Part shown: positions 1 to 64,000 of the stretch, piece by piece
Position numbering within the stretch: the first letter of the stretch is position 1
How the letters are laid out: each line of letters begins with the position of its first letter
DNA from: an uncultured Alphaproteobacteria bacterium
Lineage (GTDB): Bacteria; Pseudomonadota; Alphaproteobacteria; Rs-D84
Reading direction: 5' to 3'
Assembly: GCA_905233975.1 (NCBI GenBank)
Contig: CAJOGD010000004.1
Span: 124,001 to 188,000, forward strand
DNA: 64,000 nt
Notes under the pieces: generated by a model
Databases searched by the model: none
Seen by the model: only the letters and a program-made list of their open reading frames with translations
Told to the model about the DNA's origin: nothing
Program-made: the position numbers and the translations under genes

Positions 1-1056
1 ACTTTCGTAATCGAATGCCGCCTGGGACCCAAGGTGCACAATATAGTAATCGCCGATTAAATCCATCAATTTATATGTGCCGCGTTGTGATAGGCGTATT
101 TCATGCTTTTCGCGCCGGGTATCCCGGCGATTTTTGCGGCGCCATTTGGTGGCCATGTCCAAAACGTTTTGAAAATCATTGTATTTGCCGGCCGCGGCCA
201 GGTAATCAAAATAAATTGTTTGTTTTTGATGTTTTTTATCCCGTAATTTTTCATCGACATATTTTTCCGCAACCGAATATAAAAAATCACGAACAAGATT
301 TATGTTTTTGTCTGTTTTATTGTTGATATATTTTTCTGCAACCGAATATAAGAAAGCGCGACCGGGATTGGTGGATTTTTTCTTGTTCAACCCATCCACT
401 TTGGATTGTTGCGCCACCAAAAAGGCGCGAAGATTTTTGTTAAAATATCGATACAAAATTTCGCGAATAATTGCGTCTTGGTTTTCTTTGATTGTGTCAA
501 TTTCGAATGTGTGTTTGCGTGATTTGTGATATGCGGTGTCTTCGATTGCATCACTAAATAAAAGTTTGCGGGGATATTTATCCGCCGCGGGCCTGGATCC
601 CTGTTCAAATTCCGTAAATGCGTCTTTTATGTTTTGAATGTTTGTATTGCGCTGGGAATATGGAATACATTTTATAATTAACTGGGTATTGTTCGGTGCC
701 AAAAATATATTGTACCCAATTGTGGTCTTGTATTTGTATGACATTAATAATTTATAGAATTTGTGTGCGGCGTCTTCGTCGTCAAATGTAAGAAGATATT
801 GAGTGAATTTCTGGCCCCGATCCCAGCAACAGTCAGTGCCGATTTTGCCTATGGTTTGTTCATCGACGTCGGTTAATGGGACAACGTAATGGTCATCATT
901 ACAATCAATATCCCGGATAAAAGGAACACCAAGTTTGTTTAATTTGGTTTCTATATATTCCGCCTCTCTATTGTTGTTGCCGAACAGCATAAACCCGGTT
1001 TTTTCTGTCGCGGTTATGCTCTGGATATATGGAAAAAAATCAATAATTTTGCTCAT
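1..1056 (-). CDS. Uncharacterised protein, C-terminus cut by window edge
   Basis: This gene is absent from the ORF track because it has no stop inside the window. Reading the minus strand from an ATG at 1056 gives 352 codons without a stop, starting MSKIIDFFPYIQS and still open at base 1. The protein looks soluble and cytoplasmic, with no signal peptide or membrane segment. It contains a 23-residue tandem repeat: FLYSVAEKY occurs twice, 69 nt apart, followed by different Lys/Asp-rich tails. The N-terminal part (MLFGNNNREAEYIETKLNKLG) could be a small alpha/beta fold that handles residue-numbered input, but I recognise no family. The plus-strand ORFs listed here are shadows. A real gene is likely because the frame is long and unbroken; its function is unknown. 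Confidence 0.7.
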   Translation of the reverse strand, partial: MSKIIDFFPYIQSITATEKTGFMLFGNNNREAEYIETKLNKLGVPFIRDIDCNDDHYVVPLTDVDEQTIGKIGTDCCWDRGQKFTQYLLTFDDEDAAHKFYKLLMSYKYKTTIGYNIFLAPNNTQLIIKCIPYSQRNTNIQNIKDAFTEFEQGSRPAADKYPRKLLFSDAIEDTAYHKSRKHTFEIDTIKENQDAIIREILYRYFNKNLRAFLVAQQSKVDGLNKKKSTNPGRAFLYSVAEKYINNKTDKNINLVRDFLYSVAEKYVDEKLRDKKHQKQTIYFDYLAAAGKYNDFQNVLDMATKWRRKNRRDTRREKHEIRLSQRGTYKLMDLIGDYYIVHLGSQAAFDYES

Positions 1057-1166
1057 TGTGTCCTATGTATAACACGAACGCAGTGTTTTGTCAATAATGG
1101 CGTTGGTTTTTGCAAGATTATTTGTAAACCGGGGGATGCGTTTTGACAAATCAAAATAAGTGTTGC

Positions 1167-1194
1167 TTGTTTGACGAATATTGTTTAGTATAAG
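1167..1194 (+). promoter_or_regulatory. Possible sigma70 promoter of the autotransporter gene
   Basis: TTGTTT, a 16-bp spacer and TATAAG lie about 30 bp before the ATG at 1223. The match is weak. A TTGACA at 1143 has no -10 box at a suitable distance. Confidence 0.3.
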
Positions 1195-1222
1195 TGTATG
1201 TTAGACAAAAAGGAATTAAGTC

Positions 1223-4219
1223 ATGTCGAGAAAGGTTGCTAGTGTTTTGATGGGTGTTTCTTTGATGCAGGCCTTGGCGGTGGCGCCGTCGGTTGCAGAT
1301 ACGATAACCAGTGTTCAGGTTGTTCACGAAGGTCAAATGTTAAGTTTGTCGGACTTGGTTGCAAATTCATTTAATACCGATGCACCAAATGGTGGTGTTA
1401 TCTATAATGCGGGAACGGTGGTTATAAATGGAACATCACAGTTCAATAATAATACTGGGTCGGTGTTTGGTGGCGTTATTGCGAATGAAGAAACGGGAAC
1501 CCTTACCATAAGTAATGTTGGTTTCGGCGGTAACACCGGATCTGTGGGTGCCGCGTTGTATAATTTGGGTGATGCGAATTTCACAGGTGCCGCACTGTTT
1601 GGCAGTAATGTTGCAGAACAATCCGGTGGCGCAATATCAAACGCGGGCGATTTGGTGTTTGGTGGTAATGCGATATTTTCTTCGAACAGTGTGACGAACG
1701 GTGCCGGTGGTGCGATCGCCAATGATGTTGGTGGAACAATTACATTTATGGGGAACGCTGAATTCAGCGGAAACAGCGCAAGTGCCACAGATGTCACAGA
1801 TGGAATTGGTGGTGCGGTGCTGAATAACGGTGTGATAAAGTTTAATGGAAAAACGACCTTTGCCATGAATAAATCACAAAACAACGGAACCGCAATTCAT
1901 AATGGCGCAACAGGTGTGATGAATTTTAATGGTGGGTTAACTTTGTCTAACAATAATATTATTTCTGCGACCGGTGTTGCAACATCAACTGTTGATAACC
2001 AAGGAATAATCAGTGTTATTGGTGGCGATGTCATCGTTAATGGTAATACATCACACGTTGGCGGTGGCATAAACAGTTCTGCGTCGGATGCAAAATTATT
2101 GTTGGGTGCGTACTATGATGACGATGACAATGTTGTGGTATCCAAGATAAATAATATTATCTTTCAAAATAATACGGCACTGGACGGAACGGCGGGCGCT
2201 TTGTATGCCGGCGACGATACGGAATTATATGCGAAAAATATTTTGTTCAATAATAACGACAGCAATCTTGGTGGTCGTGGCGGCGCGATTGCATTACATG
2301 GTGGAACGCTAAAGATTATTGGCGACAGTAATACGTTTACCAATAATGATGCCAATGGCACGACGGACGTTGTTGAAAATCAATTCGAATTTGGTGGCGG
2401 CGCAATTCAGAATATGGGTAATGTCACGATTGGTGGCGTAAATAGTGTTAATAATTTTACTTCGAATACATCGGCGGGTTATGGTGGCGCAATACATGTT
2501 CGTGCGTCGGATGCGTCTGATATAGTGTCAACCATTTTGAATGGTGCGACGTCGTTCGCGTATAATCATGCGGCCCTGCATGGTGGCGCGATTAGTAATT
2601 ATGTCGATGCGGGCCAATCGACATTGACCTTTCATGGCGATACAGTTTTTACAAACAATACCAGTGATGGTTTGGGCGGCGCGATTTATAATACCGGTAC
2701 GTCGAATGGCGTTATTACGTTTGATGGTAATGCGACGTTTTCTGGAAATTCAGACGGCACCGGCGCCAATGATATTTACAATGATGGCACGATAAACTTT
2801 AATGGTAATGTCACGTTGGACGGTGGCATAACAGGTTCGGGAACGCTTGCCCTGGGGAATGGGAAAAGTTTGAACATTGGTAATGCAAGTCTTACGCAAA
2901 GTGTGGTTACAATGAACGGTGGGCGAATTGTTGCGCGACTTGGGAATGTGGCCGATGACTATCGTATCAATGTCGGTATGTTTAATGGCGACGGAATAAT
3001 TGCATTGACGTTGGCGGACGAAGGAACGTACCGGGTGTTTGGTAATTCTGTGTTCGGCGATACTGTGTTCGAAGGCGAAATAACTTTTGATAGTCCGCTT
3101 TATAATCTTATGTGGACGGACGAATTAAAATCTGTGACCGCGTCGCGCAAAACGCCGGATCAGATTGCGGCGAATAATGGCATATCAAATTTGGCGGCCG
3201 GCACAGTTTTGAATCTTATGAATTCTTCATCTGATGTTTTAAATGGTTTGGGTATGGCGGCCCAAGAACGGTTGGCGTTGGGTGATAAATTGTCTGTGGA
3301 AAATGCGGCGCGCGCAATATATCCGGAATTGGACCCTGTGATTCAATCGGTTAGTACGTCGGTGCAAACATCAATTGCGAATTTGGCGGCGGGGCGTATG
3401 GCTTTGTTGCAATCGTCCCTTGGGCGTAGTGGTGGCGACGCGGCCGCGCACAGTGGCGTTTGGGCCGAAGGTATGTATAACAAATCAAAACAAAATGACA
3501 TGTTTAACGGTTATACACGTGGCCTTGTGGCCGGTATGGATACACGTATTGCGCGCGGATTTATGCTGGGCGTGGGATATTCGTATTCGCATTCTGATGT
3601 GGCATCGATTGCGCGTGATATTGAAATCGACAGTAATACGATTTTTGTGTACGGACAATACAAGCCGGCCGCATGGTACGTGAATGCGATGGCGAATTAC
3701 ACTATGTCTGATTACGTGGAAAAATCTGATGCGCTGGGCATTGATGTCCGGTCGGATTTTGATGTCGATGCGATTGGTGCGGTGGTCACGACGGGATACG
3801 ATTTCGCCGCCGGCATTACTCCAGAGTTCGGGTTGCGCTATATGCATATCGGTGCGGAAGAATATAAAAATTCATTGGGTATAAAAAATAAATTGAAAGA
3901 TTCCGATTATCTGACCGCGATGGCGGGCGTCAAATACGCGTTTGATTTTCGCGTGTCGCGCGCGCTGACGTTGCGTCCAGAATTACGGTATGACGTAAAA
4001 TACGATATGTTGTCGGAAAAACATGCCGCGTCTGTTGTGATGCCCGGTGTGCCATCGTATGTGATGGTGGGTGATCGTTTGGCGCCATTCTCGATGGATT
4101 TTGGTGGTGGACTGGTTATGCGGTACCAAGATTTTAGTTTCGCATTTAACTATGATATCGAAGTTCGCGAAGATTATACATCACAAACTGGGCGTGTCCG
4201 CGCAAGAATGGTGTTTTAA
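1223..4219 (+). CDS. Autotransporter with Pmp-like GGAI/FxxN repeats
   Basis: A 998-residue type V secretion protein. Residues 1-25 form a signal peptide (MSRKVASVLMGVSLMQALA...SVAD). Roughly 40-620 is a Gly/Asn-rich passenger in which GGAI or GGAV alternates with FxGN/FxxN every 25-35 residues (for example GGAISNAGDLVFGG). This is the pattern of chlamydial polymorphic outer-membrane proteins and predicts a right-handed beta-helix. From about 725 to the end is an autotransporter beta-barrel (GVWAEGMYNKSKQND, GVGYSYSHSD) finishing in Phe (ARMVF), the usual signal for BAM-mediated insertion. The start is supported by AAAGGAA upstream. A surface adhesin role is inferred from the architecture. 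Length and domain order are complete; there is no sign of a frameshift. Confidence 0.93.
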   Translation: MSRKVASVLMGVSLMQALAVAPSVADTITSVQVVHEGQMLSLSDLVANSFNTDAPNGGVIYNAGTVVINGTSQFNNNTGSVFGGVIANEETGTLTISNVGFGGNTGSVGAALYNLGDANFTGAALFGSNVAEQSGGAISNAGDLVFGGNAIFSSNSVTNGAGGAIANDVGGTITFMGNAEFSGNSASATDVTDGIGGAVLNNGVIKFNGKTTFAMNKSQNNGTAIHNGATGVMNFNGGLTLSNNNIISATGVATSTVDNQGIISVIGGDVIVNGNTSHVGGGINSSASDAKLLLGAYYDDDDNVVVSKINNIIFQNNTALDGTAGALYAGDDTELYAKNILFNNNDSNLGGRGGAIALHGGTLKIIGDSNTFTNNDANGTTDVVENQFEFGGGAIQNMGNVTIGGVNSVNNFTSNTSAGYGGAIHVRASDASDIVSTILNGATSFAYNHAALHGGAISNYVDAGQSTLTFHGDTVFTNNTSDGLGGAIYNTGTSNGVITFDGNATFSGNSDGTGANDIYNDGTINFNGNVTLDGGITGSGTLALGNGKSLNIGNASLTQSVVTMNGGRIVARLGNVADDYRINVGMFNGDGIIALTLADEGTYRVFGNSVFGDTVFEGEITFDSPLYNLMWTDELKSVTASRKTPDQIAANNGISNLAAGTVLNLMNSSSDVLNGLGMAAQERLALGDKLSVENAARAIYPELDPVIQSVSTSVQTSIANLAAGRMALLQSSLGRSGGDAAAHSGVWAEGMYNKSKQNDMFNGYTRGLVAGMDTRIARGFMLGVGYSYSHSDVASIARDIEIDSNTIFVYGQYKPAAWYVNAMANYTMSDYVEKSDALGIDVRSDFDVDAIGAVVTTGYDFAAGITPEFGLRYMHIGAEEYKNSLGIKNKLKDSDYLTAMAGVKYAFDFRVSRALTLRPELRYDVKYDMLSEKHAASVVMPGVPSYVMVGDRLAPFSMDFGGGLVMRYQDFSFAFNYDIEVREDYTSQTGRVRARMVF

Positions 4220-4238
4220 TACTAGCCACTTTTTGTTC

Positions 4239-4268
4239 TTGACCCGATTTTATAAAATGTGATACCAT
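4239..4268 (+). promoter_or_regulatory. Promoter of leader A
   Basis: TTGACC, an 18-bp spacer and TACCAT. The promoters of the paralogous genes B and C also have 18-bp spacers, and the transcribed sequence is homologous to leader B from the expected start point onward. Confidence 0.65.
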
Positions 4269-4274
4269 AAAACC

Positions 4275-4492
4275 GAATCAGAAGGGATTCTGAGTTCCGG
4301 GCTGTCGTAAGCCCGCCGGCAATCGGCACATTATGTCGTAATCCACAAAATTTCCGATATTTTGTGCCGTTATTTTGGCATACCCCAATTGTCGGGGTGC
4401 CTATGGAGTATATTTGAAGTCCATGGGAATCATGATTGCTGGTGGTTTACGAACACCCCGACCGTCTCTGTCTGATGACGGCGTTCGTTTTT
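4275..4492 (+). ncRNA. Structured leader RNA of gene A (candidate attenuator)
   Basis: About 220 nt of the 5' leader of gene 4525 is homologous to the leader of gene 15913. Visible helices: CAGAA/TTCTG (leader B has CAGAT/ATCTG, a compensatory change); GGGCT/AGCCC; a 51-nt block identical to leader B in which CGGCACA can pair with TGTGCCG or, alternatively, ACAAAAT with ATTTTGT; and a choice of partner for GTCGGGGTG (4391-4399), which can pair with ACCCC just upstream or with CACCCCGAC (4454-4462) downstream. A small hairpin, TATGGA/TCCATG, lies inside the longer loop. CCGTC/GACGG (4462-4481) followed by CGTTCGTTTTT looks like an intrinsic terminator. I do not recognise an Rfam class. The structure is read by eye; regulation is inferred. 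Confidence 0.6.
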
Positions 4493-4524
4493 ATGGCCTA
4501 TGAAAGAAAAGAAAGGGGAGAAAT

Positions 4525-6030
4525 ATGACTTTGAAAAAGTTTTTGTTGTTCGGATTGTTGGTGGCGGTGTTGCCGGCGGTGGCAGAGGAAGCGGCGGACC
4601 GGAAAACCGCAACATCATTGAAATATGTCGAACATGAACTTGATACGCGTCAAAACAAATTTACCGCGGAACAAAACAAAGCCATGGAATATACCGATTC
4701 GGCCGGAACGGTGCAAAAACGTGCCGTTACATCGAATCTGGGCACCAGTACGACAGATACGTCATTACCCATGGTCGGCGGCGTGAATACTAAACTGGCC
4801 ACGAAACAGGACGACATTGCACCAATCAATGACCACACCGCGGTCACATATACCGGTCAAAGCGGTTCAATCGGTGCTAAGGGTATTTATCAGGACACCG
4901 GCACATACGCCGACCAATCCGACAACCTGATTGATGCAAAAACATTCAACGCGGCATTAAAGAAAGGACTTGATAGCGAATTTCTTTGTTCGGAATACAA
5001 ACCCGGTACAGACCTTTGTTGGGTCTGGTCGATACATAATAACGGCGATAACAATTTGTTCACCACATCTGGTGCAACATTGCATTATTACTATAATGAA
5101 TCTGGTGAGGAAAGACCTAGTGCCGATTTAGCACATACGGATTATATAGCAATTCAACCGACCACAACATATACATATTCTGTCACATGTGTTAGGACAC
5201 TACAAACAAACCACAGGGTTATTGCATGGGACGAAAATAAAAACTTTATAAGCCAAATCGGAAATATCTATTGCGATACGGGTGATGTGGGTCAAAGGCT
5301 TCATAGCACTTTCACAACTACGGCGGCAACAAAGTATATAACGCTGGGTTACGTTTACAATCCCGCGGGTGAAAACCCGAGGTTGGAATTGGGTTCGTTC
5401 GCAACGGAAAGGTCATATACAACCCTTGTGCCGGACGGTTATACTCCATTGGAATATATAATTTCCGATGGCACGCAATACATTAATACGGGAATTGCAC
5501 CAAGCAATACGACGTCGGTTAGTGCCAAGGCGGCGTTATTGAATCTTGCAACGGGACCATCGTTTTTCGGTTCTTTGGCGGGTGGTGCAAATCTATTGGT
5601 TGGAACAAATTCGATGGGTGACGGTAAGATTTACGTAAATGATACAGGAAATGCCACAAGTATTAGAATTACCGCAAATACGGTATATGAAGTTAGTGTC
5701 GCGGGAACAACATTTTCGATAAAGGCGTCCGGCGGTCAAACACAAACGTTAACTGCGCCCGCGGTTACCGGTGGTTCTGGGAACATATATATGATTGGTC
5801 GAAATTATAATGGGTCGGTGCAAAGGCTTGGATCGTTTAATTATTACTATATGAAGATATACAATGACGGTGCGTTGGTCCGCAATTTTATCCCGGCCCA
5901 AGACGCTTCGGGTGTTGTCGGAATGTATGATACGGTCGAAGGGCGGTTCTTTCCAAGTGCGGCGTCCAATACGAACTTTGCCCCGGGACCAGAAATTTCG
6001 AACATTGTCTATGTGCCACAGAATCAATAG
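4525..6030 (+). CDS. Secreted variable-module protein, member A (LamG-like C-terminus)
   Basis: 501 residues. The signal peptide MTLKKFLLFGLLVAVLPAVA is followed by a module to about residue 170 (EEAADRKTATSLKYV, SLPMVGGVNTKL, DHTAVTYTG, DNLIDAKTFNAALK, CxxxxxxxxLCWVW) that is nearly the same in the genes at 15913 and 50162. The rest differs completely. Residues about 300-490 resemble the LamG/concanavalin-like module of Gram-positive phage tail and surface proteins (GYTPLEYI.SDGTQYINTG, ending GMYDTVEGRFFPSA). The last residues, VYVPQNQ, are again shared by the family. GGGGAGAAAT before the ATG is a good ribosome-binding site. No sorting signal or beta-barrel is seen, so the final location (periplasm, surface or released) is unknown. 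Function is unknown; adhesion or ligand binding is a guess from the C-terminal module. Confidence 0.85.
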   Translation: MTLKKFLLFGLLVAVLPAVAEEAADRKTATSLKYVEHELDTRQNKFTAEQNKAMEYTDSAGTVQKRAVTSNLGTSTTDTSLPMVGGVNTKLATKQDDIAPINDHTAVTYTGQSGSIGAKGIYQDTGTYADQSDNLIDAKTFNAALKKGLDSEFLCSEYKPGTDLCWVWSIHNNGDNNLFTTSGATLHYYYNESGEERPSADLAHTDYIAIQPTTTYTYSVTCVRTLQTNHRVIAWDENKNFISQIGNIYCDTGDVGQRLHSTFTTTAATKYITLGYVYNPAGENPRLELGSFATERSYTTLVPDGYTPLEYIISDGTQYINTGIAPSNTTSVSAKAALLNLATGPSFFGSLAGGANLLVGTNSMGDGKIYVNDTGNATSIRITANTVYEVSVAGTTFSIKASGGQTQTLTAPAVTGGSGNIYMIGRNYNGSVQRLGSFNYYYMKIYNDGALVRNFIPAQDASGVVGMYDTVEGRFFPSAASNTNFAPGPEISNIVYVPQNQ

Positions 6031-6365
6031 TGAGTGTTAGTGTAAGTGGTTAGTGTTAGTGCGGGCGCGTTTGCGCCCGTTTCTACTCTCGTCACCCCGG
6101 CAAAAGCCGGGGTCTTGTCGTTACCGTCGCGGACTAAAACTCCCCTTTCCTTGGGAGAGGGGAGGTTGCTCTCGGTATGCCTGAGGAGATACCGCTTTGC
6201 AGCGGTATGACGGCACTAACACCAAGCCGGGGCAAAGCCCCGGCGCAGTCGCGCCGTAGCGTTTATCACACGAAGTTTTAACGAAGTGTGATAGCAAAGG
6301 CAGATAACCCTTGTCCACCGAAGCCCGCAGGGCGAAGGCGGAACTGACTACTTACACTAACACTA
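6031..6365. repeat. Composite intergenic repeat region with terminator
   Basis: The segment is bounded by inverted copies of about 20 bp: AGTGTTAGTGTAAGTGGTTAG on the left and, read on the minus strand, AGTGTTAGTGTAAGTAGTCAG on the right. Inside are a hairpin GGGCGC/GCGCCC plus GTTTCT, the probable terminator of gene 4525; REP-like palindromes (ACCCCGGCAAAAGCCGGGGT at 6093, and ATACCGC/GCGGTAT); CCGGGGCAAAGCCCCGG at 6220, also found with changed pairs at 25935; and TATCACAC/GTGTGATA around 6268-6295. No coding potential is visible. The 65-codon minus ORF here lies in repeats. Confidence 0.75.
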
Positions 6366-7466
6366 TTATGCGGCTTTTTTGATTCCAGATTTTATGTTGC
6401 GGACGTATTTGCGTAATTCGTCGATTGATACATGTGTCCCGTCGCGCTTTTCCGCAGACCAGTAATCCCAACCGTTGAAACTTTGGCAATGTTGAATGCG
6501 CGCCGCCATGACGTGAATGGACGCCTTGCCATATAAACTGTGCACCAGGTTCCCGTCGTTCGCAATCATGACGCGTTCGCCGCGCGGGCTGACCAATGTT
6601 TGGCCGACATAAAGCAATCCGCCGTCGATAAGTTCGCGGAATGCAACGCGGATTTCGTCGCGTTTGGGTTTCGAAACTTCGATATCCGAAAGGTCAATTG
6701 GTGTTGTGTTTGCAACGCGTTCGCGCGCCGCCATGACGTATGATTCTTCGCGTTCTATGCCGATGAATTTCCGCCCCAATTCGCGCGCGGCGGCGGCGGT
6801 TGTGCCCGAACCCATAAATGGGTCCAATATTACGTCGCCTTGTTTGGTCGATGCCAATATTACGCGACGCAGTAAATCCATTGGTTTTTGCGTGTTGTGC
6901 AAACTTTTGCCGGTTTCGTCTTTTAATCTTTCTTCGCCAAGGCAAATGTTCATGTCCCAATCGGAACGCATTTGTTTGCCACCGTTTAATTTCTTCATCG
7001 TTTCATAGTTGAATGTATATTTGCCCGTTTTCGTCGGCGTTGCCCAAATCAATGTTTCATGCGCGTTTGTGAACCGCGTGCCACGAAAGTTCGGCATAGG
7101 ATTCGTTTTGACCCACACGACATCATTTAAAATCCAAAAGCCCAGTTCTTGCATAATTGCGCCGACCTGGAAAATATTATGATACGAACCGATTGTCCAC
7201 ATCGCGCCGTCGGGACGTAGAACGCGACGACATTCGGACATCCATGCGCGCGTGAATTTATTATATTCTTCGGGCGATTCAAACGCGTCCCACGTGTCGC
7301 GTACCGCACGCGCGGCCGTTTGATCTTCGGGCCGATAAAGCGTTTTTTGCCCAAGTTGTAAATTATATGGTGGATCCGCAAATACCGCATCAATCGAACC
7401 ATCGGGAATTCCGCGCATCAGTTCTATGCAATCGCCGATTAAGATTTGGTTCAGGTATTTGTCCAT
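6366..7466 (-). CDS. ccrM: Cell-cycle regulated adenine-N6 DNA methyltransferase CcrM (GANTC)
   Basis: 366 residues, close to the usual CcrM length. It transfers a methyl group from S-adenosylmethionine to the adenine of GANTC and in alphaproteobacteria is a cell-cycle regulator. The beta-class motif order is visible: catalytic DPPY with DAVFADPPYNLQLG near residue 30, IGSYHNIF, LGFWILNDVVWVKTNPMPNFRG, HNTQKP and the SAM-binding DPFMGSGTTAAAA. The last 80 residues (ELIDGGLLYVGQTL, then FNGWDYW) form the RAMA-type C-terminal domain typical of CcrM and absent from plain restriction methylases. No restriction enzyme gene lies nearby, which fits an orphan regulatory enzyme. It is alone between a repeat region and the divergent nrdR gene. 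Confidence 0.95.
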   Translation of the reverse strand: MDKYLNQILIGDCIELMRGIPDGSIDAVFADPPYNLQLGQKTLYRPEDQTAARAVRDTWDAFESPEEYNKFTRAWMSECRRVLRPDGAMWTIGSYHNIFQVGAIMQELGFWILNDVVWVKTNPMPNFRGTRFTNAHETLIWATPTKTGKYTFNYETMKKLNGGKQMRSDWDMNICLGEERLKDETGKSLHNTQKPMDLLRRVILASTKQGDVILDPFMGSGTTAAAARELGRKFIGIEREESYVMAARERVANTTPIDLSDIEVSKPKRDEIRVAFRELIDGGLLYVGQTLVSPRGERVMIANDGNLVHSLYGKASIHVMAARIQHCQSFNGWDYWSAEKRDGTHVSIDELRKYVRNIKSGIKKAA

Positions 7467-7591
7467 CGAATTCTCTCGTCCGCGACTAATTATATCACAT
7501 TTTGGCGATAAAAAATTTTGCCCGATTCGGTGTTTTGCAAAAAAAGGTCTTGATTTTTATAAAAAATGCATTTTTTTAGAAATAAATTCAC

Positions 7592-7620
7592 TTTACACAA
7601 TCGCAATAGATTGCTACATT
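7592..7620 (+). promoter_or_regulatory. Promoter of nrdR, probably leaderless transcript
   Basis: TTTACA, a 17-bp spacer and TACATT. The -10 box ends 7 nt before the nrdR ATG (7628), so transcription should start at or next to the start codon. No Shine-Dalgarno sequence fits in that space. Confidence 0.6.
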
Positions 7621-7627
7621 ATGCCGT

Positions 7628-8128
7628 ATGAGATGCCCATATTGTAATTATTCGGATAGTCGTGTGGCCGATTCAAGGCCTGATATGGAAAGCGGGACAA
7701 TTCGTCGCCGTCGTGTGTGCAATCAATGTGGTGCGAAATTTTCAACCGTTGAACGCGTGCAGATGCGTGATTTGGTCGTGCGGAAAAATAGCGGTAAAAC
7801 CGAACCTTTTGATCGGGATAAATTGCGGCGCAGTATAAAGTTGGCCTGTCATAATCGCGATGTCGGTGATGAACAGATTGAACGTGTGGTTGCGTCGATT
7901 CAACGGCGTTTGGAGACGGATAACATTGATGATGTCGTGACGAGTAGCCAGGTTGGCGAAATGGTTTCTGATTCTTTGCTGAATTTGGATCCGATTGCGT
8001 TTATTCGCTTTGTTTCCGTTTATCGTAAGTTCTCAAAAATATCGGACTTTAAGAAAATTATTGATACTATACCAGAGGTGACCGACGAAACAATCGTATG
8101 CAAATTGCCAAAGACAACGTTGTTTTGA
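7628..8128 (+). CDS. nrdR: Transcriptional repressor NrdR
   Basis: 166 residues. NrdR binds NrdR boxes in ribonucleotide reductase promoters and represses them in response to (d)ATP. The N-terminal zinc ribbon is complete: CPYC at residues 3-6 and CNQCG near residue 33, followed by RRRRVC and FSTVERV. The ATP-cone domain follows from about residue 48 (VRKNSGKTEPFDRDKLRRSI). The start chosen is the ATG at 7628, which gives the canonical MRCPYC; it has no ribosome-binding site but sits exactly where the upstream promoter should initiate. It is the first gene of a plus-strand run with slt, rnhB and pgk, 19 bp before slt. No ribonucleotide reductase gene is in the window. Confidence 0.96.
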   Translation: MRCPYCNYSDSRVADSRPDMESGTIRRRRVCNQCGAKFSTVERVQMRDLVVRKNSGKTEPFDRDKLRRSIKLACHNRDVGDEQIERVVASIQRRLETDNIDDVVTSSQVGEMVSDSLLNLDPIAFIRFVSVYRKFSKISDFKKIIDTIPEVTDETIVCKLPKTTLF

Positions 8129-8147
8129 TGGGCGTGGGGGGAATTTC

Positions 8148-9875
8148 ATGAAAAAAATTTTTGTATTCATCTTTTCGGTGCTGTGCGCGGTGGGTGCGGG
8201 CGCAAAGACAGAAATTGATGTTTTGTCGGATTCTGATGCAAGTTTATATTCGCAAATTTTCACATTGCAAGATTCCGAAAAATTTTCCGCCGCGGAAAAA
8301 TTGCAACGGCAATTGTCTGACCCGATTTTGATGGGCGAAGTTTTATATCAAAAATATTTTTCCAAAACATATACGACCAAAGGTGCCGAAGCGAAATCTT
8401 GGTTGGACAAATATTTCGATATGCCGGGCGCGGCGCGTATGGAAAAATTGGCGGCCCGTAAAAAGGCGCGCGCGAAAAAGGCCGTCGTGCCGGCGATGCT
8501 GTCGGGCGGGCTTTCCATTGAAAATGCGCAATCTGAAACGTGGACCGAAAAACAATATTCGGGTGCGATTGATAAAAAAATTACAAAATTCAAAAAGGCA
8601 ATTCGCAGTGGGTCAACAAAAACCGCGCGGAATATTTTGGAAGATAAAACGTTTCGCAAAAAATTGATGGAATCTGATTATGGGCGGCTTGCGGGGCGGC
8701 TTTCGTATGTGTATTACACGAACGGCGAATTCGAACTTGCGAAAAAATGGGGATTTGTTGCGGCCGATGCGGATTCTGAATATGGGCTTTGGACGATGGG
8801 TTTGCTTTATTTCAAAGAACAAAAGTTCAAAGAAAGTGAAAAATATTTCGGTCGGATTTTGGATTTGCCCCAGATAAATAATGCAAGAAAGACCGAGGCC
8901 GCTTTTTGGGCCGGGCGCGCCGCCGATTTTAATGATGACACGTCGGCCGCACGAAAATATTGGAAGATTGCCGCCGCGCATCCGATGGCGTTCTATGGGG
9001 CGCTCGCCGCGACGATGATGGGTGATGTGCCGGAATACGAATTCTTTGAACAAGAATTTACCGATGATGATGTCGAAGAATTGCGTCGTGATAAATACGG
9101 GAAAATTGCGTTGGCGTTATTACAGGTTAATCGCAAGGATAGGGCAGAGGAGTATTTGAAATACATGATGTCGCCAAAGGTTTCTGACCGCAGTTTGCAT
9201 GCGATAAATTCCGTCGCGACGGCGTATGTTTTGCCGCGCGTTTCCATTGTGGTTTCGGGTATTATTCGCGACCGCGGTATATTGGAAATTGATGAAGATG
9301 TTATTTACACCGCACAATATCCGTTGCCGGATTGGGAACCGATGGGCGGGTGGTCGATTGATAGGGCGCTGTTGCTTGCGGTCACGAAACAGGAAAGCGG
9401 TTTCCGGCGGGGCGTTAAATCGGGTGCGGGCGCCAAGGGGGTCATGCAACTGATGCCCGGGACCGCAAAGCGTATCGCACGCGCGAACAAGGTAAAGATG
9501 TCTGATATTGATATGTCGAATCCCGAACACAATATGTTCCTTGGGCAACAGCATATTGTCGATTTGCTGATGCACCCGAATGTGAACAACAATATTATCA
9601 AGATGCTTGCGGCGTATAACGCGGGCATGGGGTCGGTGGTGAAATTTGAAAAGTCTTTTTCGACCGATGACCCGTTGCTTTATATCGAAAGTTTTCCGGC
9701 GTATGAAACGCGCGGCTATATTAAACGCGTGATGGCGAATTTGTGGCTTTATCGTGCGCGCCTGAATCAGCCGCTTACGACATTAAAGGCCTTGGCGGAT
9801 TCCGAATGGCCATTGTACAGCAGTGAAGACGAATATGTTCGCAGTGACATTGATGATATTCCGTATTCAATATAG
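8148..9875 (+). CDS. slt: Soluble lytic murein transglycosylase
   Basis: 575 residues. It cleaves the MurNAc-GlcNAc bond of peptidoglycan with formation of 1,6-anhydro ends, in the periplasm. Residues 1-19 are a signal peptide ending GAGA. The middle is a helical superhelix of TPR-like pairs (for example YGLWTMGLLYFKEQKFKESEKYF). The SLT domain begins near residue 405: LLAVTKQESGF carries the catalytic Glu, then GAKGVMQLMPGTA and AAYNAGMGSV, all family signatures. Size and order match Slt70-type enzymes. GGGGGAAT precedes the ATG. It is co-directional with nrdR and rnhB, with 9 bp to rnhB. Confidence 0.93.
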   Translation: MKKIFVFIFSVLCAVGAGAKTEIDVLSDSDASLYSQIFTLQDSEKFSAAEKLQRQLSDPILMGEVLYQKYFSKTYTTKGAEAKSWLDKYFDMPGAARMEKLAARKKARAKKAVVPAMLSGGLSIENAQSETWTEKQYSGAIDKKITKFKKAIRSGSTKTARNILEDKTFRKKLMESDYGRLAGRLSYVYYTNGEFELAKKWGFVAADADSEYGLWTMGLLYFKEQKFKESEKYFGRILDLPQINNARKTEAAFWAGRAADFNDDTSAARKYWKIAAAHPMAFYGALAATMMGDVPEYEFFEQEFTDDDVEELRRDKYGKIALALLQVNRKDRAEEYLKYMMSPKVSDRSLHAINSVATAYVLPRVSIVVSGIIRDRGILEIDEDVIYTAQYPLPDWEPMGGWSIDRALLLAVTKQESGFRRGVKSGAGAKGVMQLMPGTAKRIARANKVKMSDIDMSNPEHNMFLGQQHIVDLLMHPNVNNNIIKMLAAYNAGMGSVVKFEKSFSTDDPLLYIESFPAYETRGYIKRVMANLWLYRARLNQPLTTLKALADSEWPLYSSEDEYVRSDIDDIPYSI

Positions 9876-9884
9876 TGGTGTGAT

Positions 9885-10508
9885 ATGGTTGCGGTTGCCG
9901 ATTTTTCCATTGAAAATGAAATAGGTGCAAACTTTATTGCCGGATGTGACGAGGCCGGACGCGGTCCACTTTGTGGTCCGGTTGTTGCGGCGGCGGTGAT
10001 ATTTCCATCGCGTGATATTGAAATTCCGATCGTAATTAGGGATTCAAAAAAAATGTCCGCGGCCCAGCGTGCGGTCGCGTACGATTGGATTACGAAAAAT
10101 ACAATCTGGGCAACCGGCGAATGCAGCCCCACCGAAATCGACGAACTAAATATTTTATGGGCGTCGATGCGTGCGATGGAAAGGGCGGTGGCCGGCCTTT
10201 CGCGCGTGCCCGATATTTGTTTGATTGACGGAAATCGTGTGCCGAAAAATTTGCAGGGCAGGGCGATTGTAAAAGGTGATGCAAAATCGCTTTCCATTGC
10301 GGCGGCGTCAATAGTGGCCAAGGAAACGCGTGATAAAATTATGCATGAATTGGCAACGGAATTCCCAATGTATGGTTGGGAAAGAAACGCCGGATACCCG
10401 ACAACGGAACATTTGACGGCGATTGAAAAATATGGTATAACGGTGCACCATAGAAAAACATTTGGACCAATAAAGGAAAGGATAAAAAATGAAACTTCGG
10501 ACGATTGA
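9885..10508 (+). CDS. rnhB: Ribonuclease HII
   Basis: 207 residues, the normal size. It removes ribonucleotides from RNA-DNA hybrids and misincorporated ribonucleotides from DNA. The N-terminal motif AGCDEAGRGPLCGPVVAAAV contains the catalytic Asp-Glu pair; the second Asp lies in CLIDGNRVP and the fourth acidic residue in VKGDAKSLSIAAASIVAK. The C-terminal YPTTEHLTAIEKYG is also typical. Its last 20 bases overlap the start of pgk in another frame, so the two are probably translationally coupled. Confidence 0.96.
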   Translation: MVAVADFSIENEIGANFIAGCDEAGRGPLCGPVVAAAVIFPSRDIEIPIVIRDSKKMSAAQRAVAYDWITKNTIWATGECSPTEIDELNILWASMRAMERAVAGLSRVPDICLIDGNRVPKNLQGRAIVKGDAKSLSIAAASIVAKETRDKIMHELATEFPMYGWERNAGYPTTEHLTAIEKYGITVHHRKTFGPIKERIKNETSDD

Positions 10509-11655
10509 TGGGGTGGATTTGCGCGGGAAATATGTGTTGCTGCGCGATGATTTTAATGTGCAAATTGTTGATGGAAAAATTACCGAGGGGTTTCGTATAG
10601 AACGCAGCCAGGCCACAATCGAATTCTTGCGCAATGCGCGCGCGCGCGTGGCGATTGTGTCGCACCTTGGGCGACCAAAGGGAACGCGCGACATGAAATA
10701 TTCGCTGCGTGGGGTTGCGGAATATATGCATTTGCCGTTTGCCCCCGATTGCCTGAATCGCGATTTTATGGCGGAAATGCATGACGGCGATGTGGTACTG
10801 ATGGAAAACGTGCGGTTCTATGCAGGCGAAGAAGAAAACGATGCGGCGTTCGCCGAAAAATTGGCGGCGGGATTTGATATTTTTGTGAATGACGCGTTCG
10901 CGGTTTCGCATCGCGCGCATGCAAGTACCGTTGGCGTGACGAAATTTTTGCCGTCTTATGCGGGGTTGTTATTAACCAGTGAGATAGATAATTTAACACG
11001 TGTGATGGAAAATCCGAAGCACCCTGTGCTTTCAATCGTTGCGGGGTCCAAGGTTTCAACGAAAATCGGCGTGCTGCGCGCACTGGCGAAATTGTCGGAT
11101 ACGATTATTGTTGGTGGGGCACTTGGGACGACGTTTAATTATGCGCTTGGCGCGGCGGTTGGAAATTCGCTGTATGAACCGGACCAGAAAGAAAACGCGC
11201 TTGCGATTATGGAATATGCGCGGGAAAATAATTGTCGGTTTTTATTGCCGTTGGACAAGGGCGTTGGGCCGGTCTTTGAACCGAACGCGCCGCGTACAAA
11301 TAAAGATGTTGATGATATTGCGCCGGACGATGTGATTATTGACGGTGGTCCGAAAACCGCGGCGCGCGACGCAACGGAAATAGGGCGCGCGGCAACGGTG
11401 ATTTGGAACGGAACGGTTGGCATGGCGGAGTGGCAACCGACGTGGTCGCTTGGGTCGTTTGCGATTGCGCGCGCGATTGCCGATAATACGCGCAGTGGTA
11501 AACTTGAAAGTGTTGTCGGTGGCGGCGATACGGTTGCGGCCCTGGACGCGTGCGGCGTGATGGGCGACATAACGTATGTTTCGACCGGCGGTGGTGCATT
11601 TTTGGAATTTATCGAAGGCCGCGAATTACCCGGAATAGAAGTGTTGAAGCGTTAG
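10489..11655 (+). CDS. pgk: Phosphoglycerate kinase
   Basis: 388 residues, the full family length. It converts 1,3-bisphosphoglycerate and ADP to 3-phosphoglycerate and ATP in glycolysis. Seen in order: LRDDFNVQI (an RxDxN motif close to the usual RVDLNVP), SHLGRPKG, MENVRFYAGEE, FVNDAFAVSHRAHAST, the N/C hinge VAGSKVSTK, the nucleotide loop IIDGGPKTA, WNGTVGMAE and VVGGGDTVAAL. AAAGGAT precedes the ATG, within rnhB. A good terminator follows the stop. This and tpiA (35848) are the glycolytic genes in the window; they are not clustered together. Confidence 0.97.
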   Translation: MKLRTIDGVDLRGKYVLLRDDFNVQIVDGKITEGFRIERSQATIEFLRNARARVAIVSHLGRPKGTRDMKYSLRGVAEYMHLPFAPDCLNRDFMAEMHDGDVVLMENVRFYAGEEENDAAFAEKLAAGFDIFVNDAFAVSHRAHASTVGVTKFLPSYAGLLLTSEIDNLTRVMENPKHPVLSIVAGSKVSTKIGVLRALAKLSDTIIVGGALGTTFNYALGAAVGNSLYEPDQKENALAIMEYARENNCRFLLPLDKGVGPVFEPNAPRTNKDVDDIAPDDVIIDGGPKTAARDATEIGRAATVIWNGTVGMAEWQPTWSLGSFAIARAIADNTRSGKLESVVGGGDTVAALDACGVMGDITYVSTGGGAFLEFIEGRELPGIEVLKR

Positions 11656-11658
11656 TGA

Positions 11659-11686
11659 AAAACGGTTGCGAATGCAACCGTTTTTT
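11659..11686 (+). terminator. Rho-independent terminator after pgk
   Basis: CGGTTGC-GAAT-GCAACCG followed by six T, directly after the pgk stop codon. Confidence 0.9.
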
Positions 11687-11688
11687 GT

Positions 11689-11812
11689 CGTCATACCGGC
11701 GAAAGCCGGTATCTCCGCGGGGTTGCAGAGTGCAAAGTCCCCTTCGCTGGCGAAGGGGACTTTTAGTCCACGACGGTAACGACAAGACCCCGCTTTTCAG
11801 CGGGGTGACGGT
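11689..11812. repeat. REP-like palindromic repeat cluster
   Basis: Nested palindromes ATACCGGCGAAAGCCGGTAT, GTCCCCTTCGCTGGCGAAGGGGAC and ACCCCGCTTTTCAGCGGGGT, bounded by GTCAT and GTGAC. It is the same family as copies near 6090, 14590, 15940, 16430, 48825 and 50190. It lies between pgk and a convergent gene, with no coding content. Confidence 0.8.
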
Positions 11813-11840
11813 TATCTGGAACTTTTCGGAAATTGTGGGG

Positions 11841-12584
11841 TTAATAATTCCACCCGCCCATGCGGTTATTGTTTTGATTGCGTTGTGAACTTTTGAACAC
11901 ATTAACCTGTTGATATAAATATGTTGCGCAACTTGTTAAATCTGTTTTGCTTTGTAAAGTGCGGTTCATGTTAGACAATAATACTCTATTATTGTTGCAT
12001 TTACAGTCATCTTGTTGTTTGTTATTTCCGGTGCCGGTTGTGCACATTTGGTAATTATTTATAATCGTCCAATCTTTTTCCAATTGTTTGCGGGCGTTGC
12101 TAAGGTCGGTATCTGCGGCCGTTTGAATCTTTTGTAAATTGCCCATTAGACAATCAAAGACCTTGTCATATTCAACAAAAGAACAATCATTTGCATTGGC
12201 CAGGCCGTTACTATTCGAACTTGATCCACCCGATGATGATCCGGACGATGAAGATGTGTTGCCGGTAAGGACTTCGATTTTACTGGTCAATACGGCCTTT
12301 TCAAGTTGTGTTTTAAAACGTTTGATAACCGCATTCAGGTCGTCGTATTGCTGTTTCAACTGTTGCACCATGACCGTCGTTTTAAGTGCGATAATGTCGT
12401 TCATTTCCGTTGCGCGTCCAACGTCGGTCGGGTTTGTTGCATCACCGATATTGTATGAATGCACACTGCACAGTGCAATCGCAGGCGAGAAATATGGGCA
12501 ATCTTCGGTTGCATGCGTTGCGACCGGCAACGCGCAAAGAATTGCACCAACAACAATATTAAAGATTTTCATTTTCGTTTTCAT
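11841..12584 (-). CDS. Secreted protein of unknown function, paired with the 634-aa protein
   Basis: 247 residues, no family recognised. The N-terminus MKTKMKIFNIVVGAILCALPVATHA is a clear signal peptide, so the protein is exported. Residues about 65-110 are predicted to be a long amphipathic helix or coiled coil (QQLKQQYDDLNAVIKRFKTQLEKA). A Ser/Gly linker follows (SSSSGSSSGGSSS), then a domain with several Cys (NDCSF, DCLMG, MCTTG, DDCKC, SCATYLY) that probably form disulfides. The start lies 6 bp after the stop of the upstream secreted gene, so the two form an operon and may act together. A VirB5/TrbJ-like role in secretion is imaginable from the shape but not supported by a motif. Confidence 0.8.
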   Translation of the reverse strand: MKTKMKIFNIVVGAILCALPVATHATEDCPYFSPAIALCSVHSYNIGDATNPTDVGRATEMNDIIALKTTVMVQQLKQQYDDLNAVIKRFKTQLEKAVLTSKIEVLTGNTSSSSGSSSGGSSSNSNGLANANDCSFVEYDKVFDCLMGNLQKIQTAADTDLSNARKQLEKDWTIINNYQMCTTGTGNNKQQDDCKCNNNRVLLSNMNRTLQSKTDLTSCATYLYQQVNVFKSSQRNQNNNRMGGWNY

Positions 12585-12590
12585 TTGTCT

Positions 12591-14495
12591 TTACTTACTC
12601 ACACAAGTTCCCTTTGCTGTAGGATCTGTTGCGAACTGCCATCTACATTTATTATCAGATTCCGCAGTACACGAAAACATACTATCATAAGAAGCACAAG
12701 GTTTGGGCGATGAAGTCGTGGGATTTGATAATGTTATACTTGATGTCTTGATAGGTGTAATACTTATGGGCATCATGTTGCTTGGTATGCACCGGGTGCC
12801 GTTCCAATCACAATCATAGGATGCATTTTTGCAATCGTTTTTATTAGTATAATCACTACAGAATAACCGTTTAGCATTCTGACGTAAACTTTCCGTATCA
12901 CTATTCGATGAACCGCCGCCGTCAAGTCTTGAAAAATCTTTGTCATCGTCAAAACACAATCTGTTTGCCGCGGAACCACTGGTGGTGATTGATGGCAATT
13001 TTTTTGTTTTGGACGCATTTAGTAATTGTTTATAACGATTCGGGTCGTCCTTGGTCACGTTACAGAATTTTGCACCACAATCTTCCAATACATTAAAGTC
13101 TTGACCGGTTGGTGTGCGGCATGCATTGTATGAATCTTGGGAAATAAGGTCGTGCAAAGTGTCTATATCGACCGATGTTTTTTTACGACGCCCGCGGAAT
13201 ATCGAAACGTTATCAATCGCATCCGATGCACATGCAACCTGGGTCGTGCCGGTTATGCCAGAATTCGCGTCAATCCATTCGTGCCAAACATCTTCTTTGT
13301 TGCCGACGGTTCCAACAAGGCGACAATGCGGTTGATCTTTTGCAACCTTGCCATTTTCTGTCCGAACATGCCAATAGCAATTTGTTCCTTTGTTGTTGTT
13401 ATCTGTGGTATTACATGCACAAATACCTTCGCCTCTATCGGTGTTGTTTTGTTGCCCAGATGAACATGTGTCGCACAAATATTTCCCCCATATGTTGCAT
13501 GAATCACTTAACAGCATAATCGTATCGCTGACGTCAATCCCCAATGTCATGGCCAAAACCAACGCGTCATACATGTTGTCCAAAACTTCTTCGTACGGGT
13601 CAAAGAATTCGTTTGCCATGTCTTTAAATTTTTTCACGCGCTTTGGGCCGGTGCATTGTGATACAGACGGGTCGCAACCCGCGTATTCGATAATCGCGTC
13701 CAAAGTTTGTTTTAATTCTTTCATTTTAAGTGTCGCGTCTTCGATTGCGGTTTCGATTTGCCCGCCCATCTGTTCGCGAACAAGTATATCCGCACTGATG
13801 CCATTTTTCGCGGCCAGTTGTTCCGCAACACCAAGCCCCTCCAGGCCCGCAATCACCGCGCCGGTTTCGCCGGTTGATGTTTGCGAATAATTGTTTGTGG
13901 CGGATTGTGCCTCCAGCGCGCTTTGAATCTGGGCGTTTTGCGATTCCGCGGCGGCGGCCATTTGCTCTTGCATTGCGTTCATGGATTCCGCCATTTGTTG
14001 TTGCATTTGCGCCATCTGCATTTGCATTTGTTGCATTTGTGCGCTGCTTTGTTCGGCGGCGGCCGCGCTGGCCTCTGCCTGGGCACGTGCGATTTCAACG
14101 GCGTTTTGTTGCTGTTGCACTTTGGCGGTCGATTGCGCCACAACCTGGGCCGTTATGTATTGAATAAGGTCGTTGCCGTATTGCTTGCAATTTTGATTCG
14201 AATTGACACAGCCCGCAACAATGCCACTTGCCACGCCCGCATCAACGCATCCACCCGACGCGCATTTCGGCGATGCGCACCGCAACACGACCGCGTTACA
14301 GTTTCCAAAATTCGCCTCTGGCGCAGACATGCCGGCGCGTGCGTTCATCAAACTGTTCCACTGGTTATTGTTCGTGGCGCCGGTGCCGTTGTAAGCGGTC
14401 AGGTTAGACCCCGCCGTCGTCGCGACATTCGCCACCGCCGGCGAAACAATCGCCGCAAAAAACGCCCCGAATAAAAGGTTTGAATAGAACTTCAT
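12591..14495 (-). CDS. Large secreted Cys-containing coiled-coil protein
   Basis: 634 residues, no family recognised. Signal peptide MKFYSNLLFGAFFAAIVSPAVA. Residues about 60-105 carry a Cys cluster (GNCNAVVLRC, KCASGGC, AGCVNSNQNC). About 120-200 is a Gln/Met/Ala-rich coiled coil with a repeated MQQMQMQMAQMQ pattern. The C-terminal half is Cys-rich with spacing such as CDTCSSG, CACN and CSDYTNKNDC, plus a WNGTRC segment, suggesting small disulfide-bonded subdomains. It is the first gene of a two-gene operon with 11841..12584. Location is periplasm or surface; role unknown. The composition recalls the giant Cys proteins at 26915, 29500 and 46436, but the motif CMDxFC is missing here, so I do not group them. 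Confidence 0.82.
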   Translation of the reverse strand: MKFYSNLLFGAFFAAIVSPAVANVATTAGSNLTAYNGTGATNNNQWNSLMNARAGMSAPEANFGNCNAVVLRCASPKCASGGCVDAGVASGIVAGCVNSNQNCKQYGNDLIQYITAQVVAQSTAKVQQQQNAVEIARAQAEASAAAAEQSSAQMQQMQMQMAQMQQQMAESMNAMQEQMAAAAESQNAQIQSALEAQSATNNYSQTSTGETGAVIAGLEGLGVAEQLAAKNGISADILVREQMGGQIETAIEDATLKMKELKQTLDAIIEYAGCDPSVSQCTGPKRVKKFKDMANEFFDPYEEVLDNMYDALVLAMTLGIDVSDTIMLLSDSCNIWGKYLCDTCSSGQQNNTDRGEGICACNTTDNNNKGTNCYWHVRTENGKVAKDQPHCRLVGTVGNKEDVWHEWIDANSGITGTTQVACASDAIDNVSIFRGRRKKTSVDIDTLHDLISQDSYNACRTPTGQDFNVLEDCGAKFCNVTKDDPNRYKQLLNASKTKKLPSITTSGSAANRLCFDDDKDFSRLDGGGSSNSDTESLRQNAKRLFCSDYTNKNDCKNASYDCDWNGTRCIPSNMMPISITPIKTSSITLSNPTTSSPKPCASYDSMFSCTAESDNKCRWQFATDPTAKGTCVSK

Positions 14496-14588
14496 CTCTC
14501 TCTGCGATAGTGTATTGTATCATATTTTTGCACAAAGGGAAAGGGAAAAAGTGATCCGTCCCGTCATCGCGTTGCGCCCGTTTTTTGT

Positions 14589-14680
14589 CGTCATACCGCC
14601 GAAAATTTGTATGTGAGAACAAGCGTAAGCGAAGTTCAAACAACTACAAATTTGCGCGCAGGCTGCAAGCCGAGCGAAAC
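14589..14680. repeat. 92-bp dispersed repeat, copy 1
   Basis: The copy matches 48825..48916 with three differences in 92 bases. It starts CGTCATACCGCCGAAAATTTG and contains the 9-bp inverted ends AAATTTGTA (14603) and TACAAATTT (14645), then a small hairpin AGGCTG-YAAGCC. Both copies lie just downstream (3') of a family gene, this one after the gene at 14792..15913. Confidence 0.85.
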
Positions 14681-14780
14681 CGGTATCTCGTCAGGTATGC
14701 AGAGAGCAAAGTTCTCCTCCTGTGGAGGAGTACGGCGTGGAACGCCGGGCCCGATACCGCGGGGTGACGAGAGTAAAAAT
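14681..14780. repeat. REP-like palindromes next to the 92-bp repeat
   Basis: Pieces of the GTCATACCG...CGGTATC family, including CCTCCTGTGGAGG and an ACCGCGGGGTGACG end. Together with copy 1 of the 92-bp element this fills the gap between the 634-aa gene and gene B; I see no gene in it. Confidence 0.65.
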
Positions 14781-14791
14781 GCGGTATGACG

Positions 14792-15913
14792 TTATTGATT
14801 CTGGGGGATATAGACGTTTTCGTTATATGTTGTTTCGGTCCAATCTTCTTCCGCCGGTGTGGCAAGCGGATACCAAACCGTAACAGGTGTCCCGTTTGCA
14901 TATTGGTCAGCAAGCCATTGTTTCCATTCGGCAACAGTTTTTTCCCCTTCTATACGCATCCATAAAGTATGAGCAGTGTGTGCAGTTGAACCAATAGAAA
15001 AACTGTTAGCTATTTTAGGAGTCGCGATTGCTGAGGACCTAGGCGCCTTAATCAAATAGTTACTTATTCCAATAGCTGGCCCTTCCGACCCCACCGACAA
15101 GTTGTCCTGTATTGCACCGACATTCCAAAAAGTTGTGGCGCCATCCATTACATAGGTAGGGTTTGTTTGTAGGGTCCAACTTTCCGTTCCGTTCAAAACC
15201 TTTACCCCAACGCGTCTTGTTATTTTATGTGTTGTTGCGTCGAATGAATCGGCATAGTCACCGACTTTGCGTAATACCATATCACCCTGGCGATAGAAAA
15301 CGGGATAAATCGGATTCGTTGGTGTTGGTGTGCCGTCTTGGGTGGCGGTACCAGTTGCCGAAATGTAAGGCTGCGCGGATTCTTCGTAAGTATTATGTAT
15401 CGTATAAAGCCAACAAAGATTGGACACCGGATCGCGGTTATCTTCCCTACATACGAATTCGCTATCAAGACCATTCTTTAATGCCGCGTTAAAGGTTTTT
15501 GCATCGATAAGGTTGTCGCTTTGGTCGGTGTATGTGCCGGTTGTTTGATAAATTCCCTTTCGGCCGATACCGCCCGGTTGGCCCGTATATGTGACCGCGG
15601 TGTGGTCGTTAAACGGGTCTATGTCGTCCTGTTTCTGATTTAATTTTGTATTAACACCCCCAACCATGGGCAGTGATGTGTCGGACGTGCTGGACCCCAA
15701 ATCAGATTTGACCGCGCGTTTTTGCACCGTTCCGGCCGAATCGGTGTATTCCATGGCCTTGTTAGTGTCCGCGCCGAATTTGTTTTGACGCGTGTCCAAT
15801 TCGTGCGTCACGTATTTCAACGACGTTGCGGTTTTGCGGTCCGCCGCTTCTTCCGCCACCGCCGGCACCACCGCCACCAACAACCCGAACAACAAAAACT
15901 TTTTCAATTGCAT
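14792..15913 (-). CDS. Secreted variable-module protein, member B (phage-tail-like C-terminus)
   Basis: 373 residues. Signal peptide MQLKKFLLFGLLVAVVPAVA. Residues 21-170 are the family module, almost the same as in the genes at 4525 and 50162 (AADRKTATSLKYV, SLPMVGGVNTKL, DHTAVTYTGQPG, DNLIDAKTFNAALK, SNLCWLYTIHN). Residues about 180-365 are unrelated to A and C and resemble tail-fibre or baseplate-associated segments of Gram-positive phages: DGTPTPTNPI, GDMVLRKVGDYADS, KITRRVG, NGTPVTVWYPLATP. The tail VYIPQNQ is shared. GGAGAGCGAT gives a ribosome-binding site. The resemblance is from memory of such sequences and needs a profile search. Long structured leader upstream; 92-bp repeat downstream. 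Confidence 0.85.
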   Translation of the reverse strand: MQLKKFLLFGLLVAVVPAVAEEAADRKTATSLKYVTHELDTRQNKFGADTNKAMEYTDSAGTVQKRAVKSDLGSSTSDTSLPMVGGVNTKLNQKQDDIDPFNDHTAVTYTGQPGGIGRKGIYQTTGTYTDQSDNLIDAKTFNAALKNGLDSEFVCREDNRDPVSNLCWLYTIHNTYEESAQPYISATGTATQDGTPTPTNPIYPVFYRQGDMVLRKVGDYADSFDATTHKITRRVGVKVLNGTESWTLQTNPTYVMDGATTFWNVGAIQDNLSVGSEGPAIGISNYLIKAPRSSAIATPKIANSFSIGSTAHTAHTLWMRIEGEKTVAEWKQWLADQYANGTPVTVWYPLATPAEEDWTETTYNENVYIPQNQ

Positions 15914-15937
15914 ATCGCTCTCCTTTTCTTTTTTTCC

Positions 15938-16075
15938 ACGTCATACCGCCGAAAGGCGGTATCTCCTCAGGCTTTCCTGAGAATTAACTCTCTGCCGGTC
16001 CGACGGGATTCCGGTTCCTGTCTCGCCGTAGCCTTGGCGTAGGCGGATTCGCCGGAATGACGGCTTTCTATCCGT
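15938..16075. repeat. REP-like repeat within leader of gene B
   Basis: Palindrome ATACCGCCGAAAGGCGGTAT, then CTCAGGCTTTCCTGAG, then CCGGAAT...ATTCCGG interrupted by a CGCCGTAGCC...GGCGGA insert. The same block without the insert lies at 50188..50282, in the same position before gene C. Confidence 0.8.
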
Positions 16076-16094
16076 CTTCGCTATTGCTCCGTCG

Positions 16095-16343
16095 CGGTTC
16101 GTTTATTTGCGCACAAATAAACGAAAAACACCGCATGCGAATTTACGGTATCGGGGTGTTAGAACATCATACAAAGTAATGATCCCCATGGACTTCCTAT
16201 ATACTCCATAGGCACCCCGAAGAAACGGGGTATGTCAGGATAACGGCACAAAATATCGGAAATTTTGTGGATTACGACATAATGTGCCGACTTTGTACAA
16301 GGCGTTCTACTGCCCCGAACCAGATTCCCATCTGATTCGGTTT
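16095..16343 (-). ncRNA. Structured leader RNA of gene B (candidate attenuator)
   Basis: This is homologous to leader A on the opposite strand. Read 5' to 3' on the minus strand: first hairpin CAGAT-GGGA-ATCTG; the 51-nt block identical to leader A (plus positions 16240-16290); CCCCG with CGGGG, where TCGGGGTG (16213-16220) can instead pair with CACCCCGA (16151-16158); an internal TATGGA/TCCATG hairpin with loop GTATATAGGAAG; ATCAT/ATGAT; then ACCGTA/TGCGGT followed by GTTTTTCG, a terminator-like hairpin; then a 12-bp perfect hairpin TTCGTTTATTTG/CAAATAAACGAA at 16098-16125. Base changes relative to leader A preserve pairing in the first hairpin. The biochemical role is unknown. Confidence 0.6.
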
Positions 16344-16344
16344 T

Positions 16345-16374
16345 ATTCTATCAAAATTTGATGATTTCGGTCAA
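16345..16374 (-). promoter_or_regulatory. Promoter of leader B
   Basis: On the minus strand TTGACC, 18-bp spacer, TAGAAT. The transcript would carry about 430 nt of leader before the ATG at 15913. Confidence 0.75.
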
Positions 16375-16385
16375 GGAGATATTTG

Positions 16386-16548
16386 AGTAATAGTGGTTAG
16401 TGTAAGTGGTTAGTGAGGGGCGCGAACAAAGACGTCATGCCGCCGCAAGGCGGTATCTAGTGGTTTCAACTGTGACGACGAGACCCCGCGTGAAATCACC
16501 CAACGCTATGCGTTTTTTGTGGGACCCGATACCGCGGGGTGACGTCAC
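16386..16548. repeat. TTAGTG-type repeat plus REP-like palindromes
   Basis: TAGTGGTTAGTGTAAGTGG at 16390, then GTCATGCCGCCGCAAGGCGGTATC and a long palindrome ending ACCGCGGGGTGACG. It separates leader B from the convergent-side end of the OmpA-family gene. No coding content. Confidence 0.7.
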
Positions 16549-16555
16549 TGTCCAC

Positions 16556-17764
16556 TTATTTATTTGTGAGTTTTAATTCAATGCGGCGGTTTTGTTGCAT
16601 GTTCGCCTTGGTCGTGTTCGGCGCGAACGGATACATGTCGCCAAAGCCCGTCGGGACCAGGCGTTTACGTTCCACGCCGTCCCGCACCAGTTCGTTCACC
16701 ACCGCCGTCGCGCGAAGTAATGACAATTCCATATTGTTCGAATACGCGCGGTTGCCGGGGACGACGGGCTTGTTGTCCGTATGGCCGTCAACGCGAATTA
16801 TCCAGTCTATATTTCCCGGGATTTTTTCTTGCATTTCTTTGATTGCGTGCGACACCAGGCGCAGTTGCTTTTTGCCTTCGGCCGACAGTTTATACGAACC
16901 GGTCGGGAATAAAATATCGCTTTGCACGATAAAGCGGTCGCCGTCGGCCAAAATGGATTGCGTGTCGCCAAGCGCGATTTTAACCGCGCGATAAAATTCG
17001 GATTGATATTCGCGCATGTCTTGCAGTTCCGCAACCTTGTCCGCAAGGGCCTTGTTCAAATTGTTCGACATTTCGATATATTTAACCTGTTGCGATAACA
17101 GTTCCCGGTCCGCCGCGCCCAGTGCCGCGTTCAACCGTTCCAGTTCCGCCGTATATTCCGCCATTTTTACTTCTTGGGTTTTCATTTTTTCCGCCTGGGC
17201 ATTCAGGGATTCCGTCATTTGCACGCGCATTTGAACCATTTGTTCTTCTTGGGCGTCTAATTTGTCGCGCTGGGCCGCCATTTGCGCCTGCATCTGTTCC
17301 TGGATCACGCGGCGTTCCTGTTCAATTTCGGCCATTTTCTCCTTTGCCGCGATTGCCGCGTTTAATTGTGCGCGCAAAGATTCAACCTCTCGCTGGGCCG
17401 CTTTGTCGCTTGCCTTGACCTTGGACACTTCGTTTTCGTATGCGGTGATTAAATCGATAATAGAAAGTTCTTTGTTATCAAGGTCGTTTTGAAACGATTC
17501 CAAACTGGCGCGGGCCTGGACCAGCAGGCGCATTGCCTCTTCGTCATCAGCGCGCATTTGGCGAATTTGCTCGCTCTGTGCGGCGTTTATTTGTTTCAGG
17601 TCCGCGATGGTTTGCACGCCGGCCTTTTTGTTAAAGACACTTGTCGTGGTCCACAAAAACACGAACACGATCAGCAAAAATATCAATATGATGACCAGAT
17701 TTGAAAACAAATCTACAAATGCCGGCCATGTGTTCGTTTTATCGCGAAAATTTAGTCTGAACAT
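16556..17764 (-). CDS. OmpA/MotB-family peptidoglycan-binding protein with coiled coil
   Basis: 402 residues from the ATG at 17764 (MFRLNFRDKTNTW); the longer track start would run into the neighbouring gene and lacks a ribosome-binding site, whereas GAGGGAG precedes this ATG. One membrane helix lies near residues 15-40 (FVDLFSNLVIILIFLLIVFVFLW), with an Asp at its start as in MotB/PomB plugs. Residues about 55-250 are a long Gln/Glu/Ala-rich coiled coil. Residues about 270-400 are the OmpA C-terminal peptidoglycan-binding fold (IIRVDGHTDNKPV, NMELSLLRATAVVNELV, GFGDMYPFAPN, NRRIELKL). It is co-transcribed with a MotA/ExbB-type gene, so together they probably form an ion-driven envelope motor. 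There are no flagellar genes here; the long coiled coil is unusual compared with plain MotB. Confidence 0.87.
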   Translation of the reverse strand: MFRLNFRDKTNTWPAFVDLFSNLVIILIFLLIVFVFLWTTTSVFNKKAGVQTIADLKQINAAQSEQIRQMRADDEEAMRLLVQARASLESFQNDLDNKELSIIDLITAYENEVSKVKASDKAAQREVESLRAQLNAAIAAKEKMAEIEQERRVIQEQMQAQMAAQRDKLDAQEEQMVQMRVQMTESLNAQAEKMKTQEVKMAEYTAELERLNAALGAADRELLSQQVKYIEMSNNLNKALADKVAELQDMREYQSEFYRAVKIALGDTQSILADGDRFIVQSDILFPTGSYKLSAEGKKQLRLVSHAIKEMQEKIPGNIDWIIRVDGHTDNKPVVPGNRAYSNNMELSLLRATAVVNELVRDGVERKRLVPTGFGDMYPFAPNTTKANMQQNRRIELKLTNK

Positions 17765-17790
17765 TGTTGGTTTCTCCCTCGCTTTAACTA

Positions 17791-18561
17791 TTATTTCTTG
17801 GTTGGTTCGGTTTTTCCGCTTGTGACCGCGTTGCAAATTCGGTCAAGTGCCGATTCGATTTGGGGCAGGGCGGATTCCAACGCATTTGTGTTAAATACAT
17901 TGGTGCGTGCCGACAAGAATTCTTCAAGTTTATGGAACATCGCATTTTGGGCAAGTTGTAATTGCAGTCCCAAGAATCCGACAATCAAACTGCCCCCCAG
18001 GCCCAAAAGTGAACTTGTAAATGCGGTTGCCATGCCGCCCAGTGGACGCGAAAGACCGGCCTGCATCGTCTCTAAAACCGTTTCGTCGTTGAAATTCAGG
18101 TTGCCAATCAATTCGGCAAAACCGCCAATCGTGAGTATCAGTCCCCAAAATGTGCCAAGCAGTCCCAAGAAAACCAAGGTGTTGACGGTATAGCGTATTG
18201 ATTCGCGGTCGTCTTCCATCCGAATCATGGCGATGTCCATAACGCCACGCAGGCCGTTCGCGGTCATTTTATTCCGGCGGAATTGCAACATTAACGCGAC
18301 GGAATGCAACAGGCGCGGCGGCACCTTTAATCTTTTTACGCCGGACGTGTACGCGTTCAGCCACCTGTATTCCGGCAGCAGGGCAAAAATCTTGATAAAA
18401 CAGACGATTATGCCGAACAGCGTTGTGCCGATAATTATGCCATTCAGGTATATGTTCGCAATCGCAATAGTGAAGAACAGCCGATAAAAAATGATGCCCA
18501 GGCATAGGATAAACGCCGTAAAAATCGCCATTCTGTTAAGATTTTTGTGAAAACTGTCCAT
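17791..18561 (-). CDS. MotA/TolQ/ExbB-family proton channel protein
   Basis: 256 residues. Membrane helices at about 12-32, 36-60, 125-150 and 170-200. The conserved part is IRYTVNTLVFLGLLGTFWGLILTIGG and GLSRPLGGMATAFTSSLLGLGGSLIVGF, the TolQ/ExbB/MotA signature with the pore-lining helices. In this family such subunits form a pentamer around a MotB/ExbD-like dimer and couple ion flow to work in the envelope. Its partner is the OmpA-domain gene 26 bp downstream. TolR, TolA, TonB, flagellar and Zorya genes are all absent nearby, so the cargo of this motor is not clear. Confidence 0.87.
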   Translation of the reverse strand: MDSFHKNLNRMAIFTAFILCLGIIFYRLFFTIAIANIYLNGIIIGTTLFGIIVCFIKIFALLPEYRWLNAYTSGVKRLKVPPRLLHSVALMLQFRRNKMTANGLRGVMDIAMIRMEDDRESIRYTVNTLVFLGLLGTFWGLILTIGGFAELIGNLNFNDETVLETMQAGLSRPLGGMATAFTSSLLGLGGSLIVGFLGLQLQLAQNAMFHKLEEFLSARTNVFNTNALESALPQIESALDRICNAVTSGKTEPTKK

Positions 18562-18585
18562 ACTTTTCCCCCATTACAGATCCAT

Positions 18586-18613
18586 GTTAGAAAATTTTCT
18601 AATGTCATGTCAA
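18586..18613 (-). promoter_or_regulatory. Promoter and palindromic operator of the motor operon
   Basis: Minus-strand TTGACA, 16-bp spacer, TCTAAC. A perfect 16-bp palindrome, TTAGAAAATTTTCTAA (18587-18602), fills the spacer and -10 region, where a dimeric repressor could bind. Confidence 0.5.
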
Positions 18614-18742
18614 TAGGGTTTATTCTTAATATTATCGTTTTTCATATTTCCGCTTGCTTTTTCTAAAAAAATTGTAATAATTGGGCTTGTTCCTGCTGTT
18701 GCCAATGGGGGTGACGGCTGATCATAAACCAAAGGAAATAAA

Positions 18743-19081
18743 ATGGCTTACTATGAAAGTGTTCTGGTTTTCCGCCAGGATCTGACCGAACCGCAGGTCA
18801 AAGAAAAAGCGGATAAATTTGCGGAAATTATCAAAGAACTGGGTGGCGAAGTGAAATCCACAGAATTCTGGGGATTGCGGAATTTGGCCTATGTTATTCG
18901 CAAAAATCGCAAGGCGCACTATGTTATGATGAACGTCGAAATGCCTGGCAAATCGATTGCCGAACTTGAACGGCGCAGTCGTATCGACGAAGATGTTATT
19001 CGTTTCCTGAACGTGCGTGTTGAAAAATTGGCGGACGCACCGTCCATAATGATGAAAAAGAATACCGAGGAGGCAGAATAA
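18743..19081 (+). CDS. rpsF: 30S ribosomal protein S6
   Basis: 112 residues. [19 protein letters not shown] and [20 protein letters not shown]-type segments ([20 protein letters not shown]) are the S6 core; it binds 16S rRNA with S18 in the platform. AAAGGAAAT precedes the ATG. A weak promoter, TTGCTT...TAATAA, lies about 80 bp upstream. The stop overlaps the ATG of rpsR by one base, so the two are translationally coupled. Confidence 0.96.
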
Positions 19082-19308
19082 TGGCAGTTCGTGCAGCGAT
19101 TTATCGTAAAAAATCTAACCCACTAAAGGGCAAGGTTATTGACTATAAAGATGTTAAAACATTGGGACACTATATTACCGAACGTGGTAAAATCGTGCCA
19201 AGTCGTATCAGTGGCGTTTCCCAGAAAGATCAACGTTTGTTGGCACGTGCCATCAAGCGTGCGCGTCATTTGGGACTGTTGCCGTTTGTGCGCAATAACA
19301 TCGGGTAA
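19081..19308 (+). CDS. rpsR: 30S ribosomal protein S18
   Basis: 75 residues. Typical C-terminal core [34 protein letters not shown], which contacts S6 and 16S rRNA. The N-terminus is short ([16 protein letters not shown]) and lacks the zinc-type Cys found in some S18 proteins. Start overlaps the rpsF stop (ATAATGG). Confidence 0.96.
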
Positions 19309-19354
19309 AAATATTTGGGTTTAACCCTAACTTTCAATAAAAAGGACAGATAAA

Positions 19355-19960
19355 ATGAAAATTATTTTAACAGAAAAAATCACAGGTCTTGGGACAATCG
19401 GCGACACCGTAGAGGTTAAAACTGGTTATGCGCGTAATTACCTTTTGCCGAATAACAAGGCATTGCGTTGGTCACGCGAAAATGTCGCGTTGTTCGAAGC
19501 GAAAAAGGCAGAGCTTCAGGCGCGTCATGAAAATGCACGTAAATCCGCGGAATCCAAGGTTGATGCGGTTAAAAATGCCAAAATGTATATGATACGTCAG
19601 GCGGGCGACACCGGTCAATTGTATGGTTCGGTATCAAGTCGCGACATCGCGCGGACACTGAAAGAAATTGCGAATGTTGAAATTTCTTCGGCCCAGGTTA
19701 TGTTGGGTTCGCCGATTAAATCGGTTGGCGCGTTTGATACGAAAATCGCGTTGCATCCGGATGTGATTGTGCCGATTAAGGTCTATGTCGCGCGTACAAA
19801 CGATGAAATCGAAGCGTTGGTTGCCGGTAAGGTTTTGACCTTTGGAACGAAAAAGGTTGAAGAAGCGGAAACCAAAGAAGAAGTCAAAGCCGAAGCAACA
19901 GAGGAAAAATCTGAAGCGGTTGCAGAATCCGAAAAAACGGAACCGGCTGAAGAAAAATAA
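19355..19960 (+). CDS. rplI: 50S ribosomal protein L9 with acidic C-terminal tail
   Basis: 201 residues; the usual length is about 150. The N-terminal RNA-binding domain is standard (MKIILTEKITGLGTIGDTVEVKTGYARNYLLPNNKA), followed by the connecting helix and the C-terminal domain (GQLYGSVSSRDIA, HPDVIVPIKVYVA). After residue 160 comes a low-complexity tail of about 40 residues rich in Glu, Lys and Ala (VEEAETKEEVKAEATEEK). Such tails occur in some alphaproteobacterial L9 proteins. A strong terminator ends the operon. AAAGGACAG precedes the ATG. Confidence 0.96.
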   Translation: MKIILTEKITGLGTIGDTVEVKTGYARNYLLPNNKALRWSRENVALFEAKKAELQARHENARKSAESKVDAVKNAKMYMIRQAGDTGQLYGSVSSRDIARTLKEIANVEISSAQVMLGSPIKSVGAFDTKIALHPDVIVPIKVYVARTNDEIEALVAGKVLTFGTKKVEEAETKEEVKAEATEEKSEAVAESEKTEPAEEK

Positions 19961-19980
19961 TTCCGGTTTTGGTTATGTTT

Positions 19981-20010
19981 ACGCCCCACCTTTTCGTGGG
20001 GCGTTTTTTT
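19981..20010 (+). terminator. Terminator of the rpsF-rpsR-rplI operon
   Basis: ACGCCCCACC-TTTTC-GTGGGGCGT followed by seven T. Confidence 0.93.
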
Positions 20011-20027
20011 GTCTTTTGGTAATTATT

Positions 20028-20608
20028 TTATTTTGAATTATGTTTGCAGATGATTTGTGCCAGACAGATGGTTGGTTTGGGTTGATATTTTGCAACCGTT
20101 TTTTTTGCATCCATTGGTATTCCGTTTTCGCGCCAATTATGAAAAACGGTCATAACCTTGGATTTTGTTATGTCCAGGATGTTTCCGTCTTTATCAATTG
20201 CACCGTTTTTTATGTCATTAACATATCCCCAAAATAATTCGGAAACAAGGTATGGGTTTACATCGCCAAAACTTAAATCGTACATATCGTGGGCTTCTTC
20301 GTATTTGTCTTTTGGGATGTTAGTAAGTTTTTTAAACGATATTGTTTTTATAAGATAAGCGGCAGCTAGACTTGATAAAATCAGTTCGGGCGAGTTCGCA
20401 AATTTTTTAGGATTTATTTCTTTAAGGGCTTCAATTCTGATTTTGAATATTTGTGGTAATTGTTGAATTTCTGTTTGATATTTGGATAATGAATCTCTTA
20501 ATTCTGTTTGACTTGTTCAAATTCGTCTGCTTGGCTTTTTGTTAGTTGAACGCCATTCAAGTAAATACTAGTTAATTCATCTGGTTTGTTTGTTTGTTCC
20601 GCGGTCAT
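20028..20608 (-). pseudogene. Frameshifted gene of unknown function
   Basis: Only an 85-codon piece is in the ORF track, but the locus reads as one gene of about 190 codons with a single frame change. From the ATG at 20608 (after AAAGAGGT and a strong promoter) come MTAEQTNKPDELTSIYLNGVQL and 14 more residues, then TAA. Shifting -1 near 20506 (GTCAAACAGAATTAAG) opens a frame that runs without a stop through ELRDSLSKYQTEIQQLPQIF and LSSLAAAYLIKTI to the end of the track ORF (YQPKPTICLAQIICKHNSK). The second frame has no start codon before the Met used in the track. No classical slippery heptamer is visible. Recent inactivation or a one-base assembly error is most likely. No family recognised. 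Confidence 0.65.
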
Positions 20609-20652
20609 TTTTTTACCTCTTTGTGTTGTTGATTTATTTACTTTGTAAGTAT

Positions 20653-20680
20653 ACTATAGTTAATTTTTGTCAAATGTCAA
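20653..20680 (-). promoter_or_regulatory. Promoter of the frameshifted gene
   Basis: Minus-strand TTGACA, 16-bp spacer, TATAGT, the same spacing and boxes as the promoter at 32313. Confidence 0.7.
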
Positions 20681-20707
20681 GAGTGTAGTTGTGTTTTTGT
20701 AAAAAGT

Positions 20708-20736
20708 AAAAAAATCCCTGCGAACCTGCAGGGATT
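20708..20736 (-). terminator. Terminator after the DsbA-like gene
   Basis: On the minus strand AATCCCTGC-AGGTTC-GCAGGGATT followed by T residues, 17 bp past the stop codon. Confidence 0.85.
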
Positions 20737-20753
20737 TTTGTATATCGGAATTA

Positions 20754-21578
20754 CTATTTGTTCAGTGCTTTGATAATCTGATCATACGGTATCGCGCCCG
20801 GGAAGGCTTCTTCGCCGATAACCAGGTACGGTGTCCCACTGATTTCGAAACGTTGTGCCAAATCACGAACGTTCTTCATTTCACGTGCGACGACTTCACC
20901 GTTCATATCTTTTTCCAACTGGGCGGTGTCAAGACCGGCTTCGTTTGCCAATTTCATGACATTCTTTTTAATTTTGTCGCCAAGTTTGGAACGATCTTTC
21001 AAATCATCTTGGGTATAGTATTCTTTTTCCATCAACTTTCTATCCAGCGCGGCGGCCTTGTCATTACCTTGCAATTTTGCCGCGATAACAGCCTTGGCCG
21101 GTGCATCGGACAATTCGCCATGGATAGAGAAGTTTTTCAAGACAACGCGAACATCATCGCGGTCCGCCATAACACGTGCCAATTCACTGTGGACACGACG
21201 GCAATATGGGCAAGAATAGTCAGACCACAAGAAGATAGTCTTTTTTGCGTCTTCTTTGCCCCAGATTGGTGCATCGCCAATCATGTCTTTCATGTTCGAA
21301 CGAACATATTTGCGAATCGCCTTGTTCTTTGCGGCGTTCTGTTGTTCCTGCATTGATGTGACCATTTCTTGCAAGATCATGGGGTTGGTATGTGTCAGAT
21401 ATATTGGTGTATATAAGCGGCACACACAGCCAGCGATCAAAAAGATAGCAACCAGTTTGATCGATTTTGTGATTATCATAGAGCCTGATTCAGATTTTTT
21501 GCCATCTTGTTTAACGAACGTGCCGCCAAACAAAAAGAGTGCAATTCCGATAACCAGAACGAGGATTGTCCAAAACAT
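20754..21578 (-). CDS. DsbA-family thiol-disulfide oxidoreductase, membrane-anchored
   Basis: 274 residues. Two hydrophobic helices at the N-terminus (about 2-20 and 37-60) anchor it, with the rest outside the cytoplasm. After a Gln/Lys-rich helix comes a thioredoxin fold with the active site SDYSCPYCRRVH near residue 138 and the cis-Pro loop SGTPYLVIGEEAFPG near 250, as in DsbA/Com1-type oxidoreductases. It probably makes or shuffles disulfides in exported proteins; this window encodes many Cys-rich secreted proteins that would be clients. It is monocistronic, with its own promoter and terminator. Whether it acts as oxidase or isomerase cannot be told from sequence. Confidence 0.87.
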   Translation of the reverse strand: MFWTILVLVIGIALFLFGGTFVKQDGKKSESGSMIITKSIKLVAIFLIAGCVCRLYTPIYLTHTNPMILQEMVTSMQEQQNAAKNKAIRKYVRSNMKDMIGDAPIWGKEDAKKTIFLWSDYSCPYCRRVHSELARVMADRDDVRVVLKNFSIHGELSDAPAKAVIAAKLQGNDKAAALDRKLMEKEYYTQDDLKDRSKLGDKIKKNVMKLANEAGLDTAQLEKDMNGEVVAREMKNVRDLAQRFEISGTPYLVIGEEAFPGAIPYDQIIKALNK

Positions 21579-21608
21579 GTTTTTCTCCTTTGCTTGTTGA
21601 ACGGTTGT

Positions 21609-21637
21609 ATCTTAGAAATTTTTTCGGGGACATGCAA
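21609..21637 (-). promoter_or_regulatory. Promoter of the DsbA-like gene
   Basis: Minus-strand TTGCAT, 17-bp spacer, TAAGAT. AAAGGAGAAA, an excellent ribosome-binding site, precedes the ATG at 21578. Confidence 0.6.
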
Positions 21638-21644
21638 CAAAAAA

Positions 21645-22310
21645 TTAAGAATTTTTTTCGTGGGTCAAAGTAATGCGCGCGTTTGGAATTTTTGCCCCCA
21701 ATTCAATACATATTTTTTCAAGAAATTTAAATGTTGTGTCGGTTGTTAATGGCAACTGATACAGGCGGCTTATATATGGTGCGGCGCATTCGGCGCACAC
21801 CGCGCGCCCGGTTTTTGGCGAAATGTGTGTCAGGTTTTCCGCGGCGCCACATCCCGAACATTTGGTCAAATCCAATGCAAATCCCATTTCGCGCAACAGT
21901 ATTGTTTCCCAATTTAAATATTCTTGGTGTGGTGTTGTTGCGTGTGGCAAATCTGTGATGAATTTTACCGTTGTGTCGTAAAGTGTCGGGTATGCTTCGC
22001 GTTCGGGCAGTAATGTTTTAATTAAATCAAAAACACAATTCACAAATTTTATACGTTCCAAATCTATCATAATCGGGGCAATCAGATTTTTTTCAGATTC
22101 CCAATGAAACACGCCCAGTGCGGAATCAAGTCGTGCGCCCCATGTTGCGTTTCCGACCTGGCCGGCAAGTGGTTTGTTGGTTTTTGTGACGACCGCACCA
22201 CGCAACATTCCGGCAACAACGCCATGTTCGCGTGTGAATATATGTGCAACCGCGTCGCGTTCGTTAAATGGGCGCAGTGAGATTAAAAGGCCAACTGATT
22301 CAAGTTTCAT
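21645..22310 (-). CDS. recO: DNA repair protein RecO
   Basis: 221 residues. RecO loads RecA onto SSB-coated DNA together with RecR. The N-terminal OB fold is visible (VGLLISLRPFNERDAVAHIFTREHGVVAGMLRGA), followed by the helical part with GATWGARLDSALGVFHWE-like residues, and a zinc-binding module in the C-terminal half (CSGCG near residue 150, then CAEC). It starts 5 bp after the rnhA stop, so the two are co-transcribed. Confidence 0.93.
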   Translation of the reverse strand: MKLESVGLLISLRPFNERDAVAHIFTREHGVVAGMLRGAVVTKTNKPLAGQVGNATWGARLDSALGVFHWESEKNLIAPIMIDLERIKFVNCVFDLIKTLLPEREAYPTLYDTTVKFITDLPHATTPHQEYLNWETILLREMGFALDLTKCSGCGAAENLTHISPKTGRAVCAECAAPYISRLYQLPLTTDTTFKFLEKICIELGAKIPNARITLTHEKNS

Positions 22311-22315
22311 TTGTT

Positions 22316-22744
22316 TTATTTTAACTTTTCGGCGGCGCCGCGCGCAAGTTCGTCACAGCGTTCATTTAATTCTTCGCCGTTATGCCCGCGCACCCAAACC
22401 CAGTGAATTTTGACCGCGGATACCAATTCGTCCAATTGTTGCCACAGGTCTTGATTTTTTACGGGCTTTTTATCGGCGGTGCGCCAATTGTTTTTCTTCC
22501 AATTTTTAATCCAAACCATGGTGCCGTTTTTTACATATTGACTATCGGTATGGATTTCAATTTCACTGTGCCGGCGTGCGGCGGATATTGCGCGTATGAC
22601 CGCGGTCAGTTCCATGCGATTATTTGTTGTGTCGCGTTCGCCACCGCTGCGTTCGGCGCGGCTTTTACCGTCCGTCGCAACGAATGCCCAACCGCCGGGG
22701 CCGGGATTGCCAAGACAACTTCCGTCTGTCCAAATTTTTAACAT
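22316..22744 (-). CDS. rnhA: Ribonuclease HI
   Basis: 142 residues, the standard size. It degrades the RNA strand of RNA-DNA hybrids. All four catalytic carboxylates are in place: IWTDGSCLGNPGPGGWA (Asp), NNRMELTAVIRAI (Glu), IHTDSQYVKNG (Asp) and NERCDELAR (Asp). AAAGGACG precedes the ATG. It is divergent from transketolase; the 37-bp gap holds the palindrome ATGATATAATATCAT. Confidence 0.97.
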   Translation of the reverse strand: MLKIWTDGSCLGNPGPGGWAFVATDGKSRAERSGGERDTTNNRMELTAVIRAISAARRHSEIEIHTDSQYVKNGTMVWIKNWKKNNWRTADKKPVKNQDLWQQLDELVSAVKIHWVWVRGHNGEELNERCDELARGAAEKLK

Positions 22745-22765
22745 TTTATTTCGTCCTTTGTTTAT

Positions 22766-22780
22766 GATATAATATCATAA
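22766..22780. promoter_or_regulatory. Palindromic divergent promoter core, rnhA/transketolase
   Basis: ATGATAT-A-ATATCAT at 22764-22778. On the plus strand it supplies TATAAT (22768-22773), ending 8 nt before the transketolase ATG at 22782; on the minus strand TATTAT for rnhA. No convincing -35 box is seen for either direction. Confidence 0.5.
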
Positions 22781-22781
22781 A

Positions 22782-24560
22782 ATGAAAATAGATTCCAAGA
22801 ATTTACATGAAATGTCAAATGCTCTGCGCGCGGACGCGTTGCGTGCAATCGCCGCGGCTAAAAGCGGGCATATTGGAATTGTTCTTGGCGCGGCTGACAT
22901 TATCACTATGATTTATGCGGTGTTTTTGAACCCGGCGCGCGATCGGTTCGTTTTGTCGGCGGGACATGGGTCGGCCATGTTATATGCGGCGCTGAAACTT
23001 TCGGGGTATAATATAGGTGATTTGAAATCTTTTCGGCAAATTGGTGGGTTGCCGGGGCACCCGGAATTTGGAATCGATGGTGTTGCTGCAACGACGGGGC
23101 CACTGGGCCAAGGTGTTGCGAATGCGGTCGGTATGGCGATTGCCGCAAAGCACAACAAAACCGGTGGACGCGTATATTGCCTTTGTTCCGATGGCGATTT
23201 GATGGAAGGCGTGGCGCAAGAGGCGATTGGTTTTGCCGGGCGATATAAACTCGATAACCTTGTGTTGCTTTGGGATAATAATGGATTAAGTATCGATGGC
23301 GCGGCGCAAACAGATAAAAATATTTCTATGCGTATGCGGGCGGCCGGATGGACAGTGCGCGCGGTGAACGGGACGAATATGGACGCCATTTATGACGCGG
23401 TATCCGGTAATGTCGATGGGCCGCTTTTTGTGCAATGTGATACAACGTTGGGGCAGGGCGCAAGTGTTTCGGGAACGCCGCGCGCGCATGGATTGGGAAT
23501 AAGTGCGACGGAAATCGAGAGTTTGGTAAAACGTTTGGATTCGGCGGTCGGACGCGCTTTATGGCGAATGTTGGCACGCGGACATAAAAAAACGGCAAAG
23601 ATAAAATATGCAAATGTGCCGAAAATATCTTTGCCACAAAAAATATCACCCATGTCAACGCGCGAAATGTCCGGCGAATATTTGGGTGCGGTTATGCGGA
23701 CGGGCGCAGACATTATTATCGGCAGTGCGGATTTGGGGCAAAGCACGAATGTGCGGATTTCGGGGGTGCGTGAAATTACCGCGGATAAATTTTCGGGTCG
23801 ATACATTAACTATGGCGTGCGTGAGCATGCGATGGCGGCGATTATGAATGGCATGGCGTATGCCGGTGTGCGTGCGGTGGGTTCCACGTTTTTGGTGTTC
23901 AGTGACTATATGCGTGGCGCGATGCGTATCGCGGCGCTTTCAGGTTTGCCGGTTATCTATGTTTTGACGCATGATAGTGTTGCGGTTGGCCAAGATGGGC
24001 CGACACATCAGCCGATTGAACAACTGGCGGGCCTGCGCCTGATTCCAAATATGAATGTGTTTCGGCCATGTAATATGGCAGAGGTCGCGTGGTCTTGGCA
24101 AACGGCGCTTGGTGAAACCAATCGACCGTCGTGTGTCATATTGTCGCGCCAGGCAATTGCACCGGTGGGTGCGCCGGTATTTGGTGAAATAAAGTGCGGC
24201 GGGGATATTGTCTATCAATCGTCTGCGGCGCGGGCAAAGATGACGATTATTGCAACGGGGGCCGAGGTTCCACTTGCAATTGACGTCGCGCGGATTTTGG
24301 GCGGTGCAATTCAGGTGGCAAGTATGCCATCGGTTGCGCATTTTCGTGCGATGGATAAAAAGTACAAAGATAAAATCTTGGCCGGCATCGTTGTGGCGAT
24401 AGAGGCGTCATCGACCGCGCCTTGGTTCGAATTTGCGGATATTGTTATTGGAATTGATGAATTTGGCTTGTCAGGGGCGTCCGACATGGTGTATCGTGCA
24501 TGTGGGTTTGATGCGGAAAAAATCGCAGATGCGATTCGCACAAAAATAAAACATGTCTGA
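22782..24560 (+). CDS. tkt: Transketolase
   Basis: 592 residues, shorter than the common 650-670. It moves two-carbon ketol units in the pentose phosphate pathway using thiamine diphosphate. N-terminal TPP domain: SGHIGIVLGAADI, FVLSAGHGSAMLYA, LPGHPEFGIDGVAATTGPLGQG, and the diphosphate/Mg motif CSDGDLMEGVAQEAIGFAG with LWDNNGLSIDG. Middle domain: YINYGVREHAMAAIMNGMAY with catalytic Glu, and THDSVAVGQDGPTHQPIEQLA. The C-terminal domain is short. The gene is probably leaderless. It overlaps the next gene by 8 bp. DXS is excluded by the GHPE/DGPTH pattern. Confidence 0.93.
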   Translation: MKIDSKNLHEMSNALRADALRAIAAAKSGHIGIVLGAADIITMIYAVFLNPARDRFVLSAGHGSAMLYAALKLSGYNIGDLKSFRQIGGLPGHPEFGIDGVAATTGPLGQGVANAVGMAIAAKHNKTGGRVYCLCSDGDLMEGVAQEAIGFAGRYKLDNLVLLWDNNGLSIDGAAQTDKNISMRMRAAGWTVRAVNGTNMDAIYDAVSGNVDGPLFVQCDTTLGQGASVSGTPRAHGLGISATEIESLVKRLDSAVGRALWRMLARGHKKTAKIKYANVPKISLPQKISPMSTREMSGEYLGAVMRTGADIIIGSADLGQSTNVRISGVREITADKFSGRYINYGVREHAMAAIMNGMAYAGVRAVGSTFLVFSDYMRGAMRIAALSGLPVIYVLTHDSVAVGQDGPTHQPIEQLAGLRLIPNMNVFRPCNMAEVAWSWQTALGETNRPSCVILSRQAIAPVGAPVFGEIKCGGDIVYQSSAARAKMTIIATGAEVPLAIDVARILGGAIQVASMPSVAHFRAMDKKYKDKILAGIVVAIEASSTAPWFEFADIVIGIDEFGLSGASDMVYRACGFDAEKIADAIRTKIKHV

Positions 24561-25260
24561 ATTTGAGTTTATAACTTCAACCGGGGAAAAGATACCGGTC
24601 ATCATAACTGTGCGTGCGGGTGCGCGGAATATAACGTTGCGGCCACGTGCGGGTGATGCGCGGCGGATTGATGCAACGCGGCCATTTCTTTCGGCGAATT
24701 CGACGGTGATGAAATTTATAGAGCAAAAGCGACGCTGGCTGGAGCGGTTCTTTGCAAATGCCCCGCGCAAGGAACATTTAAAGTCCGGCGATATGTTTGA
24801 CTTTTTGGATATGCGGGTGCGTGTTATTTATGATGCGGCGATGCGCGGAAATAAATTTGTTTTAAATGATGACGGAACGCGAACACTGTTTGTTGGGGGC
24901 GATGAGGGGTTGATAGAAAATCGGGTGCGCATGTTTATTAAATCGGAACTTTTGAAACAAATTAAAGAATTGATTCACCAAACGCCGCGTGAATTTTGGC
25001 CACGTAAAATTTGCCTGCGCGATACTTCGTCGCGGTGGGGGTCGCGGTCAACAACGGGAACAATTTCTTTTTCTTGGCGGTTGGCGTTCGCGCCGTTTGA
25101 TGTTATGCGCTATGTTGTGATGCATGAATTGGCGCACACAAAACATATGGATCATTCGGCGGCTTTCTGGGCAGAGGTTCGCGGTCTTTACGGTTTTGGC
25201 GTTGAACGTGCGCGGCGGTGGCTGAATGTGCATGGTGCCGATTTGCATAAATTCCTTTGA
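24553..25260 (+). CDS. YgjP/SprT-type zinc metallopeptidase
   Basis: 235 residues. The zinc site HELAHTKHMDHSAAFW near residue 190 is the HExxH...H signature of the YgjP (DUF45/WLM) family. The segment RDTSSRWGSRSTTGTISFSWRL is equally typical of that family. The N-terminal half is a small domain of unknown role (ITVRAGARNITLRPR). No signal peptide; cytoplasmic. Its substrate is not known. The ATG overlaps the end of transketolase, suggesting coupling. Confidence 0.9.
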   Translation: MSEFEFITSTGEKIPVIITVRAGARNITLRPRAGDARRIDATRPFLSANSTVMKFIEQKRRWLERFFANAPRKEHLKSGDMFDFLDMRVRVIYDAAMRGNKFVLNDDGTRTLFVGGDEGLIENRVRMFIKSELLKQIKELIHQTPREFWPRKICLRDTSSRWGSRSTTGTISFSWRLAFAPFDVMRYVVMHELAHTKHMDHSAAFWAEVRGLYGFGVERARRWLNVHGADLHKFL

Positions 25261-25349
25261 AACCATTCCTGAATATTTTTCGTTTCTTTTGCGGTATAAT
25301 TCCGATGTGTCAAAAGCACATAACAACAACTAAATAAAGGAAAGAAAAA

Positions 25350-25715
25350 ATGAAGAAAATATCAATTATGGCGGTGGTGGGTGTTGTCGCATCCACGTCC
25401 GCGTTCGCAGGTTCGGGGAATATGGCAAACAATAATACGAATAACGGGACGATGACCGAAGTTATGACAGTTGAACAGGTTCGCGGGCTTTCGGATAATT
25501 CGCCGGTTATTGTTCGCGGATATTTGCTGCGTCAAAATGGCGAAAATTCGTACGTGTTCCAAGATAACACCGGGTCAATCAATGTCGAAATAGATGCGGA
25601 AGATTGGGGCGGATTAAATGTTGCGCCGTCTGATTATGTCGAAATCTGGGGCGAAGTTGATAAAAACGGTGTGTCTATGATTGAAATCGATGTTTCAGCA
25701 ATGAAAAAGTTGTAA
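25350..25715 (+). CDS. Periplasmic OB-fold protein, YgiW/YdeI family
   Basis: 121 residues. The signal peptide MKKISIMAVVGVVASTSAFA is followed by an Asn-rich linker and a BOF-type OB fold (TVEQVRGLSDNSPVIVRGYLL, YVFQDNTGSINVEID, DYVEIWGEVDKNG). Members are small periplasmic proteins linked to stress tolerance in enterobacteria; the ligand is unclear. AAAGGAAAG precedes the ATG. It is monocistronic, followed by a terminator hairpin. Confidence 0.9.
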   Translation: MKKISIMAVVGVVASTSAFAGSGNMANNNTNNGTMTEVMTVEQVRGLSDNSPVIVRGYLLRQNGENSYVFQDNTGSINVEIDAEDWGGLNVAPSDYVEIWGEVDKNGVSMIEIDVSAMKKL

Positions 25716-25745
25716 GTTAGTGATGAGTATTAGTGGTTAGTGTAA
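25716..25745. repeat. TTAGTG-type repeat between stop codon and terminator
   Basis: GTTAGTGATGAGTATTAGTGGTTAGTGTAAGTG. Related blocks lie at 6030, 6345 (inverted), 16390, 25919 (inverted) and 48788. Confidence 0.7.
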
Positions 25746-25748
25746 GTG

Positions 25749-25782
25749 AAACCGGTTGCGTTCGCAACCGGTTTGAATTTTT
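25749..25782 (+). terminator. Terminator of the YgiW-like gene
   Basis: AAACCGGTTGCG-TT-CGCAACCGGTTT followed by GAATTTTT. The 12-bp stem is perfect; the T tract is interrupted. Confidence 0.75.
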
Positions 25783-25858
25783 GGCGTGCCCAGCAGGACT
25801 CGAACCTGCAACCTATTGCTTAGAAGGCAATTGCTCTATCCAATTGAGCCATGGGCAC
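25782..25858 (-). tRNA. tRNA-Arg (anticodon TCT)
   Basis: Read on the minus strand, the acceptor GTGCCCA pairs with TGGGCAC, and the discriminator G is followed by an encoded CCA. The D arm has GCTCAATTGGATAGAGC, the anticodon stem TTGCC...GGCAA is as seen around loop CTTCTAA (anticodon TCT, AGA/AGG codons), and the T arm has GCAGGTTCGAGTCCTGC. All four stems fold. Confidence 0.96.
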
Positions 25859-25870
25859 ATAACGTTGCCT

Positions 25871-25898
25871 ATTATAACGTATTTTTTTCAAAAAACAA
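25871..25898 (-). promoter_or_regulatory. Promoter of tRNA-Arg
   Basis: Minus-strand TTGTTT, 16-bp spacer and perfect TATAAT, about 12 bp before the tRNA. Confidence 0.75.
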
Positions 25899-25903
25899 GG
25901 GCG

Positions 25904-25998
25904 CAGTGAACTTGCGCCCTACTAACCACTTACACCAAGCCAGGGCAAAGCCCTGGCGCAGTCTCGCCGTAGCCTCGGCGAAGGCGGATAGCACTTCC
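25904..25998. repeat. Intergenic repeats (hairpin, inverted TTAGTG motif, CCAGGGC palindrome)
   Basis: GGGCGCAGTGAACTTGCGCCC; CTACTAACCACTTACACCAAG, the inverted TTAGTG motif; and CCAGGGCAAAGCCCTGG plus CGCCGTAGCCTCGGCGAAGGCGG. The second palindrome equals the one at 6220 (CCGGGGCAAAGCCCCGG) with a paired base change on both sides. Confidence 0.7.
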
Positions 25999-26001
25999 CA
26001 A

Positions 26002-26901
26002 CTACTTCTTCACATGTACGTCCATTTGTGGGAACGGGAAGTGGATTTTCTTTTTCGGTAATTTGTTATAGATTGCTTCCAACATGTCGCCGCGACTTGG
26101 AATCATATCTGCGGCGGGTGTCCAATAGCGAACGGTTAATATTACCGCGCTATCGCCCAAATCCGATACAAATACATTTGGTTCCGGATCCATCAGGACG
26201 CGTTTGTCCGCCCTAATTATCGCCAAAATTTCTTTGCGAGCCACGTCAACACTGTCGCCATATGAAATTGCAACATTCAATTCCGCGCGGCGTGTTTCGT
26301 TGCCGGAAAGGTTTGTAATCTGGCTGTTAGACAATGCGCCGTTCGGCAGTAATACAACCTGGTTATCAAAAGTATGGATTTCGGTTGTGAAAATCATAAT
26401 TTTTTTGACCGTTCCGGTTTTACCGTCGGACGTTGAAATAATATCGCCAACCTTGAACGGTTTAAGAAACATGATGATAATTCCGCCGGCAAAATTTTGC
26501 ATTGTTCCCGACAGCGCCATACCTATCGCCAACGATGCGGCACCAATAACCGCCACAATAGATGTCATTTGAACGCCGACCGTTGCAAGTGATATTATGA
26601 TTACGAATATCCGCAACAGAATATTCATAAAGGAACCCAAAAACGTGACAAGTGATGCGTCCGAACCGCGACGTTCTAACATCCGTTTGAACGACCGCGC
26701 AAGCCGCTTTGCAACCCACATGCCGCCCATCAAGACAACAAGTGCCGCAATAAATTTTAACCCGAAATCCACCGCCATACCGGTTAGCGAAGATACAAGT
26801 GTTTTTAATTCTGTGGCACTGGCCTGAATCTTTTCCGGAACGGCCTGTATTACATCAACTGCGTTTCCAACAACGCCATCTATGACTTCGACTTTTTCCA
26901 T
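26002..26901 (-). CDS. Small-conductance mechanosensitive channel, MscS family
   Basis: 299 residues, the size of E. coli MscS. Three membrane helices: about 50-70 (FGLKFIAALVVLMGGMWVAKRL), 90-110 and 120-145. The pore helix region is GAASLAIGMALSGTMQNFAGGIIIMFLKPF, with the Gly/Ala packing typical of TM3, followed by the beta domain (VGDIISTSDGKTGTVKKIMIFTTEIHTFDNQVVLLPNG). It opens under membrane tension to release solutes in osmotic downshock. It is the last gene of the operon with the two giant Cys proteins, 13 bp after 26915..29491. That link may be functional (envelope) or accidental. Confidence 0.94.
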   Translation of the reverse strand: MEKVEVIDGVVGNAVDVIQAVPEKIQASATELKTLVSSLTGMAVDFGLKFIAALVVLMGGMWVAKRLARSFKRMLERRGSDASLVTFLGSFMNILLRIFVIIISLATVGVQMTSIVAVIGAASLAIGMALSGTMQNFAGGIIIMFLKPFKVGDIISTSDGKTGTVKKIMIFTTEIHTFDNQVVLLPNGALSNSQITNLSGNETRRAELNVAISYGDSVDVARKEILAIIRADKRVLMDPEPNVFVSDLGDSAVILTVRYWTPAADMIPSRGDMLEAIYNKLPKKKIHFPFPQMDVHVKK

Positions 26902-26914
26902 GATTTTTCCTTTT

Positions 26915-29491
26915 TTACATTTCTATATCGTCGCACTTTTCAACCGGTTCGGATTCGGTGCAATTAAATTCTGTGCTGCGCCCAATGCCAAGAAATCCGT
27001 TCTTGTATTTTGACGTGCAATCTTTTGTAACGGTTGATGTGCAAAGTCTGCAGATGCGCGTTTCGCGATTAAACGTTGACCACATATCACGTTTCCCGCC
27101 CGGAATATCATACGAAGGAATTCCGGTTTCGTTACCCGAACGGATACCTTCGGTTATGCCAAGTGATGCGACCGCGCCGATTGCACGACCAACCTTGCTA
27201 ATACCGTCTTCGGCCTTGGTTCCAGAACTAAGGTCAACATGTGCATTACCGGTCAATGTGTCGGTGCCACGACCGCCCTGGGCAAGTAATTTGTTGTCCA
27301 ATCCGGCGGCGACTTCATAACTTATGGCATATGGCGCGGCAAGGCCAACCTCTTGGTCTTTGATGGCGTCGCTGCCGACAGGGGCGCCACCCGTCACCGG
27401 CAACATTTGACACATATATTGCGCGTCATCTGTCGATGCATCTTTGGTTGCCTTGGTCAGGTATTCATTGTATTTCGTTTGGTAATTCGTTTGGGCTTGG
27501 CGCAACGCGGAAAGTGCAATCTGCATTTTTATTTGGTTTAGTAAATTTGGAAAACGTGGAGCGGTATTGCGTGCACTGTTCGGTCCCGTAATTTGGGTCA
27601 TGTCGCGTCCCGTTACACAATATTGAATTTTTGGATCAGACGCAATCATATCAATCACACGATTCACATTTTCAGAAATATCGGTCAATTCCATTTCTAT
27701 CGTTGTCAAAATTGCATCTCTATCTCTAATTTTTGCTGGGTTATTTTTTTCGCTTCTGGCATTTTTCATATAGTCAGTAACACCGATTTTCCCCCAATCA
27801 AGTTGTTTGCCACCGTCGGTTGTCGAACCGTTCCCGACCTTTATTGCGCCAAATGAAATCATACCCGTAATGCGATAAATATTTTTATCTTTTACACTGC
27901 GCAAAGATCCGGTGCCAATTGTTTCATCGGACGCGAAACGGTTGCAATCGGTTGTTGAACCGCAAACCTCCATCATTTTATCTTCGACCAGTTTCTGGCA
28001 GTTATCGAGTGCCTTGTTATCCATATTCAGGTAAAGTCCCATTATCATGGAATCGATATCTTCCATTTTAAAATCTTTGTTGTTCTTTTTGCATACAACA
28101 AGTTTATCCAGTGGACATAGACCATGAATAAATTCCCAATCCATACCGACACAATTCATAAAGTCCGGACCACATCTATCTTCGGCATAAATGCAATCTT
28201 TAACTTCCTGGGTGCATGCGTCAACGCGCATGGCCGCAAGTTTATCCACAACGTATCCCCAAATCAACGGTTCCATTCTTTCGCAAGGGTCAATTTGAAC
28301 CTTGCAGAATGATCGCGCCATATCCGGGCGTGACAAACAAGAATCCATTGTTGCGGTGCCTTTGCCGGCGATGTCATCACGACATGCGGTGTGAATACAG
28401 TTCGCGATATCCGTTAAACAAGATTGACGAACATTAGATTCCGCGCGCAATTCGGCCACTTTAAGGTTGGGGGCAACTTCGCGCAAAAACGCCGTCCAAA
28501 CATTGTCGCGCACCGCCATACATTGATCCAATACGCGTTCACAAATAGATCTTTTTGATTCAAGGCGTTCCAACACCGATGGCGTTATGTTGTATTTAAC
28601 CGTTGTCTTTACCTTGGTTCCGGCGGTGGTGGTTGCAGATTGGTTTTGCATGTTTTCGTTTGCAATAATCGATACGCAATTTACCCAATCATTACCGCAT
28701 GCGTCGGCACCCAACATGCAATTTTTAAGTTCGACCATGCATTCGCCCTGGTTAAATTTGTTGGCGGAATCGAAACTTTCTTTTAATGCGGTTCTGACAT
28801 CAGATTCGGCTGCGTTCATTGCCGTTTGTGCGGCCGCCCGTTGTGCGGCGATGCTGTTTGCAAAACCGCGACAATCTGATTCAATTTGCCGTTGATAAAT
28901 TTGTTTTAATAATTTTATGTCTTTATTGCATGACGAATTCAATTGCCCGCGACACGTTTCATCTGCGACATTAAATAACGCCGCGCCGGTTTTATGCATC
29001 ACATCGTCATCGTCCGTATCATCGTCTTCAACAAAATTCGTTTCAAAAAGTTTTAATAAATCTTCGCGGTTATTTTTTGCGCCTTTGGGTTTATTATTAT
29101 CAAGATTATATACAACATTACCTTTTTCATCATATGTCCGTTTGCCGGTAAAGGCAATATCGGCATTTGAACCAAGTTTTATTTTTTCAACTTCGACGGT
29201 TTTTATCCGATCGGCTTCGGCCAGCATTTCATTTATTTCTTCTAATTCGGCTTCGTATTTTTTGTTGTTATTACTGCAAAGGCAACTGCCGCCGTTTATG
29301 TTTTCGGACATACAGAATTGATCCATGCACCCGTAATATTCGTCATAGCATTTTTGTGAATACACACCCGTCGCCGAAACGCGTGCGCGTACATTTGTTC
29401 CATTTTGAATCGCCGATTGTTTTTTTGTTGCGGCAATTCCCCCAGCAATAGGAACAATCAGCAGCAATGATAAAATACCAAGTTTTTTCAT
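26915..29491 (-). CDS. Giant secreted Cys-heptad protein, CMDxFC family (858 aa)
   Basis: Signal peptide MKKLGILSLLLIVPIAGGIAA. Near residue 40 is the motif C-x3-Y-x2-CMDQFC-x9-C-x-CS, followed by a charged coiled coil (KKYEAELEEINEMLAEADRI). Two modules spaced by heptads, C-x6-C-x6-C-x6-C, are clear: CMVELKNC/CMLGADAC/CGNDWVNC and CTQEVKDC/CIYAEDRC/CGPDFMNC. Between them are LDQCMAVRDNVW and CLTDIANC. Near the end is CRLC and the terminus EKCDDIEM. The gene at 29500 has the same order and ends SCEDINM, so the two are tandem paralogs. Location: exported, probably disulfide-stabilised in periplasm or envelope. No known family is recognised. Only 8 bp separate it from the upstream paralog. Confidence 0.85.
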   Translation of the reverse strand: MKKLGILSLLLIVPIAGGIAATKKQSAIQNGTNVRARVSATGVYSQKCYDEYYGCMDQFCMSENINGGSCLCSNNNKKYEAELEEINEMLAEADRIKTVEVEKIKLGSNADIAFTGKRTYDEKGNVVYNLDNNKPKGAKNNREDLLKLFETNFVEDDDTDDDDVMHKTGAALFNVADETCRGQLNSSCNKDIKLLKQIYQRQIESDCRGFANSIAAQRAAAQTAMNAAESDVRTALKESFDSANKFNQGECMVELKNCMLGADACGNDWVNCVSIIANENMQNQSATTTAGTKVKTTVKYNITPSVLERLESKRSICERVLDQCMAVRDNVWTAFLREVAPNLKVAELRAESNVRQSCLTDIANCIHTACRDDIAGKGTATMDSCLSRPDMARSFCKVQIDPCERMEPLIWGYVVDKLAAMRVDACTQEVKDCIYAEDRCGPDFMNCVGMDWEFIHGLCPLDKLVVCKKNNKDFKMEDIDSMIMGLYLNMDNKALDNCQKLVEDKMMEVCGSTTDCNRFASDETIGTGSLRSVKDKNIYRITGMISFGAIKVGNGSTTDGGKQLDWGKIGVTDYMKNARSEKNNPAKIRDRDAILTTIEMELTDISENVNRVIDMIASDPKIQYCVTGRDMTQITGPNSARNTAPRFPNLLNQIKMQIALSALRQAQTNYQTKYNEYLTKATKDASTDDAQYMCQMLPVTGGAPVGSDAIKDQEVGLAAPYAISYEVAAGLDNKLLAQGGRGTDTLTGNAHVDLSSGTKAEDGISKVGRAIGAVASLGITEGIRSGNETGIPSYDIPGGKRDMWSTFNRETRICRLCTSTVTKDCTSKYKNGFLGIGRSTEFNCTESEPVEKCDDIEM

Positions 29492-29499
29492 GTTTATTC

Positions 29500-31656
29500 C
29501 TACATATTAATATCTTCACAAGATTCGATTTCTTGACAGAATGTTTCTTGGCCGCCGGATGCATAGCCCACTGCGCCCATACCAACCGCGCCAACCACCG
29601 CACCAATGGCGGTTCCCCAACCGGCATTAACCATGGTTCCCATAGATGCCCCCGAAGTTAATCCACCGGCGGCAGATTTTAAAGCGGATGTCCACTGCTT
29701 TTCGCCGCCAACTTCGCACACACGTTGCATGCGACACACATGACAATTACGCAGGGATGGTTCAAATGATACACTCTTGATGTATGAATAGGTCGAATTT
29801 TCATCTGTCGATTTTTTCTTTTCTACCTTGTATCGTGCATAACAATTTTCTTCTGCCTTGGTCACGTCTTCGGCGCGCGACAATTCATTAAGTTTTGAAT
29901 CCAAATCCGTCAAGTACCGGTTTTCTGCAGCAATTTCTGCCGCCTGTCTGGTAAATGTAAAGATAGAATCTTTCAAACTTTTTCGCCCGGCTGGCTGTTG
30001 TGCACTTTTACACGCACTAACTGTGGCCTCGGTTTCAAAGCGTTTAAAGAATTCGGCTACCGCGGTTTTGCTTTCGGCGATGACTTCGGATTGTTTTTCC
30101 GTTAAATCTTCAGGGGTTTTTGTAAGGGATGCAACCACCATACTATTTGGCAAACAATTCATATCTGTGCCACAAACTTTTCCAAGTGCATCTGCGTAAT
30201 AATTAATACAACCTTGAACCATTTGATAATTCATCTGCAATAATACAGAACTTACGATAATGTTGTACACATCGGATTTTTCGCCTTTGCACGATGTAAT
30301 CATTTTTTGGGGGCACAGGTTGGTAATTTCTGTTGAACTTTTTCCCACGCATTGTGGCCCTGTGAAATTTTCACCACATTTATTGCGCAGACATTTGTCA
30401 ACATCATTTTGACAGAAATCTGTGCGCAGTGACGCCAAAAGTTCGTTCACACTTGCCTTTATTCCCGGAATTTTTTGATTGCATTCGTCAATAATCGGAC
30501 ATACACCCGCCGCAATATTCACATTGTTCAAACAGCCCGAATTCGTTGCAAGTCCATCACTTTTGCCAAAGTCTATGGACACAGAACAGCCTTCTTCCAA
30601 ACATGCGCGAATTTTTGTGAAACAAGTTTGGCGCATGTTTTTATCCGCATCAATTGTTGCTTGCTTAAGAATTTCTTTTGATTCTTCGGCCCAATCTTCC
30701 AAAACATAGTTTCTGACCGCCATGCATTGATCCAAAACATTTTCACATGCGTTCGCGCGACGTTCAAGCAGTTTCGCATCCAAACAGTTTTCAAAATTTA
30801 CACCGCACCCGCCCTTGTCGGCCACGCATGCGCGTAACGCTTGCTTGCATTCGTCGCGATTATACTTGTTGGTTATCGGAATCATTTCGACCTGGGCCGC
30901 GCGAACCGCCGCATCGGCCGTCCGTTTATTTGATTCTGCGGCGCGTTTTTGTTCCGCCAAATACGTGTTAAAGTTTTTGCAATCTTTGACAACTTCGCGT
31001 TGATACAGTTTTTCTTCCATTTCCGCGCGCGGTTTGTCGCACGTTTGCAAAATGAAACCGCATGAATCCGCCGCCATGTCATAAAGGTTGTCGCCAATGT
31101 CGTCGTCCGCGTCCAAACTTTCCGCCGAAGATCCGCCGTTTATCCACGCAACCAAATCAATGCCGGTGCGACGGGAAGATTTTTTTGCCTGTTCGCTTTC
31201 GCCAAATTTTACAAATTTTGCTTTGGCACCCAATTTTTCGCGTTCAACACCTTCGGTAAATTGTTTTTCCGCGGCTATTTCAATTTCTTGAATTTCTTGG
31301 ATTAAACTTTTTGATTTTTTTATATTATCGGAACATGAACAACGGCCACCTTCGGATTCATCTAGCAGGCAAAAATCGTCCATGCATTCACGATACGCCG
31401 CGCGACATTCTTCGGGGCCAACGTTTGCAGAAATTATTATTTCGGCGGATTCAGAAATATCCGGTTCTTCTTCGGTTGTATCCGTTGTGATTTCTTCGGT
31501 CGTGGCCGCCCGCACAGTGTTTTTCGCCTTTGGCGTTGCGGGGCCAATCGAAAGTGATGGCGCGCGAATCCCGGCGCGATTTCCGCCGTCGCGTGTTGCG
31601 CCAAAAACAGAGCAGGGCAAAAGTGCCAAAATAACGGGTAGTATTTTGATAATCAT
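29500..31656 (-). CDS. Giant secreted Cys-heptad protein, CMDxFC family (718 aa)
   Basis: Signal peptide MIIKILPVILALLPCSVFG, then an acidic Thr/Glu linker. The family motif C-x3-Y-x2-CMDDFC-x9-C-x-CS is near residue 85, followed by a coiled coil. The heptad Cys module CKQALRAC/CVADKGGC/CGVNFENC, then LDQCMAVRNYV and CFTKIRAC, match the 858-aa paralog position by position. A second module is partly changed (CQNDVDKCLRNKCGENF). Towards the end are CHVCRMQRVC and a glycine-zipper stretch (GTMVNAGWGTAIGAVVGAVGMGAVGYASGG) that could insert in a membrane, then the shared terminus SCEDINM. First gene of a three-gene operon. Function unknown. Confidence 0.85.
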   Translation of the reverse strand: MIIKILPVILALLPCSVFGATRDGGNRAGIRAPSLSIGPATPKAKNTVRAATTEEITTDTTEEEPDISESAEIIISANVGPEECRAAYRECMDDFCLLDESEGGRCSCSDNIKKSKSLIQEIQEIEIAAEKQFTEGVEREKLGAKAKFVKFGESEQAKKSSRRTGIDLVAWINGGSSAESLDADDDIGDNLYDMAADSCGFILQTCDKPRAEMEEKLYQREVVKDCKNFNTYLAEQKRAAESNKRTADAAVRAAQVEMIPITNKYNRDECKQALRACVADKGGCGVNFENCLDAKLLERRANACENVLDQCMAVRNYVLEDWAEESKEILKQATIDADKNMRQTCFTKIRACLEEGCSVSIDFGKSDGLATNSGCLNNVNIAAGVCPIIDECNQKIPGIKASVNELLASLRTDFCQNDVDKCLRNKCGENFTGPQCVGKSSTEITNLCPQKMITSCKGEKSDVYNIIVSSVLLQMNYQMVQGCINYYADALGKVCGTDMNCLPNSMVVASLTKTPEDLTEKQSEVIAESKTAVAEFFKRFETEATVSACKSAQQPAGRKSLKDSIFTFTRQAAEIAAENRYLTDLDSKLNELSRAEDVTKAEENCYARYKVEKKKSTDENSTYSYIKSVSFEPSLRNCHVCRMQRVCEVGGEKQWTSALKSAAGGLTSGASMGTMVNAGWGTAIGAVVGAVGMGAVGYASGGQETFCQEIESCEDINM

Positions 31657-31682
31657 AATTTTCCTTCCTACAACTTTCTGTA

Positions 31683-31711
31683 ATTTTATCAGAACATTGC
31701 CGGATTCGCAA
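31683..31711 (-). promoter_or_regulatory. Promoter of the Cys-heptad/mscS operon
   Basis: Minus-strand TTGCGA, 17-bp spacer, TAAAAT. GTAGGAAGGAAAATT gives the ribosome-binding site of the first gene. Confidence 0.6.
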
Positions 31712-31744
31712 ATAAAAAATTATGTGATGAGTGCAATATACAAA

Positions 31745-31769
31745 CAAAAAATCCCCCACGTGGGGGATT
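31745..31769 (-). terminator. Terminator after the 163-aa gene
   Basis: On the minus strand AATCCCCCACGTGGGGGATTTTTT, an almost loop-free palindrome with a T tract. Confidence 0.85.
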
Positions 31770-31776
31770 GTTATTT

Positions 31777-32268
31777 TTACATTCCATGCGTTAACAAAAA
31801 TTGTTCTAGCGGTGCAAGGAAAAGGTTGTTAAATTCGCCCTTCATCATGTTCGCTGTTTCCAGTATATTGTATTGGCCCAAAAGTTTTATAATTATCCTC
31901 TTATCAAAATTGGGATATGGATATGAAGCAGGGAAGTAGTTGTCGATGGGTAATGACAACTTTTTTTCCAGTGTGCCCGGCGTGGCCAAGTTATACTTAC
32001 ATCTAATAACTTTTGCGTTTGGATTGTTCGGGGTTAGAGAATAAATTGTCGTTTGTGGTGTCGAAAAATGTGCGGCAAAACCTTTGTTATTAGTGTTTTT
32101 TGCCCCCTGAATTTCGTTGATTTGATCGTCATAATTGCCAAGCAGCCATAAAAAATGTTGCACTTCGGCGTCGGTCCATTTGCCCACAGGTTTGATTGTG
32201 TCTGCTGCTGCTTTCTGACTATCCGGTTTCGTAGGCCATAGGAAAAAAACTATAGATGCGTCATTCAT
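31777..32268 (-). CDS. Hypothetical protein, 163 aa
   Basis: No family recognised. The protein (MNDASIVFFLWPTKPDSQKAA, EVQHFLWLLGNYDDQINEI, KVIRCKYNLATPG) has no signal peptide or membrane helix and only one Cys, so it should be cytoplasmic. It is monocistronic, with a strong promoter 45 bp upstream and a strong terminator directly after the stop, which supports a real expressed gene. The promoter has the same boxes and spacer as that of the frameshifted gene at 20608. Confidence 0.75.
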   Translation of the reverse strand: MNDASIVFFLWPTKPDSQKAAADTIKPVGKWTDAEVQHFLWLLGNYDDQINEIQGAKNTNNKGFAAHFSTPQTTIYSLTPNNPNAKVIRCKYNLATPGTLEKKLSLPIDNYFPASYPYPNFDKRIIIKLLGQYNILETANMMKGEFNNLFLAPLEQFLLTHGM

Positions 32269-32312
32269 TGATTGTCCTCTTTGCTTATTGTGTTCCTTTG
32301 GATTACGTATGC

Positions 32313-32340
32313 ACTATACGCCAAATGCGCACACTGTCAA
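32313..32340 (-). promoter_or_regulatory. Promoter of the 163-aa gene
   Basis: Minus-strand TTGACA, 16-bp spacer, TATAGT. Confidence 0.8.
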
Positions 32341-32360
32341 TGTTTTTCAAATAAAAATTC

Positions 32361-32389
32361 TTGATTTTTTCTAAATATCAGCATAAAAT
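32361..32389 (+). promoter_or_regulatory. Promoter of infA
   Basis: TTGATT, 17-bp spacer, TAAAAT, 28 bp before the infA ATG. Confidence 0.65.
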
Positions 32390-32416
32390 TGAAAGCGTTT
32401 TATCAAAGGGATAAGT

Positions 32417-32668
32417 ATGGCAAAAGATGATGTTGTCGTTTTTGAAGGCACAGTAATTGAAAAATTACCGAACACAATGTTTCGTGTGCGGCTTGAAAAC
32501 GATCATGAAATTTTGGCAACTGTATGCGGAAAAATGCGTAAGTTGCGCATTTGGGTCAATGTTGGCGAACGGGTTCGTGTTGAAATGACGCCGTATGATT
32601 TGGCCAAGGGGCGCATAACGTTCGTTGAACGCAAACGTGCCGGCGCGCCCGAACAACAAAATCAGTAA
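32417..32668 (+). CDS. infA: Translation initiation factor IF-1
   Basis: 83 residues. The S1-type OB fold is clear: [59 protein letters not shown]-1 binds the A site of the 30S subunit during initiation. The usual HISGKMRKxxIRI segment reads [13 protein letters not shown] here, an unusual but conservative variant. A short extra tail follows ([13 protein letters not shown]). AAAGGGAT precedes the ATG. Confidence 0.95.
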
Positions 32669-32690
32669 TTGTCAATTTTTGATTTTTTCG

Positions 32691-32719
32691 AAAAGCCGCT
32701 GTTTTTATGCGGCTTTTTT
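32691..32719. terminator. Terminator shared by convergent infA and clpX
   Basis: AAAAGCCGC-TGTTTTTAT-GCGGCTTTTTT. The plus-strand T tract serves infA; the right arm is also the last codons of clpX (stop at 32705). The minus-strand T tract is weak. Confidence 0.8.
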
Positions 32720-33961
32720 GGCGTTTCGCATAATTTCGATTGGTGCCTTTTTGCCACCGACCACATCTTTGTCAATGACAATTTCCGCCAAATCTTTTTT
32801 ATCCGGCGCATAGAACATTGGTTCCAATAAAATCTTTTCCAAAATACTGCGCAATCCGCGCGCGCCCGTTTTCCGCGCCAATGCAAGTTTCGCAATTTCG
32901 CGCAGGCCATCTTCGGTTATCGTAAGTTTTACATTGTCCATGGCAAGCATCGCGGTGTATTGCTTTACGATTGCGTTCTTGGGTTCCGTCAAAATCTTAA
33001 CAAGTGCGTCTTCGTCCAATTCCGTAAGGCTGGATACAACCGGCAAACGACCGACCAATTCCGGAATAATTCCGAATTTTACCAAATCTTCGGGTTGCAC
33101 ATCATCAAGGTAATTTTTATCGTTTCGTTCTTTCTTGGACGACACATTGGCACCAAATCCGATTGCGCTGCGTTCGCATTTGCGATTTGCAATTACGCGG
33201 TTAAGGCCGTCAAATGCACCGCCACAAATGAATAAAATCTTGCTGGTATCCAAACGAACGGTTGCTTCGCCCGGATGTTTGCGGCCCGCGCCACCGGCGG
33301 AAACATTTGCGATTGTTCCTTCGACAAGTTTTAATAACGCCTGTTGCACGCCTTCGCCCGAAACATCACGCGTAAGGGACGGATTTTCGGATTTACGCGC
33401 AATTTTATCAATTTCATCGATATAGACAATTCCGCGTTGTGCCTTTTCGACATCAAAATTCGCATTGTGCAACAATTGGGTTAAAACGCTTTCCACGTCG
33501 TCGCCGACATAGCCGGCTTCGGTAAGTGTGGTTGCATCGGCAATCGCAAATGGCACATCCAGAATGCGTGCGAGTGTTTGCGCAAACAGCGTTTTTCCGG
33601 TTCCCGTTGGGCCAATCAGCAAAACATTGGATTTTTGTATTTCGACATTTGACGACAACGAAACGTTATGGCGTTTATAGTGGTTATATACCGCAACCGC
33701 CAGTGTTCGTTTTGCCGTATCTTGGCCGATAATATATTCGTTAAGGAAATCGTAAATCTGTGACGGCGTTGGCAATTTTGCGGCGTCTCTGGCCACCTCG
33801 GTCCGCATGTCGTCCGCCATAATATCGTTGCACAGGGCGATACATTCATCGCAAATGCAAACGTTGCGACCGCTGACCAATTTTTTTACTTCGTAAACCG
33901 CTTTGCCACAAAAACTGCAGAATTGCTGTTTCTTTTCTGTCGTTTTCTTTTCGTCCGTCAT
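32705..33961 (-). CDS. clpX: ATP-dependent Clp protease ATP-binding subunit ClpX
   Basis: 418 residues from the ATG at 33961 ([11 protein letters not shown]). The track start (33973) is a GTG directly after the clpP stop; the ATG is preferred because AGGTGG lies 8 bp before it. ClpX unfolds tagged substrates and feeds them to ClpP. N-terminal zinc finger CSFCGK...[11 protein letters not shown]; Walker [18 protein letters not shown]; Walker [11 protein letters not shown]; sensor and RGL motifs [13 protein letters not shown]. The ClpP-contacting loop IGFG is present in AIGFGANV. Last gene of tpiA-grpE-clpP-clpX. Confidence 0.97.
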
Positions 33962-33973
33962 GTGAAAAACCAC

Positions 33974-34558
33974 CTATTTTTTACGTGTTAGAACATTATC
34001 GATAAGTCCGAATTCTTTCGCCTGCGTCGGATCCATCCAGTTATTACGATCTATGGCGGCATTGATTTCTTTTTCTTTGCGACCGGTGAATTGCGCCATT
34101 TGTTGGATAACCGCTGATTTGATTTTCTGCATCTGTTTCACTTCGATTTCCACGTCTGTGGCCTGGCCTTGGACACCGCCAAGTGGTTGGTGAATCATGA
34201 TTTGTGTGTTCGGCAATGCAAAGCGTTTCCCTTTTTCGCCGGCGGCCAATAACATTGACGCCATCGAAGCGACCAACCCCATGCCGATTGTTGAAACCGG
34301 TGATTTTATATACTGCATTGTATCCATGATTGCCCAGCCCGCAGAAACATCACCGCCGGGACTATTGATATACAGTGAAATATCCGCATTTGGATTTTCT
34401 GATTCCAACAAAAGCAACTGGGCCACAATTGTGTTGGCCATATTGGTTTCAATATCACCAGTCACCATAATAATTCTATCCCGCAAAAGACGTGAGTAAA
34501 TGTCAAAAGACCGTTCGCCACGTGGGGACTCTTCTATTACAACAGGTATCAACGACAT
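33974..34558 (-). CDS. clpP: ATP-dependent Clp protease proteolytic subunit ClpP
   Basis: 194 residues. Serine protease of the ClpXP complex. Catalytic triad: Ser in [17 protein letters not shown], His in [12 protein letters not shown], Asp in [18 protein letters not shown]. Other family motifs: [30 protein letters not shown]. Its stop codon directly abuts the clpX region. Standard length. Confidence 0.97.
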
Positions 34559-34623
34559 AATATATCCTTTAATTGATTTGAATTATACCATACAAAACCG
34601 CCGTACGCAAACGCATGGGGCGA

Positions 34624-35124
34624 TTATTTTGCAACGACCACCATCGCGGTTCGTAAAACGGTATCGCCGAACATATATCCGGGCTGCATTTCTTCGACAA
34701 TTGTATTGGGGACTGCACCATTCGCCGATACAACCTGAATTGCATTGTGCAACGCGGGGTTTAATATTTTGCCCACCGATTCAATTTTCGAAATGCCAAT
34801 ATTATTGAATGCCGATTCCATCGCGCGTGCCATGGATTGAATGCCGGCGTCGTCCGGGGCGTGTTTTAGTGCCGCGTCAACCGCGTCCATAACCGGCAAA
34901 AACTGTTCCGCAACCGACATCGCGCGTGACCGGGCCCGCGATTCAGAATCAATCGCGGCGCGGCGACGGGTGTTTTCCAACTCCGCCGCCGTACGCAAGT
35001 ATTTATCGTTTAAATCGGCAATTTGCGCGGTCATTTCCGCGACCACATCGTTATTGCTTTCTGGTGTGTTTTCTTCTGTATCTTTTATTGATACGGTTTC
35101 AACTTTTACTTCTTTGTCTTCCAT
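34624..35124 (-). CDS. grpE: Nucleotide exchange factor GrpE
   Basis: 166 residues. GrpE drives ADP release from DnaK. The acidic N-terminus is followed by a long coiled-coil helix (IADLNDKYLRTAAELENTRRRAAIDS), where the GrpE signature RxxAExxNxRRR is recognisable, and then the beta domain with GAVPNTIVEEMQPGYMFGDTVLRTAMVVVAK. 19 bp after tpiA. No dnaK or dnaJ in the window. Confidence 0.95.
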   Translation of the reverse strand: MEDKEVKVETVSIKDTEENTPESNNDVVAEMTAQIADLNDKYLRTAAELENTRRRAAIDSESRARSRAMSVAEQFLPVMDAVDAALKHAPDDAGIQSMARAMESAFNNIGISKIESVGKILNPALHNAIQVVSANGAVPNTIVEEMQPGYMFGDTVLRTAMVVVAK

Positions 35125-35143
35125 AATATTTTCTCTAGTTTGG

Positions 35144-35848
35144 TTACTTTGCGTTTTCTATTATAGTGACAAATTCTTGCGGTTTCAAGGACGCACCACC
35201 AACAAGTACGCCATTAACGTTTTTAATCGCGGTAATATCGGCGACATTTCCACCATTTACACTTGCCCCATACAAAATCGGTGTTCCGCCAAGCCCCATA
35301 TAGGCCAGCGTATCAGCAATAACCTTGTGTGCGTCGGCGATTTCCTGGGCCGTTGGTGTTATTCCGGCACCGATGGCCCAGCGTGGTTCATAGGCGATAA
35401 TAATATCGTCATGCGCATCACTTGGCACAGATTCTTTCACGCCCGATTCTATGATATCAAATGTTTTACCGGCGCGTTTTTCTTCCATTGTTTCGCCGAC
35501 ACAGATAATCGGGCAAAGGCCGTTTTCCAACGCCATCTGCGCCTTTTGCCGGACAATATCGTTCGTTTCGTCATGATACATGCGGCGTTCGCTATGCCCG
35601 ACGATTACATATTTTGCGCCGGCCTCGGCCAACATAGCGCCCGAAACTTCACCGGTATATGCGCCTTTGGCGTGTGTGCTAATATCCTGGGCACCGATTG
35701 CGACGTTGTCTGTGCCATTACGTACCATGGTAAAAGGCACGCACAAAATTACCCGATTTTCGGTCTTTACCGGCGCAATTGCGTCCAACATTTCGTCCAA
35801 AGCCGCGCGCGACCCGTTCATTTTCCAGTTTCCTGCGATAATTTTCAT
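35144..35848 (-). CDS. tpiA: Triosephosphate isomerase
   Basis: 234 residues. It interconverts dihydroxyacetone phosphate and glyceraldehyde 3-phosphate. GNWKMNG holds the active-site Lys, VIVGHSERR the His, and the catalytic Glu lies in IIAYEPRWAIGAGITPT; phosphate loops YGASVNGGN and LVGGASL are present. AAAGGAAGAAAA precedes the ATG. It begins the minus-strand run tpiA-grpE-clpP-clpX and is divergent from the ppiD-like gene. Confidence 0.97.
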   Translation of the reverse strand: MKIIAGNWKMNGSRAALDEMLDAIAPVKTENRVILCVPFTMVRNGTDNVAIGAQDISTHAKGAYTGEVSGAMLAEAGAKYVIVGHSERRMYHDETNDIVRQKAQMALENGLCPIICVGETMEEKRAGKTFDIIESGVKESVPSDAHDDIIIAYEPRWAIGAGITPTAQEIADAHKVIADTLAYMGLGGTPILYGASVNGGNVADITAIKNVNGVLVGGASLKPQEFVTIIENAK

Positions 35849-35866
35849 TTTTCTTCCTTTTTTCCG

Positions 35867-35896
35867 TTGATTTTTTTGGTTATGTTCTGCTATGTT
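35867..35896 (+). promoter_or_regulatory. Promoter of the ppiD-like gene
   Basis: TTGATT, 18-bp spacer, TATGTT, about 20 bp before the ATG at 35915. Confidence 0.45.
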
Positions 35897-35914
35897 ATCG
35901 CAAAAGGTGAAAAA

Positions 35915-37324
35915 ATGCTAGAATATTTACGTAATGCGGCCGATAAACCTTTGGCCAAGGTTTTAATGGGAATTCTTATCTTTTCGTTCGTCGGATGGGG
36001 CGTTGCCGAATGGGTTTTTGGTCTTACGTCGTCGGACACAACACTTTTGCGCGTCGGCGGGGACAAGGTTTCTGTGCAACAGTATATGACCATGCGGTCG
36101 AATGAATTGTCGGCGATGCCGCGGGACGTTCAGCGCGAACTTTATGCCGATCCGATCAAAATGTCTGATTTCCAAAATGGCGTAATTGCGCATATGGCCG
36201 CCGCGCGCCGGGTGCAAAAGTATGCACGTGATTTGGGATATGTTGTGTCGGAACACCGAATCGCAAATGATATTCGTAATATCCCGCAATTCCAAGATAA
36301 CGGGAAATTTTCGACGGCCGCGTTTGATGTCGTATTACAAAATTCTGGCCTGACAGAGGCGGACATTGCAAACGACATGCGTGCCAAGGCGTTAAATGAA
36401 ATGGTTCGTGCGCCGGTTGCCACACAGATGGAAACACCGCGCTTTGCGATTGTGGCGGCGTATAATGCGCGAAATGTAAAGCGTGAAATTAATGTTGCAA
36501 CGGTGAATTTATCTTCGTTCAAGGTTGAAAAGCCGACCGATGAAAAGTTGCGCGATTTTTATGCGCAAAATCCGCATCGTGTGGCCGAGGCACGTGATAT
36601 TTCATATGTAATCGTGCCGGCGGCAATGGATAAGCCAGATGAATACGAAATCGGCCTTAAAAAGGCCCAGTCGATGGAAGATGATATAATCGGTGGTGAA
36701 TCTTTGGCGTCGGCGGCGAAAAAACATGGCGCAAAGTTTGTTCAACATAGTGGTGTTTCCGCCGGTAAATTGCCGGACGATAAAAACATAAACGAATCGA
36801 TGTTGGTGCGTATTTTTGATATGCCGGGGGCCACAGAAAGCGAACTTATTGAAACCAAAAACGGTTTTGTAATTATTCGTGTGGATAATATTATTCCGGA
36901 ACATGATGCGGATTTTGATTCGATTAAAAAGGAACTTGCCGCCGAATGGACGCGGGCCGAACAGGAAAAATTGGCCTATGTGCGTGCGAACGAATTGCTG
37001 GTCGATTTGAATAAGGACGGTAAATTGCAAGGTGCCAAAAAAATGACCGTATCACGTACGGACGGTGCGCCTATGCCGGTTTTGGTTGCTGCGTTTAAAA
37101 ATCCGATTGGCGACAATTCAATTGTGTCTGGGACCGATGCATTTTATGTTGTGAATGTTGCCGCGGAAAAATTACCGGCGGTCGATGACAAGAAAATAAA
37201 TGACATGAAATCTGAAATCGCGAATATCACAATGCGTGATATGGACGCGGATTATGGTTCTTATTTGGAACGGCGGTATCCGGCAAAGATAAATGACAAG
37301 ACGTATAATCGTTTCGTGAAATAA
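35915..37324 (+). CDS. PpiD/SurA-type periplasmic folding factor, membrane-anchored
   Basis: 469 residues from the ATG at 35915 (MLEYLRNAADKPLAKVLMGIL), preceded by AAAAGGTG. The 827-codon track ORF runs backwards over grpE and tpiA and its first 358 codons are a shadow. One membrane helix at about 15-35 (VLMGILIFSFVGWGVAEWVFG) is followed by the SurA-like N-terminal helical domain (VSEHRIANDIRNIPQFQDNGKFSTAAFDVVLQ), which matches PpiD. A parvulin-like region follows (RDISYVIVPA, AKKHGAKFVQHSG, NGFVIIRVDNIIPE), rather degenerate, so isomerase activity is uncertain. The protein is shorter than E. coli PpiD (about 620). Probable role: chaperone at the SecYEG exit for envelope proteins. Confidence 0.88.
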   Translation: MLEYLRNAADKPLAKVLMGILIFSFVGWGVAEWVFGLTSSDTTLLRVGGDKVSVQQYMTMRSNELSAMPRDVQRELYADPIKMSDFQNGVIAHMAAARRVQKYARDLGYVVSEHRIANDIRNIPQFQDNGKFSTAAFDVVLQNSGLTEADIANDMRAKALNEMVRAPVATQMETPRFAIVAAYNARNVKREINVATVNLSSFKVEKPTDEKLRDFYAQNPHRVAEARDISYVIVPAAMDKPDEYEIGLKKAQSMEDDIIGGESLASAAKKHGAKFVQHSGVSAGKLPDDKNINESMLVRIFDMPGATESELIETKNGFVIIRVDNIIPEHDADFDSIKKELAAEWTRAEQEKLAYVRANELLVDLNKDGKLQGAKKMTVSRTDGAPMPVLVAAFKNPIGDNSIVSGTDAFYVVNVAAEKLPAVDDKKINDMKSEIANITMRDMDADYGSYLERRYPAKINDKTYNRFVK

Positions 37325-37328
37325 AATT

Positions 37329-37355
37329 GCGGTGCCAAATGGCACCGCGTTTTTT
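37329..37355 (+). terminator. Terminator of the ppiD-like gene
   Basis: GCGGTGCC-AAAT-GGCACCGC followed by GTTTTTT. Confidence 0.9.
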
Positions 37356-37367
37356 ATGCGTTTAAAA

Positions 37368-37910
37368 TTATTTTTTTGTTGGCAAACATGCAACAACGAT
37401 ATTGAATATCGTATCAATTACAAAGAACAATGAATAAATCGCCATTCCCGAAGATACGTATCCAAACGCCATCATTGTGTGCCATGCAGAACCGCGAATA
37501 ATCGGTATCAAATATGCACATAACACCGGAATCAGGTACAACCACACCGAAATTCCCGCATCACGAAAGCGACGAATAGAAAGTGACATTACGGGAATGA
37601 ATAAAATCGCGCTAACGATTAACGATGTTGTTCCGCCGATGAATTTTGCAAAACAGAAATTCACGATAAATGCGAACAAAAACCCAAACCAAAATTCCGA
37701 CCTTGTGGAACGCCCGACAAAATCAAAATATTTGCGCCAAAAATTTACAAATGCGGTCATCGGTCCAACCATTGAACGTTTTTTCGGCGTTTGCACCGCA
37801 ACCGGTTTGCGGACCACGCGACGCGGCGTCGCGGTCTTTCTTGTCACCTTGGCGGGTGCTTTCTTTTTCACAGTACTTTTCGCACTGGCTTTTTTCTTTA
37901 CTGTTGGCAT
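37368..37910 (-). CDS. DUF805 membrane protein with histone-like basic tail
   Basis: 180 residues. Residues about 60-178 are the DUF805 domain: WRKYFDFVGRSTRSEFWFGFLF, then three to four membrane helices, SIRRFRDAGISVWLYLIPV. DUF805 proteins are small inner-membrane proteins of unknown function. The first 45 residues are an added Lys/Ala/Pro tail (KKKASAKSTVKKKAPAKVTRK) like the tail of histone H1-type bacterial proteins, facing the cytoplasm if the N-terminus is inside. The tail could bind nucleic acid or phospholipid; this is only inferred from charge. Confidence 0.88.
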   Translation of the reverse strand: MPTVKKKASAKSTVKKKAPAKVTRKTATPRRVVRKPVAVQTPKKRSMVGPMTAFVNFWRKYFDFVGRSTRSEFWFGFLFAFIVNFCFAKFIGGTTSLIVSAILFIPVMSLSIRRFRDAGISVWLYLIPVLCAYLIPIIRGSAWHTMMAFGYVSSGMAIYSLFFVIDTIFNIVVACLPTKK

Positions 37911-37939
37911 ATTTTCTCCCTTTTGTTATACGGGGGACA

Positions 37940-38599
37940 TTATACATTATTTTTGAAACCAAGTCCAACGATAAACATTTCAACAGAATCCTTGCGCGAA
38001 GCCGCCGGCTTTACATGATGCACCGATTCGAATTTTTGTTTAATTTGTTGCAACAGTTCATTTGTTGTGCCACCGGTAAAAGATTTTGCAACAAATGTTC
38101 CGCCGGGTTTCAGGGCGCGACATGCGAAATCAAACGCATATTCCAACAATACCATTTGGCGCAAATGATCGGTCTTTTGATGTCCAACGGTATTTGGTGC
38201 CATGTCCGATACAACAACATCAACGACACCATGCGCGTTATCGGCCATTTGTAATTTTTCTTCCAACCATCTAAGTGCTTCGTCTTTTGTAAAATCGCCC
38301 TTGTAAAATTCGACATTATTTATCGGTGTGATGTCCAACAAATCCATCGCAAAGATTTTTGTCTTTGGAAAAGTTCGCGCAATAAATTGCGACCACGAAC
38401 CCGGCGCCGCACCCAAATCAACAACAGTTTGTCCGTTTTTCAAAAATTTATATTTTTCATTTATTTCAATCAGTTTATATGCCGCGCGTGCGCGGTATCC
38501 GTCGGCATGTGCACGCGCAACGTATGGATCAGACGCCTGGCGTGATAACCACGCCACCGAAGATTTATGCTTTGCAATTTTTTTGTTTTGTATTTTCAT
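37940..38599 (-). CDS. rlmE: 23S rRNA (uridine-2'-O-)-methyltransferase RlmE
   Basis: 219 residues. It methylates the 2'-O of U2552 in the A loop of 23S rRNA. Motifs: basic start KHKSSVAWLSRQASDPYV, RARAAYKLIEINEKYKFL with the first catalytic Lys, the SAM-binding VVDLGAAPGSWSQF, DMAPNTVGHQKTDH, LKPGGTFVAKSFTGG with a catalytic Lys, and VKPAASRKDSVEMFIVGLGFK. Complete and standard. It follows the Ffh M-domain gene across a small REP-like repeat. Confidence 0.95.
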   Translation of the reverse strand: MKIQNKKIAKHKSSVAWLSRQASDPYVARAHADGYRARAAYKLIEINEKYKFLKNGQTVVDLGAAPGSWSQFIARTFPKTKIFAMDLLDITPINNVEFYKGDFTKDEALRWLEEKLQMADNAHGVVDVVVSDMAPNTVGHQKTDHLRQMVLLEYAFDFACRALKPGGTFVAKSFTGGTTNELLQQIKQKFESVHHVKPAASRKDSVEMFIVGLGFKNNV

Positions 38600-38601
38600 T
38601 T

Positions 38602-38676
38602 TATTGTCATCCCGCAGAGCCCGCCTGCGCCGTTCGCCGCCGAACGGCAGTCATCAGGGCGAGTGCGGGATTTTTT
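38602..38676. repeat. REP-like palindrome between ffh-M and rlmE
   Basis: GTCATCCCGC...GTGCGGGATTTTTTA flanks an inner palindrome, CGTTCGCCGCCGAACG. It resembles a plus-strand terminator although both flanking genes run on the minus strand. Confidence 0.6.
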
Positions 38677-38691
38677 ATATTACGACTATTT

Positions 38692-39174
38692 TTACTTCGC
38701 GCCTGGTTCGCCGCCGCTTTGTTTCATGCGTTCCATAACGGCCTCCATGCCGCCCATGCGTTGAATCATTGTCATTTGTTGTTTCATCTTCATATATTGT
38801 TTAATGATATGTTCAACGTCACGCACCGTCACGCCCGCGGTTTCCGCAATGCGCGCCTTGGCATTTGCAAAGATTTTATCCGGTTCGGCACGTTCGGCGG
38901 CGGTCATTGCCTCAAGTATTTTGATTTGTGAATCAATGCTACCGTCTTTGATTTTGTCTTTAATCGCCGAAACCGCACCCGACATGCCCGGAACCATTTT
39001 AAGCAATCCACTAAAATTACTTACTTTTTTAATTTGTTTTAATTGCGCCAACATGTCGTTCATGTCGAACACACCGGCCATCATGCGTTCGGCGGTTTCC
39101 CGCATGCCCTTTGGCACGTGTGGTTCTTCGGGGGTTACGGTTTCCTGTTTTTTCTTTCTGCCAAATCCAAACAT
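38692..39174 (-). CDS. Stand-alone SRP54/Ffh M domain
   Basis: 160 residues. After a short basic/acidic N-terminus (MFGFGRKKKQETVTPEE) the whole protein aligns by eye with the methionine-rich M domain of Ffh: FDMNDMLAQLKQIKKVSNFSGLLKMVPGM matches FDLNDFLEQLQQMKKMGPLxxLLxMxPGM, then MTAAERAEP matches MTPKERxxP, and the C-terminus is Met-rich (MKMKQQMTMIQRMGG). The GTPase NG domain is absent, with no remnant upstream. The SRP-RNA motif SRRxRIAxGSG is degenerate: ANAKARIAETAGV. So it is either half of a split Ffh or a paralog that has lost strong RNA binding. A full-length ffh is expected elsewhere in the genome. M domains bind signal peptides; that role may persist. Confidence 0.85.
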   Translation of the reverse strand: MFGFGRKKKQETVTPEEPHVPKGMRETAERMMAGVFDMNDMLAQLKQIKKVSNFSGLLKMVPGMSGAVSAIKDKIKDGSIDSQIKILEAMTAAERAEPDKIFANAKARIAETAGVTVRDVEHIIKQYMKMKQQMTMIQRMGGMEAVMERMKQSGGEPGAK

Positions 39175-39222
39175 TTTCGTTCTCCTTTTGTATGTCTTAA
39201 TCAGATTTTATTTTACAAAACC

Positions 39223-42066
39223 CTATTTGTCCAGATACTTATTTAGATATTTCCCAGTTAAAGATTTCGGATTTTTTGCAACATCTTCGGGCGTGCCGGT
39301 TGCGATAACGTGGCCGCCGCCCGCACCACCCGCGGGCCCAAGGTCAATAATCCAATCGGCCGTTTTTATTACTTCCAGATTATGTTCAATGACGATTACG
39401 GTGTTTCCTTGGTCCACAAATTCGTGCAGGACGGCAAGTAATTGTTTGATGTCTTCAAAGTGCAGCCCCGTTGTCGGTTCGTCCAAGATATAAAGTGTTT
39501 GCCCCGTTCCGCGTGCGGCCAATTCGCGCGACAATTTTATACGCTGCGCTTCGCCACCCGATAGGTCAAGTGAACTTTGTCCCAATTTTATATAGTCCAA
39601 ACCAACGCGTTTTAGTAATTCCAATTTGCGGCTAATTTGTGGGTGATTGATAAAGAAACGATACGCTTCGTCAACGGTCATATCCAAAACATCGGCAATG
39701 GATTTGCCCTTGTATTTAACCGCCAAAGTTTCTTCGTTATAACGCGTGCCATGGCATTTGTCGCATTCCACATAAACGTCGGCCAAGAAATTCATTTCAA
39801 TTTTTATTTGGCCGTCGCCCTGACATGCCTCGCACCGGCCACCTTTGACATTAAAGGAAAAGCGGCCCGGTCCGTATCCACGAGTCTTCGCCTCTGGCAA
39901 TTCGGCGAAAAAGTCGCGTATGTTGGAAAACACACCGGTGTATGTTGCGGGGTTGCTGCGCGGGCTGCGTCCGATGGGGGATTGGTCGATGTCGACAACC
40001 TTGTCTATATTTTCCATGCCACGAATAATATCGTGCGGGCCACATTCGATTTTCGAACCGTACAGTGCGCGCATTAACGCGGGATATAAAGTATTCAGTA
40101 ACAATGTTGATTTCCCCGAACCCGACACACCCGTCAGTGCAATAAATTTCCCAAGTGGAAATTCAACGTCTATGTTTTTAAGGTTGTTGCCGCGTGCGCC
40201 ACGTATCGTGATGGAATTCCCGTTGCCGGCGCGACGTTTTTTCGGCACCGGAATTTTTTTCGCGCCGGATAAATATTGACCCGTCAGGGAATTTTTATTT
40301 TTGATAACTTCGGCCGGTGTTCCGGCGGCAATAATGTTTCCGCCATTTACGCCCGCACCACGCCCAATATCAATAAGGTAATCCGCGGCACGCATTGCGT
40401 CTTCGTCATGTTCAACGACAATCACACTGTTATCTTTATCGCGCAACATTTTTAGTGTTTCAAGCAATTTATCATTGTCGCTTTGGTGCAGGCCAATCGA
40501 CGGTTCGTCCAACACATACAGAACGCCGGAAAGACCACTGCCAATCTGGGACGCAAGACGGATACGCTGTGCCTCGCCCCCGGAAAGTGTTCCCGACATG
40601 CGCGACATGGTTAAATACCCAAGCCCGACATTTTTAAGGAAGAATAGGCGACTTGTTATTTCACGCAGGACCATTTTCGCGATATCATTTTCTTTTTGTG
40701 TTAAATGATTCGGTAAATCAACGAACCATGCATAAGAATCATCAATCGGCATATCGCAAACATCGATAATATCCGCGCCATTTATCTTTATGCATAATGC
40801 CTGGACATTCAATCTTTTCCCATGACACACAGGGCAGGGCGTTTCAGATTGATATTTCGCCAATTCCGTCCGCATTGATTCAGATTCCGATTCGCGCCAA
40901 CGACGTTCGATGTTGGGGATAACGCCTTCGAACGGTTTTTCATAAACAAACCCGTTCCAGTTTATTTTTATCGGTGTGTCGCCCGTTCCATACAAAATAA
41001 TATTTTTATGTTCATCGCTAAGTGTATGCCATGGTTTGCCAAGTGGGATTTTATATTGTTTATGCAGTGCGGTGACCAAATGTTCGAATTGCGACAGCAT
41101 GCCACCACGCGACCAAGGTGCAATCGCACCGTCAAGAATAGATTTGGACGGGTCGGGAATGACCAAATCCGGCGACATGTTTAACTGGACCCCCAAACCA
41201 TCGCACGCACTGCACGCGCCAATTGGTGCGTTAAAAGAAAAAAGCCTTGGCTCTATCTTTGGGACGGCAAAGCCACTGACCGGACAGGCATAATTTTGCG
41301 AATAAAGAACGTCTTCATTCGTGTCGAGTCGGTGCAAAATCACCGCGCCCGGTACCAAACGTAGTGCGCCTTCGAAAGAAGAATAAATGCGCGAACGGAA
41401 TTCTTCCCTGTCTGCATCTGTTGCGTCCGCAGCCGGCATTTGAATCCGGTCGATGATGACAAAAATATCGTGCTTTTTGTTTTTATCCAATGCCGGCACC
41501 GCGGTCAAATCGTAAAGTTCGCCATCAATAATTACGCGCTGATAACCCTGTTTAACCAAAAACGCAATTTCTTTTTTATATTCGCCTTTGCGCGCACGAA
41601 CAAGTGGCGCCATGATAAAGGCGCGTGTCCCGGCCGGTATGTCCATGGTCATGTCAACCATTTCCGAAATAGTTTGTGATTTTATCGGTAATCCCGTCAC
41701 CGGGGAATACGGCACACCGATTCGCGCCCAAAGCAAACGCAAATAATCGTAGATTTCCGTCACCGTTCCAACGGTTGACCGCGGATTTTTTGATGTGGTT
41801 TTTTGTTCAATAGATATTGCGGGTGCCAAACCTTCGATTAAATCAACATCGGGCTTTTTTTGCATGTCCAAAAATTGGCGCGCATAACTGGACAATGATT
41901 CGACGTATCGCCGTTGACCTTCGGCATAAATCGTATTAAACGCAAGCGACGATTTGCCCGATCCGGATACACCGGTCACGACCACCAATTTGTTCTTTGG
42001 TATGTCAATGTCGATATTTTTAAGATTGTTTTCGCGTGCACCGCGAATCTTTATAACGCCGGTCAT
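39223..42066 (-). CDS. uvrA: Excinuclease ABC subunit A
   Basis: 947 residues, the standard length. UvrA finds DNA lesions in nucleotide excision repair. Two ABC modules: Walker [26 protein letters not shown] near residue 30 and [19 protein letters not shown] near 620; signature [12 protein letters not shown] and [12 protein letters not shown]; zinc fingers including CPVCHGKR and CEACQGDGQ...CDKCHGTRY. Probably transcribed without a leader: a -10 box TATACT ends 9 nt before the ATG. The rodZ-like gene upstream ends 52 bp before this start. Confidence 0.97.
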
Positions 42067-42075
42067 AATGTGTTA

Positions 42076-42103
42076 AGTATAGAACTTTTTGATTCGTTTT
42101 CAA
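42076..42103 (-). promoter_or_regulatory. Promoter of uvrA, near-leaderless
   Basis: Minus-strand TTGAAA, 16-bp spacer, TATACT; only 9 nt separate the -10 box from the ATG at 42066. No LexA-type palindrome is obvious. Confidence 0.6.
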
Positions 42104-42118
42104 TAATCAAATAAAGTT

Positions 42119-42994
42119 TTACTTTTCGGACTTTTTCTTGGCCAATTTGGTTGCGTCCAAGACAACGCCTGTTTTACGGGTATTATCATTGCCGATTTTG
42201 CCGACCAGTTCGTTTTTGACCCATAATTCAATTGCGCCGGCGTTGCCGAATGTGCCCTTGTGTTTATTGTCCGATGGGACGTAATATACGTCGCCCGGGA
42301 CCAAAACACGACTAAACACAGTTTTGCCGCGTCCGTCTTCAATCTTTACCCAAGATTCCTTGATGGCCTGGATAATTATTTCTGCCTTGGCGGCGTTTTC
42401 CGTTCCGAATTTTTCACGAACTTTTACGGTGTATGCCGGTTGGACGGGAATAACCTGTTGCGGTGCGGCGACTTGGATAACTTCGCGGGTTGACGGGTTA
42501 TCATTCGCCTCTGGCAAAATCACAACCAGTGTTGTCAAGATAGCAATCAGAACAACAATCCCGGCGGTCAGCCATATCCAATGTTTTTTTATCTGTGCGA
42601 CCAATTTTGATTTTTGAACGCCGATAACTTTTTTTTCGCCCCTCTCGGCCTTGTCCGAAGGTTGTGGTTTGGGGGTTTCTTGTTTTTCATGAACGACCAT
42701 TGCTTCGGCCAGTTTCATAATACCCAATTCGCTTTTGATTTTTGAAACGATTACATCGGGATCCAACCCCAGTTCCATTGCGTAATTTCTTGCAAAGCCT
42801 AAGATATATACGGTTTCGGGCAATACGGTATAGTCCCCGTCTTCCAATGCCTGTAAAAATTCTTCACGTATGCAAAGTTGTTTAGAAATCGTTTGAATTT
42901 CACGTTTGCGACGACCGGTTGTGCGTGCCACACGCAGCATTTCGCCCGCGGTCATTTCGGTATTCATTTCAAGTTCTTTAAATTCTTCTGACAT
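42119..42994 (-). CDS. RodZ-like membrane protein with HTH and DUF4115
   Basis: 291 residues. Residues about 15-85 are a Cro/CI-type helix-turn-helix as in RodZ (LRVARTTGRRKREIQTISKQL, LEDGDYTVLPETVYILGFARNYA). A Lys/Pro/Glu-rich linker leads to one membrane helix near 145-170 (WIWLTAGIVVLIAILTTLVVI). The periplasmic part from about 200 is DUF4115 (AIKESWVKIEDGRGKTVFSRVLVPGDVYYVP). RodZ links MreB to the rod-shape elongation complex. The assignment to RodZ rests on the three-part architecture. Confidence 0.85.
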   Translation of the reverse strand: MSEEFKELEMNTEMTAGEMLRVARTTGRRKREIQTISKQLCIREEFLQALEDGDYTVLPETVYILGFARNYAMELGLDPDVIVSKIKSELGIMKLAEAMVVHEKQETPKPQPSDKAERGEKKVIGVQKSKLVAQIKKHWIWLTAGIVVLIAILTTLVVILPEANDNPSTREVIQVAAPQQVIPVQPAYTVKVREKFGTENAAKAEIIIQAIKESWVKIEDGRGKTVFSRVLVPGDVYYVPSDNKHKGTFGNAGAIELWVKNELVGKIGNDNTRKTGVVLDATKLAKKKSEK

Positions 42995-43025
42995 TATGTG
43001 GCCTTTTGGTTTTTGTTTACGCCTA

Positions 43026-43053
43026 TCATAGACCTATCTTTCCGCAACGCAAC
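43026..43053 (-). promoter_or_regulatory. Promoter of the rodZ-like gene
   Basis: Minus-strand TTGCGT, 16-bp spacer, TATGAT, overlapping the 3' end of dusB. Confidence 0.45.
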
Positions 43054-43957
43054 CCCAAAATTGCAAAATTTCTTGTTTAAGTGCCGTTTCATCGGTTATT
43101 TGGTTGATTTTGACCCGAAAATCGCTTGATTTCGCCAGGCCCGCGGAATACCACGCAAGGTGTTTCCTAAACATCGGCACGCCCGCGTGCGCGCCATAGT
43201 ATTCAATAATCAGCCCAAGGTGTTTTAGTATGGTTTCGCAAATATTTTCCGGCTTTTTCGCGGTTCCCAAGATTTCGCCGAATATCCATGGCCGGCCCAT
43301 CATTGCGCGTCCAATCATTGCGCCCGCGTATCCGTTTGCTATTGCGGTTTGAACCCCGTTCGTGTCACAGATGTCGCCATTTGCGATAATCGGTATAGGC
43401 ATATTTTCAATTTTGGGAAGAACGGCCGGACCGGTATATCCCTGGGCGCGGGTACGGCCATGCAGTGTCACCATTTTTGCGCCATTGTCCGCGGCCACCC
43501 GAACCAAATCGGTCCAATCAATATGTTCCGCGTCCCACCCAAGCCTTGTTTTGACCGATACCGGAATTTTTACCGCCCGCGTGACGGCCGCGATAATTTG
43601 TCCGGCCAATTTGTGGTCGCGCATCAAAAAGGCCCCCGCATTCGCGCGTGTTGCAACCTTTGGTACCGGACAGCCCATGTTTATATCAATCCATGTTGCC
43701 CCCAAATCTTCAAGAATCATGGCGGCGTCGGCCATCAGGTTCGGTGCGGCACCAAAGATTTGTGCGCCGACATTACCTTCGTCCCCGTATTTGTCAAAGT
43801 TGCGCAGGCAATTTTTATGTTGTTCTACCAATGAATGACAAGAAATCATTTCCGTCACAACCGGCACATTCGGTGCAAATTCGCGAATGATTTGCCGAAA
43901 AGGCCGGTCAGTAATCCCCGCCATTGGTGCAGCAAAAATTTGATTATTGGTTATCAT
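43034..43957 (-). CDS. dusB: tRNA-dihydrouridine synthase
   Basis: 307 residues from the ATG at 43957 (MITNNQIFAAPMAGITDRPFR). The track start adds 73 codons that overlap the divergent ftsB-like gene and look non-coding. Dus enzymes reduce uridines of tRNA using FMN and NADPH. Motifs: APMAGITDRPFR, DINMGCPVPKV with the catalytic Cys region, SVKTRLGWD, TLHGRTRAQGYTGPA, PIIANGDI and GAMIGRAMMGRPWIF. The DusB subfamily is chosen from overall likeness. Confidence 0.93.
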   Translation of the reverse strand: MITNNQIFAAPMAGITDRPFRQIIREFAPNVPVVTEMISCHSLVEQHKNCLRNFDKYGDEGNVGAQIFGAAPNLMADAAMILEDLGATWIDINMGCPVPKVATRANAGAFLMRDHKLAGQIIAAVTRAVKIPVSVKTRLGWDAEHIDWTDLVRVAADNGAKMVTLHGRTRAQGYTGPAVLPKIENMPIPIIANGDICDTNGVQTAIANGYAGAMIGRAMMGRPWIFGEILGTAKKPENICETILKHLGLIIEYYGAHAGVPMFRKHLAWYSAGLAKSSDFRVKINQITDETALKQEILQFWGCVAER

Positions 43958-43969
43958 TTGTGATATAAT
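43940..43969 (+). promoter_or_regulatory. Promoter of the ftsB-like gene, leaderless
   Basis: TTGATT, 18-bp spacer, perfect TATAAT ending 7 nt before the ATG at 43977. It overlaps the first codons of divergent dusB. Confidence 0.65.
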
Positions 43970-43976
43970 GCCATGC

Positions 43977-44306
43977 ATGAAAGACAAAATCAAAAATTTA
44001 TTTAGTTTTATCGGGCGTGCATGGCGTGGCGGTGTGCGTGGCAAGTTTGGTGTGTTTTTGGCGCTTTTTGCGGTTTTGGCGTTTGTAAGGATTTTCTTTG
44101 GCGAAGTAAATGTTGGCCGTTTTGTTGCGAATATGTGGCATTTATCCGAAGAACGCGCCGAATTGGACATGGCCAAAAAGAAACTTGAAACGATTCGTCT
44201 TCATATTCGGTTGTTGGAAGAAGACAACAGCCCTGATTATGTTGAAGAATTGGTGCTTAAATACCTTAATGTTGGCGATCCAGAATTTAAAATCCTTAAG
44301 ATTTAG
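43977..44306 (+). CDS. Septum formation initiator protein, FtsB/DivIC-like
   Basis: 109 residues from the ATG at 43977 (MKDKIKNLFSFIGRAWRGG), chosen because it is the position where the TATAAT promoter should initiate. One membrane helix (GVFLALFAVLAFVRIFFG) is followed by a short periplasmic coiled coil (ERAELDMAKKKLETIRLHIRLLEED) and the tail SPDYVEELVLKYLNVGDPEF. This matches FtsB/DivIC-type bitopic division proteins, which form the FtsQBL complex. Its stop overlaps the convergent tspO stop by four bases. Confidence 0.85.
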   Translation: MKDKIKNLFSFIGRAWRGGVRGKFGVFLALFAVLAFVRIFFGEVNVGRFVANMWHLSEERAELDMAKKKLETIRLHIRLLEEDNSPDYVEELVLKYLNVGDPEFKILKI

Positions 44307-44779
44307 TTCATCAAAACGATATATGCATTTAGATAGAATGCGAAAATCATCCACAGCAAGTACGGTATAACCACCAATCCGGCACCATGGTCGATACGAT
44401 AGAAAACGCGCGACATACATGCCGAAACTATAAACAGCGCAAGTAATGTCACCAATGCAATCGCGGTCATGTGCAATCCAAAGAATATATATGACCAACC
44501 CGCATTTAGCAATAATTGGACGCCGAATAATGCATAGGCGCGAATTTTTTCTGATGCTTTTGCGCGGACATTTTTAATTACCAAATATAACGCGACGCCC
44601 AACATGATATATAAAATTGTCCATGCGATACCGAATACGATTCCCGCCGGTGTTAAATCAGATTTTACCAATGCGTTATACCATAAATTCGAATCGCCAT
44701 GCGGTGTAAAAAACACACCAAATATTCCCGGCAAAAAAGAAATTATCATTGCAGTGCAAAATTGAATTAAACGTTTCAT
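44303..44779 (-). CDS. tspO: TspO/MBR family protein
   Basis: 158 residues from the ATG at 44779 (MKRLIQFCTAMIISFLPGIFG), which has AAAGGAAAAAG upstream; the track start 54 bases earlier has none. Five membrane helices and the TspO features: WYNALVKSDLTPAGIVFGIAWTILYIMLGVALYL, a variant of the WY..L.KP.f.PP...F...W..LY motif, and LLLNAGWSYIFFGLH. TspO binds porphyrins and related ligands. The usual KPxFxPP is KSDLTPA here. No haem genes are nearby. Confidence 0.93.
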   Translation of the reverse strand: MKRLIQFCTAMIISFLPGIFGVFFTPHGDSNLWYNALVKSDLTPAGIVFGIAWTILYIMLGVALYLVIKNVRAKASEKIRAYALFGVQLLLNAGWSYIFFGLHMTAIALVTLLALFIVSACMSRVFYRIDHGAGLVVIPYLLWMIFAFYLNAYIVLMN

Positions 44780-44871
44780 GTCTTTTTCCTTTGTTTTGGT
44801 TGATTTGATTCTATCATACGCCGCCAATTCCAAGAACAGGAATCAATGCATATTTGGAATAAAAAAAGGTC

Positions 44872-44901
44872 TTGACCCAGTTATGTGATTTTTGATATTA
44901 T
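44872..44901 (+). promoter_or_regulatory. Promoter of gene D
   Basis: TTGACC, 18-bp spacer, TATTAT. Spacer and -35 box match the promoters of A and B. The leader here is short (about 60 nt) with one hairpin, CCGCA-GCCCA-TGCGG. Confidence 0.7.
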
Positions 44902-44967
44902 GTAACCAGAAAATTATGGTGGCCGCAGCCCATGCGGTAGAGGAAAATAAAAAAGGGAGGAAAAAAT

Positions 44968-45591
44968 ATGCGCTTTGGAAAATTAATTATGTTGGGTTTA
45001 AGTTTGGTTGTCGTTGGAACGGCATTCGCAGAAGGTGAGGCGCCGACCGATGCAGAAAGACGAAAAACCGTTACATCAAAGTGGTATGTTGATCAGAAAG
45101 TTGGTGAAAAGCAGGAAGCACTTAGCGGTACGGCCGGCAGTATCGCCGTTTATACCGGCACAGAGGGTTCTTTGACAGAAATAGCGGTATCTGGGCATAT
45201 CGTGGCAACGGGCAGCGAAGTTCAAGACACAATTGATGACTTTTTGCCAACGGTTGGTGCGGTGAATGCCGAATTGAATTTAAGACAAGATAAATTGGGC
45301 GCGGGCAAGACCGCGGGTTATGTTGCGACATATACGTCAACTGATGGTTCCTTGGATCAAAAGGCGGTGTATAATACCTCGAACGCATATGATAGTACGA
45401 ATCAGGCCGCACTGATAGAGGCCGCACATGCGAATTCCGCAATTCAAACAGGATTGGATCGGCATTTGACATGCGATGAGACCAACCAAGGGCCGGGTAA
45501 TACATGCTGGCTGTGGACGGTGAATGATCAGCAGACGACAGATATTTATACAGATTATGGCACCGCTGCTAATTCTAATACTACTAACTAA
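44968..45591 (+). CDS. Secreted protein, short distant member D of the variable-module family
   Basis: 207 residues. Signal peptide MRFGKLIMLGLSLVVVGTAFA. It follows the family plan at low identity: RRKTVTSKWYVDQKV (compare DRKTATSLKYV), LPTVGAVNAELNLRQDKLG (compare LPMVGGVNTKL.QKQDDI), GYVATYTSTDGS (compare AVTYTGQ), NSAIQTGLDRHLTCDE...NTCWLWTVND (compare AALKNGLDSEF.C...LCWLYTIHN). It stops about 20 residues after the CW motif, just where A, B and C enter their variable modules, and lacks the VYxPQxQ tail. GGGAGGAAAAAAT is a strong ribosome-binding site. Own promoter and terminator. Function unknown. Confidence 0.82.
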   Translation: MRFGKLIMLGLSLVVVGTAFAEGEAPTDAERRKTVTSKWYVDQKVGEKQEALSGTAGSIAVYTGTEGSLTEIAVSGHIVATGSEVQDTIDDFLPTVGAVNAELNLRQDKLGAGKTAGYVATYTSTDGSLDQKAVYNTSNAYDSTNQAALIEAAHANSAIQTGLDRHLTCDETNQGPGNTCWLWTVNDQQTTDIYTDYGTAANSNTTN

Positions 45592-45610
45592 AGTTTCGCA
45601 TTGACTCCTT

Positions 45611-45633
45611 ACCGGCGCAAGCCGGTTTTTTTT
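45611..45633 (+). terminator. Terminator of gene D
   Basis: ACCGGC-GCAA-GCCGGT followed by a run of T. Confidence 0.92.
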
Positions 45634-45657
45634 GTAATAAACATTTTTATATATTTA

Positions 45658-46377
45658 TTATTTCTGGAAATGGATTGTGCGTTGCGTTGTGGCCGATGCC
45701 TGCATCGCGGCGAATCGGGTGCCCGCCATCGCATGTGTCATGGCACCATGACCGGTTGGGTCATATTGGGCGCCGTTAAGGACGATTATTACCGGCGTGC
45801 CATTGTCGCAATCGATTGCGTACTTGTTCGGGTCATATTTTTTCCCATAACAATTACCATTTAGTGTCGCGACGTAATTCATTTCGGCCAAATCAGTGCA
45901 TGTCGGTGTGGCGGTTGTTGCGATTTCCCCATTCGCGACCGATTCGGTTTCGGTGTTGGTTGTTTCGCCCAAGACGCCACTGCACCAAACCGGCACATAT
46001 TCGCCGTCTATTAGCGCCATCGCACCATTTTGCCGCGTTTTGCGCGCGCCATAGCAATTTTCCGCGGATACATACACGCCCGTATCAAAATCAGAACTTA
46101 TCCCCACGTTGCGCAAAATATCGTTGCGTTCCATTGCAACGGCGTTTGCACCCGCGGGACTAAGTGCGGCGCCGCATATATATTTTTTGCCGCGGCAATT
46201 ACCGGAAATATCCCAACCGGTTTCCAAACTGAAATCTATGCCGGCCGTCGTACTTGCATAGCAACGCGAATCGTTGATTTGACATATTGTGTCGTGGTTC
46301 CACCAATCAAGCCCCGCGCAAAATGCGGTCCCGCATGTGGTACAGCCGAACACTAAAATTGCAAATTGTTTTTTCAT
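45658..46377 (-). CDS. Secreted Cys-containing protein, 239 aa
   Basis: No family recognised. Signal peptide MKKQFAILVFGCTTCGTAFC; a lipobox is not clear because the Cys at 20 is followed by Ala-Gly but the preceding residues (TAF) fit only loosely. About ten Cys are spread in pairs (CQINDSRC, CRGKKYIC, CYGARK, CYGKKYDP). The segments GNCRGKKYICGAALSP and GNCYGKKYDPNKYAIDC look like an internal repeat. It is downstream of the 758-aa Cys-heptad gene on the same strand (58 bp gap), possibly co-transcribed. Exported; role unknown. Confidence 0.78.
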   Translation of the reverse strand: MKKQFAILVFGCTTCGTAFCAGLDWWNHDTICQINDSRCYASTTAGIDFSLETGWDISGNCRGKKYICGAALSPAGANAVAMERNDILRNVGISSDFDTGVYVSAENCYGARKTRQNGAMALIDGEYVPVWCSGVLGETTNTETESVANGEIATTATPTCTDLAEMNYVATLNGNCYGKKYDPNKYAIDCDNGTPVIIVLNGAQYDPTGHGAMTHAMAGTRFAAMQASATTQRTIHFQK

Positions 46378-46435
46378 TTTTACCTTTCCATTATTATATC
46401 AGTTTTTTATCAAATGTGCAAATTGTTGGGTGGAC

Positions 46436-48712
46436 TTATGGTTCGCGACATAATCCCCATTGTTCGTTTGCATTTGTTTCGTTATAGAAATCTTGGAATT
46501 TGTTGGATGTATCATCGGTATTTGGTACCCATACGCCGCCCATGTCGGTACATTCGTTCGCCAATACCGTTGCCATGTCATAGCGCACAGAATCCATCAA
46601 TGTATTCACGTCCGCCAAGATATCGATTGGGATAGAATGTTGGCTGTCCGATTCCGACGGGCGGACACAGTATTGCATCGCGTATATAACCATTTTCTGA
46701 TACAAACTGCCCACATAGTCGGGACCACAATTTGCATCGTCCTTGTACGGTTGATGTTGGCCGTCACATATCCAACCGCCGGTGGTTGGGCAACTTAAAC
46801 ACTTTGTTTTACCGTTGATTGACCAAGGATAGAAGTTCACCTTGCACGTTTGATAATTACGGTTTTCCCAACACATATAGCCATTTAACTCGTCCTGGGT
46901 TAATTGTTGGCCGTTGACGATATTTATCAAAGTATCTATGGGGCGTATTTGTTCGCCATCATACGTGACCAAATTGATGTATGTGCAATTCGGATTGTCC
47001 GCGTAAATTACGTCGCCCGGGGCATAGACGCGGCACCCATACGGATAGTCATGTGTCGTATCGTTGTTTGGAACGCGGCAAAGTTTTTTCGCATAGTCGC
47101 GCAATGTATTCAGGCAGTTTTGTCCGATTTTCTGACTAACAATCTTGTGCATTTCGGTCACCAACAGTTGCAACCCCGTTGGGCCGCCGCCGTAAAGATT
47201 GCTGCACGTTGTTAATTTTTCAGAACACAATTCTTCGGATAATTCAAGTCGATTGCCAAGCAACATTTGTTCTTCGATATTACTATAGTCGCGCAGTTGC
47301 GATGCCTGGGTGTCATAGCATTGATTTACGACGTCCATGCATTCGTTTTTAACCTGTTGAATTCTTGATTGTTGGCCTTGGTATATTTCGGTGATTGCCT
47401 GGCGCAGGTATTCGTCCCACACCGTATCCGCAATATCGCGACATGTTTCAAGTGATTTTTTCGCAAATTCTTTTTTTGCATTCAATTCGCGAACTAGCTT
47501 CGCATTGGTTTGATTTGTTAAAATGTCATCGGCAAGTGAAATTTCGTCATTTAGTTTATAAAAGTTTTCGGAATATATCGGTTCGCCGGTTGCGCGGTCC
47601 AAATAAAGTCCCGTTATATCCAAACAGTGAACATAGTTCTTGCCGCATGCGGTATCGGCGGTCAGCGCGGTGCGCACGTTCGCGATACATTCATTTATTG
47701 CGGTCGAATTATGCGAATTATAATTTTCAAGTCGCGCCGCCGTCATTTCGCGATTCGTTTCACGCACCGCGGAATTTGCGTTTGTCGCCTGTTTATCCAG
47801 GTTCGCCAACACCGCCGCGCAATCGTTTTCGATATACATGCCATACGCCGATACAACCATGTTAAGTGCCGATGTGGACGGACATACCGCCGACACAATG
47901 TCGGCGCATTGGGCGTGCACCGCATTATATAACGATTCGCCCGTCAGGTTTGCAATATCCGCGCCCGACACAAGTTCCGTTGTGGACCATGCCTGGGTTA
48001 TATCGCCGGCGATGTCCAATGTGCCGGCCGTCGATAGCGAATTTGATTTTGCATTCTTTAGGACGTCGCCAATGGCGGTTAATTTTTTCATGGACGATGA
48101 ATTATCCTTGGTCCCCGCAAGTTTGGTTTCGCCGTCACTGGCACTCAACATTGCCTTGACCTCTGACGGGGTTTGCAGAATCGCATTGATGTTCAGGTTC
48201 TTAAAATCCTGTAATTGATTTGACGCCTGGGTCAATGCGTTTTCGCGGGCCAGCACAGAATTTATCTTGGCCGAACATATGCATCGGCGGTGGCTTTCAT
48301 CCGCCATCGCACAGAATTGATCCATGCATGAAAAATACGCCGAATAACAATTATGATATTTTTCATCAAATGTTGTTGTTGGAACCGTCGCGGTTGTTGT
48401 CGCGCGTGCCGTTGTCGCACGATTTGTCGCGGTGCGTGTTGGGCGCGAAGATGCCGCCGCCGCGGTTATTGCGCCGCGCGCGATGCTCGCAACGCGTCCG
48501 GCGCGCGCGACGCGGGTTGCACCAATGCGGGCATTCGTTCCACGATTGGTGGGTGTGCGTGTATTTGTTGCGGTGCGCGTGATAACATTTTGATTTGTGC
48601 GAATATTCGATGAACTGGTGACACGTGCCGGTGAATTTTGGGTGCGAACGGCGGCCAACGCCGAAAAGGCGCAAAACGCGCACGCGATAAAAGAAATTAT
48701 TTTCCCTTTCAT
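46436..48712 (-). CDS. Giant secreted Cys-heptad protein, CMDxFC family (758 aa)
   Basis: Signal peptide MKGKIISFIACAFCAFSALA, then about 90 residues of Arg/Thr/Asn/Ala low complexity (RTATNTRTPTNRGTNARIGA), strongly basic. At about residue 125 is the family motif C-x3-Y-x2-CMDQFC-x9-C-x-CS. Later blocks align with the paralogs at 26915 and 29500: CGKNYVHC (compare CGNDWVNC, CGVNFENC), LETCRDIADTVWDEYL (compare LDQCMAVRDNVW) and CMDVVNQC (compare CLTDIANC). The heptad Cys ladder is partly lost. The last third (CRVPNND, YPYGCRVYAPGD, CLSCPTTGGWIC) differs from the paralogs and has no CxDI[NE]M end. Exported; function unknown. Confidence 0.84.
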   Translation of the reverse strand: MKGKIISFIACAFCAFSALAAVRTQNSPARVTSSSNIRTNQNVITRTATNTRTPTNRGTNARIGATRVARAGRVASIARGAITAAAASSRPTRTATNRATTARATTTATVPTTTFDEKYHNCYSAYFSCMDQFCAMADESHRRCICSAKINSVLARENALTQASNQLQDFKNLNINAILQTPSEVKAMLSASDGETKLAGTKDNSSSMKKLTAIGDVLKNAKSNSLSTAGTLDIAGDITQAWSTTELVSGADIANLTGESLYNAVHAQCADIVSAVCPSTSALNMVVSAYGMYIENDCAAVLANLDKQATNANSAVRETNREMTAARLENYNSHNSTAINECIANVRTALTADTACGKNYVHCLDITGLYLDRATGEPIYSENFYKLNDEISLADDILTNQTNAKLVRELNAKKEFAKKSLETCRDIADTVWDEYLRQAITEIYQGQQSRIQQVKNECMDVVNQCYDTQASQLRDYSNIEEQMLLGNRLELSEELCSEKLTTCSNLYGGGPTGLQLLVTEMHKIVSQKIGQNCLNTLRDYAKKLCRVPNNDTTHDYPYGCRVYAPGDVIYADNPNCTYINLVTYDGEQIRPIDTLINIVNGQQLTQDELNGYMCWENRNYQTCKVNFYPWSINGKTKCLSCPTTGGWICDGQHQPYKDDANCGPDYVGSLYQKMVIYAMQYCVRPSESDSQHSIPIDILADVNTLMDSVRYDMATVLANECTDMGGVWVPNTDDTSNKFQDFYNETNANEQWGLCREP

Positions 48713-48779
48713 TCCTGTTCAAATAATGCTAGCAAAAAAACAAAAAATACCGCAAGTGGTTTTTGGTGAGAGTGGGGAG

Positions 48780-48975
48780 TTGTTAATGGTTAGTGTGTGC
48801 GCGCGTTCGCACGCATTTTCCCATCGTCATACCGCCGAAAATTTGTATGTGAGAACGAGCGTAAGCGAAGTTCAAACAACTACAAATTTGCACGCAGGCT
48901 GTAAGCCGAGCGAAACGCGGTATCTAGTGGTTTCAACTGTGACGACAAGATCCCGCTTTTCAGCGGGATGACGTC
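48780..48975. repeat. TTAGTG motif, 92-bp repeat copy 2 and REP palindromes
   Basis: TTAATGGTTAGTGTGTG, then the hairpin GTGCG-CGCGTT-CGCAC with GCATTTT, then copy 2 of the 92-bp element (48825-48916), then ATCCCGCTTTTCAGCGGGAT. It occupies the gap between the divergent start of the 758-aa gene and the 3' end of gene C. No coding content. Confidence 0.8.
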
Positions 48976-48992
48976 AGTTGTGCAGTATGACG

Positions 48993-50162
48993 TTATTGCC
49001 CCTGGGGAATATAGACATTCAATTCCGGGCCGGCGATAAAGTTTGTACCACTTACCGCGCTTGGGAAGAATCTTTGTCTGACAGTGTCGTACATGCCAAC
49101 AGTTGTGCCATGTTGCGCGGGTATAAGTTTGGCCTCAAGCGTTCCGTTTGTGCGTATTTCTACACCGTAACACCGACCTTGGAATTGCGCTGTGCTTGTG
49201 ACACCACCTGTTTTTGCATAATTTGTAAATAATAGTAGACTTCTATCCGATTGAAACGGTGTCCATAAGGACCTGTCTAGTGTGAATATTTGTTGATTGT
49301 CTATAAATACATCCCCAGATATATATCTTACTGTGTGTCGGGTTAGGTATTGTGCTTGGGTAAGTGATGTAAGTGCGCCGTATTCTAGTTCGTTTGTATC
49401 GTCAAACTGTAGCCATATTTTGTTTGAGCTTGATGATATAAATTGCAGAGAGTATTTGTGATATGGGGTGCCTGATGAATTGTAGTCGCGTGACCCAAAC
49501 AGCCATTTAAGACCAGATATATTAGATTGAAAATCTATAACAGTGTCAGTTAAGTTGGAAACTTTTATTCCCGTATCAATATACTGTGTCCCGTCGGATT
49601 CAATCCACTCTAATGCCGTATATTCGGCCGGGGAAACATTACCGACGTTATTATGTATCGAATAGACCCAACAAATGTCGGTTCCGGGTTTAGTTTCCGC
49701 ACATCTGAATTCATTATCAAGTCCGGTTTTAAGTGCGGCGTTAAAAGTTTTTGCATCGATTAAATTATCCGATTGTTCCGCGAACGATTCGGTTGCCTGA
49801 TAAATTCCTTTTTGCCCGATTTCGCCCGATTCCCCGGTATATGTGACCGCGGTATGGTCGTTAACCGGGCCGATGTCGTCCTGTTTTGTATTAAGTTTCG
49901 TATTCACGCCGCCAACCATGGGCAACGAATCGGTCCCACCGTTATCCAGGTCCGATGTGACGGCACGTTTTTCCACCACGCCGGCCGAATTGGTGTATTC
50001 CATGGCTTTGTTTGCTTCGGCACCAAACTTATCCTGACGCGTATCAAGTTCGTGTGTGACATACTTTAACGATGTCGCAGTTTTGCGGTCCGCGGCTTCT
50101 TCGGCCACCGCCGGCAACACCGCCGCAATCAGTCCAAACAACAAAAACTTTTTCAAAAACAT
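48993..50162 (-). CDS. Secreted variable-module protein, member C (LamG-like C-terminus)
   Basis: 389 residues. Signal peptide MFLKKFLLFGLIAAVLPAVA. The family module to about residue 170 is nearly identical to A and B (AADRKTATSLKYV, SLPMVGGVNTKL, DHTAVTYTGESG, DNLIDAKTFNAALK, DICWVYSIHN). Residues about 178-380 are a LamG-like module related to that of A only in outline: EYTALEWIESDGTQYIDTGIKV and VGMYDTVRQRFFPSAVSGTNF frame a different centre (FGSRDYNSSGTPYHK). The tail is VYIPQGQ. GGAGAGTCAG precedes the ATG. The leader differs in sequence from those of A and B but has the same logic. The 92-bp repeat lies just downstream, as for B. Confidence 0.85.
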   Translation of the reverse strand: MFLKKFLLFGLIAAVLPAVAEEAADRKTATSLKYVTHELDTRQDKFGAEANKAMEYTNSAGVVEKRAVTSDLDNGGTDSLPMVGGVNTKLNTKQDDIGPVNDHTAVTYTGESGEIGQKGIYQATESFAEQSDNLIDAKTFNAALKTGLDNEFRCAETKPGTDICWVYSIHNNVGNVSPAEYTALEWIESDGTQYIDTGIKVSNLTDTVIDFQSNISGLKWLFGSRDYNSSGTPYHKYSLQFISSSSNKIWLQFDDTNELEYGALTSLTQAQYLTRHTVRYISGDVFIDNQQIFTLDRSLWTPFQSDRSLLLFTNYAKTGGVTSTAQFQGRCYGVEIRTNGTLEAKLIPAQHGTTVGMYDTVRQRFFPSAVSGTNFIAGPELNVYIPQGQ

Positions 50163-50187
50163 CTGACTCTCCTTTCTCTTTTTTCTT

Positions 50188-50282
50188 CGTCATACCGCCG
50201 AAAGGCGGTATCTCCTCAGGCTTTCCTGAGAATTAGTCCGCGACGGTTCCGACGGGATTCCGGCTTTCGCCGGAATGACGGT
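50188..50282. repeat. REP-like repeat within leader of gene C
   Basis: ATACCGCCGAAAGGCGGTAT, CTCAGGCTTTCCTGAG and ATTCCGGCGAAAGCCGGAAT. The same block precedes gene B at 15938, there with an insert. Confidence 0.8.
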
Positions 50283-50294
50283 CTTTGGTGTGTT

Positions 50295-50510
50295 CTTTTA
50301 TCTGCATACAAATAAATGAACCACCGAAACGCTTCTAGTGGTTGGAGGTTAGATACAATTTGACGAAATTGTGTGCTTATTTTGATGGGCCCGGGGGCCT
50401 TACATTATTCACATCCCTCCAACCTATTTGGTTGGAGTTTTCGCCGAATACATAATTCGACATCGTCAAACGGGTATCTACACCCCATCGATGGAACACC
50501 CATCGACACG
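50295..50510 (-). ncRNA. Structured leader RNA of gene C (candidate attenuator)
   Basis: Read 5' to 3' on the minus strand: hairpin CGATGG-GTGTT-CCATCG; then CTCCAACC (C arm, 50430-50437), GGTTGGAGG (B arm, 50416-50424), hairpin ACAATTT-CGTC-AAATTGT (50355-50372), and CCTCCAACC (A arm, 50340-50348). B can pair fully with either C or A. The A arm shares AACC with AACCAC/GTGGTT (50319-50343), a hairpin followed by CATTTATTTG, so A:B pairing would prevent that hairpin. A last hairpin corresponds to the 12-bp stem of leader B (TTTATTTG...). The sequence differs from leaders A and B; the arrangement is analogous. Confidence 0.55.
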
Positions 50511-50513
50511 AAT

Positions 50514-50543
50514 ATTCTAACAGAAACCGTCAAATTTAGTCAA
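50514..50543 (-). promoter_or_regulatory. Promoter of leader C
   Basis: Minus-strand TTGACT, 18-bp spacer, TAGAAT; about 350 nt before the ATG at 50162. Confidence 0.75.
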
Positions 50544-50556
50544 GGGTGTTTTTTAA

Positions 50557-50586
50557 TTGCGGAATTAATTGCGTGTGTGATAAAAT
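50557..50586 (+). promoter_or_regulatory. Promoter of the HIT gene
   Basis: TTGCGG, 18-bp spacer, TAAAAT, divergent from and close to the promoter of leader C. Confidence 0.5.
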
Positions 50587-50616
50587 CCATGCGCCGTATA
50601 ACAAAGGGGTTTTGAA

Positions 50617-51003
50617 ATGTATGATTCTAATAATGTTTTTGCAAAAATTATTCGTGGGGAAATTCCGTCCAAAAAAGTCGTTGAAAACGAATACGCGGTA
50701 TCTTTTTACGACGTGAACCCGATGTGTGAAAAGCATGTGTTGGTTATACCAAAGGGCGAATATGAAAATATTCTTGATTTCGCGCGCCGCGCGTCGGCGG
50801 CGGAGCAGGCGGGTTTCTGGGATTGCTTTGTTAAAACCGCGGACGCAATCGGCGTTAGCGGTGAATTTAATGTGTTCGCAAATGCGGGACTGTCCGCACC
50901 GTTGTTTAATCAAAGCGTGTTTCATTTTCATTTGCACTTGCTTGCCGGGGAAAAGACGGATGCGTGTTTGGAAATTATGAAAGATATGCTATGCCAAAAG
51001 TAA
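50617..51003 (+). CDS. HIT-family nucleotide hydrolase or transferase
   Basis: 128 residues. HIT proteins act on nucleotide phosphoramidates and similar alpha-phosphate substrates. The N-terminus NVFAKIIRGEIPSKKVVENEYAVSFYDVNP is typical, as is the start of the fold KHVLVIPKGEY. The histidine triad is FHFHLHLLAGE near residue 105. AAAGGGG precedes the ATG. Its end overlaps the next gene by 13 bp. Confidence 0.93.
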   Translation: MYDSNNVFAKIIRGEIPSKKVVENEYAVSFYDVNPMCEKHVLVIPKGEYENILDFARRASAAEQAGFWDCFVKTADAIGVSGEFNVFANAGLSAPLFNQSVFHFHLHLLAGEKTDACLEIMKDMLCQK

Positions 51004-51212
51004 ACCTGCGTGTCATTCCGCGCGCGCGACAGAATAAAATTACCACCGATGCAGATGGGACGATTCGTGTGCATATAACCGCCGCGCCGGTTGACGGTGC
51101 GGCGAATGACGCGGTTATTCGCGCACTGGCCGAACACTTTCATGTGCCGAAATCACAGATTAAAATTATTCGTGGTGAAACATCGCGCAACAAGGTTGTT
51201 GAATTGCCTTAA
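50991..51212 (+). CDS. YggU/DUF167 family protein
   Basis: 73 residues from the ATG at 50991 (MPKVNLRVIPRARQNKIT), 27 bp after the track start, which fits the family and lies inside the HIT gene end. Typical segments are IRVHITAAPVDGAANDAVIRALAEHF and VPKSQIKIIRGETSRNKVVEL. The family is widely conserved; its function is unknown. Its stop overlaps the convergent LOG gene by a few bases. Confidence 0.92.
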   Translation: MPKVNLRVIPRARQNKITTDADGTIRVHITAAPVDGAANDAVIRALAEHFHVPKSQIKIIRGETSRNKVVELP

Positions 51213-51766
51213 GGGCGATATTTCAAAACCGCGTCCATAAGTTCGTTTGGTGTGCCACAGATATTGACCTTGTAATCGTCCAGTGTTTCAATAAATTTAT
51301 TGTTTAACATATCGACAATCAAATTATGGAACGATGCCCAAAATCGGCAAGTATTCAAAAAGAATATCGGTTTGGATGTTTCGCCAATTTGCTGCATGGT
51401 TAAAATATCCGTCACCTCGTTCAGCGTCCCAATGCCACCGGGCAGTATGATAAAGGCGTCGGACAGTTCGAACATCTTTTGTTTTCTTTCGTTCACGCCC
51501 TCTACAATTTCAACGTTTATTTTTTTATGGACGGGTTCTTGGAGTGCGATAACATGCTCGGTTGAAATGCCGGTCACGTGCGCGCCGTTTTTAAGTGCGG
51601 CACTGGCCACCGTACCCATCAGCCCGACATTTCCGCCACCAAACACCATGTTAAGGCCATTTTTGGCGATAAGTTCGCCCATCAAATCTGCATCGTGCAT
51701 AAATTCAGGATATAATCCAAATGTATGACTGCAATAAACCGCAACAGTTTTTATTTTGTTCTTCAT
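51209..51766 (-). CDS. LOG family protein (TIGR00730 type)
   Basis: 185 residues. Rossmann-like fold with MVFGGGNVGLMGTVASAAL and the signature PGGIGTLNEVTDILTMQQIG; the conserved Arg-Lys pair occurs in NERKQKMFELSDAF. Members cleave nucleoside 5'-monophosphates to base and ribose 5-phosphate, and plant-associated ones make cytokinins; in other bacteria the physiological substrate is uncertain. AAAGGGAAAAAG precedes the ATG. Convergent with YggU, divergent from tilS. Confidence 0.92.
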   Translation of the reverse strand: MKNKIKTVAVYCSHTFGLYPEFMHDADLMGELIAKNGLNMVFGGGNVGLMGTVASAALKNGAHVTGISTEHVIALQEPVHKKINVEIVEGVNERKQKMFELSDAFIILPGGIGTLNEVTDILTMQQIGETSKPIFFLNTCRFWASFHNLIVDMLNNKFIETLDDYKVNICGTPNELMDAVLKYRP

Positions 51767-51805
51767 GTCTTTTTCCCTTTATTTTTCGGAATTATAGCAT
51801 AGAAT

Positions 51806-52801
51806 ATGGCGGTTATGAATAAAAATTTTGTCGATTTTATGGGAAAATATGCGGGGCGAAAAATCGCCGTCGGCGTCAGTGGTGGGGTTGATTCGGTCGC
51901 GCTGCTGCATTGGTTGTCGGAAATTGCGCCGGGCGATATTGTGTGCCTGCATGTGAATCATGGACTGCGCGCCGCCGCGGAAATCGAAACGCAATATGTT
52001 CGGGATTTATGCAAAAAATTGAATGTTCCATGTCATGTTTTCTATTGGAACGGGGAAAAGCCGGAAACCGGTGTCGAAGATGCGGCGCGTCTTGCGCGGT
52101 ACAAAATGATGACGGATTTTTGTCATGAAAATGGAATTGAATATATCGCCACCGCGCACCAGGCGGACGATCAAATCGAAACTTTTTTGATGAACCTTGG
52201 GCGGGGCAGTGGGGTTTATGGCCTGGCCGCGATGCGGGGTGAAGGTTTGATGAATGGGATAAAAATTATTCGGCCGTTGCTTGGCGTGTTTCGGCGGGAA
52301 CTGCGTGAGTATTGCGATTCGCGCGGCATTAAATATTTTTCCGATGAAATGAATGATGACCCGCACTATACGCGTGTTCGCATTCGGCAAAATCGACATT
52401 TGTTATCCGAAAAACTTGGGATTCCCGATGAACGCATTTTGACCGCGATTCAGAACCTTGGGCGCGTGCGCGGCGAACGGGAATTAAACCTGGGTGCGTT
52501 GGTGCGGCGTGTGGTGCGCGGAAACCGGGCGGTGTTTGATGAAACTTTTCTGTTTGACCTGGGCGATGATATTAGGCTAAAGTTTATCGGGACGATTATT
52601 CGTCGAATTGGGGGGGACAGGTATTTGCCACGATTAAACTCGCTGATTCAGGCAGAATCGATGTTGCGTGCGGATTGCAAGTTCACACTGGGACATTGTA
52701 CTGTGCGGCGTTTCAATGGGGCGATTATGATTGTTCCCGAAGGTGAAAAAACAAGTTTTAGGAAAAAACATGGAAAAAAATATATTCAAAAATTCAAGTA
52801 A
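51806..52801 (+). CDS. tilS: tRNA(Ile)-lysidine synthetase
   Basis: 331 residues. It makes lysidine at C34 of tRNA-Ile(CAU). PP-loop: IAVGVSGGVDSVALLHWLSE at residues about 18-37; also CLHVNHGLRAAAEIE, EDAARLARYKMM, TAHQADDQIETFLMNLGRGSG, and PLLGVFRRELREYCDSRGIKYFSDEMNDDPHYTRVRIR. The C-terminal domains are reduced, as in short alphaproteobacterial forms. No ribosome-binding site precedes the ATG; a possible -10 (TATAGC) ends 7 nt before it. It overlaps the ftsH start by 32 bp. Confidence 0.94.
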   Translation: MAVMNKNFVDFMGKYAGRKIAVGVSGGVDSVALLHWLSEIAPGDIVCLHVNHGLRAAAEIETQYVRDLCKKLNVPCHVFYWNGEKPETGVEDAARLARYKMMTDFCHENGIEYIATAHQADDQIETFLMNLGRGSGVYGLAAMRGEGLMNGIKIIRPLLGVFRRELREYCDSRGIKYFSDEMNDDPHYTRVRIRQNRHLLSEKLGIPDERILTAIQNLGRVRGERELNLGALVRRVVRGNRAVFDETFLFDLGDDIRLKFIGTIIRRIGGDRYLPRLNSLIQAESMLRADCKFTLGHCTVRRFNGAIMIVPEGEKTSFRKKHGKKYIQKFK

Positions 52802-54653
52802 ATCTCGCTTTGGCGCCTCTACGATTTTCTTTGGGGTTTTTATCGCGCTGTTTTTGGCGGTGGTTGTGAATTCGTTTGTATCCGAAAGGGGAACGGGAAC
52901 GGTCGTGCGGGCCGAACCGGTGGAACTGTCTTTTTCTGATGTGTTGCGGCGCGCGGACGAAATTCAAACTATGCGGGTGCGTGGCGATACGGCGACGGGG
53001 AAACTTTCCGACGGCACAGAATATCGCGCGACGGTTGCGTATAGCCCCGAAATGCTTGAAAAATTTGCCGACCGCGGGACGGCGGTTTCGATTGACACGT
53101 CCAAGGGTTGGGTTGACTACCTTGGGGTATGGGTGCCGATTATTATGGGCGTTTTGTTTATATGGTGGCTGTTCCGCGGAATGCGTAGTGGCGGTGGATT
53201 GGGACGGGCCCTGGTTGGGCAAAATCCGACCAAGGTCATAACCGGAAAGCCAAAGACCACGTTCAAAGATGTCGCCGGAATCGATTCGGAAAAACAGGAA
53301 TTGGCCGAAGTTGTAGATTTCCTGCGCGATAAATCGAAATTTGCGGCTGTTGGTGCGCGTGTGCCGCGTGGCGTGTTGCTTTCGGGCGAACCGGGGACGG
53401 GGAAAACGTTGCTTGCGCGGGCGATTGCGGGCGAAGCGAACGTTCCGTTCTTTGCCGCATCGGGCAGTGATTTTTCCGGTATTATCGTCGGCCTTGGGGT
53501 GGCGAAAATCAAAGATATTTTTGAAATGGCAAAGCGAAATGCGCCATGTTTGCTGTTTATCGATGAAATCGATGCGATTGGTCAACGGCGCAGTCAGAAT
53601 TCGTTTAATGACCAAGATCGCGAACAGACGTTGAATCAGTTGCTGATTGAAATGGACGGGTTTTCTAATGAAACCGGAATTATTGTTATCGGTGCAACGA
53701 ATCGGCCTGATATGTTGGACCCCGCGTTGTTGCGTCCGGGTCGTTTTGATCGCCAGGTTCATATTGACTTGCCGGATATGGCGGGCCGCGAAGAAATTTT
53801 GAAATTGCATGCGAAAAAAATCAAAATGCACGAAGATGTTGACCTTGGGAAACTTGCGCGCGGAACGACGGGACTTTCGGGCGCGGATCTTGAAAATTTA
53901 TTGAACGAGGCCGCATTGCATGCCGTTCGTTCGGGACGTAAATTGGTTGCGGGCGAAGATATAGAAGAGGCACGCGATAAATCGCTGATGGGTCCGCGCA
54001 AGGTTCGTAAAATGCGCCCCGAAGATATTAAAATGACCGCCTATCACGAGGCCGGACATGCGTTCGCCAGTACCGCGTTCGCCGGGCTTGCCGACCCGAT
54101 ACACAAGGCGACGATTGTCCCACGCGGTCGGGCATTGGGCATGGTGCAACATTTGCCGATTGATGACAAGGTTTCAATGAGTTTGGCCGAAATAAAGGCG
54201 GACTTGGTAATTGACCTTGCGGGGCGTGCGTCCGAAGAGGTTTTCTTTGGCGCGGATAAAATCACAACCGGGGCCGAGGCGGATATTGCGGTTGCAACGC
54301 AGTTGGCGCGCCGTTCGATAACGACGGCCGGAATGTCGAATAAGATTGGCATGGTTGCGATTAACCAGGTTCAAACCTTTGGTTCGCGTGTGCCACTCGA
54401 GGCCGCGTCTGAAAAGACCGCGGAATTGGTTGATGCGGAAATAAAATCTTGGATTGATGCGGCGCATGCCGATGCGGTTAAAATCATTACCCGAAACAAG
54501 GCGACCGTTGAAAAGTTGGCGAATGAATTACTGCGTCGCGAAACATTGACCGGTGATGAAATTATGGAAATTGTTTCCGGCAAGAAAACCGCAAAGAAAG
54601 TTGCGGCGAAAAAGATCGCAAAACCCAAAAAGGCGCGTGTTGCAAAAAAATAA
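52770..54653 (+). CDS. ftsH: ATP-dependent zinc metalloprotease FtsH
   Basis: 627 residues from the ATG at 52770 (MEKNIFKNSSKSRFG), chosen over the track start for TTTAGGAAAAAAC just before it. Two membrane helices (about 18-40 and 112-132) flank a periplasmic domain of about 70 residues. AAA module: LLSGEPGTGKTLLARAIAGEA, LLFIDEIDAIGQRR, and SRH region IGATNRPDMLDPALLRPGRFDRQV. Peptidase: zinc site AYHEAGHAFAS with the distant Asp in TTGAEADIAVATQLAR. It degrades membrane proteins and regulators such as LpxC or sigma-32. The tail is Lys/Ala-rich (KKTAKKVAAKKIAKPKK). tilS-ftsH adjacency is common in bacteria. Confidence 0.97.
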   Translation: MEKNIFKNSSKSRFGASTIFFGVFIALFLAVVVNSFVSERGTGTVVRAEPVELSFSDVLRRADEIQTMRVRGDTATGKLSDGTEYRATVAYSPEMLEKFADRGTAVSIDTSKGWVDYLGVWVPIIMGVLFIWWLFRGMRSGGGLGRALVGQNPTKVITGKPKTTFKDVAGIDSEKQELAEVVDFLRDKSKFAAVGARVPRGVLLSGEPGTGKTLLARAIAGEANVPFFAASGSDFSGIIVGLGVAKIKDIFEMAKRNAPCLLFIDEIDAIGQRRSQNSFNDQDREQTLNQLLIEMDGFSNETGIIVIGATNRPDMLDPALLRPGRFDRQVHIDLPDMAGREEILKLHAKKIKMHEDVDLGKLARGTTGLSGADLENLLNEAALHAVRSGRKLVAGEDIEEARDKSLMGPRKVRKMRPEDIKMTAYHEAGHAFASTAFAGLADPIHKATIVPRGRALGMVQHLPIDDKVSMSLAEIKADLVIDLAGRASEEVFFGADKITTGAEADIAVATQLARRSITTAGMSNKIGMVAINQVQTFGSRVPLEAASEKTAELVDAEIKSWIDAAHADAVKIITRNKATVEKLANELLRRETLTGDEIMEIVSGKKTAKKVAAKKIAKPKKARVAKK

Positions 54654-55266
54654 ATTTGAAATTTTGCAGATGCCGCCGGTGAACACAAATTCTGTGTTGG
54701 TGACGTCGGGTGCGGACGCGGTGATTTTTGATGCGTGGGGGCGCGCGGACGATTGGCAAAAATTATTGGATTCGCGGAAATTGAAATTGCGGGCGATTTA
54801 TGCGACACATGGACACAGTGACCATATTTCTGCGGCCCCTGAACTTGCACAACGGTATAATGTTCCATGGTATATGAATTTGCGGGATTTACCATTGGTC
54901 CCGTTGGGTAATCAGATTTTGGATTTTTGGGAATTGCCGCGGATTGCCGATGATTTTGTGCGGCCGACCGATTTGCGCGCGGGGCGGGTAAAGATTTTGG
55001 ACAATATAGACATGGAAATTATCGCGGCGCCGGGGCATTCGGCGGGTGGCGTTATGTTTTACTTTCCGGAATATAAAATTCTGCTCAGTGGCGATACAAT
55101 CTTTCATGACGGGGTTGGACGAACCGATTTGCCGGGCGGCAACGCCGATGATTTACAGAAAACGATTTCCGAATTGGTTGCGCGAAATTTGCCCGACGAT
55201 ACATACGTTGTCCATGGCCATGGCACCGATTCCATTATGCGCGATGTAGAGGCTAAATTTTATTAG
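54637..55266 (+). CDS. Metallo-beta-lactamase fold hydrolase, glyoxalase II-like
   Basis: 209 residues from the GTG at 54637 inside the end of ftsH, which has AAAAGG at the right distance; TTG 54640 is an alternative and ATG 54670 would cut the first strand. The track start 54553 lies deep in ftsH. The metal-binding motif THGHSDHISAAPEL and later His/Asp residues (GHSAGGVMF, LSGDTIFHDGVGRTDLPGG, VVHGHGTDS) match hydroxyacylglutathione hydrolase-like MBL proteins. The exact thioester substrate is not predictable. Confidence 0.88.
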   Translation: MLQKNKFEILQMPPVNTNSVLVTSGADAVIFDAWGRADDWQKLLDSRKLKLRAIYATHGHSDHISAAPELAQRYNVPWYMNLRDLPLVPLGNQILDFWELPRIADDFVRPTDLRAGRVKILDNIDMEIIAAPGHSAGGVMFYFPEYKILLSGDTIFHDGVGRTDLPGGNADDLQKTISELVARNLPDDTYVVHGHGTDSIMRDVEAKFY

Positions 55267-55269
55267 TTG

Positions 55270-55297
55270 TTGACACGACAATAATTTGTGTTATTCT
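55270..55297 (+). promoter_or_regulatory. Promoter of the ACP-like fusion gene
   Basis: TTGACA, 16-bp spacer, TATTCT, about 30 bp before the ATG. Confidence 0.55.
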
Positions 55298-55326
55298 TCC
55301 CGGTTGTAACAAAAAAGGAATAAAAA

Positions 55327-55989
55327 ATGACACCCAAAATAACACCCCAAGCCGAAGTTGATAAGGTTAAACGTTCTGTTGACGTATATAATGCAATTAG
55401 ACAGTATTTTGTGGAAGAATGGGGGGCAAAGCTCGAAGATATAACATTAGAGACCCCTTTGATCAATATTGTGGGCAAAGCCTCGGAAGATAAACTCTAT
55501 TTCGAGTCGGTTATTCAGCAAGAGTTTGGAATTAATATTGCGGATAAGGCCAAAATTTGCACAGTTGGTAATTTGATAGATTTTATAGTGAATGAGACGA
55601 ACAAATTAACGTATTACTTAGTCGCCAAAAGTGTTGTTGCAGGTCAGGGACCGAAATACGAGGGGCCCGCAACGCAGGTGACTTTGGGGTCCTTGTCCGG
55701 TTCTGAAATACAAGGGTTATTACGCTTACTCCTGCCGTTAATAAATGGTCAGCATGATTGTAAATTTACGCTGAAGTGTGGCAATAAAACGATTTTGCCC
55801 CAAGATCCGAATGGGAAAGCGGCCCATGATTCGGTGCCACATGATGTAATTCGAATTGGTGTTCGGCGCGGAAACAATGGTGCATGTGGCGTAACAAGTT
55901 CACAGTCCTGTCCGGCTTATATGGCAGCTGGGCTTTGTCCACTATTTAAGAATGTGATAAATGATAAGTTGCTTGGAATGAACAAATAA
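55327..55989 (+). CDS. ACP-like domain fused to a Cys-containing C-terminal domain
   Basis: 220 residues. Residues about 18-92 have the pattern of an acyl carrier protein: VYNAIRQYFVEEWGAKLEDITLETPLINI, then the site where ACP has (G)ADSL reads VGKASEDKL, then FESVIQQEFGINIADKAKICTVGNLIDFIV. A Ser is present at about the phosphopantetheine position but the preceding Asp is Ala, so modification is doubtful. Residues about 120-220 are unrecognised: a Leu-rich helix, CKFTLKCGNKTIL, VIRIGVRRGNNGACGVTSSQSCPAYMAAGLCP, with five Cys. No signal peptide. Own promoter, ribosome-binding site AAAAAGGAAT, and terminator. No fatty-acid or polyketide genes nearby. Function unknown. Confidence 0.78.
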   Translation: MTPKITPQAEVDKVKRSVDVYNAIRQYFVEEWGAKLEDITLETPLINIVGKASEDKLYFESVIQQEFGINIADKAKICTVGNLIDFIVNETNKLTYYLVAKSVVAGQGPKYEGPATQVTLGSLSGSEIQGLLRLLLPLINGQHDCKFTLKCGNKTILPQDPNGKAAHDSVPHDVIRIGVRRGNNGACGVTSSQSCPAYMAAGLCPLFKNVINDKLLGMNK

Positions 55990-55993
55990 CCCC

Positions 55994-56019
55994 AAACCCC
56001 GAAATTGTTTCGGGGTTTT
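55994..56019 (+). terminator. Terminator of the ACP-like fusion gene
   Basis: AAACCCCGAAA-TTG-TTTCGGGGTTTT. It abuts the convergent prmC stop and may serve both strands. Confidence 0.88.
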
Positions 56020-56782
56020 AAATTGTGAAAACCAGCACGCGCACGATGCCGGAAAGGTCTTTATTGGCGCGGACGAATTTCCAACCGGCGGATTCAAAAA
56101 TTTTTCGCACCGATACTTCGCCGCCGGCGCCGATTTCGACATAAAGTCGTCCGCCGTCCGCAATCCAATTCTTGGCATTTGTTGCGATTTGTTCGTATGC
56201 CGCCATGCCGCGGTTTTTTGCATAAAGGGCTATTTGAGGGTCGTGTTTGGCGGCCGCATCCACGCGCGGGTCACCAATTGCGATATACGGTGGATTCGAT
56301 ACGATAATATCAAATTTTTGTCGTGTGAGTCGCGGGTTCGCAAATGAACCATGTTTAATTCTTATCCGGTCGCGCAGATTCAGACTTTTTATATTTCGGC
56401 GTGCAACGCGCAATGCGCCACGTGATACATCGATCGCCACGCCGGTTGCCGAATCGATATTTTTTGCGATGGTCGCAATTATGCACCCGGTTCCCGTTCC
56501 CAAATCCAAAATCTTTGGCGCGGTAAATTTGTCCGACAAAACGGATTCAACCAATGTTTCGGTATCGGGGCGCGGATCCAATGTTTTGCGGTTCGTATAG
56601 AATTCCAAACCATAAAACCATTTTTTGTGAATTATCTTTGCGACGGGCACGCCGCGGCGCAACCGACGCGCGATTATGTGTGCGCGAAACCACGAAATCT
56701 TTGGCAAATTGTCCGTAATAATCCGCGCCGCACGAATTCCGCCGGCGTCTTTCAAAAGTTCAAAGGCTTGATTTATTGTCAT
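56018..56782 (-). CDS. prmC: Peptide chain release factor N5-glutamine methyltransferase
   Basis: 254 residues. PrmC methylates the Gln of the GGQ loop of RF1/RF2. SAM-binding ILDLGTGTGCIIATIA near residue 95 and the catalytic FDIIVSNPPYIAIGDPRVD near 165 are canonical; RPDTETLVE precedes them. The N-terminal helical domain is short. Its first codons overlap the promoter of the divergent M23 gene. prfA is not adjacent here. Confidence 0.95.
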   Translation of the reverse strand: MTINQAFELLKDAGGIRAARIITDNLPKISWFRAHIIARRLRRGVPVAKIIHKKWFYGLEFYTNRKTLDPRPDTETLVESVLSDKFTAPKILDLGTGTGCIIATIAKNIDSATGVAIDVSRGALRVARRNIKSLNLRDRIRIKHGSFANPRLTRQKFDIIVSNPPYIAIGDPRVDAAAKHDPQIALYAKNRGMAAYEQIATNAKNWIADGGRLYVEIGAGGEVSVRKIFESAGWKFVRANKDLSGIVRVLVFTI

Positions 56783-56796
56783 AAAACTATTATAAT
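56768..56796 (+). promoter_or_regulatory. Promoter of the M23 peptidase gene, leaderless
   Basis: TTGATT, 17-bp spacer, perfect TATAAT, ending 7 nt before the ATG at 56804. It fixes the start of the gene and overlaps the 5' end of prmC. Confidence 0.7.
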
Positions 56797-56803
56797 GGAC
56801 GCC

Positions 56804-58105
56804 ATGGAAAAAGCAAAAAATATTATAACTTCTGGGAAGTTTGTCCGCGCGGTTTTATGGATTGCGGGGATTTTTGCCGCGATTGCGATTGCGGTTGTTT
56901 TATGGTCGGTTTTACGTGGGCGGGCGCCAAATGGCACACCGGTAACGGCGGATTTTGTGACGGAATCTGTGGCGCCGGCGGATAACAAGACGACGATTAT
57001 AAATGTGGCGGCCGGCGATACGCTTTCGAAGATTTTATCGGCCAATGGTGTCGGTGGCAAAGATATAAATTCTATTGCTGGCGTTTTAAAGGCCAAGGCG
57101 GGTATAACGGGCCTGCGCGCGGACAAGGATAAAATTGAAATCGTGCGCGATGGTGGGCCTGATACACCAATAACAAAAATTGTCGTGCTGCCGGGGCCAT
57201 GGCGGCGGGTGGAATTGACCTGTGACGATGCGGGTGTGTGGAATTGCAACGCGGTCGATATTGAACGCGACACGCGCCTGGTCTATCGCCAAGGGGAAAT
57301 TTTGGACGGCGATAGTTTTTACCTGGCCGGAATGCGGGCGAATATTCCGGCGGGGATTTTGGCGGACGTCTATGATTTGTTGGCATTTGAAATGGACTTT
57401 GAACGCGATGTGCGCGCGGGACAAAAATTTTCAGTGCTGTATGAAGAAAATTATCATGACAATGTGAAAATTGATAATGGCGCGGTGTCGGTTGTTTCTT
57501 TTGATGCGTTGCGCGGAAATGTAAAAATGTACCGGTTTAAAAAGTCCGATAAAACGGTTGGATACTATGACCCGAACGGGAATGGCGCGATTAAATCACT
57601 GAAGCGCACGCCGATTAATAATGCGAAAGTGACAAGTAGTTTTTCAACGCGGCGCAAGCACCCCGTTTTGGGCTTTACGCGGGCGCACAAAGGGGTTGAT
57701 TTCCGCGCACCAACCGGAACGCCGATTCCGTCCGCCGGGGCGGGGCGCGTTGTCGCACGTGGATATAATCGCGGGCATGGGAATTTTGTGCGGATTCGCC
57801 ATAATGGTTCGTTTGAAACCCTGTATGCGCATATGTCAAAGTTTGCGAAAAATGTAAAGGTTGGCACAACGGTAAAGCAGGGCCAGATTATCGGCTATTC
57901 CGGATCAACGGGACTTTCAACCGGGCCGCATTTGCACTATGAAATTATCAAGGACGGCAAGCATGTGAATCCGATGACCGTTAAATTGCCGGCGATAAAT
58001 AACCTGGACGCGGAAAATAAAAAGAAATTTTTGGAATATCGTGCAATCTTGGACAAGGCGATAGAAGGTTTGGAAAATAATCCGGCCGGGTTTATTCAAA
58101 TGTGA
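56804..58105 (+). CDS. M23 peptidoglycan endopeptidase, membrane-anchored
   Basis: 433 residues from the ATG at 56804; the track start is inside prmC and upstream of the promoter. One membrane helix near 18-40 (AVLWIAGIFAAIAIAVVLWSVL). Residues about 65-130 resemble a LysM/OapA-type segment (VAAGDTLSKILSANGVGGKDINSI). The M23 domain near 285-385 is intact: zinc ligands in RAHKGVDFRAPTGTPI and PHLHYEIIKDGKHVNP, with ETLYAHMSKF and KQGQIIGYSGSTGLSTG between. It should cut peptide cross-bridges of peptidoglycan in the periplasm (MepM-like). cutA follows 16 bp later. Confidence 0.92.
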   Translation: MEKAKNIITSGKFVRAVLWIAGIFAAIAIAVVLWSVLRGRAPNGTPVTADFVTESVAPADNKTTIINVAAGDTLSKILSANGVGGKDINSIAGVLKAKAGITGLRADKDKIEIVRDGGPDTPITKIVVLPGPWRRVELTCDDAGVWNCNAVDIERDTRLVYRQGEILDGDSFYLAGMRANIPAGILADVYDLLAFEMDFERDVRAGQKFSVLYEENYHDNVKIDNGAVSVVSFDALRGNVKMYRFKKSDKTVGYYDPNGNGAIKSLKRTPINNAKVTSSFSTRRKHPVLGFTRAHKGVDFRAPTGTPIPSAGAGRVVARGYNRGHGNFVRIRHNGSFETLYAHMSKFAKNVKVGTTVKQGQIIGYSGSTGLSTGPHLHYEIIKDGKHVNPMTVKLPAINNLDAENKKKFLEYRAILDKAIEGLENNPAGFIQM

Positions 58106-58121
58106 TTTTATGGGGACAATT

Positions 58122-58439
58122 ATGGATAAATACTTGTTAATTCAAACCACCACAGCTAATGATGAATGGTCGACGAAGCTGATAAATGTGCTGTTGGAAA
58201 ATAGATTGTCGGCGGATGTTCAGGTGTCGTCAATTGATTCGCATTATTGGTGGAAAGGCAAGGTTAATAATAAAACCGAAAGTTTATTGAGTATAAAAAC
58301 GCGGGCGGATTTGTTTGACAAGGTGATGGCGGCAATCAAAGAATGTTCTGAATATGAAGTGCCGCAAATAATCGCAACGCCGATTATCGCGGGCAGTTCG
58401 GATTATTTGGATTGGATAAAAGAAAATACGGTATGTTGA
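58122..58439 (+). CDS. cutA: CutA1-family divalent ion tolerance protein
   Basis: 105 residues from the ATG at 58122 (MDKYLLIQTTTANDEWSTKL), with TGGGGAC before it; the track ATG at 58110 is 12 bp upstream and less well placed. CutA features: an N-terminal beta strand, LINVLLENRLSADVQVSSIDSHYWWKGKV, ESLLSIKTRADLFDKVMAAIKECSEYEVPQIIATPI. It is a small trimeric cytosolic protein of uncertain role, historically linked to copper. Its end directly abuts polA on the other strand. Confidence 0.92.
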   Translation: MDKYLLIQTTTANDEWSTKLINVLLENRLSADVQVSSIDSHYWWKGKVNNKTESLLSIKTRADLFDKVMAAIKECSEYEVPQIIATPIIAGSSDYLDWIKENTVC

Positions 58440-61208
58440 TTACTTTCCCCAAAATGGTGCGATAACATAGTCGGCACGCAACGGAACGGATATTTTCGTC
58501 ACGTTTTCCATGATTCCCTTGATTTTTTCGGCGAAATTTTCGGCAAGGTTTTCATCGCATTCGAAAACCATTTCGTCGTGAACCTGCATGATAAGTTTTA
58601 TTTTGTCGGCGTTTGGAACAACGATTTCATTATAAACATTTATCATCGCGCGGCGCATCAAATCGGCCTCAAAACCCTGAATCGGGGCGTTAATCGCGGC
58701 ACGCATGGCGTATGCACGCAGACGGGGATTTTTCACCTCTGGCAATTCGATGCGACGACCCCATGGCGTATAGACGCACGCGTTTTCACGCGCAAATTCC
58801 TTGGTGTCGTCGATGTATTTCTTTATTTCCGGCAATCCCGCCATATAGGAATTTATTATGTCCGATGCGCGCGCCCGCGAAACATTTAACTGGGCCGCAA
58901 GGCCGATAGATGAAATTCCGTATATGATTGAAAAGTTCACCGTTTTTGCGGCGCGGCGCAGATCTTTTGGTACAATCGTCGTTTGCGGAATGTTAAAGAT
59001 TTTTCGTGCGGTTTGTTCGTGAATGTCCGCGCCGGCGATAAATGTATCCTTGAATGTTTTAATGTCCGCAACGTCCGCAAGCAGGCGCAGTTGAATCTGT
59101 GAATAATCGACCGCGATAAGTTTTTTGTTTGGACCCGCGACAAAGCATTTCCGGATTTCTTCGCCAAGTTCGGTTTTGACCGGAATGTTTTGCAGGTTCG
59201 GATCGCGACTTGACAGGCGGCCGGTATTCGTACTTGTTTGCAAATACGTTGTGTGAATGCGGCCGTCATCACCGATTTGCCGGGGCAGGGCGTCCGCATA
59301 AGTCCCCGCAAGTTTCGCAATTGAACGCCAGTTCAAAATCTTTTCTATGATTTCGTGGTGTTCGATTAAATCGTTTAGTGAATCTGCATCGGTGGAACGT
59401 TTTTTGTTTTCCGGCAAATGCAATTCGTCGAACAGGACGGTCGCAAGTTGTTTCGGACTTGCGATATTAAACTCATGTCCCGCAAGGTCAAAGATTTCAC
59501 CACTAATTTTTGTAAGTTGTTCGTGGAACACGCCGGACAGTTGCAATAATTTTGTTTTGTTCACCAACACGCCCCACCGTTCCATCATGGTCAGCACAAT
59601 CAACAATGGTCGGTCGCACATTTCATAAAGTTCGCAAAGTTTTTCGTTCGAATCGATTTGTGGACGCATAAGTTTGTATAGTGCCATTGTAACGGCGGCA
59701 TCTTCGGCGGCGTATGGATACGCGGTGTCGATTGGCAGTTCGTCAAAGTGCATATCCGCATCGCGTGTCTTTGGCGGGAACAGCGACGCGAAAGTTATGT
59801 CTTGGTGATTCAGATATTTCAGTGCCAATTCGTCCATGCCATGCGAATGCGTTGTGCCATGCAGTGCGTACGATAGCAACATTGTGTCGTCGATGGGGGT
59901 AATCTTTTCGATATCCCATCCTTCGTTCGCCATGATGTGCAGGTCGAATTTTATGTTATGTCCAACCTTGGTAATTTTTTTGTTTGTTAAAATCGGCCAT
60001 ATTGCCCCATATAAATCATCAATAGAAATTTGTCCCGGCGCGATTGTACCGCCGCCGAATAGGTCGCCCGCCGCCGCGCGATGACGCAATGGGATATAAA
60101 CGCCATGCGCCCCATCAATGGACAGCGACATGCCGACCATTTTTGCGCTCATTTGATCCAGGCCCGTTGTTTCGGTATCAAGTGCGATTACATCACTGAT
60201 ACCCGATAAAAATTTTTTCAATTCAGCCACATTAGTTATTTTCGCAAAGGTCATTTCTGATTCTGCTGGTGTCGGCGTTGGTGCGACGTGCGCGGGCGTA
60301 TCGACGGGGCATGCAGAATTTGGAAATTCAAATTTGGTTGGGGCGGTCGTGGTTTCTGTGAATAATTTTGAAATTTTTTCATAAAGCGAATTGCTTTCGA
60401 TTTCCCGTTTTGCGAATTCCAACGCCGCTGCGCGATTAAAATGCAGTGGCCCAAGTTTTAATCCAGACAAATCCACATCGCGTTTTAATGTGACAAGTTC
60501 CCGCGATATATACGCCGCGTCGTGCGATTCGGACAGCAGTTTTCGTGTGCGTTCATTTTTGATTTTATCAATGTTTGCGTAAAGTTCGTCAAGTGAACCG
60601 AATTCATTGATTAATTCGGCGGCCTTTTTTGGGCCGATACCATGCACCCCTGGGACATTGTCAGACGAATCGCCCATCAATGATTGCACATCGATAACGC
60701 GTTCGGGCGGAACACCGAATTTTTCAATAACCTCGGCCCGTTCGATGCGTTTTTGCTTCATGCCGTCATACAAGAAAATACAATCGGACACCAGTTGCAT
60801 TAAATCTTTATCGCCGGTCATAATGCGTGTTTTATCCGCAATTTGACAGTTTTGTGTTGCGATTGTGGCAATTACATCGTCGGCCTCTACATCCGGGACG
60901 CACAGGACGGGAACGCCCATTTCGCCAAGCCCGCGGCGAATCAATACGCCTTGGGAAATTAAATCGGCCGGTGTTTCAATGCGGTTTGCCTTGTATTCTG
61001 GATATATTTTTTGGCGGAAAGTTTGTCGTGATGCATCAAACACGCATACAAAAATGTCATCAGGCCGGGCGGCGGCGAACACCGGCAACATCATATTGAA
61101 AAAAGCGAATGCCGCGCCGGTTGGCGTGCCATCTGCGCGCGTAAGGCGGCTATGCACACCATAGTATGCGCGAAATAAAATCGAATTCCCGTCAATCAGT
61201 GTCAGCAT
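58440..61208 (-). CDS. polA: DNA polymerase I
   Basis: 922 residues from the ATG at 61208 (MLTLIDGNSILFRAYYGV), with GGGA 10 bp upstream; the track adds four codons. 5'-3' exonuclease domain to about 290 (ADDVIATIA, TGDKDLMQLV, GIGPKKAAELI). The 3'-5' exonuclease appears active: IALDTETTGLDQM and GHNIKFDLHIM. Polymerase domain: SRDPNLQNIPVKTELGEEIR, LIAVDYSQIQLRLLA (motif A), RRAAKTVNFSIIYGIS (motif B), QVHDEMVFE (motif C). All three activities therefore seem present. It fills gaps in replication and repair. Confidence 0.97.
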   Translation of the reverse strand: MLTLIDGNSILFRAYYGVHSRLTRADGTPTGAAFAFFNMMLPVFAAARPDDIFVCVFDASRQTFRQKIYPEYKANRIETPADLISQGVLIRRGLGEMGVPVLCVPDVEADDVIATIATQNCQIADKTRIMTGDKDLMQLVSDCIFLYDGMKQKRIERAEVIEKFGVPPERVIDVQSLMGDSSDNVPGVHGIGPKKAAELINEFGSLDELYANIDKIKNERTRKLLSESHDAAYISRELVTLKRDVDLSGLKLGPLHFNRAAALEFAKREIESNSLYEKISKLFTETTTAPTKFEFPNSACPVDTPAHVAPTPTPAESEMTFAKITNVAELKKFLSGISDVIALDTETTGLDQMSAKMVGMSLSIDGAHGVYIPLRHRAAAGDLFGGGTIAPGQISIDDLYGAIWPILTNKKITKVGHNIKFDLHIMANEGWDIEKITPIDDTMLLSYALHGTTHSHGMDELALKYLNHQDITFASLFPPKTRDADMHFDELPIDTAYPYAAEDAAVTMALYKLMRPQIDSNEKLCELYEMCDRPLLIVLTMMERWGVLVNKTKLLQLSGVFHEQLTKISGEIFDLAGHEFNIASPKQLATVLFDELHLPENKKRSTDADSLNDLIEHHEIIEKILNWRSIAKLAGTYADALPRQIGDDGRIHTTYLQTSTNTGRLSSRDPNLQNIPVKTELGEEIRKCFVAGPNKKLIAVDYSQIQLRLLADVADIKTFKDTFIAGADIHEQTARKIFNIPQTTIVPKDLRRAAKTVNFSIIYGISSIGLAAQLNVSRARASDIINSYMAGLPEIKKYIDDTKEFARENACVYTPWGRRIELPEVKNPRLRAYAMRAAINAPIQGFEADLMRRAMINVYNEIVVPNADKIKLIMQVHDEMVFECDENLAENFAEKIKGIMENVTKISVPLRADYVIAPFWGK

Positions 61209-61230
61209 GTTTATTCCCATTATTTTAAAT

Positions 61231-61253
61231 TCGGGGCGCGCAGCCCCGTTTTG
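61231..61253. terminator. GC hairpin between the outer-membrane gene and polA
   Basis: CGGGGC-GCGC-AGCCCCG followed by TTTTG on the plus strand; on the minus strand, the direction of both genes, it lacks a T tract, so it is only a weak attenuator candidate. Confidence 0.35.
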
Positions 61254-61259
61254 ATTCCT

Positions 61260-61802
61260 TTAGAACAAATAGCGAAGTTTAAGCTTTGCCTCGTAATGTA
61301 AAATGTCCGGACGTTCGGAACCGAAGCGCAGGACGTCTGGGATATAAATGGCATGGCCTTCGATATCAAATTTGAAAGGCAATTTTGGGACGTCAATTGT
61401 CACACCCAACATTCCCTGATACGCCGGTTTTGTGTCAAATTCTTGGTTGTACCGGACGTCTTCTTTGCCATCAAACATGATACCAAACCCAAGTCCGAAA
61501 TACGGACGAATCGCGGTGGACGGCATTTTAAAATACGCGTTCACAAACCCAAGGTTCGCATGCGAATTCGATTCGCCAAGGTATGTGTATTCTAATTCGG
61601 CGCGGAACAGTGGAATATCAAGGCCAAACATCGCACCAAAAGACTGTGACGTGTTCGTTTCGTTGCGCCCATCGCCAAATAATGTTTGGGCGCCAACGCC
61701 GACCGAAACCCCGGCATAAAGATCAAAGGCAGAACTGGCAATCGCAGGCGTGGTTGCGATGGCCGTCAAAGAACATAAAATAACTGATGTTTTTAACTTC
61801 AT
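61260..61802 (-). CDS. Outer-membrane beta-barrel protein, OmpA/Opa-like
   Basis: 180 residues. Signal peptide MKLKTSVILCSLTAIATTPAIA. The mature part alternates strands with turns as in an eight-stranded barrel: FDLYAGVSVGVGAQTLFG, FRAELEYTYLGESN, IRPYFGLGFGIMFDG, PAYQGMLGVTIDVP, and a C-terminal LKLRYLF ending in Phe. This is typical of small surface-antigen/porin families in alphaproteobacteria. Exact role unknown. AAGGAGTGAAAG is a strong ribosome-binding site. It is upstream of polA on the same strand, 40 bp apart. Confidence 0.88.
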   Translation of the reverse strand: MKLKTSVILCSLTAIATTPAIASSAFDLYAGVSVGVGAQTLFGDGRNETNTSQSFGAMFGLDIPLFRAELEYTYLGESNSHANLGFVNAYFKMPSTAIRPYFGLGFGIMFDGKEDVRYNQEFDTKPAYQGMLGVTIDVPKLPFKFDIEGHAIYIPDVLRFGSERPDILHYEAKLKLRYLF

Positions 61803-61851
61803 CTTTCACTCCTTTTTATGATAATATAATAATAGAAAAAGAGTTTTTTTT

Positions 61852-62373
61852 ATGCAAGGAAATAAACCTGTTTTTTTGGTCGTTGGTTTGGGAAACCCGG
61901 GGCCCGAATATGTCGGGACACGTCATAATGTTGGGTTTATGGCTGTCCAGGATTTGGCGGGTCCGGATGCGACGTGGAAAAATGAACTGTTTGCCAAGAC
62001 ATGTAAATTCGATATCGACGGTGTGCGTGTGATTTTCGCAATGCCGCAAACATTTATGAATGCCAGTGGTCGCGCGGTGCGGGCGATAGTTGATTACTAT
62101 AAAATTCCAATCGAAAATGTGACGGTGATACATGACGATATGGATTTGAAACTTGGCGACATGCGCACAAAAATCGGTGGGTCCAGTGCGGGTCATAATG
62201 GAATAAAGTCAATCGATTCGGCAATTGGGCGTGAATATAGACGCATAAGGATTGGAATTGATCACCCGCGGGATTTGGGTTTGCCAATTGATGCGGCGGA
62301 TTGGGTCTTGGGTCGCTTTACACGTGCGCAAATGAATGAGATTTATAAAGTAATTGAACAGATAAATTTATAA
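61852..62373 (+). CDS. pth: Peptidyl-tRNA hydrolase
   Basis: 173 residues, slightly short. It recycles peptidyl-tRNA. LVVGLGNPGPEYVGTRHNVGF near the start holds the catalytic His; MPQTFMNASGRAV, VIHDDMDLKLGDMRTKIGGSSAGHNGIKSI with the catalytic Asp, and RIRIGIDHP follow. The C-terminal lid helix is brief. A TATAAT about 22 nt before the ATG and AAAGAG give a short leader. rplY, its frequent neighbour, is absent. Confidence 0.96.
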   Translation: MQGNKPVFLVVGLGNPGPEYVGTRHNVGFMAVQDLAGPDATWKNELFAKTCKFDIDGVRVIFAMPQTFMNASGRAVRAIVDYYKIPIENVTVIHDDMDLKLGDMRTKIGGSSAGHNGIKSIDSAIGREYRRIRIGIDHPRDLGLPIDAADWVLGRFTRAQMNEIYKVIEQINL

Positions 62374-62392
62374 TTTAAACCACGTGGTAATT

Positions 62393-63700
62393 TTAAAATT
62401 CCCAGTTATTAAAGTCCGCCTGGTTGATTTGGAAACAACCCTTGGCATCACAGAATTTTGTTTGGTGTGAATAGTGGCAAGAGTCTGAACCAATCGGGCC
62501 AAGAACATTAGTGGTTTTGCCGGCAGAACAATTTCGTAATTTACATGGGTTGCCGTTCAAAGGATATGTCCATGTTGCACCATTATTACTTTCATCGTTG
62601 CAATAACCGGTATTCTTTGGTTCGCGCCAGGCCCCATAACCTGTGACCGGTTCGCAACCTGTAACGATTACTACATTATCATTGCCAGGGACATAGTATG
62701 CACCTTCTTGACATTTGGTGCAGACAAAGTCGGAAGAATGTTCTGTATCAAAAATAATATGTTCGCCAACTGTATGAACAGTGTTTACATTTTCTGTAGA
62801 TGTATTGTTGAATATGGCGTTGTATGTCCCATTGCCATAACAATGTGCATCTTGATTGAGTAGATTACCATTATATTGACATTGACAGCCTGATACGTCC
62901 CAATGATCATAGCCAAGATTGTTTTCTGGATTGTCTTTTGAAAGCCAGTATGCGTTTCCCGTAACGATGCCATTTTCACAAGTTTGTATGTTGCTATTTG
63001 CTGCTATATCGTCATTTATGTTATTGACCAAGAAACTGCACTCTACGGTGTTTGGAAAACATTTTAGTTCAAAAGAATGGTTTAACCATGCGGGTTGTTC
63101 ATAACGTGGACAGTCGTTATAAAGTGGAACTGCCTCTAAATGGTTGGAAGCGTGATTGTCAATATCAATTATATTAACAAAAGCAAAAGGATCGGCGGGG
63201 GTCAGTGAGCTGATTGGTGCAAGTCCAAGGTATATGTCATGCCAATAATAAGCTTTCTTCGCATAGCTACAGTTATGGTCATTATTCAAGCTCTGTTGAA
63301 CTTCGTAAGTTTCAGCGGGTTCTATACATCTTGGGGATTCTGTATTGGTATGTTCCCACTGTTCGTTTTTGCAGGTTATGTATAACGGGGTGTCCAGTGT
63401 TGTTGTGCCACATTTTGATATTTTTATAAAACAACTTTTGGCTGATTTTGCACCTGTGTTATCAATTATGTTGCCGACATTATCAAAAATCAAAGTTTCC
63501 GTAAATGGTTCGGGACAGCAATATGCCATGCCGTTACCGGTGCAATAACGGCCAGATGGACATGTGTCGCATGCTGTACCGGTCCAATATGTGCCCTCTG
63601 CGCATTGATGGTTTGACCCCAGGTTTGTACAATCACAAAAGGCCGCAGTGCAGAAAATGCAGCACGATATTATGTTCAATAATGAAAATTTGTATAACAT
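62393..63700 (-). CDS. Secreted Cys-rich protein with TNFR/EGF-like N-terminal segment
   Basis: 435 residues from the ATG at 63700 (MLYKFSLLNIISCCIFCTAAF), chosen because the signal peptide follows directly; the track start is 42 bp upstream. Residues 23-75 have the spacing of eukaryote-like Cys-rich repeats (CAEGTYWTGTACDTCPSGRYC, GMAYCCPEPF). About 30 Cys are spread over the rest, with a second similar piece, CTKCQEGAYYVPGNDN, and near the end GTCNCSAGK-like CKLRNCSAGKT. I recognise no defined family; the repeats resemble GCC2/GCC3-type motifs. Exported, disulfide-rich, probably at the surface or periplasm. It is convergent with pth. Confidence 0.8.
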   Translation of the reverse strand: MLYKFSLLNIISCCIFCTAAFCDCTNLGSNHQCAEGTYWTGTACDTCPSGRYCTGNGMAYCCPEPFTETLIFDNVGNIIDNTGAKSAKSCFIKISKCGTTTLDTPLYITCKNEQWEHTNTESPRCIEPAETYEVQQSLNNDHNCSYAKKAYYWHDIYLGLAPISSLTPADPFAFVNIIDIDNHASNHLEAVPLYNDCPRYEQPAWLNHSFELKCFPNTVECSFLVNNINDDIAANSNIQTCENGIVTGNAYWLSKDNPENNLGYDHWDVSGCQCQYNGNLLNQDAHCYGNGTYNAIFNNTSTENVNTVHTVGEHIIFDTEHSSDFVCTKCQEGAYYVPGNDNVVIVTGCEPVTGYGAWREPKNTGYCNDESNNGATWTYPLNGNPCKLRNCSAGKTTNVLGPIGSDSCHYSHQTKFCDAKGCFQINQADFNNWEF

Positions 63701-63757
63701 TCTCACGCCTATGAACCTACTAAAATAAACCGATGTATGCAAGCAAAAATAAACGGT

Positions 63758-64000
63758 TTACTGGGTTTCGTATCTGATGAACCAATTGCCCGGGTTGCCG
63801 GTTTCAATGAAGGTGTCATGCCCTGTATTATAATATCCCATTTTGGGTGCGTATTTCGTGCCGGTGCCGGGCGTTCCCGACGTGTTATATTCTTGGCTAT
63901 ACATATTATCCGATGTGACGCGTATAAATGTCCCGTTGCAAAGGATAGTGTTGCCGTTTGGAAAACCGTTGGTTGCCGATGTTGGGCTTGGCGCGCCGAT
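63758..64000 (-). CDS. C-terminal end of an uncharacterised protein, cut by window edge
   Basis: This open frame, 80 codons plus TAA, runs off the right edge and so is missing from the ORF track. It reads IGAPSPTSATNGFPNGNTIL, then FIRVTSDNMYSQEYNTSGT, and ends GNWFIRYETQ. It has one Cys and is rich in Gly, Thr and Asn, like an exported or tail-fibre-type domain. Start and N-terminus are outside the window. It is upstream of the Cys-rich gene on the same strand (57 bp). Confidence 0.65.
   Translation of the reverse strand: MGAPSPTSATNGFPNGNTILCNGTFIRVTSDNMYSQEYNTSGTPGTGTKYAPKMGYYNTGHDTFIETGNPGNWFIRYETQ

Follow-up and report, generated by a model that had tools for sequence, protein, structure and literature searches.

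The leader in front of a secreted-protein gene in the window (the whole stretch of 64,000 nucleotides analyzed here, from an uncultured alphaproteobacterium) is probably an antisense scaffold of the C4/sRNA-Xcc1 type, used as a transcription attenuator of that gene; this reading is drawn from sequence comparison. An earlier note on this DNA had described two leaders, A and B, as alignable over about 220 nt between unrelated flanks, and both were recovered in this form (A, 4239–4492, forward strand; B, 16374–16122, reverse strand), with a shared identical block of exactly 51 nt. Hairpin 1 retains its pairing through a double change, from CAGAA-GGGA-TTCTG in A to CAGAT-GGGA-ATCTG in B. In leader A, GTCGGGGTG can indeed pair with two partners, ACCCC upstream or CACCCCGAC downstream, and the pairing strands are followed by the terminator-like hairpin and a T-rich tract, which is interrupted (CGTTCGTTTTT). 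The matching promoters (TTGAC...TGATA) were found ahead of the 20 copies aligned first. The folding energy of leader A was −100.3 kcal/mol, compared with −65.8 ± 4.6 kcal/mol for shuffled sequences (z = −7.6), indicating that its structure is beyond chance. Leaders A and B are real folded RNAs, and their structure is strongly supported. The genome contains 55 leaders rather than two, and a1, b1, the H6 hairpin with the b′ loop and both pseudoknots are additions to the earlier description (Table 1).

Table 1. Positions of the leaders, their structural elements and the genes behind leaders A and B in the window.
Feature	Position	Strand	Remarks
Leader A promoter	−35 (TTGACC) 4239–4244; −10 region (GATACCAT) 4261–4268	+	Predicted; position conserved in aligned copies
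Leader A H1 hairpin, GGGA tetraloop	4279–4292	+	Compensatory A-T/T-A change relative to B
Leader A H2 hairpin	4299–4314	+	Loop 4305–4310 (TCGTAA) is the a1 site
Leader A b1 site (H2–H3 linker)	4315–4323	+	Pairs with H6 loop b′
Leader A H3 stem-loop	4324–4369	+	Inside the 51-nt block identical to B; ATTTCCGATATT common to phage P1 c4 leader
Leader A strand a (5′ strand of H4)	4382–4388	+	Alternative partner of b
Leader A strand b	4391–4399	+	Pairs with a (H4) or c (P1 stem of C4-like core)
Leader A C4/sRNA-Xcc1-like core (b, H5 = P2, H6 = P3 with b′ loop, a′, c)	4391–4462	+	RF02221 over full length, weak: 16.8 bits, E 2.8
Leader A H5 (= P2) hairpin	4400–4427	+	Covariation
Leader A H6 (= P3) hairpin	4429–4446	+	Loop segment 4435–4445 is b′
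Leader A a′ (TTACGA)	4447–4452	+	Partner of a1
Leader A strand c (3′ strand of b:c)	4454–4462	+	Overlaps terminator base
Leader A predicted terminator	Hairpin 4462–4481; T-rich tract 4482–4492	+	
Secreted-protein gene behind leader A, 501 aa	4525–6030	+	Member of 55-copy family; no Pfam or PHROG match
Leader B, whole	16122–16374	−	−35 16374–16368; −10 16352–16345
Leader B, 5′ half	H1 16334–16321; H2 16315–16301 (a1 16309–16304); b1 16300–16290; H3 16289–16244	−	
Leader B, 3′ half	a 16231–16226; b 16220–16213; H5 16212–16185; b′ 16177–16167; a′ 16165–16160; c 16158–16151	−	
Leader B predicted terminator	Hairpin 16149–16130; T tract 16129–16122	−	
Leader B gene, 373 aa	14792–15913	−	Paralogue of the 4525 protein
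Third window leader, type 2	About 50305–50543 (3′ end approximate); −35 at 50543	−	c, CCTCCAACC; b, GGTTGGAGG

In the genome, which comprises 1.04 Mb in 11 contigs, a DNA search with leader A detected about 20 clear copies; with a covariance model, we obtained 38 strong type-1 matches. Reading upstream of every gene of the family, we found a leader ahead of all 55 close paralogues (35 of type 1 and 20 of type 2 or 3) and none ahead of four divergent paralogues. One of these divergent paralogues is located in the window (44980–45480, forward strand; 35% identity to the N-terminal query), and the other three lie elsewhere in the genome. The third leader in the window is upstream of a paralogue at about 49695–50162. 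The proteins of the family have a signal peptide, a conserved 157-aa N-terminus and variable C-termini; the N-termini of the 55 paralogues are 74–100% identical. The family had no match in Pfam or PHROG, and a contig scan with the N-terminus detected one relative only, alphaproteobacterial and from yak rumen.

The fold was analyzed in two alignments. The first (A2) consisted of the 19 type-1 copies of the genome itself and was tested for H2, the b1:b′ helix, H3, H4 (a:b), H5 and the a1:a′ pseudoknot. In A2, 97.3% of the cells were paired, compared with 34–44% when the partner strand was slid by 1–3 nt; 19 pairs changed on both sides (covariation score 0.489, vs. 0.190 in shuffled alignments), and double changes were present in 129 cells (vs. 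40.8 shuffled). The second (A3) consisted of 70 homologues from other genomes, fitted to the covariance model, in which 96.0% of the cells of the stored structure were paired and 30 of the 33 pairs showed double changes (score 0.640 vs. 0.214). This strong covariation across many species bears out the proposal that the leader is a structured, cis-acting RNA that can fold in alternative ways and includes a terminator. Because A3 was fitted to a model that does not include the a1:a′ pseudoknot, this pairing, between the H2 loop and the strand 5′ of c, provides the cleaner test of covariation. It was formed in 410 of 417 cells in A3, with four or five pair types at the central positions, in all 114 cells in A2 and in all 54 analyzed copies of the genome; overall, this first pseudoknot is 98–100% paired and covaries. 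The second pseudoknot, which joins the H2–H3 linker (b1) to the H6 loop (b′), covaries as well: 8 of its 9 pairs changed on both sides in A2, the columns fitted to the model were 100% paired in A3, and runs of at least 7 were present in 53 of the 54 copies. Double changes in H5 affected 5 of 8 pairs in A2 and all 8 in A3. The H6 stem, as read from the sequences, is AUCAU/AUGAU in type 1 and ACAAUU/AAUUGU in type 2. A closing helix, GGTT/GACC (P0), was also considered and was rejected; it is good in type 1, but by inspection is lost in type 2 and in distant families.

The competing helices were surveyed in 125 leader copies. The b:c helix was contiguous over 7–13 bp in 123 copies, and a predicted intrinsic terminator was located 3′ of c in 121, of which 113 showed an overlap of at least 1 nt between c and the terminator stem, most commonly 3–5 nt. 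This overlap is near nil in leader B (2 nt) and in copy C4_213592 (0 nt), and the terminators of a few copies (C3_7323, C7_65212 and C5_54700) are weak or unclear. The b:c helix covaries, with an A-U to U-A swap at its second pair across families (alignment positions 286–443), and its two strands change together between leader types (GGTTGGGG/CCCCGACC, GGTTGGAG/CTCCAACC and GGCCAGGA/TCCTGGCC). Predicted duplex energies were mostly −15 to −25 kcal/mol for b:c, mostly −9 to −20 kcal/mol for a:b and about −6 to −17 kcal/mol for the terminator, and b:c was predicted to be stronger than a:b in most copies. Conservation is lower for the a:b hairpin than for b:c (in A3, one position of a:b is unpaired in 29 of 68 cells), and therefore a:b may not serve as the OFF fold in every leader. 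Elsewhere, in the genomes compared, c is mostly separated from the start codon by about 35–60 nt, a stretch taken up by the terminator and the ribosome-binding site, so that a further promoter would not fit. On sequence evidence, this is the layout of an attenuator: the predicted terminator separates the promoter from the gene, and a rival pairing would open the terminator base. The covariation of b:c, the overlap with the terminator and the lack of space for a second promoter make a cis-acting transcription attenuator the simplest reading. In larger alphaproteobacterial genomes (loci L203, L205, L207 and L216–L221), a conserved hairpin with GCGGGGGCGYACCGC replaces the terminator downstream of c; pairing between the loop of this hairpin and the H1 loop (TACGCG) is conceivable, and the hairpin may be a third output device.

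The earlier note had recognized no Rfam family and put the leader forward as a candidate new structured RNA. The first part stands for the window, in which no family reached the gathering threshold and only weak sub-threshold matches were listed up to E 10; RF02221 (sRNA-Xcc1), at leader A, had the highest bit score among them. Across the genome, no RF02221 match reached significance (the gathering cut-off is 53 bits). Among the 96 genomes examined from the same genus, 53 matched RF02221 at E ≤ 0.01, two passed the gathering threshold (57.8 and 55.5 bits), and several of the matched places are loci that were also matched by our models R1 or R2. One of the loci passing the threshold, L257, has a1 TGATAA, a′ TTATCA, the b:c strands GGTCGGGGTG/CACCCCGACC and a terminator; because it shares the a1/a′, b:c and terminator layout, it belongs to the leader type of the window. 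The proposal of an unrelated new class was therefore not upheld: relatives in the genus pass RF02221 and the window copies do not. In distant Alphaproteobacteria, RF02221 recurs below threshold, over its full length and exactly over b-H5-H6-a′-c. Conversely, R2 recovered a few of the genuine RF02221 loci (3 of 26, at E ≤ 0.001) and covered the 5′ halves of these as well; genuine RF02221 loci from other Pseudomonadota carry the a1 hairpin and b1 upstream, Rfam covering the 3′ half only. The window leaders possess the structure of that family, namely, the closing stem b:c, P2 (H5), P3 (H6) and a single-stranded a′ before the 3′ strand. The likeness thus extends over the full-length core, b-H5-H6 (b′ loop)-a′-c, and over the a1 hairpin and b1 upstream of it. 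In contrast, a second copy of the sites, a2/b2, is often present around the ribosome-binding site in RF02221 members from other groups, which have no evident terminator, whereas the window leaders have the terminator and lack a2/b2. sRNA-Xcc1 is a Xanthomonas integron RNA found upstream of symE (PMC2996969, PMC12444791); cloning and mapping gave its length as 88 nt (PMC2996969). When compared with plasmids by BLAST, the RF02221 consensus had six partial matches, none with annotation.

The same architecture is found in the C4 antisense RNA, which controls immunity in phages such as P1 and P7 (RF01695; the c4-a1b1 motif of Weinberg et al. 2010, PMC2864571); it has the order a1, b1, P1, P2, P3 (b′), a′ in common with the window leaders. 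The phage P1 record annotates a1, b1, C4 RNA, a2, b2 and icd in this order, and the P1 c4 leader shares ATTTCCGATATT and a CGG..CCG outer stem with the H3 region of the window leaders. As in C4, the upstream a1 and b1 are complementary to a′ and b′ of the core. The best match of R2 in a chosen 801-nt stretch of P1 was the c4 site, although weak (11.5 bits, E 0.002); R1 did not match the c4 region of P1 to any meaningful extent. RF01695 itself had no match at E ≤ 10 in the window and none in the 96 genomes of the genus (control genomes likewise had none), so the leaders are not assigned to RF01695, and the kinship is supported through RF02221 and the architecture. C4 controls an antirepressor operon and has a2/b2 at the gene start, whereas the window leaders precede chromosomal surface genes and end in a terminator. 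Near the start codons of the genome itself, the longest runs complementary to a′ and b′ equaled those in shuffled sequences (4.26 vs. 4.04; 4.15 vs. 4.16; n = 54), and a2/b2 is also missing in most alphaproteobacterial homologues; 68% of the RF02221 loci have downstream a2/b2 runs of at least 6. PMC5320573 reports processing of C4 antisense RNA by RNase P and describes occlusion of the ribosome-binding site. In phage P4, the CI RNA that provides immunity is an antisense RNA released from a leader by processing; by pairing with complementary sites on either side of itself, it brings about transcription termination (PMC4825925). As described there, it resembles the window leaders in its output by termination, but the latter have an intrinsic terminator and upstream sites only. 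For Acinetobacter baumannii, a member of another bacterial class, the available text of PMC5320573 describes Group 1 C4-like sRNAs, many per genome, which vary chiefly in the a′ loop and have been proposed to be co-opted for host genes; a one-to-one link to surface genes and an attenuator terminator are not among the features described in that text. Judged by sequence and architecture, the window leaders are divergent relatives of sRNA-Xcc1 and of the P1/P7 C4 antisense RNA, and not an unknown class. A literature search for a prior description of the leader found none; what appears to be new, from the sequences compared, is the terminator output in place of a2/b2, the host range and the scale.

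The covariance model matched 129 of 142 genomes of the family and 169 of 201 of the order, and the broader model R2 matched 37 of 386 genomes of the class, spread over about two dozen families and including genomes of 3–6 Mb. Outside the genus, the downstream genes encode outer-membrane barrels, an autotransporter, a PEGA protein, GT2/GT8, RgpF, FkbM and pyruvyl transferases, GmrSD, an SNF2/ResIII helicase, DUF4268 and HTH_3; a DNA methylase is downstream in a species of the same genus. No metabolite or pathway was common to these surface and defense genes. A pattern search of viral contigs detected two contigs for the CTCCCCGACCG form and none for the CACCCCGACCG form. Two viral-labeled IMG/VR contigs (L188 and L189) carry the RNA, L188 together with terminase-like genes and L189 with an apparent reverse transcriptase just upstream.

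We considered whether the leader could instead be a ligand-sensing riboswitch unrelated to antisense RNAs, with a pseudoknotted aptamer and a:b versus b:c as its expression platform. The large conserved fold, the conserved unpaired letters, the pseudoknots and the terminator platform would suit this explanation, as would the many paralogous genes under a single class; some known riboswitches likewise serve many paralogous genes. However, a1/b1 and a′/b′ vary almost freely while their pairing is kept, as expected of antisense addresses, homologues that pass RF02221 show the a1-b1-a′-b′-a2-b2 layout, the downstream genes do not share a metabolite pathway, and no riboswitch class of Rfam reached the gathering threshold, with weak sub-threshold matches only. 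We thus regard a riboswitch as rather unlikely. A purely trans-acting small RNA gene, whose position ahead of surface genes would be a by-product of gene duplication, is in our judgment quite unlikely: sRNA-Xcc1 was mapped as a discrete 88-nt RNA (PMC2996969), the terminator closes the unit in nearly all copies and in one case (L192) no family gene follows the leader, but in unrelated families the RNA lies just before the start codons of very different genes, and the short-spaced copies leave no room for a promoter, so that their genes need read-through. It is very improbable that the leader is a passive recombination or stability element of a duplicating surface-gene family, because, although the 55 paralogues with their near-constant N-termini, variable C-termini and contig ends inside them suggest ongoing recombination, conserved alternative pairings overlap the terminator and the same RNA stands before unrelated genes in other families.

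Under the favored reading of an antisense scaffold used as an attenuator, the transcript would begin at the predicted promoter just upstream of H1. As sequence and covariation show, H2 exposes a1, followed by b1, and the C4-like core comes next, consisting of stem b:c, H5, H6 with the b′ loop, and a′; a1 pairs with a′ and b1 with b′, and b can alternatively pair with a. Once the core is folded and docked, b:c would open the terminator at its base, allowing RNA polymerase to read into the gene; a′, which is one nucleotide from c, could stack on b:c. We infer this direction of control, with the docked fold as the ON state, and likewise the role of the protein family. When b is paired with a, or docking is prevented, the terminator would form and a short C4-like RNA would be released. 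By analogy with phages P1 and P4, the terminated core, or a core processed perhaps by RNase P, may bind a1/b1 of another transcript with the same leader in trans and turn the gene off; with trans pairing of this kind, each leader would feed back on its gene through an address of its own. For promoter use, termination, processing and read-through alike, we rely on prediction from sequence.

No (a,b) address recurs among the 54 analyzed leaders, whose a parts are of 18 kinds. Among ordered pairs with b-part cross-pairing runs of at least 9, compatible a parts were present in 0 of 25 (4.1 expected, P about 0.02), and among those with runs of at least 7, in 5 of 92 (11.9 expected, P about 0.02). 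The test was uncorrected and devised after the data had been seen, its thresholds depend on one another and hand assignment was used for a few a1/b1 sites; therefore, the result is a lead only. The avoidance of shared compatible a parts is the opposite of what simple duplication would be expected to produce, and the pattern would fit selection against cross-talk between trans-acting cores. We tentatively raise the possibility, itself doubtful, that about 55 mutually insulated antisense RNAs of the phage-immunity type, each with a two-part address, switch the surface-protein genes individually. If this were true, the insulated array would be an RNA-based system for variable surface expression, and addresses acting in trans would make the leaders about 55 naturally occurring RNA switches, orthogonal to one another. 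The kinship joins a gut-bacterial leader, Xanthomonas sRNA-Xcc1 and the P1/P7 C4 RNA as one RNA superfamily, with an architecture fuller than that in Rfam, in which one scaffold has two output devices, pairing at the ribosome site (a2/b2) or an intrinsic terminator. It also suggests a large-scale domestication of a phage immunity RNA in genome-reduced Alphaproteobacteria for the control of secreted and surface proteins, and in other families the domesticated RNA may control glycosyltransferases and defense genes.

Several further observations were made in the genome (G000). Contig ends often fall within the secreted paralogues, and these breaks, together with the constant N-termini and variable C-termini, hint at recombination and assembly breaks. 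Variable inserts lie between terminator and gene at 15914–16121 in the window and in similar stretches behind many leaders; they consist of recurrent short palindromic repeats (GTCATTCCGGCG..., AATTCTCAGGAAAGCCTGAGGAGAT...) that look like small mobile intergenic repeats, judging from their sequences, and are absent where the spacing is short, as in leader A. The gene immediately 5′ of leader A (1223–4219, forward strand) encodes an autotransporter with a Pfam match to Chlamydia PMP-type repeats, and the product of 6366–7466 (reverse strand) resembles a CcrM-type adenine DNA methyltransferase by sequence. The copy without a family gene (L192; G000:C4:248465-248635, reverse strand) is an intact type-1 leader with promoter and terminator that faces the end of an opposite-strand gene, either as a remnant or as a free-standing RNA. 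A variant leader (L190; G000:C1:79731-79901, forward strand), with b GTTGGGGGAG and c CTCCCCCAAC, precedes a gene resembling a Stealth-type capsule phosphotransferase.
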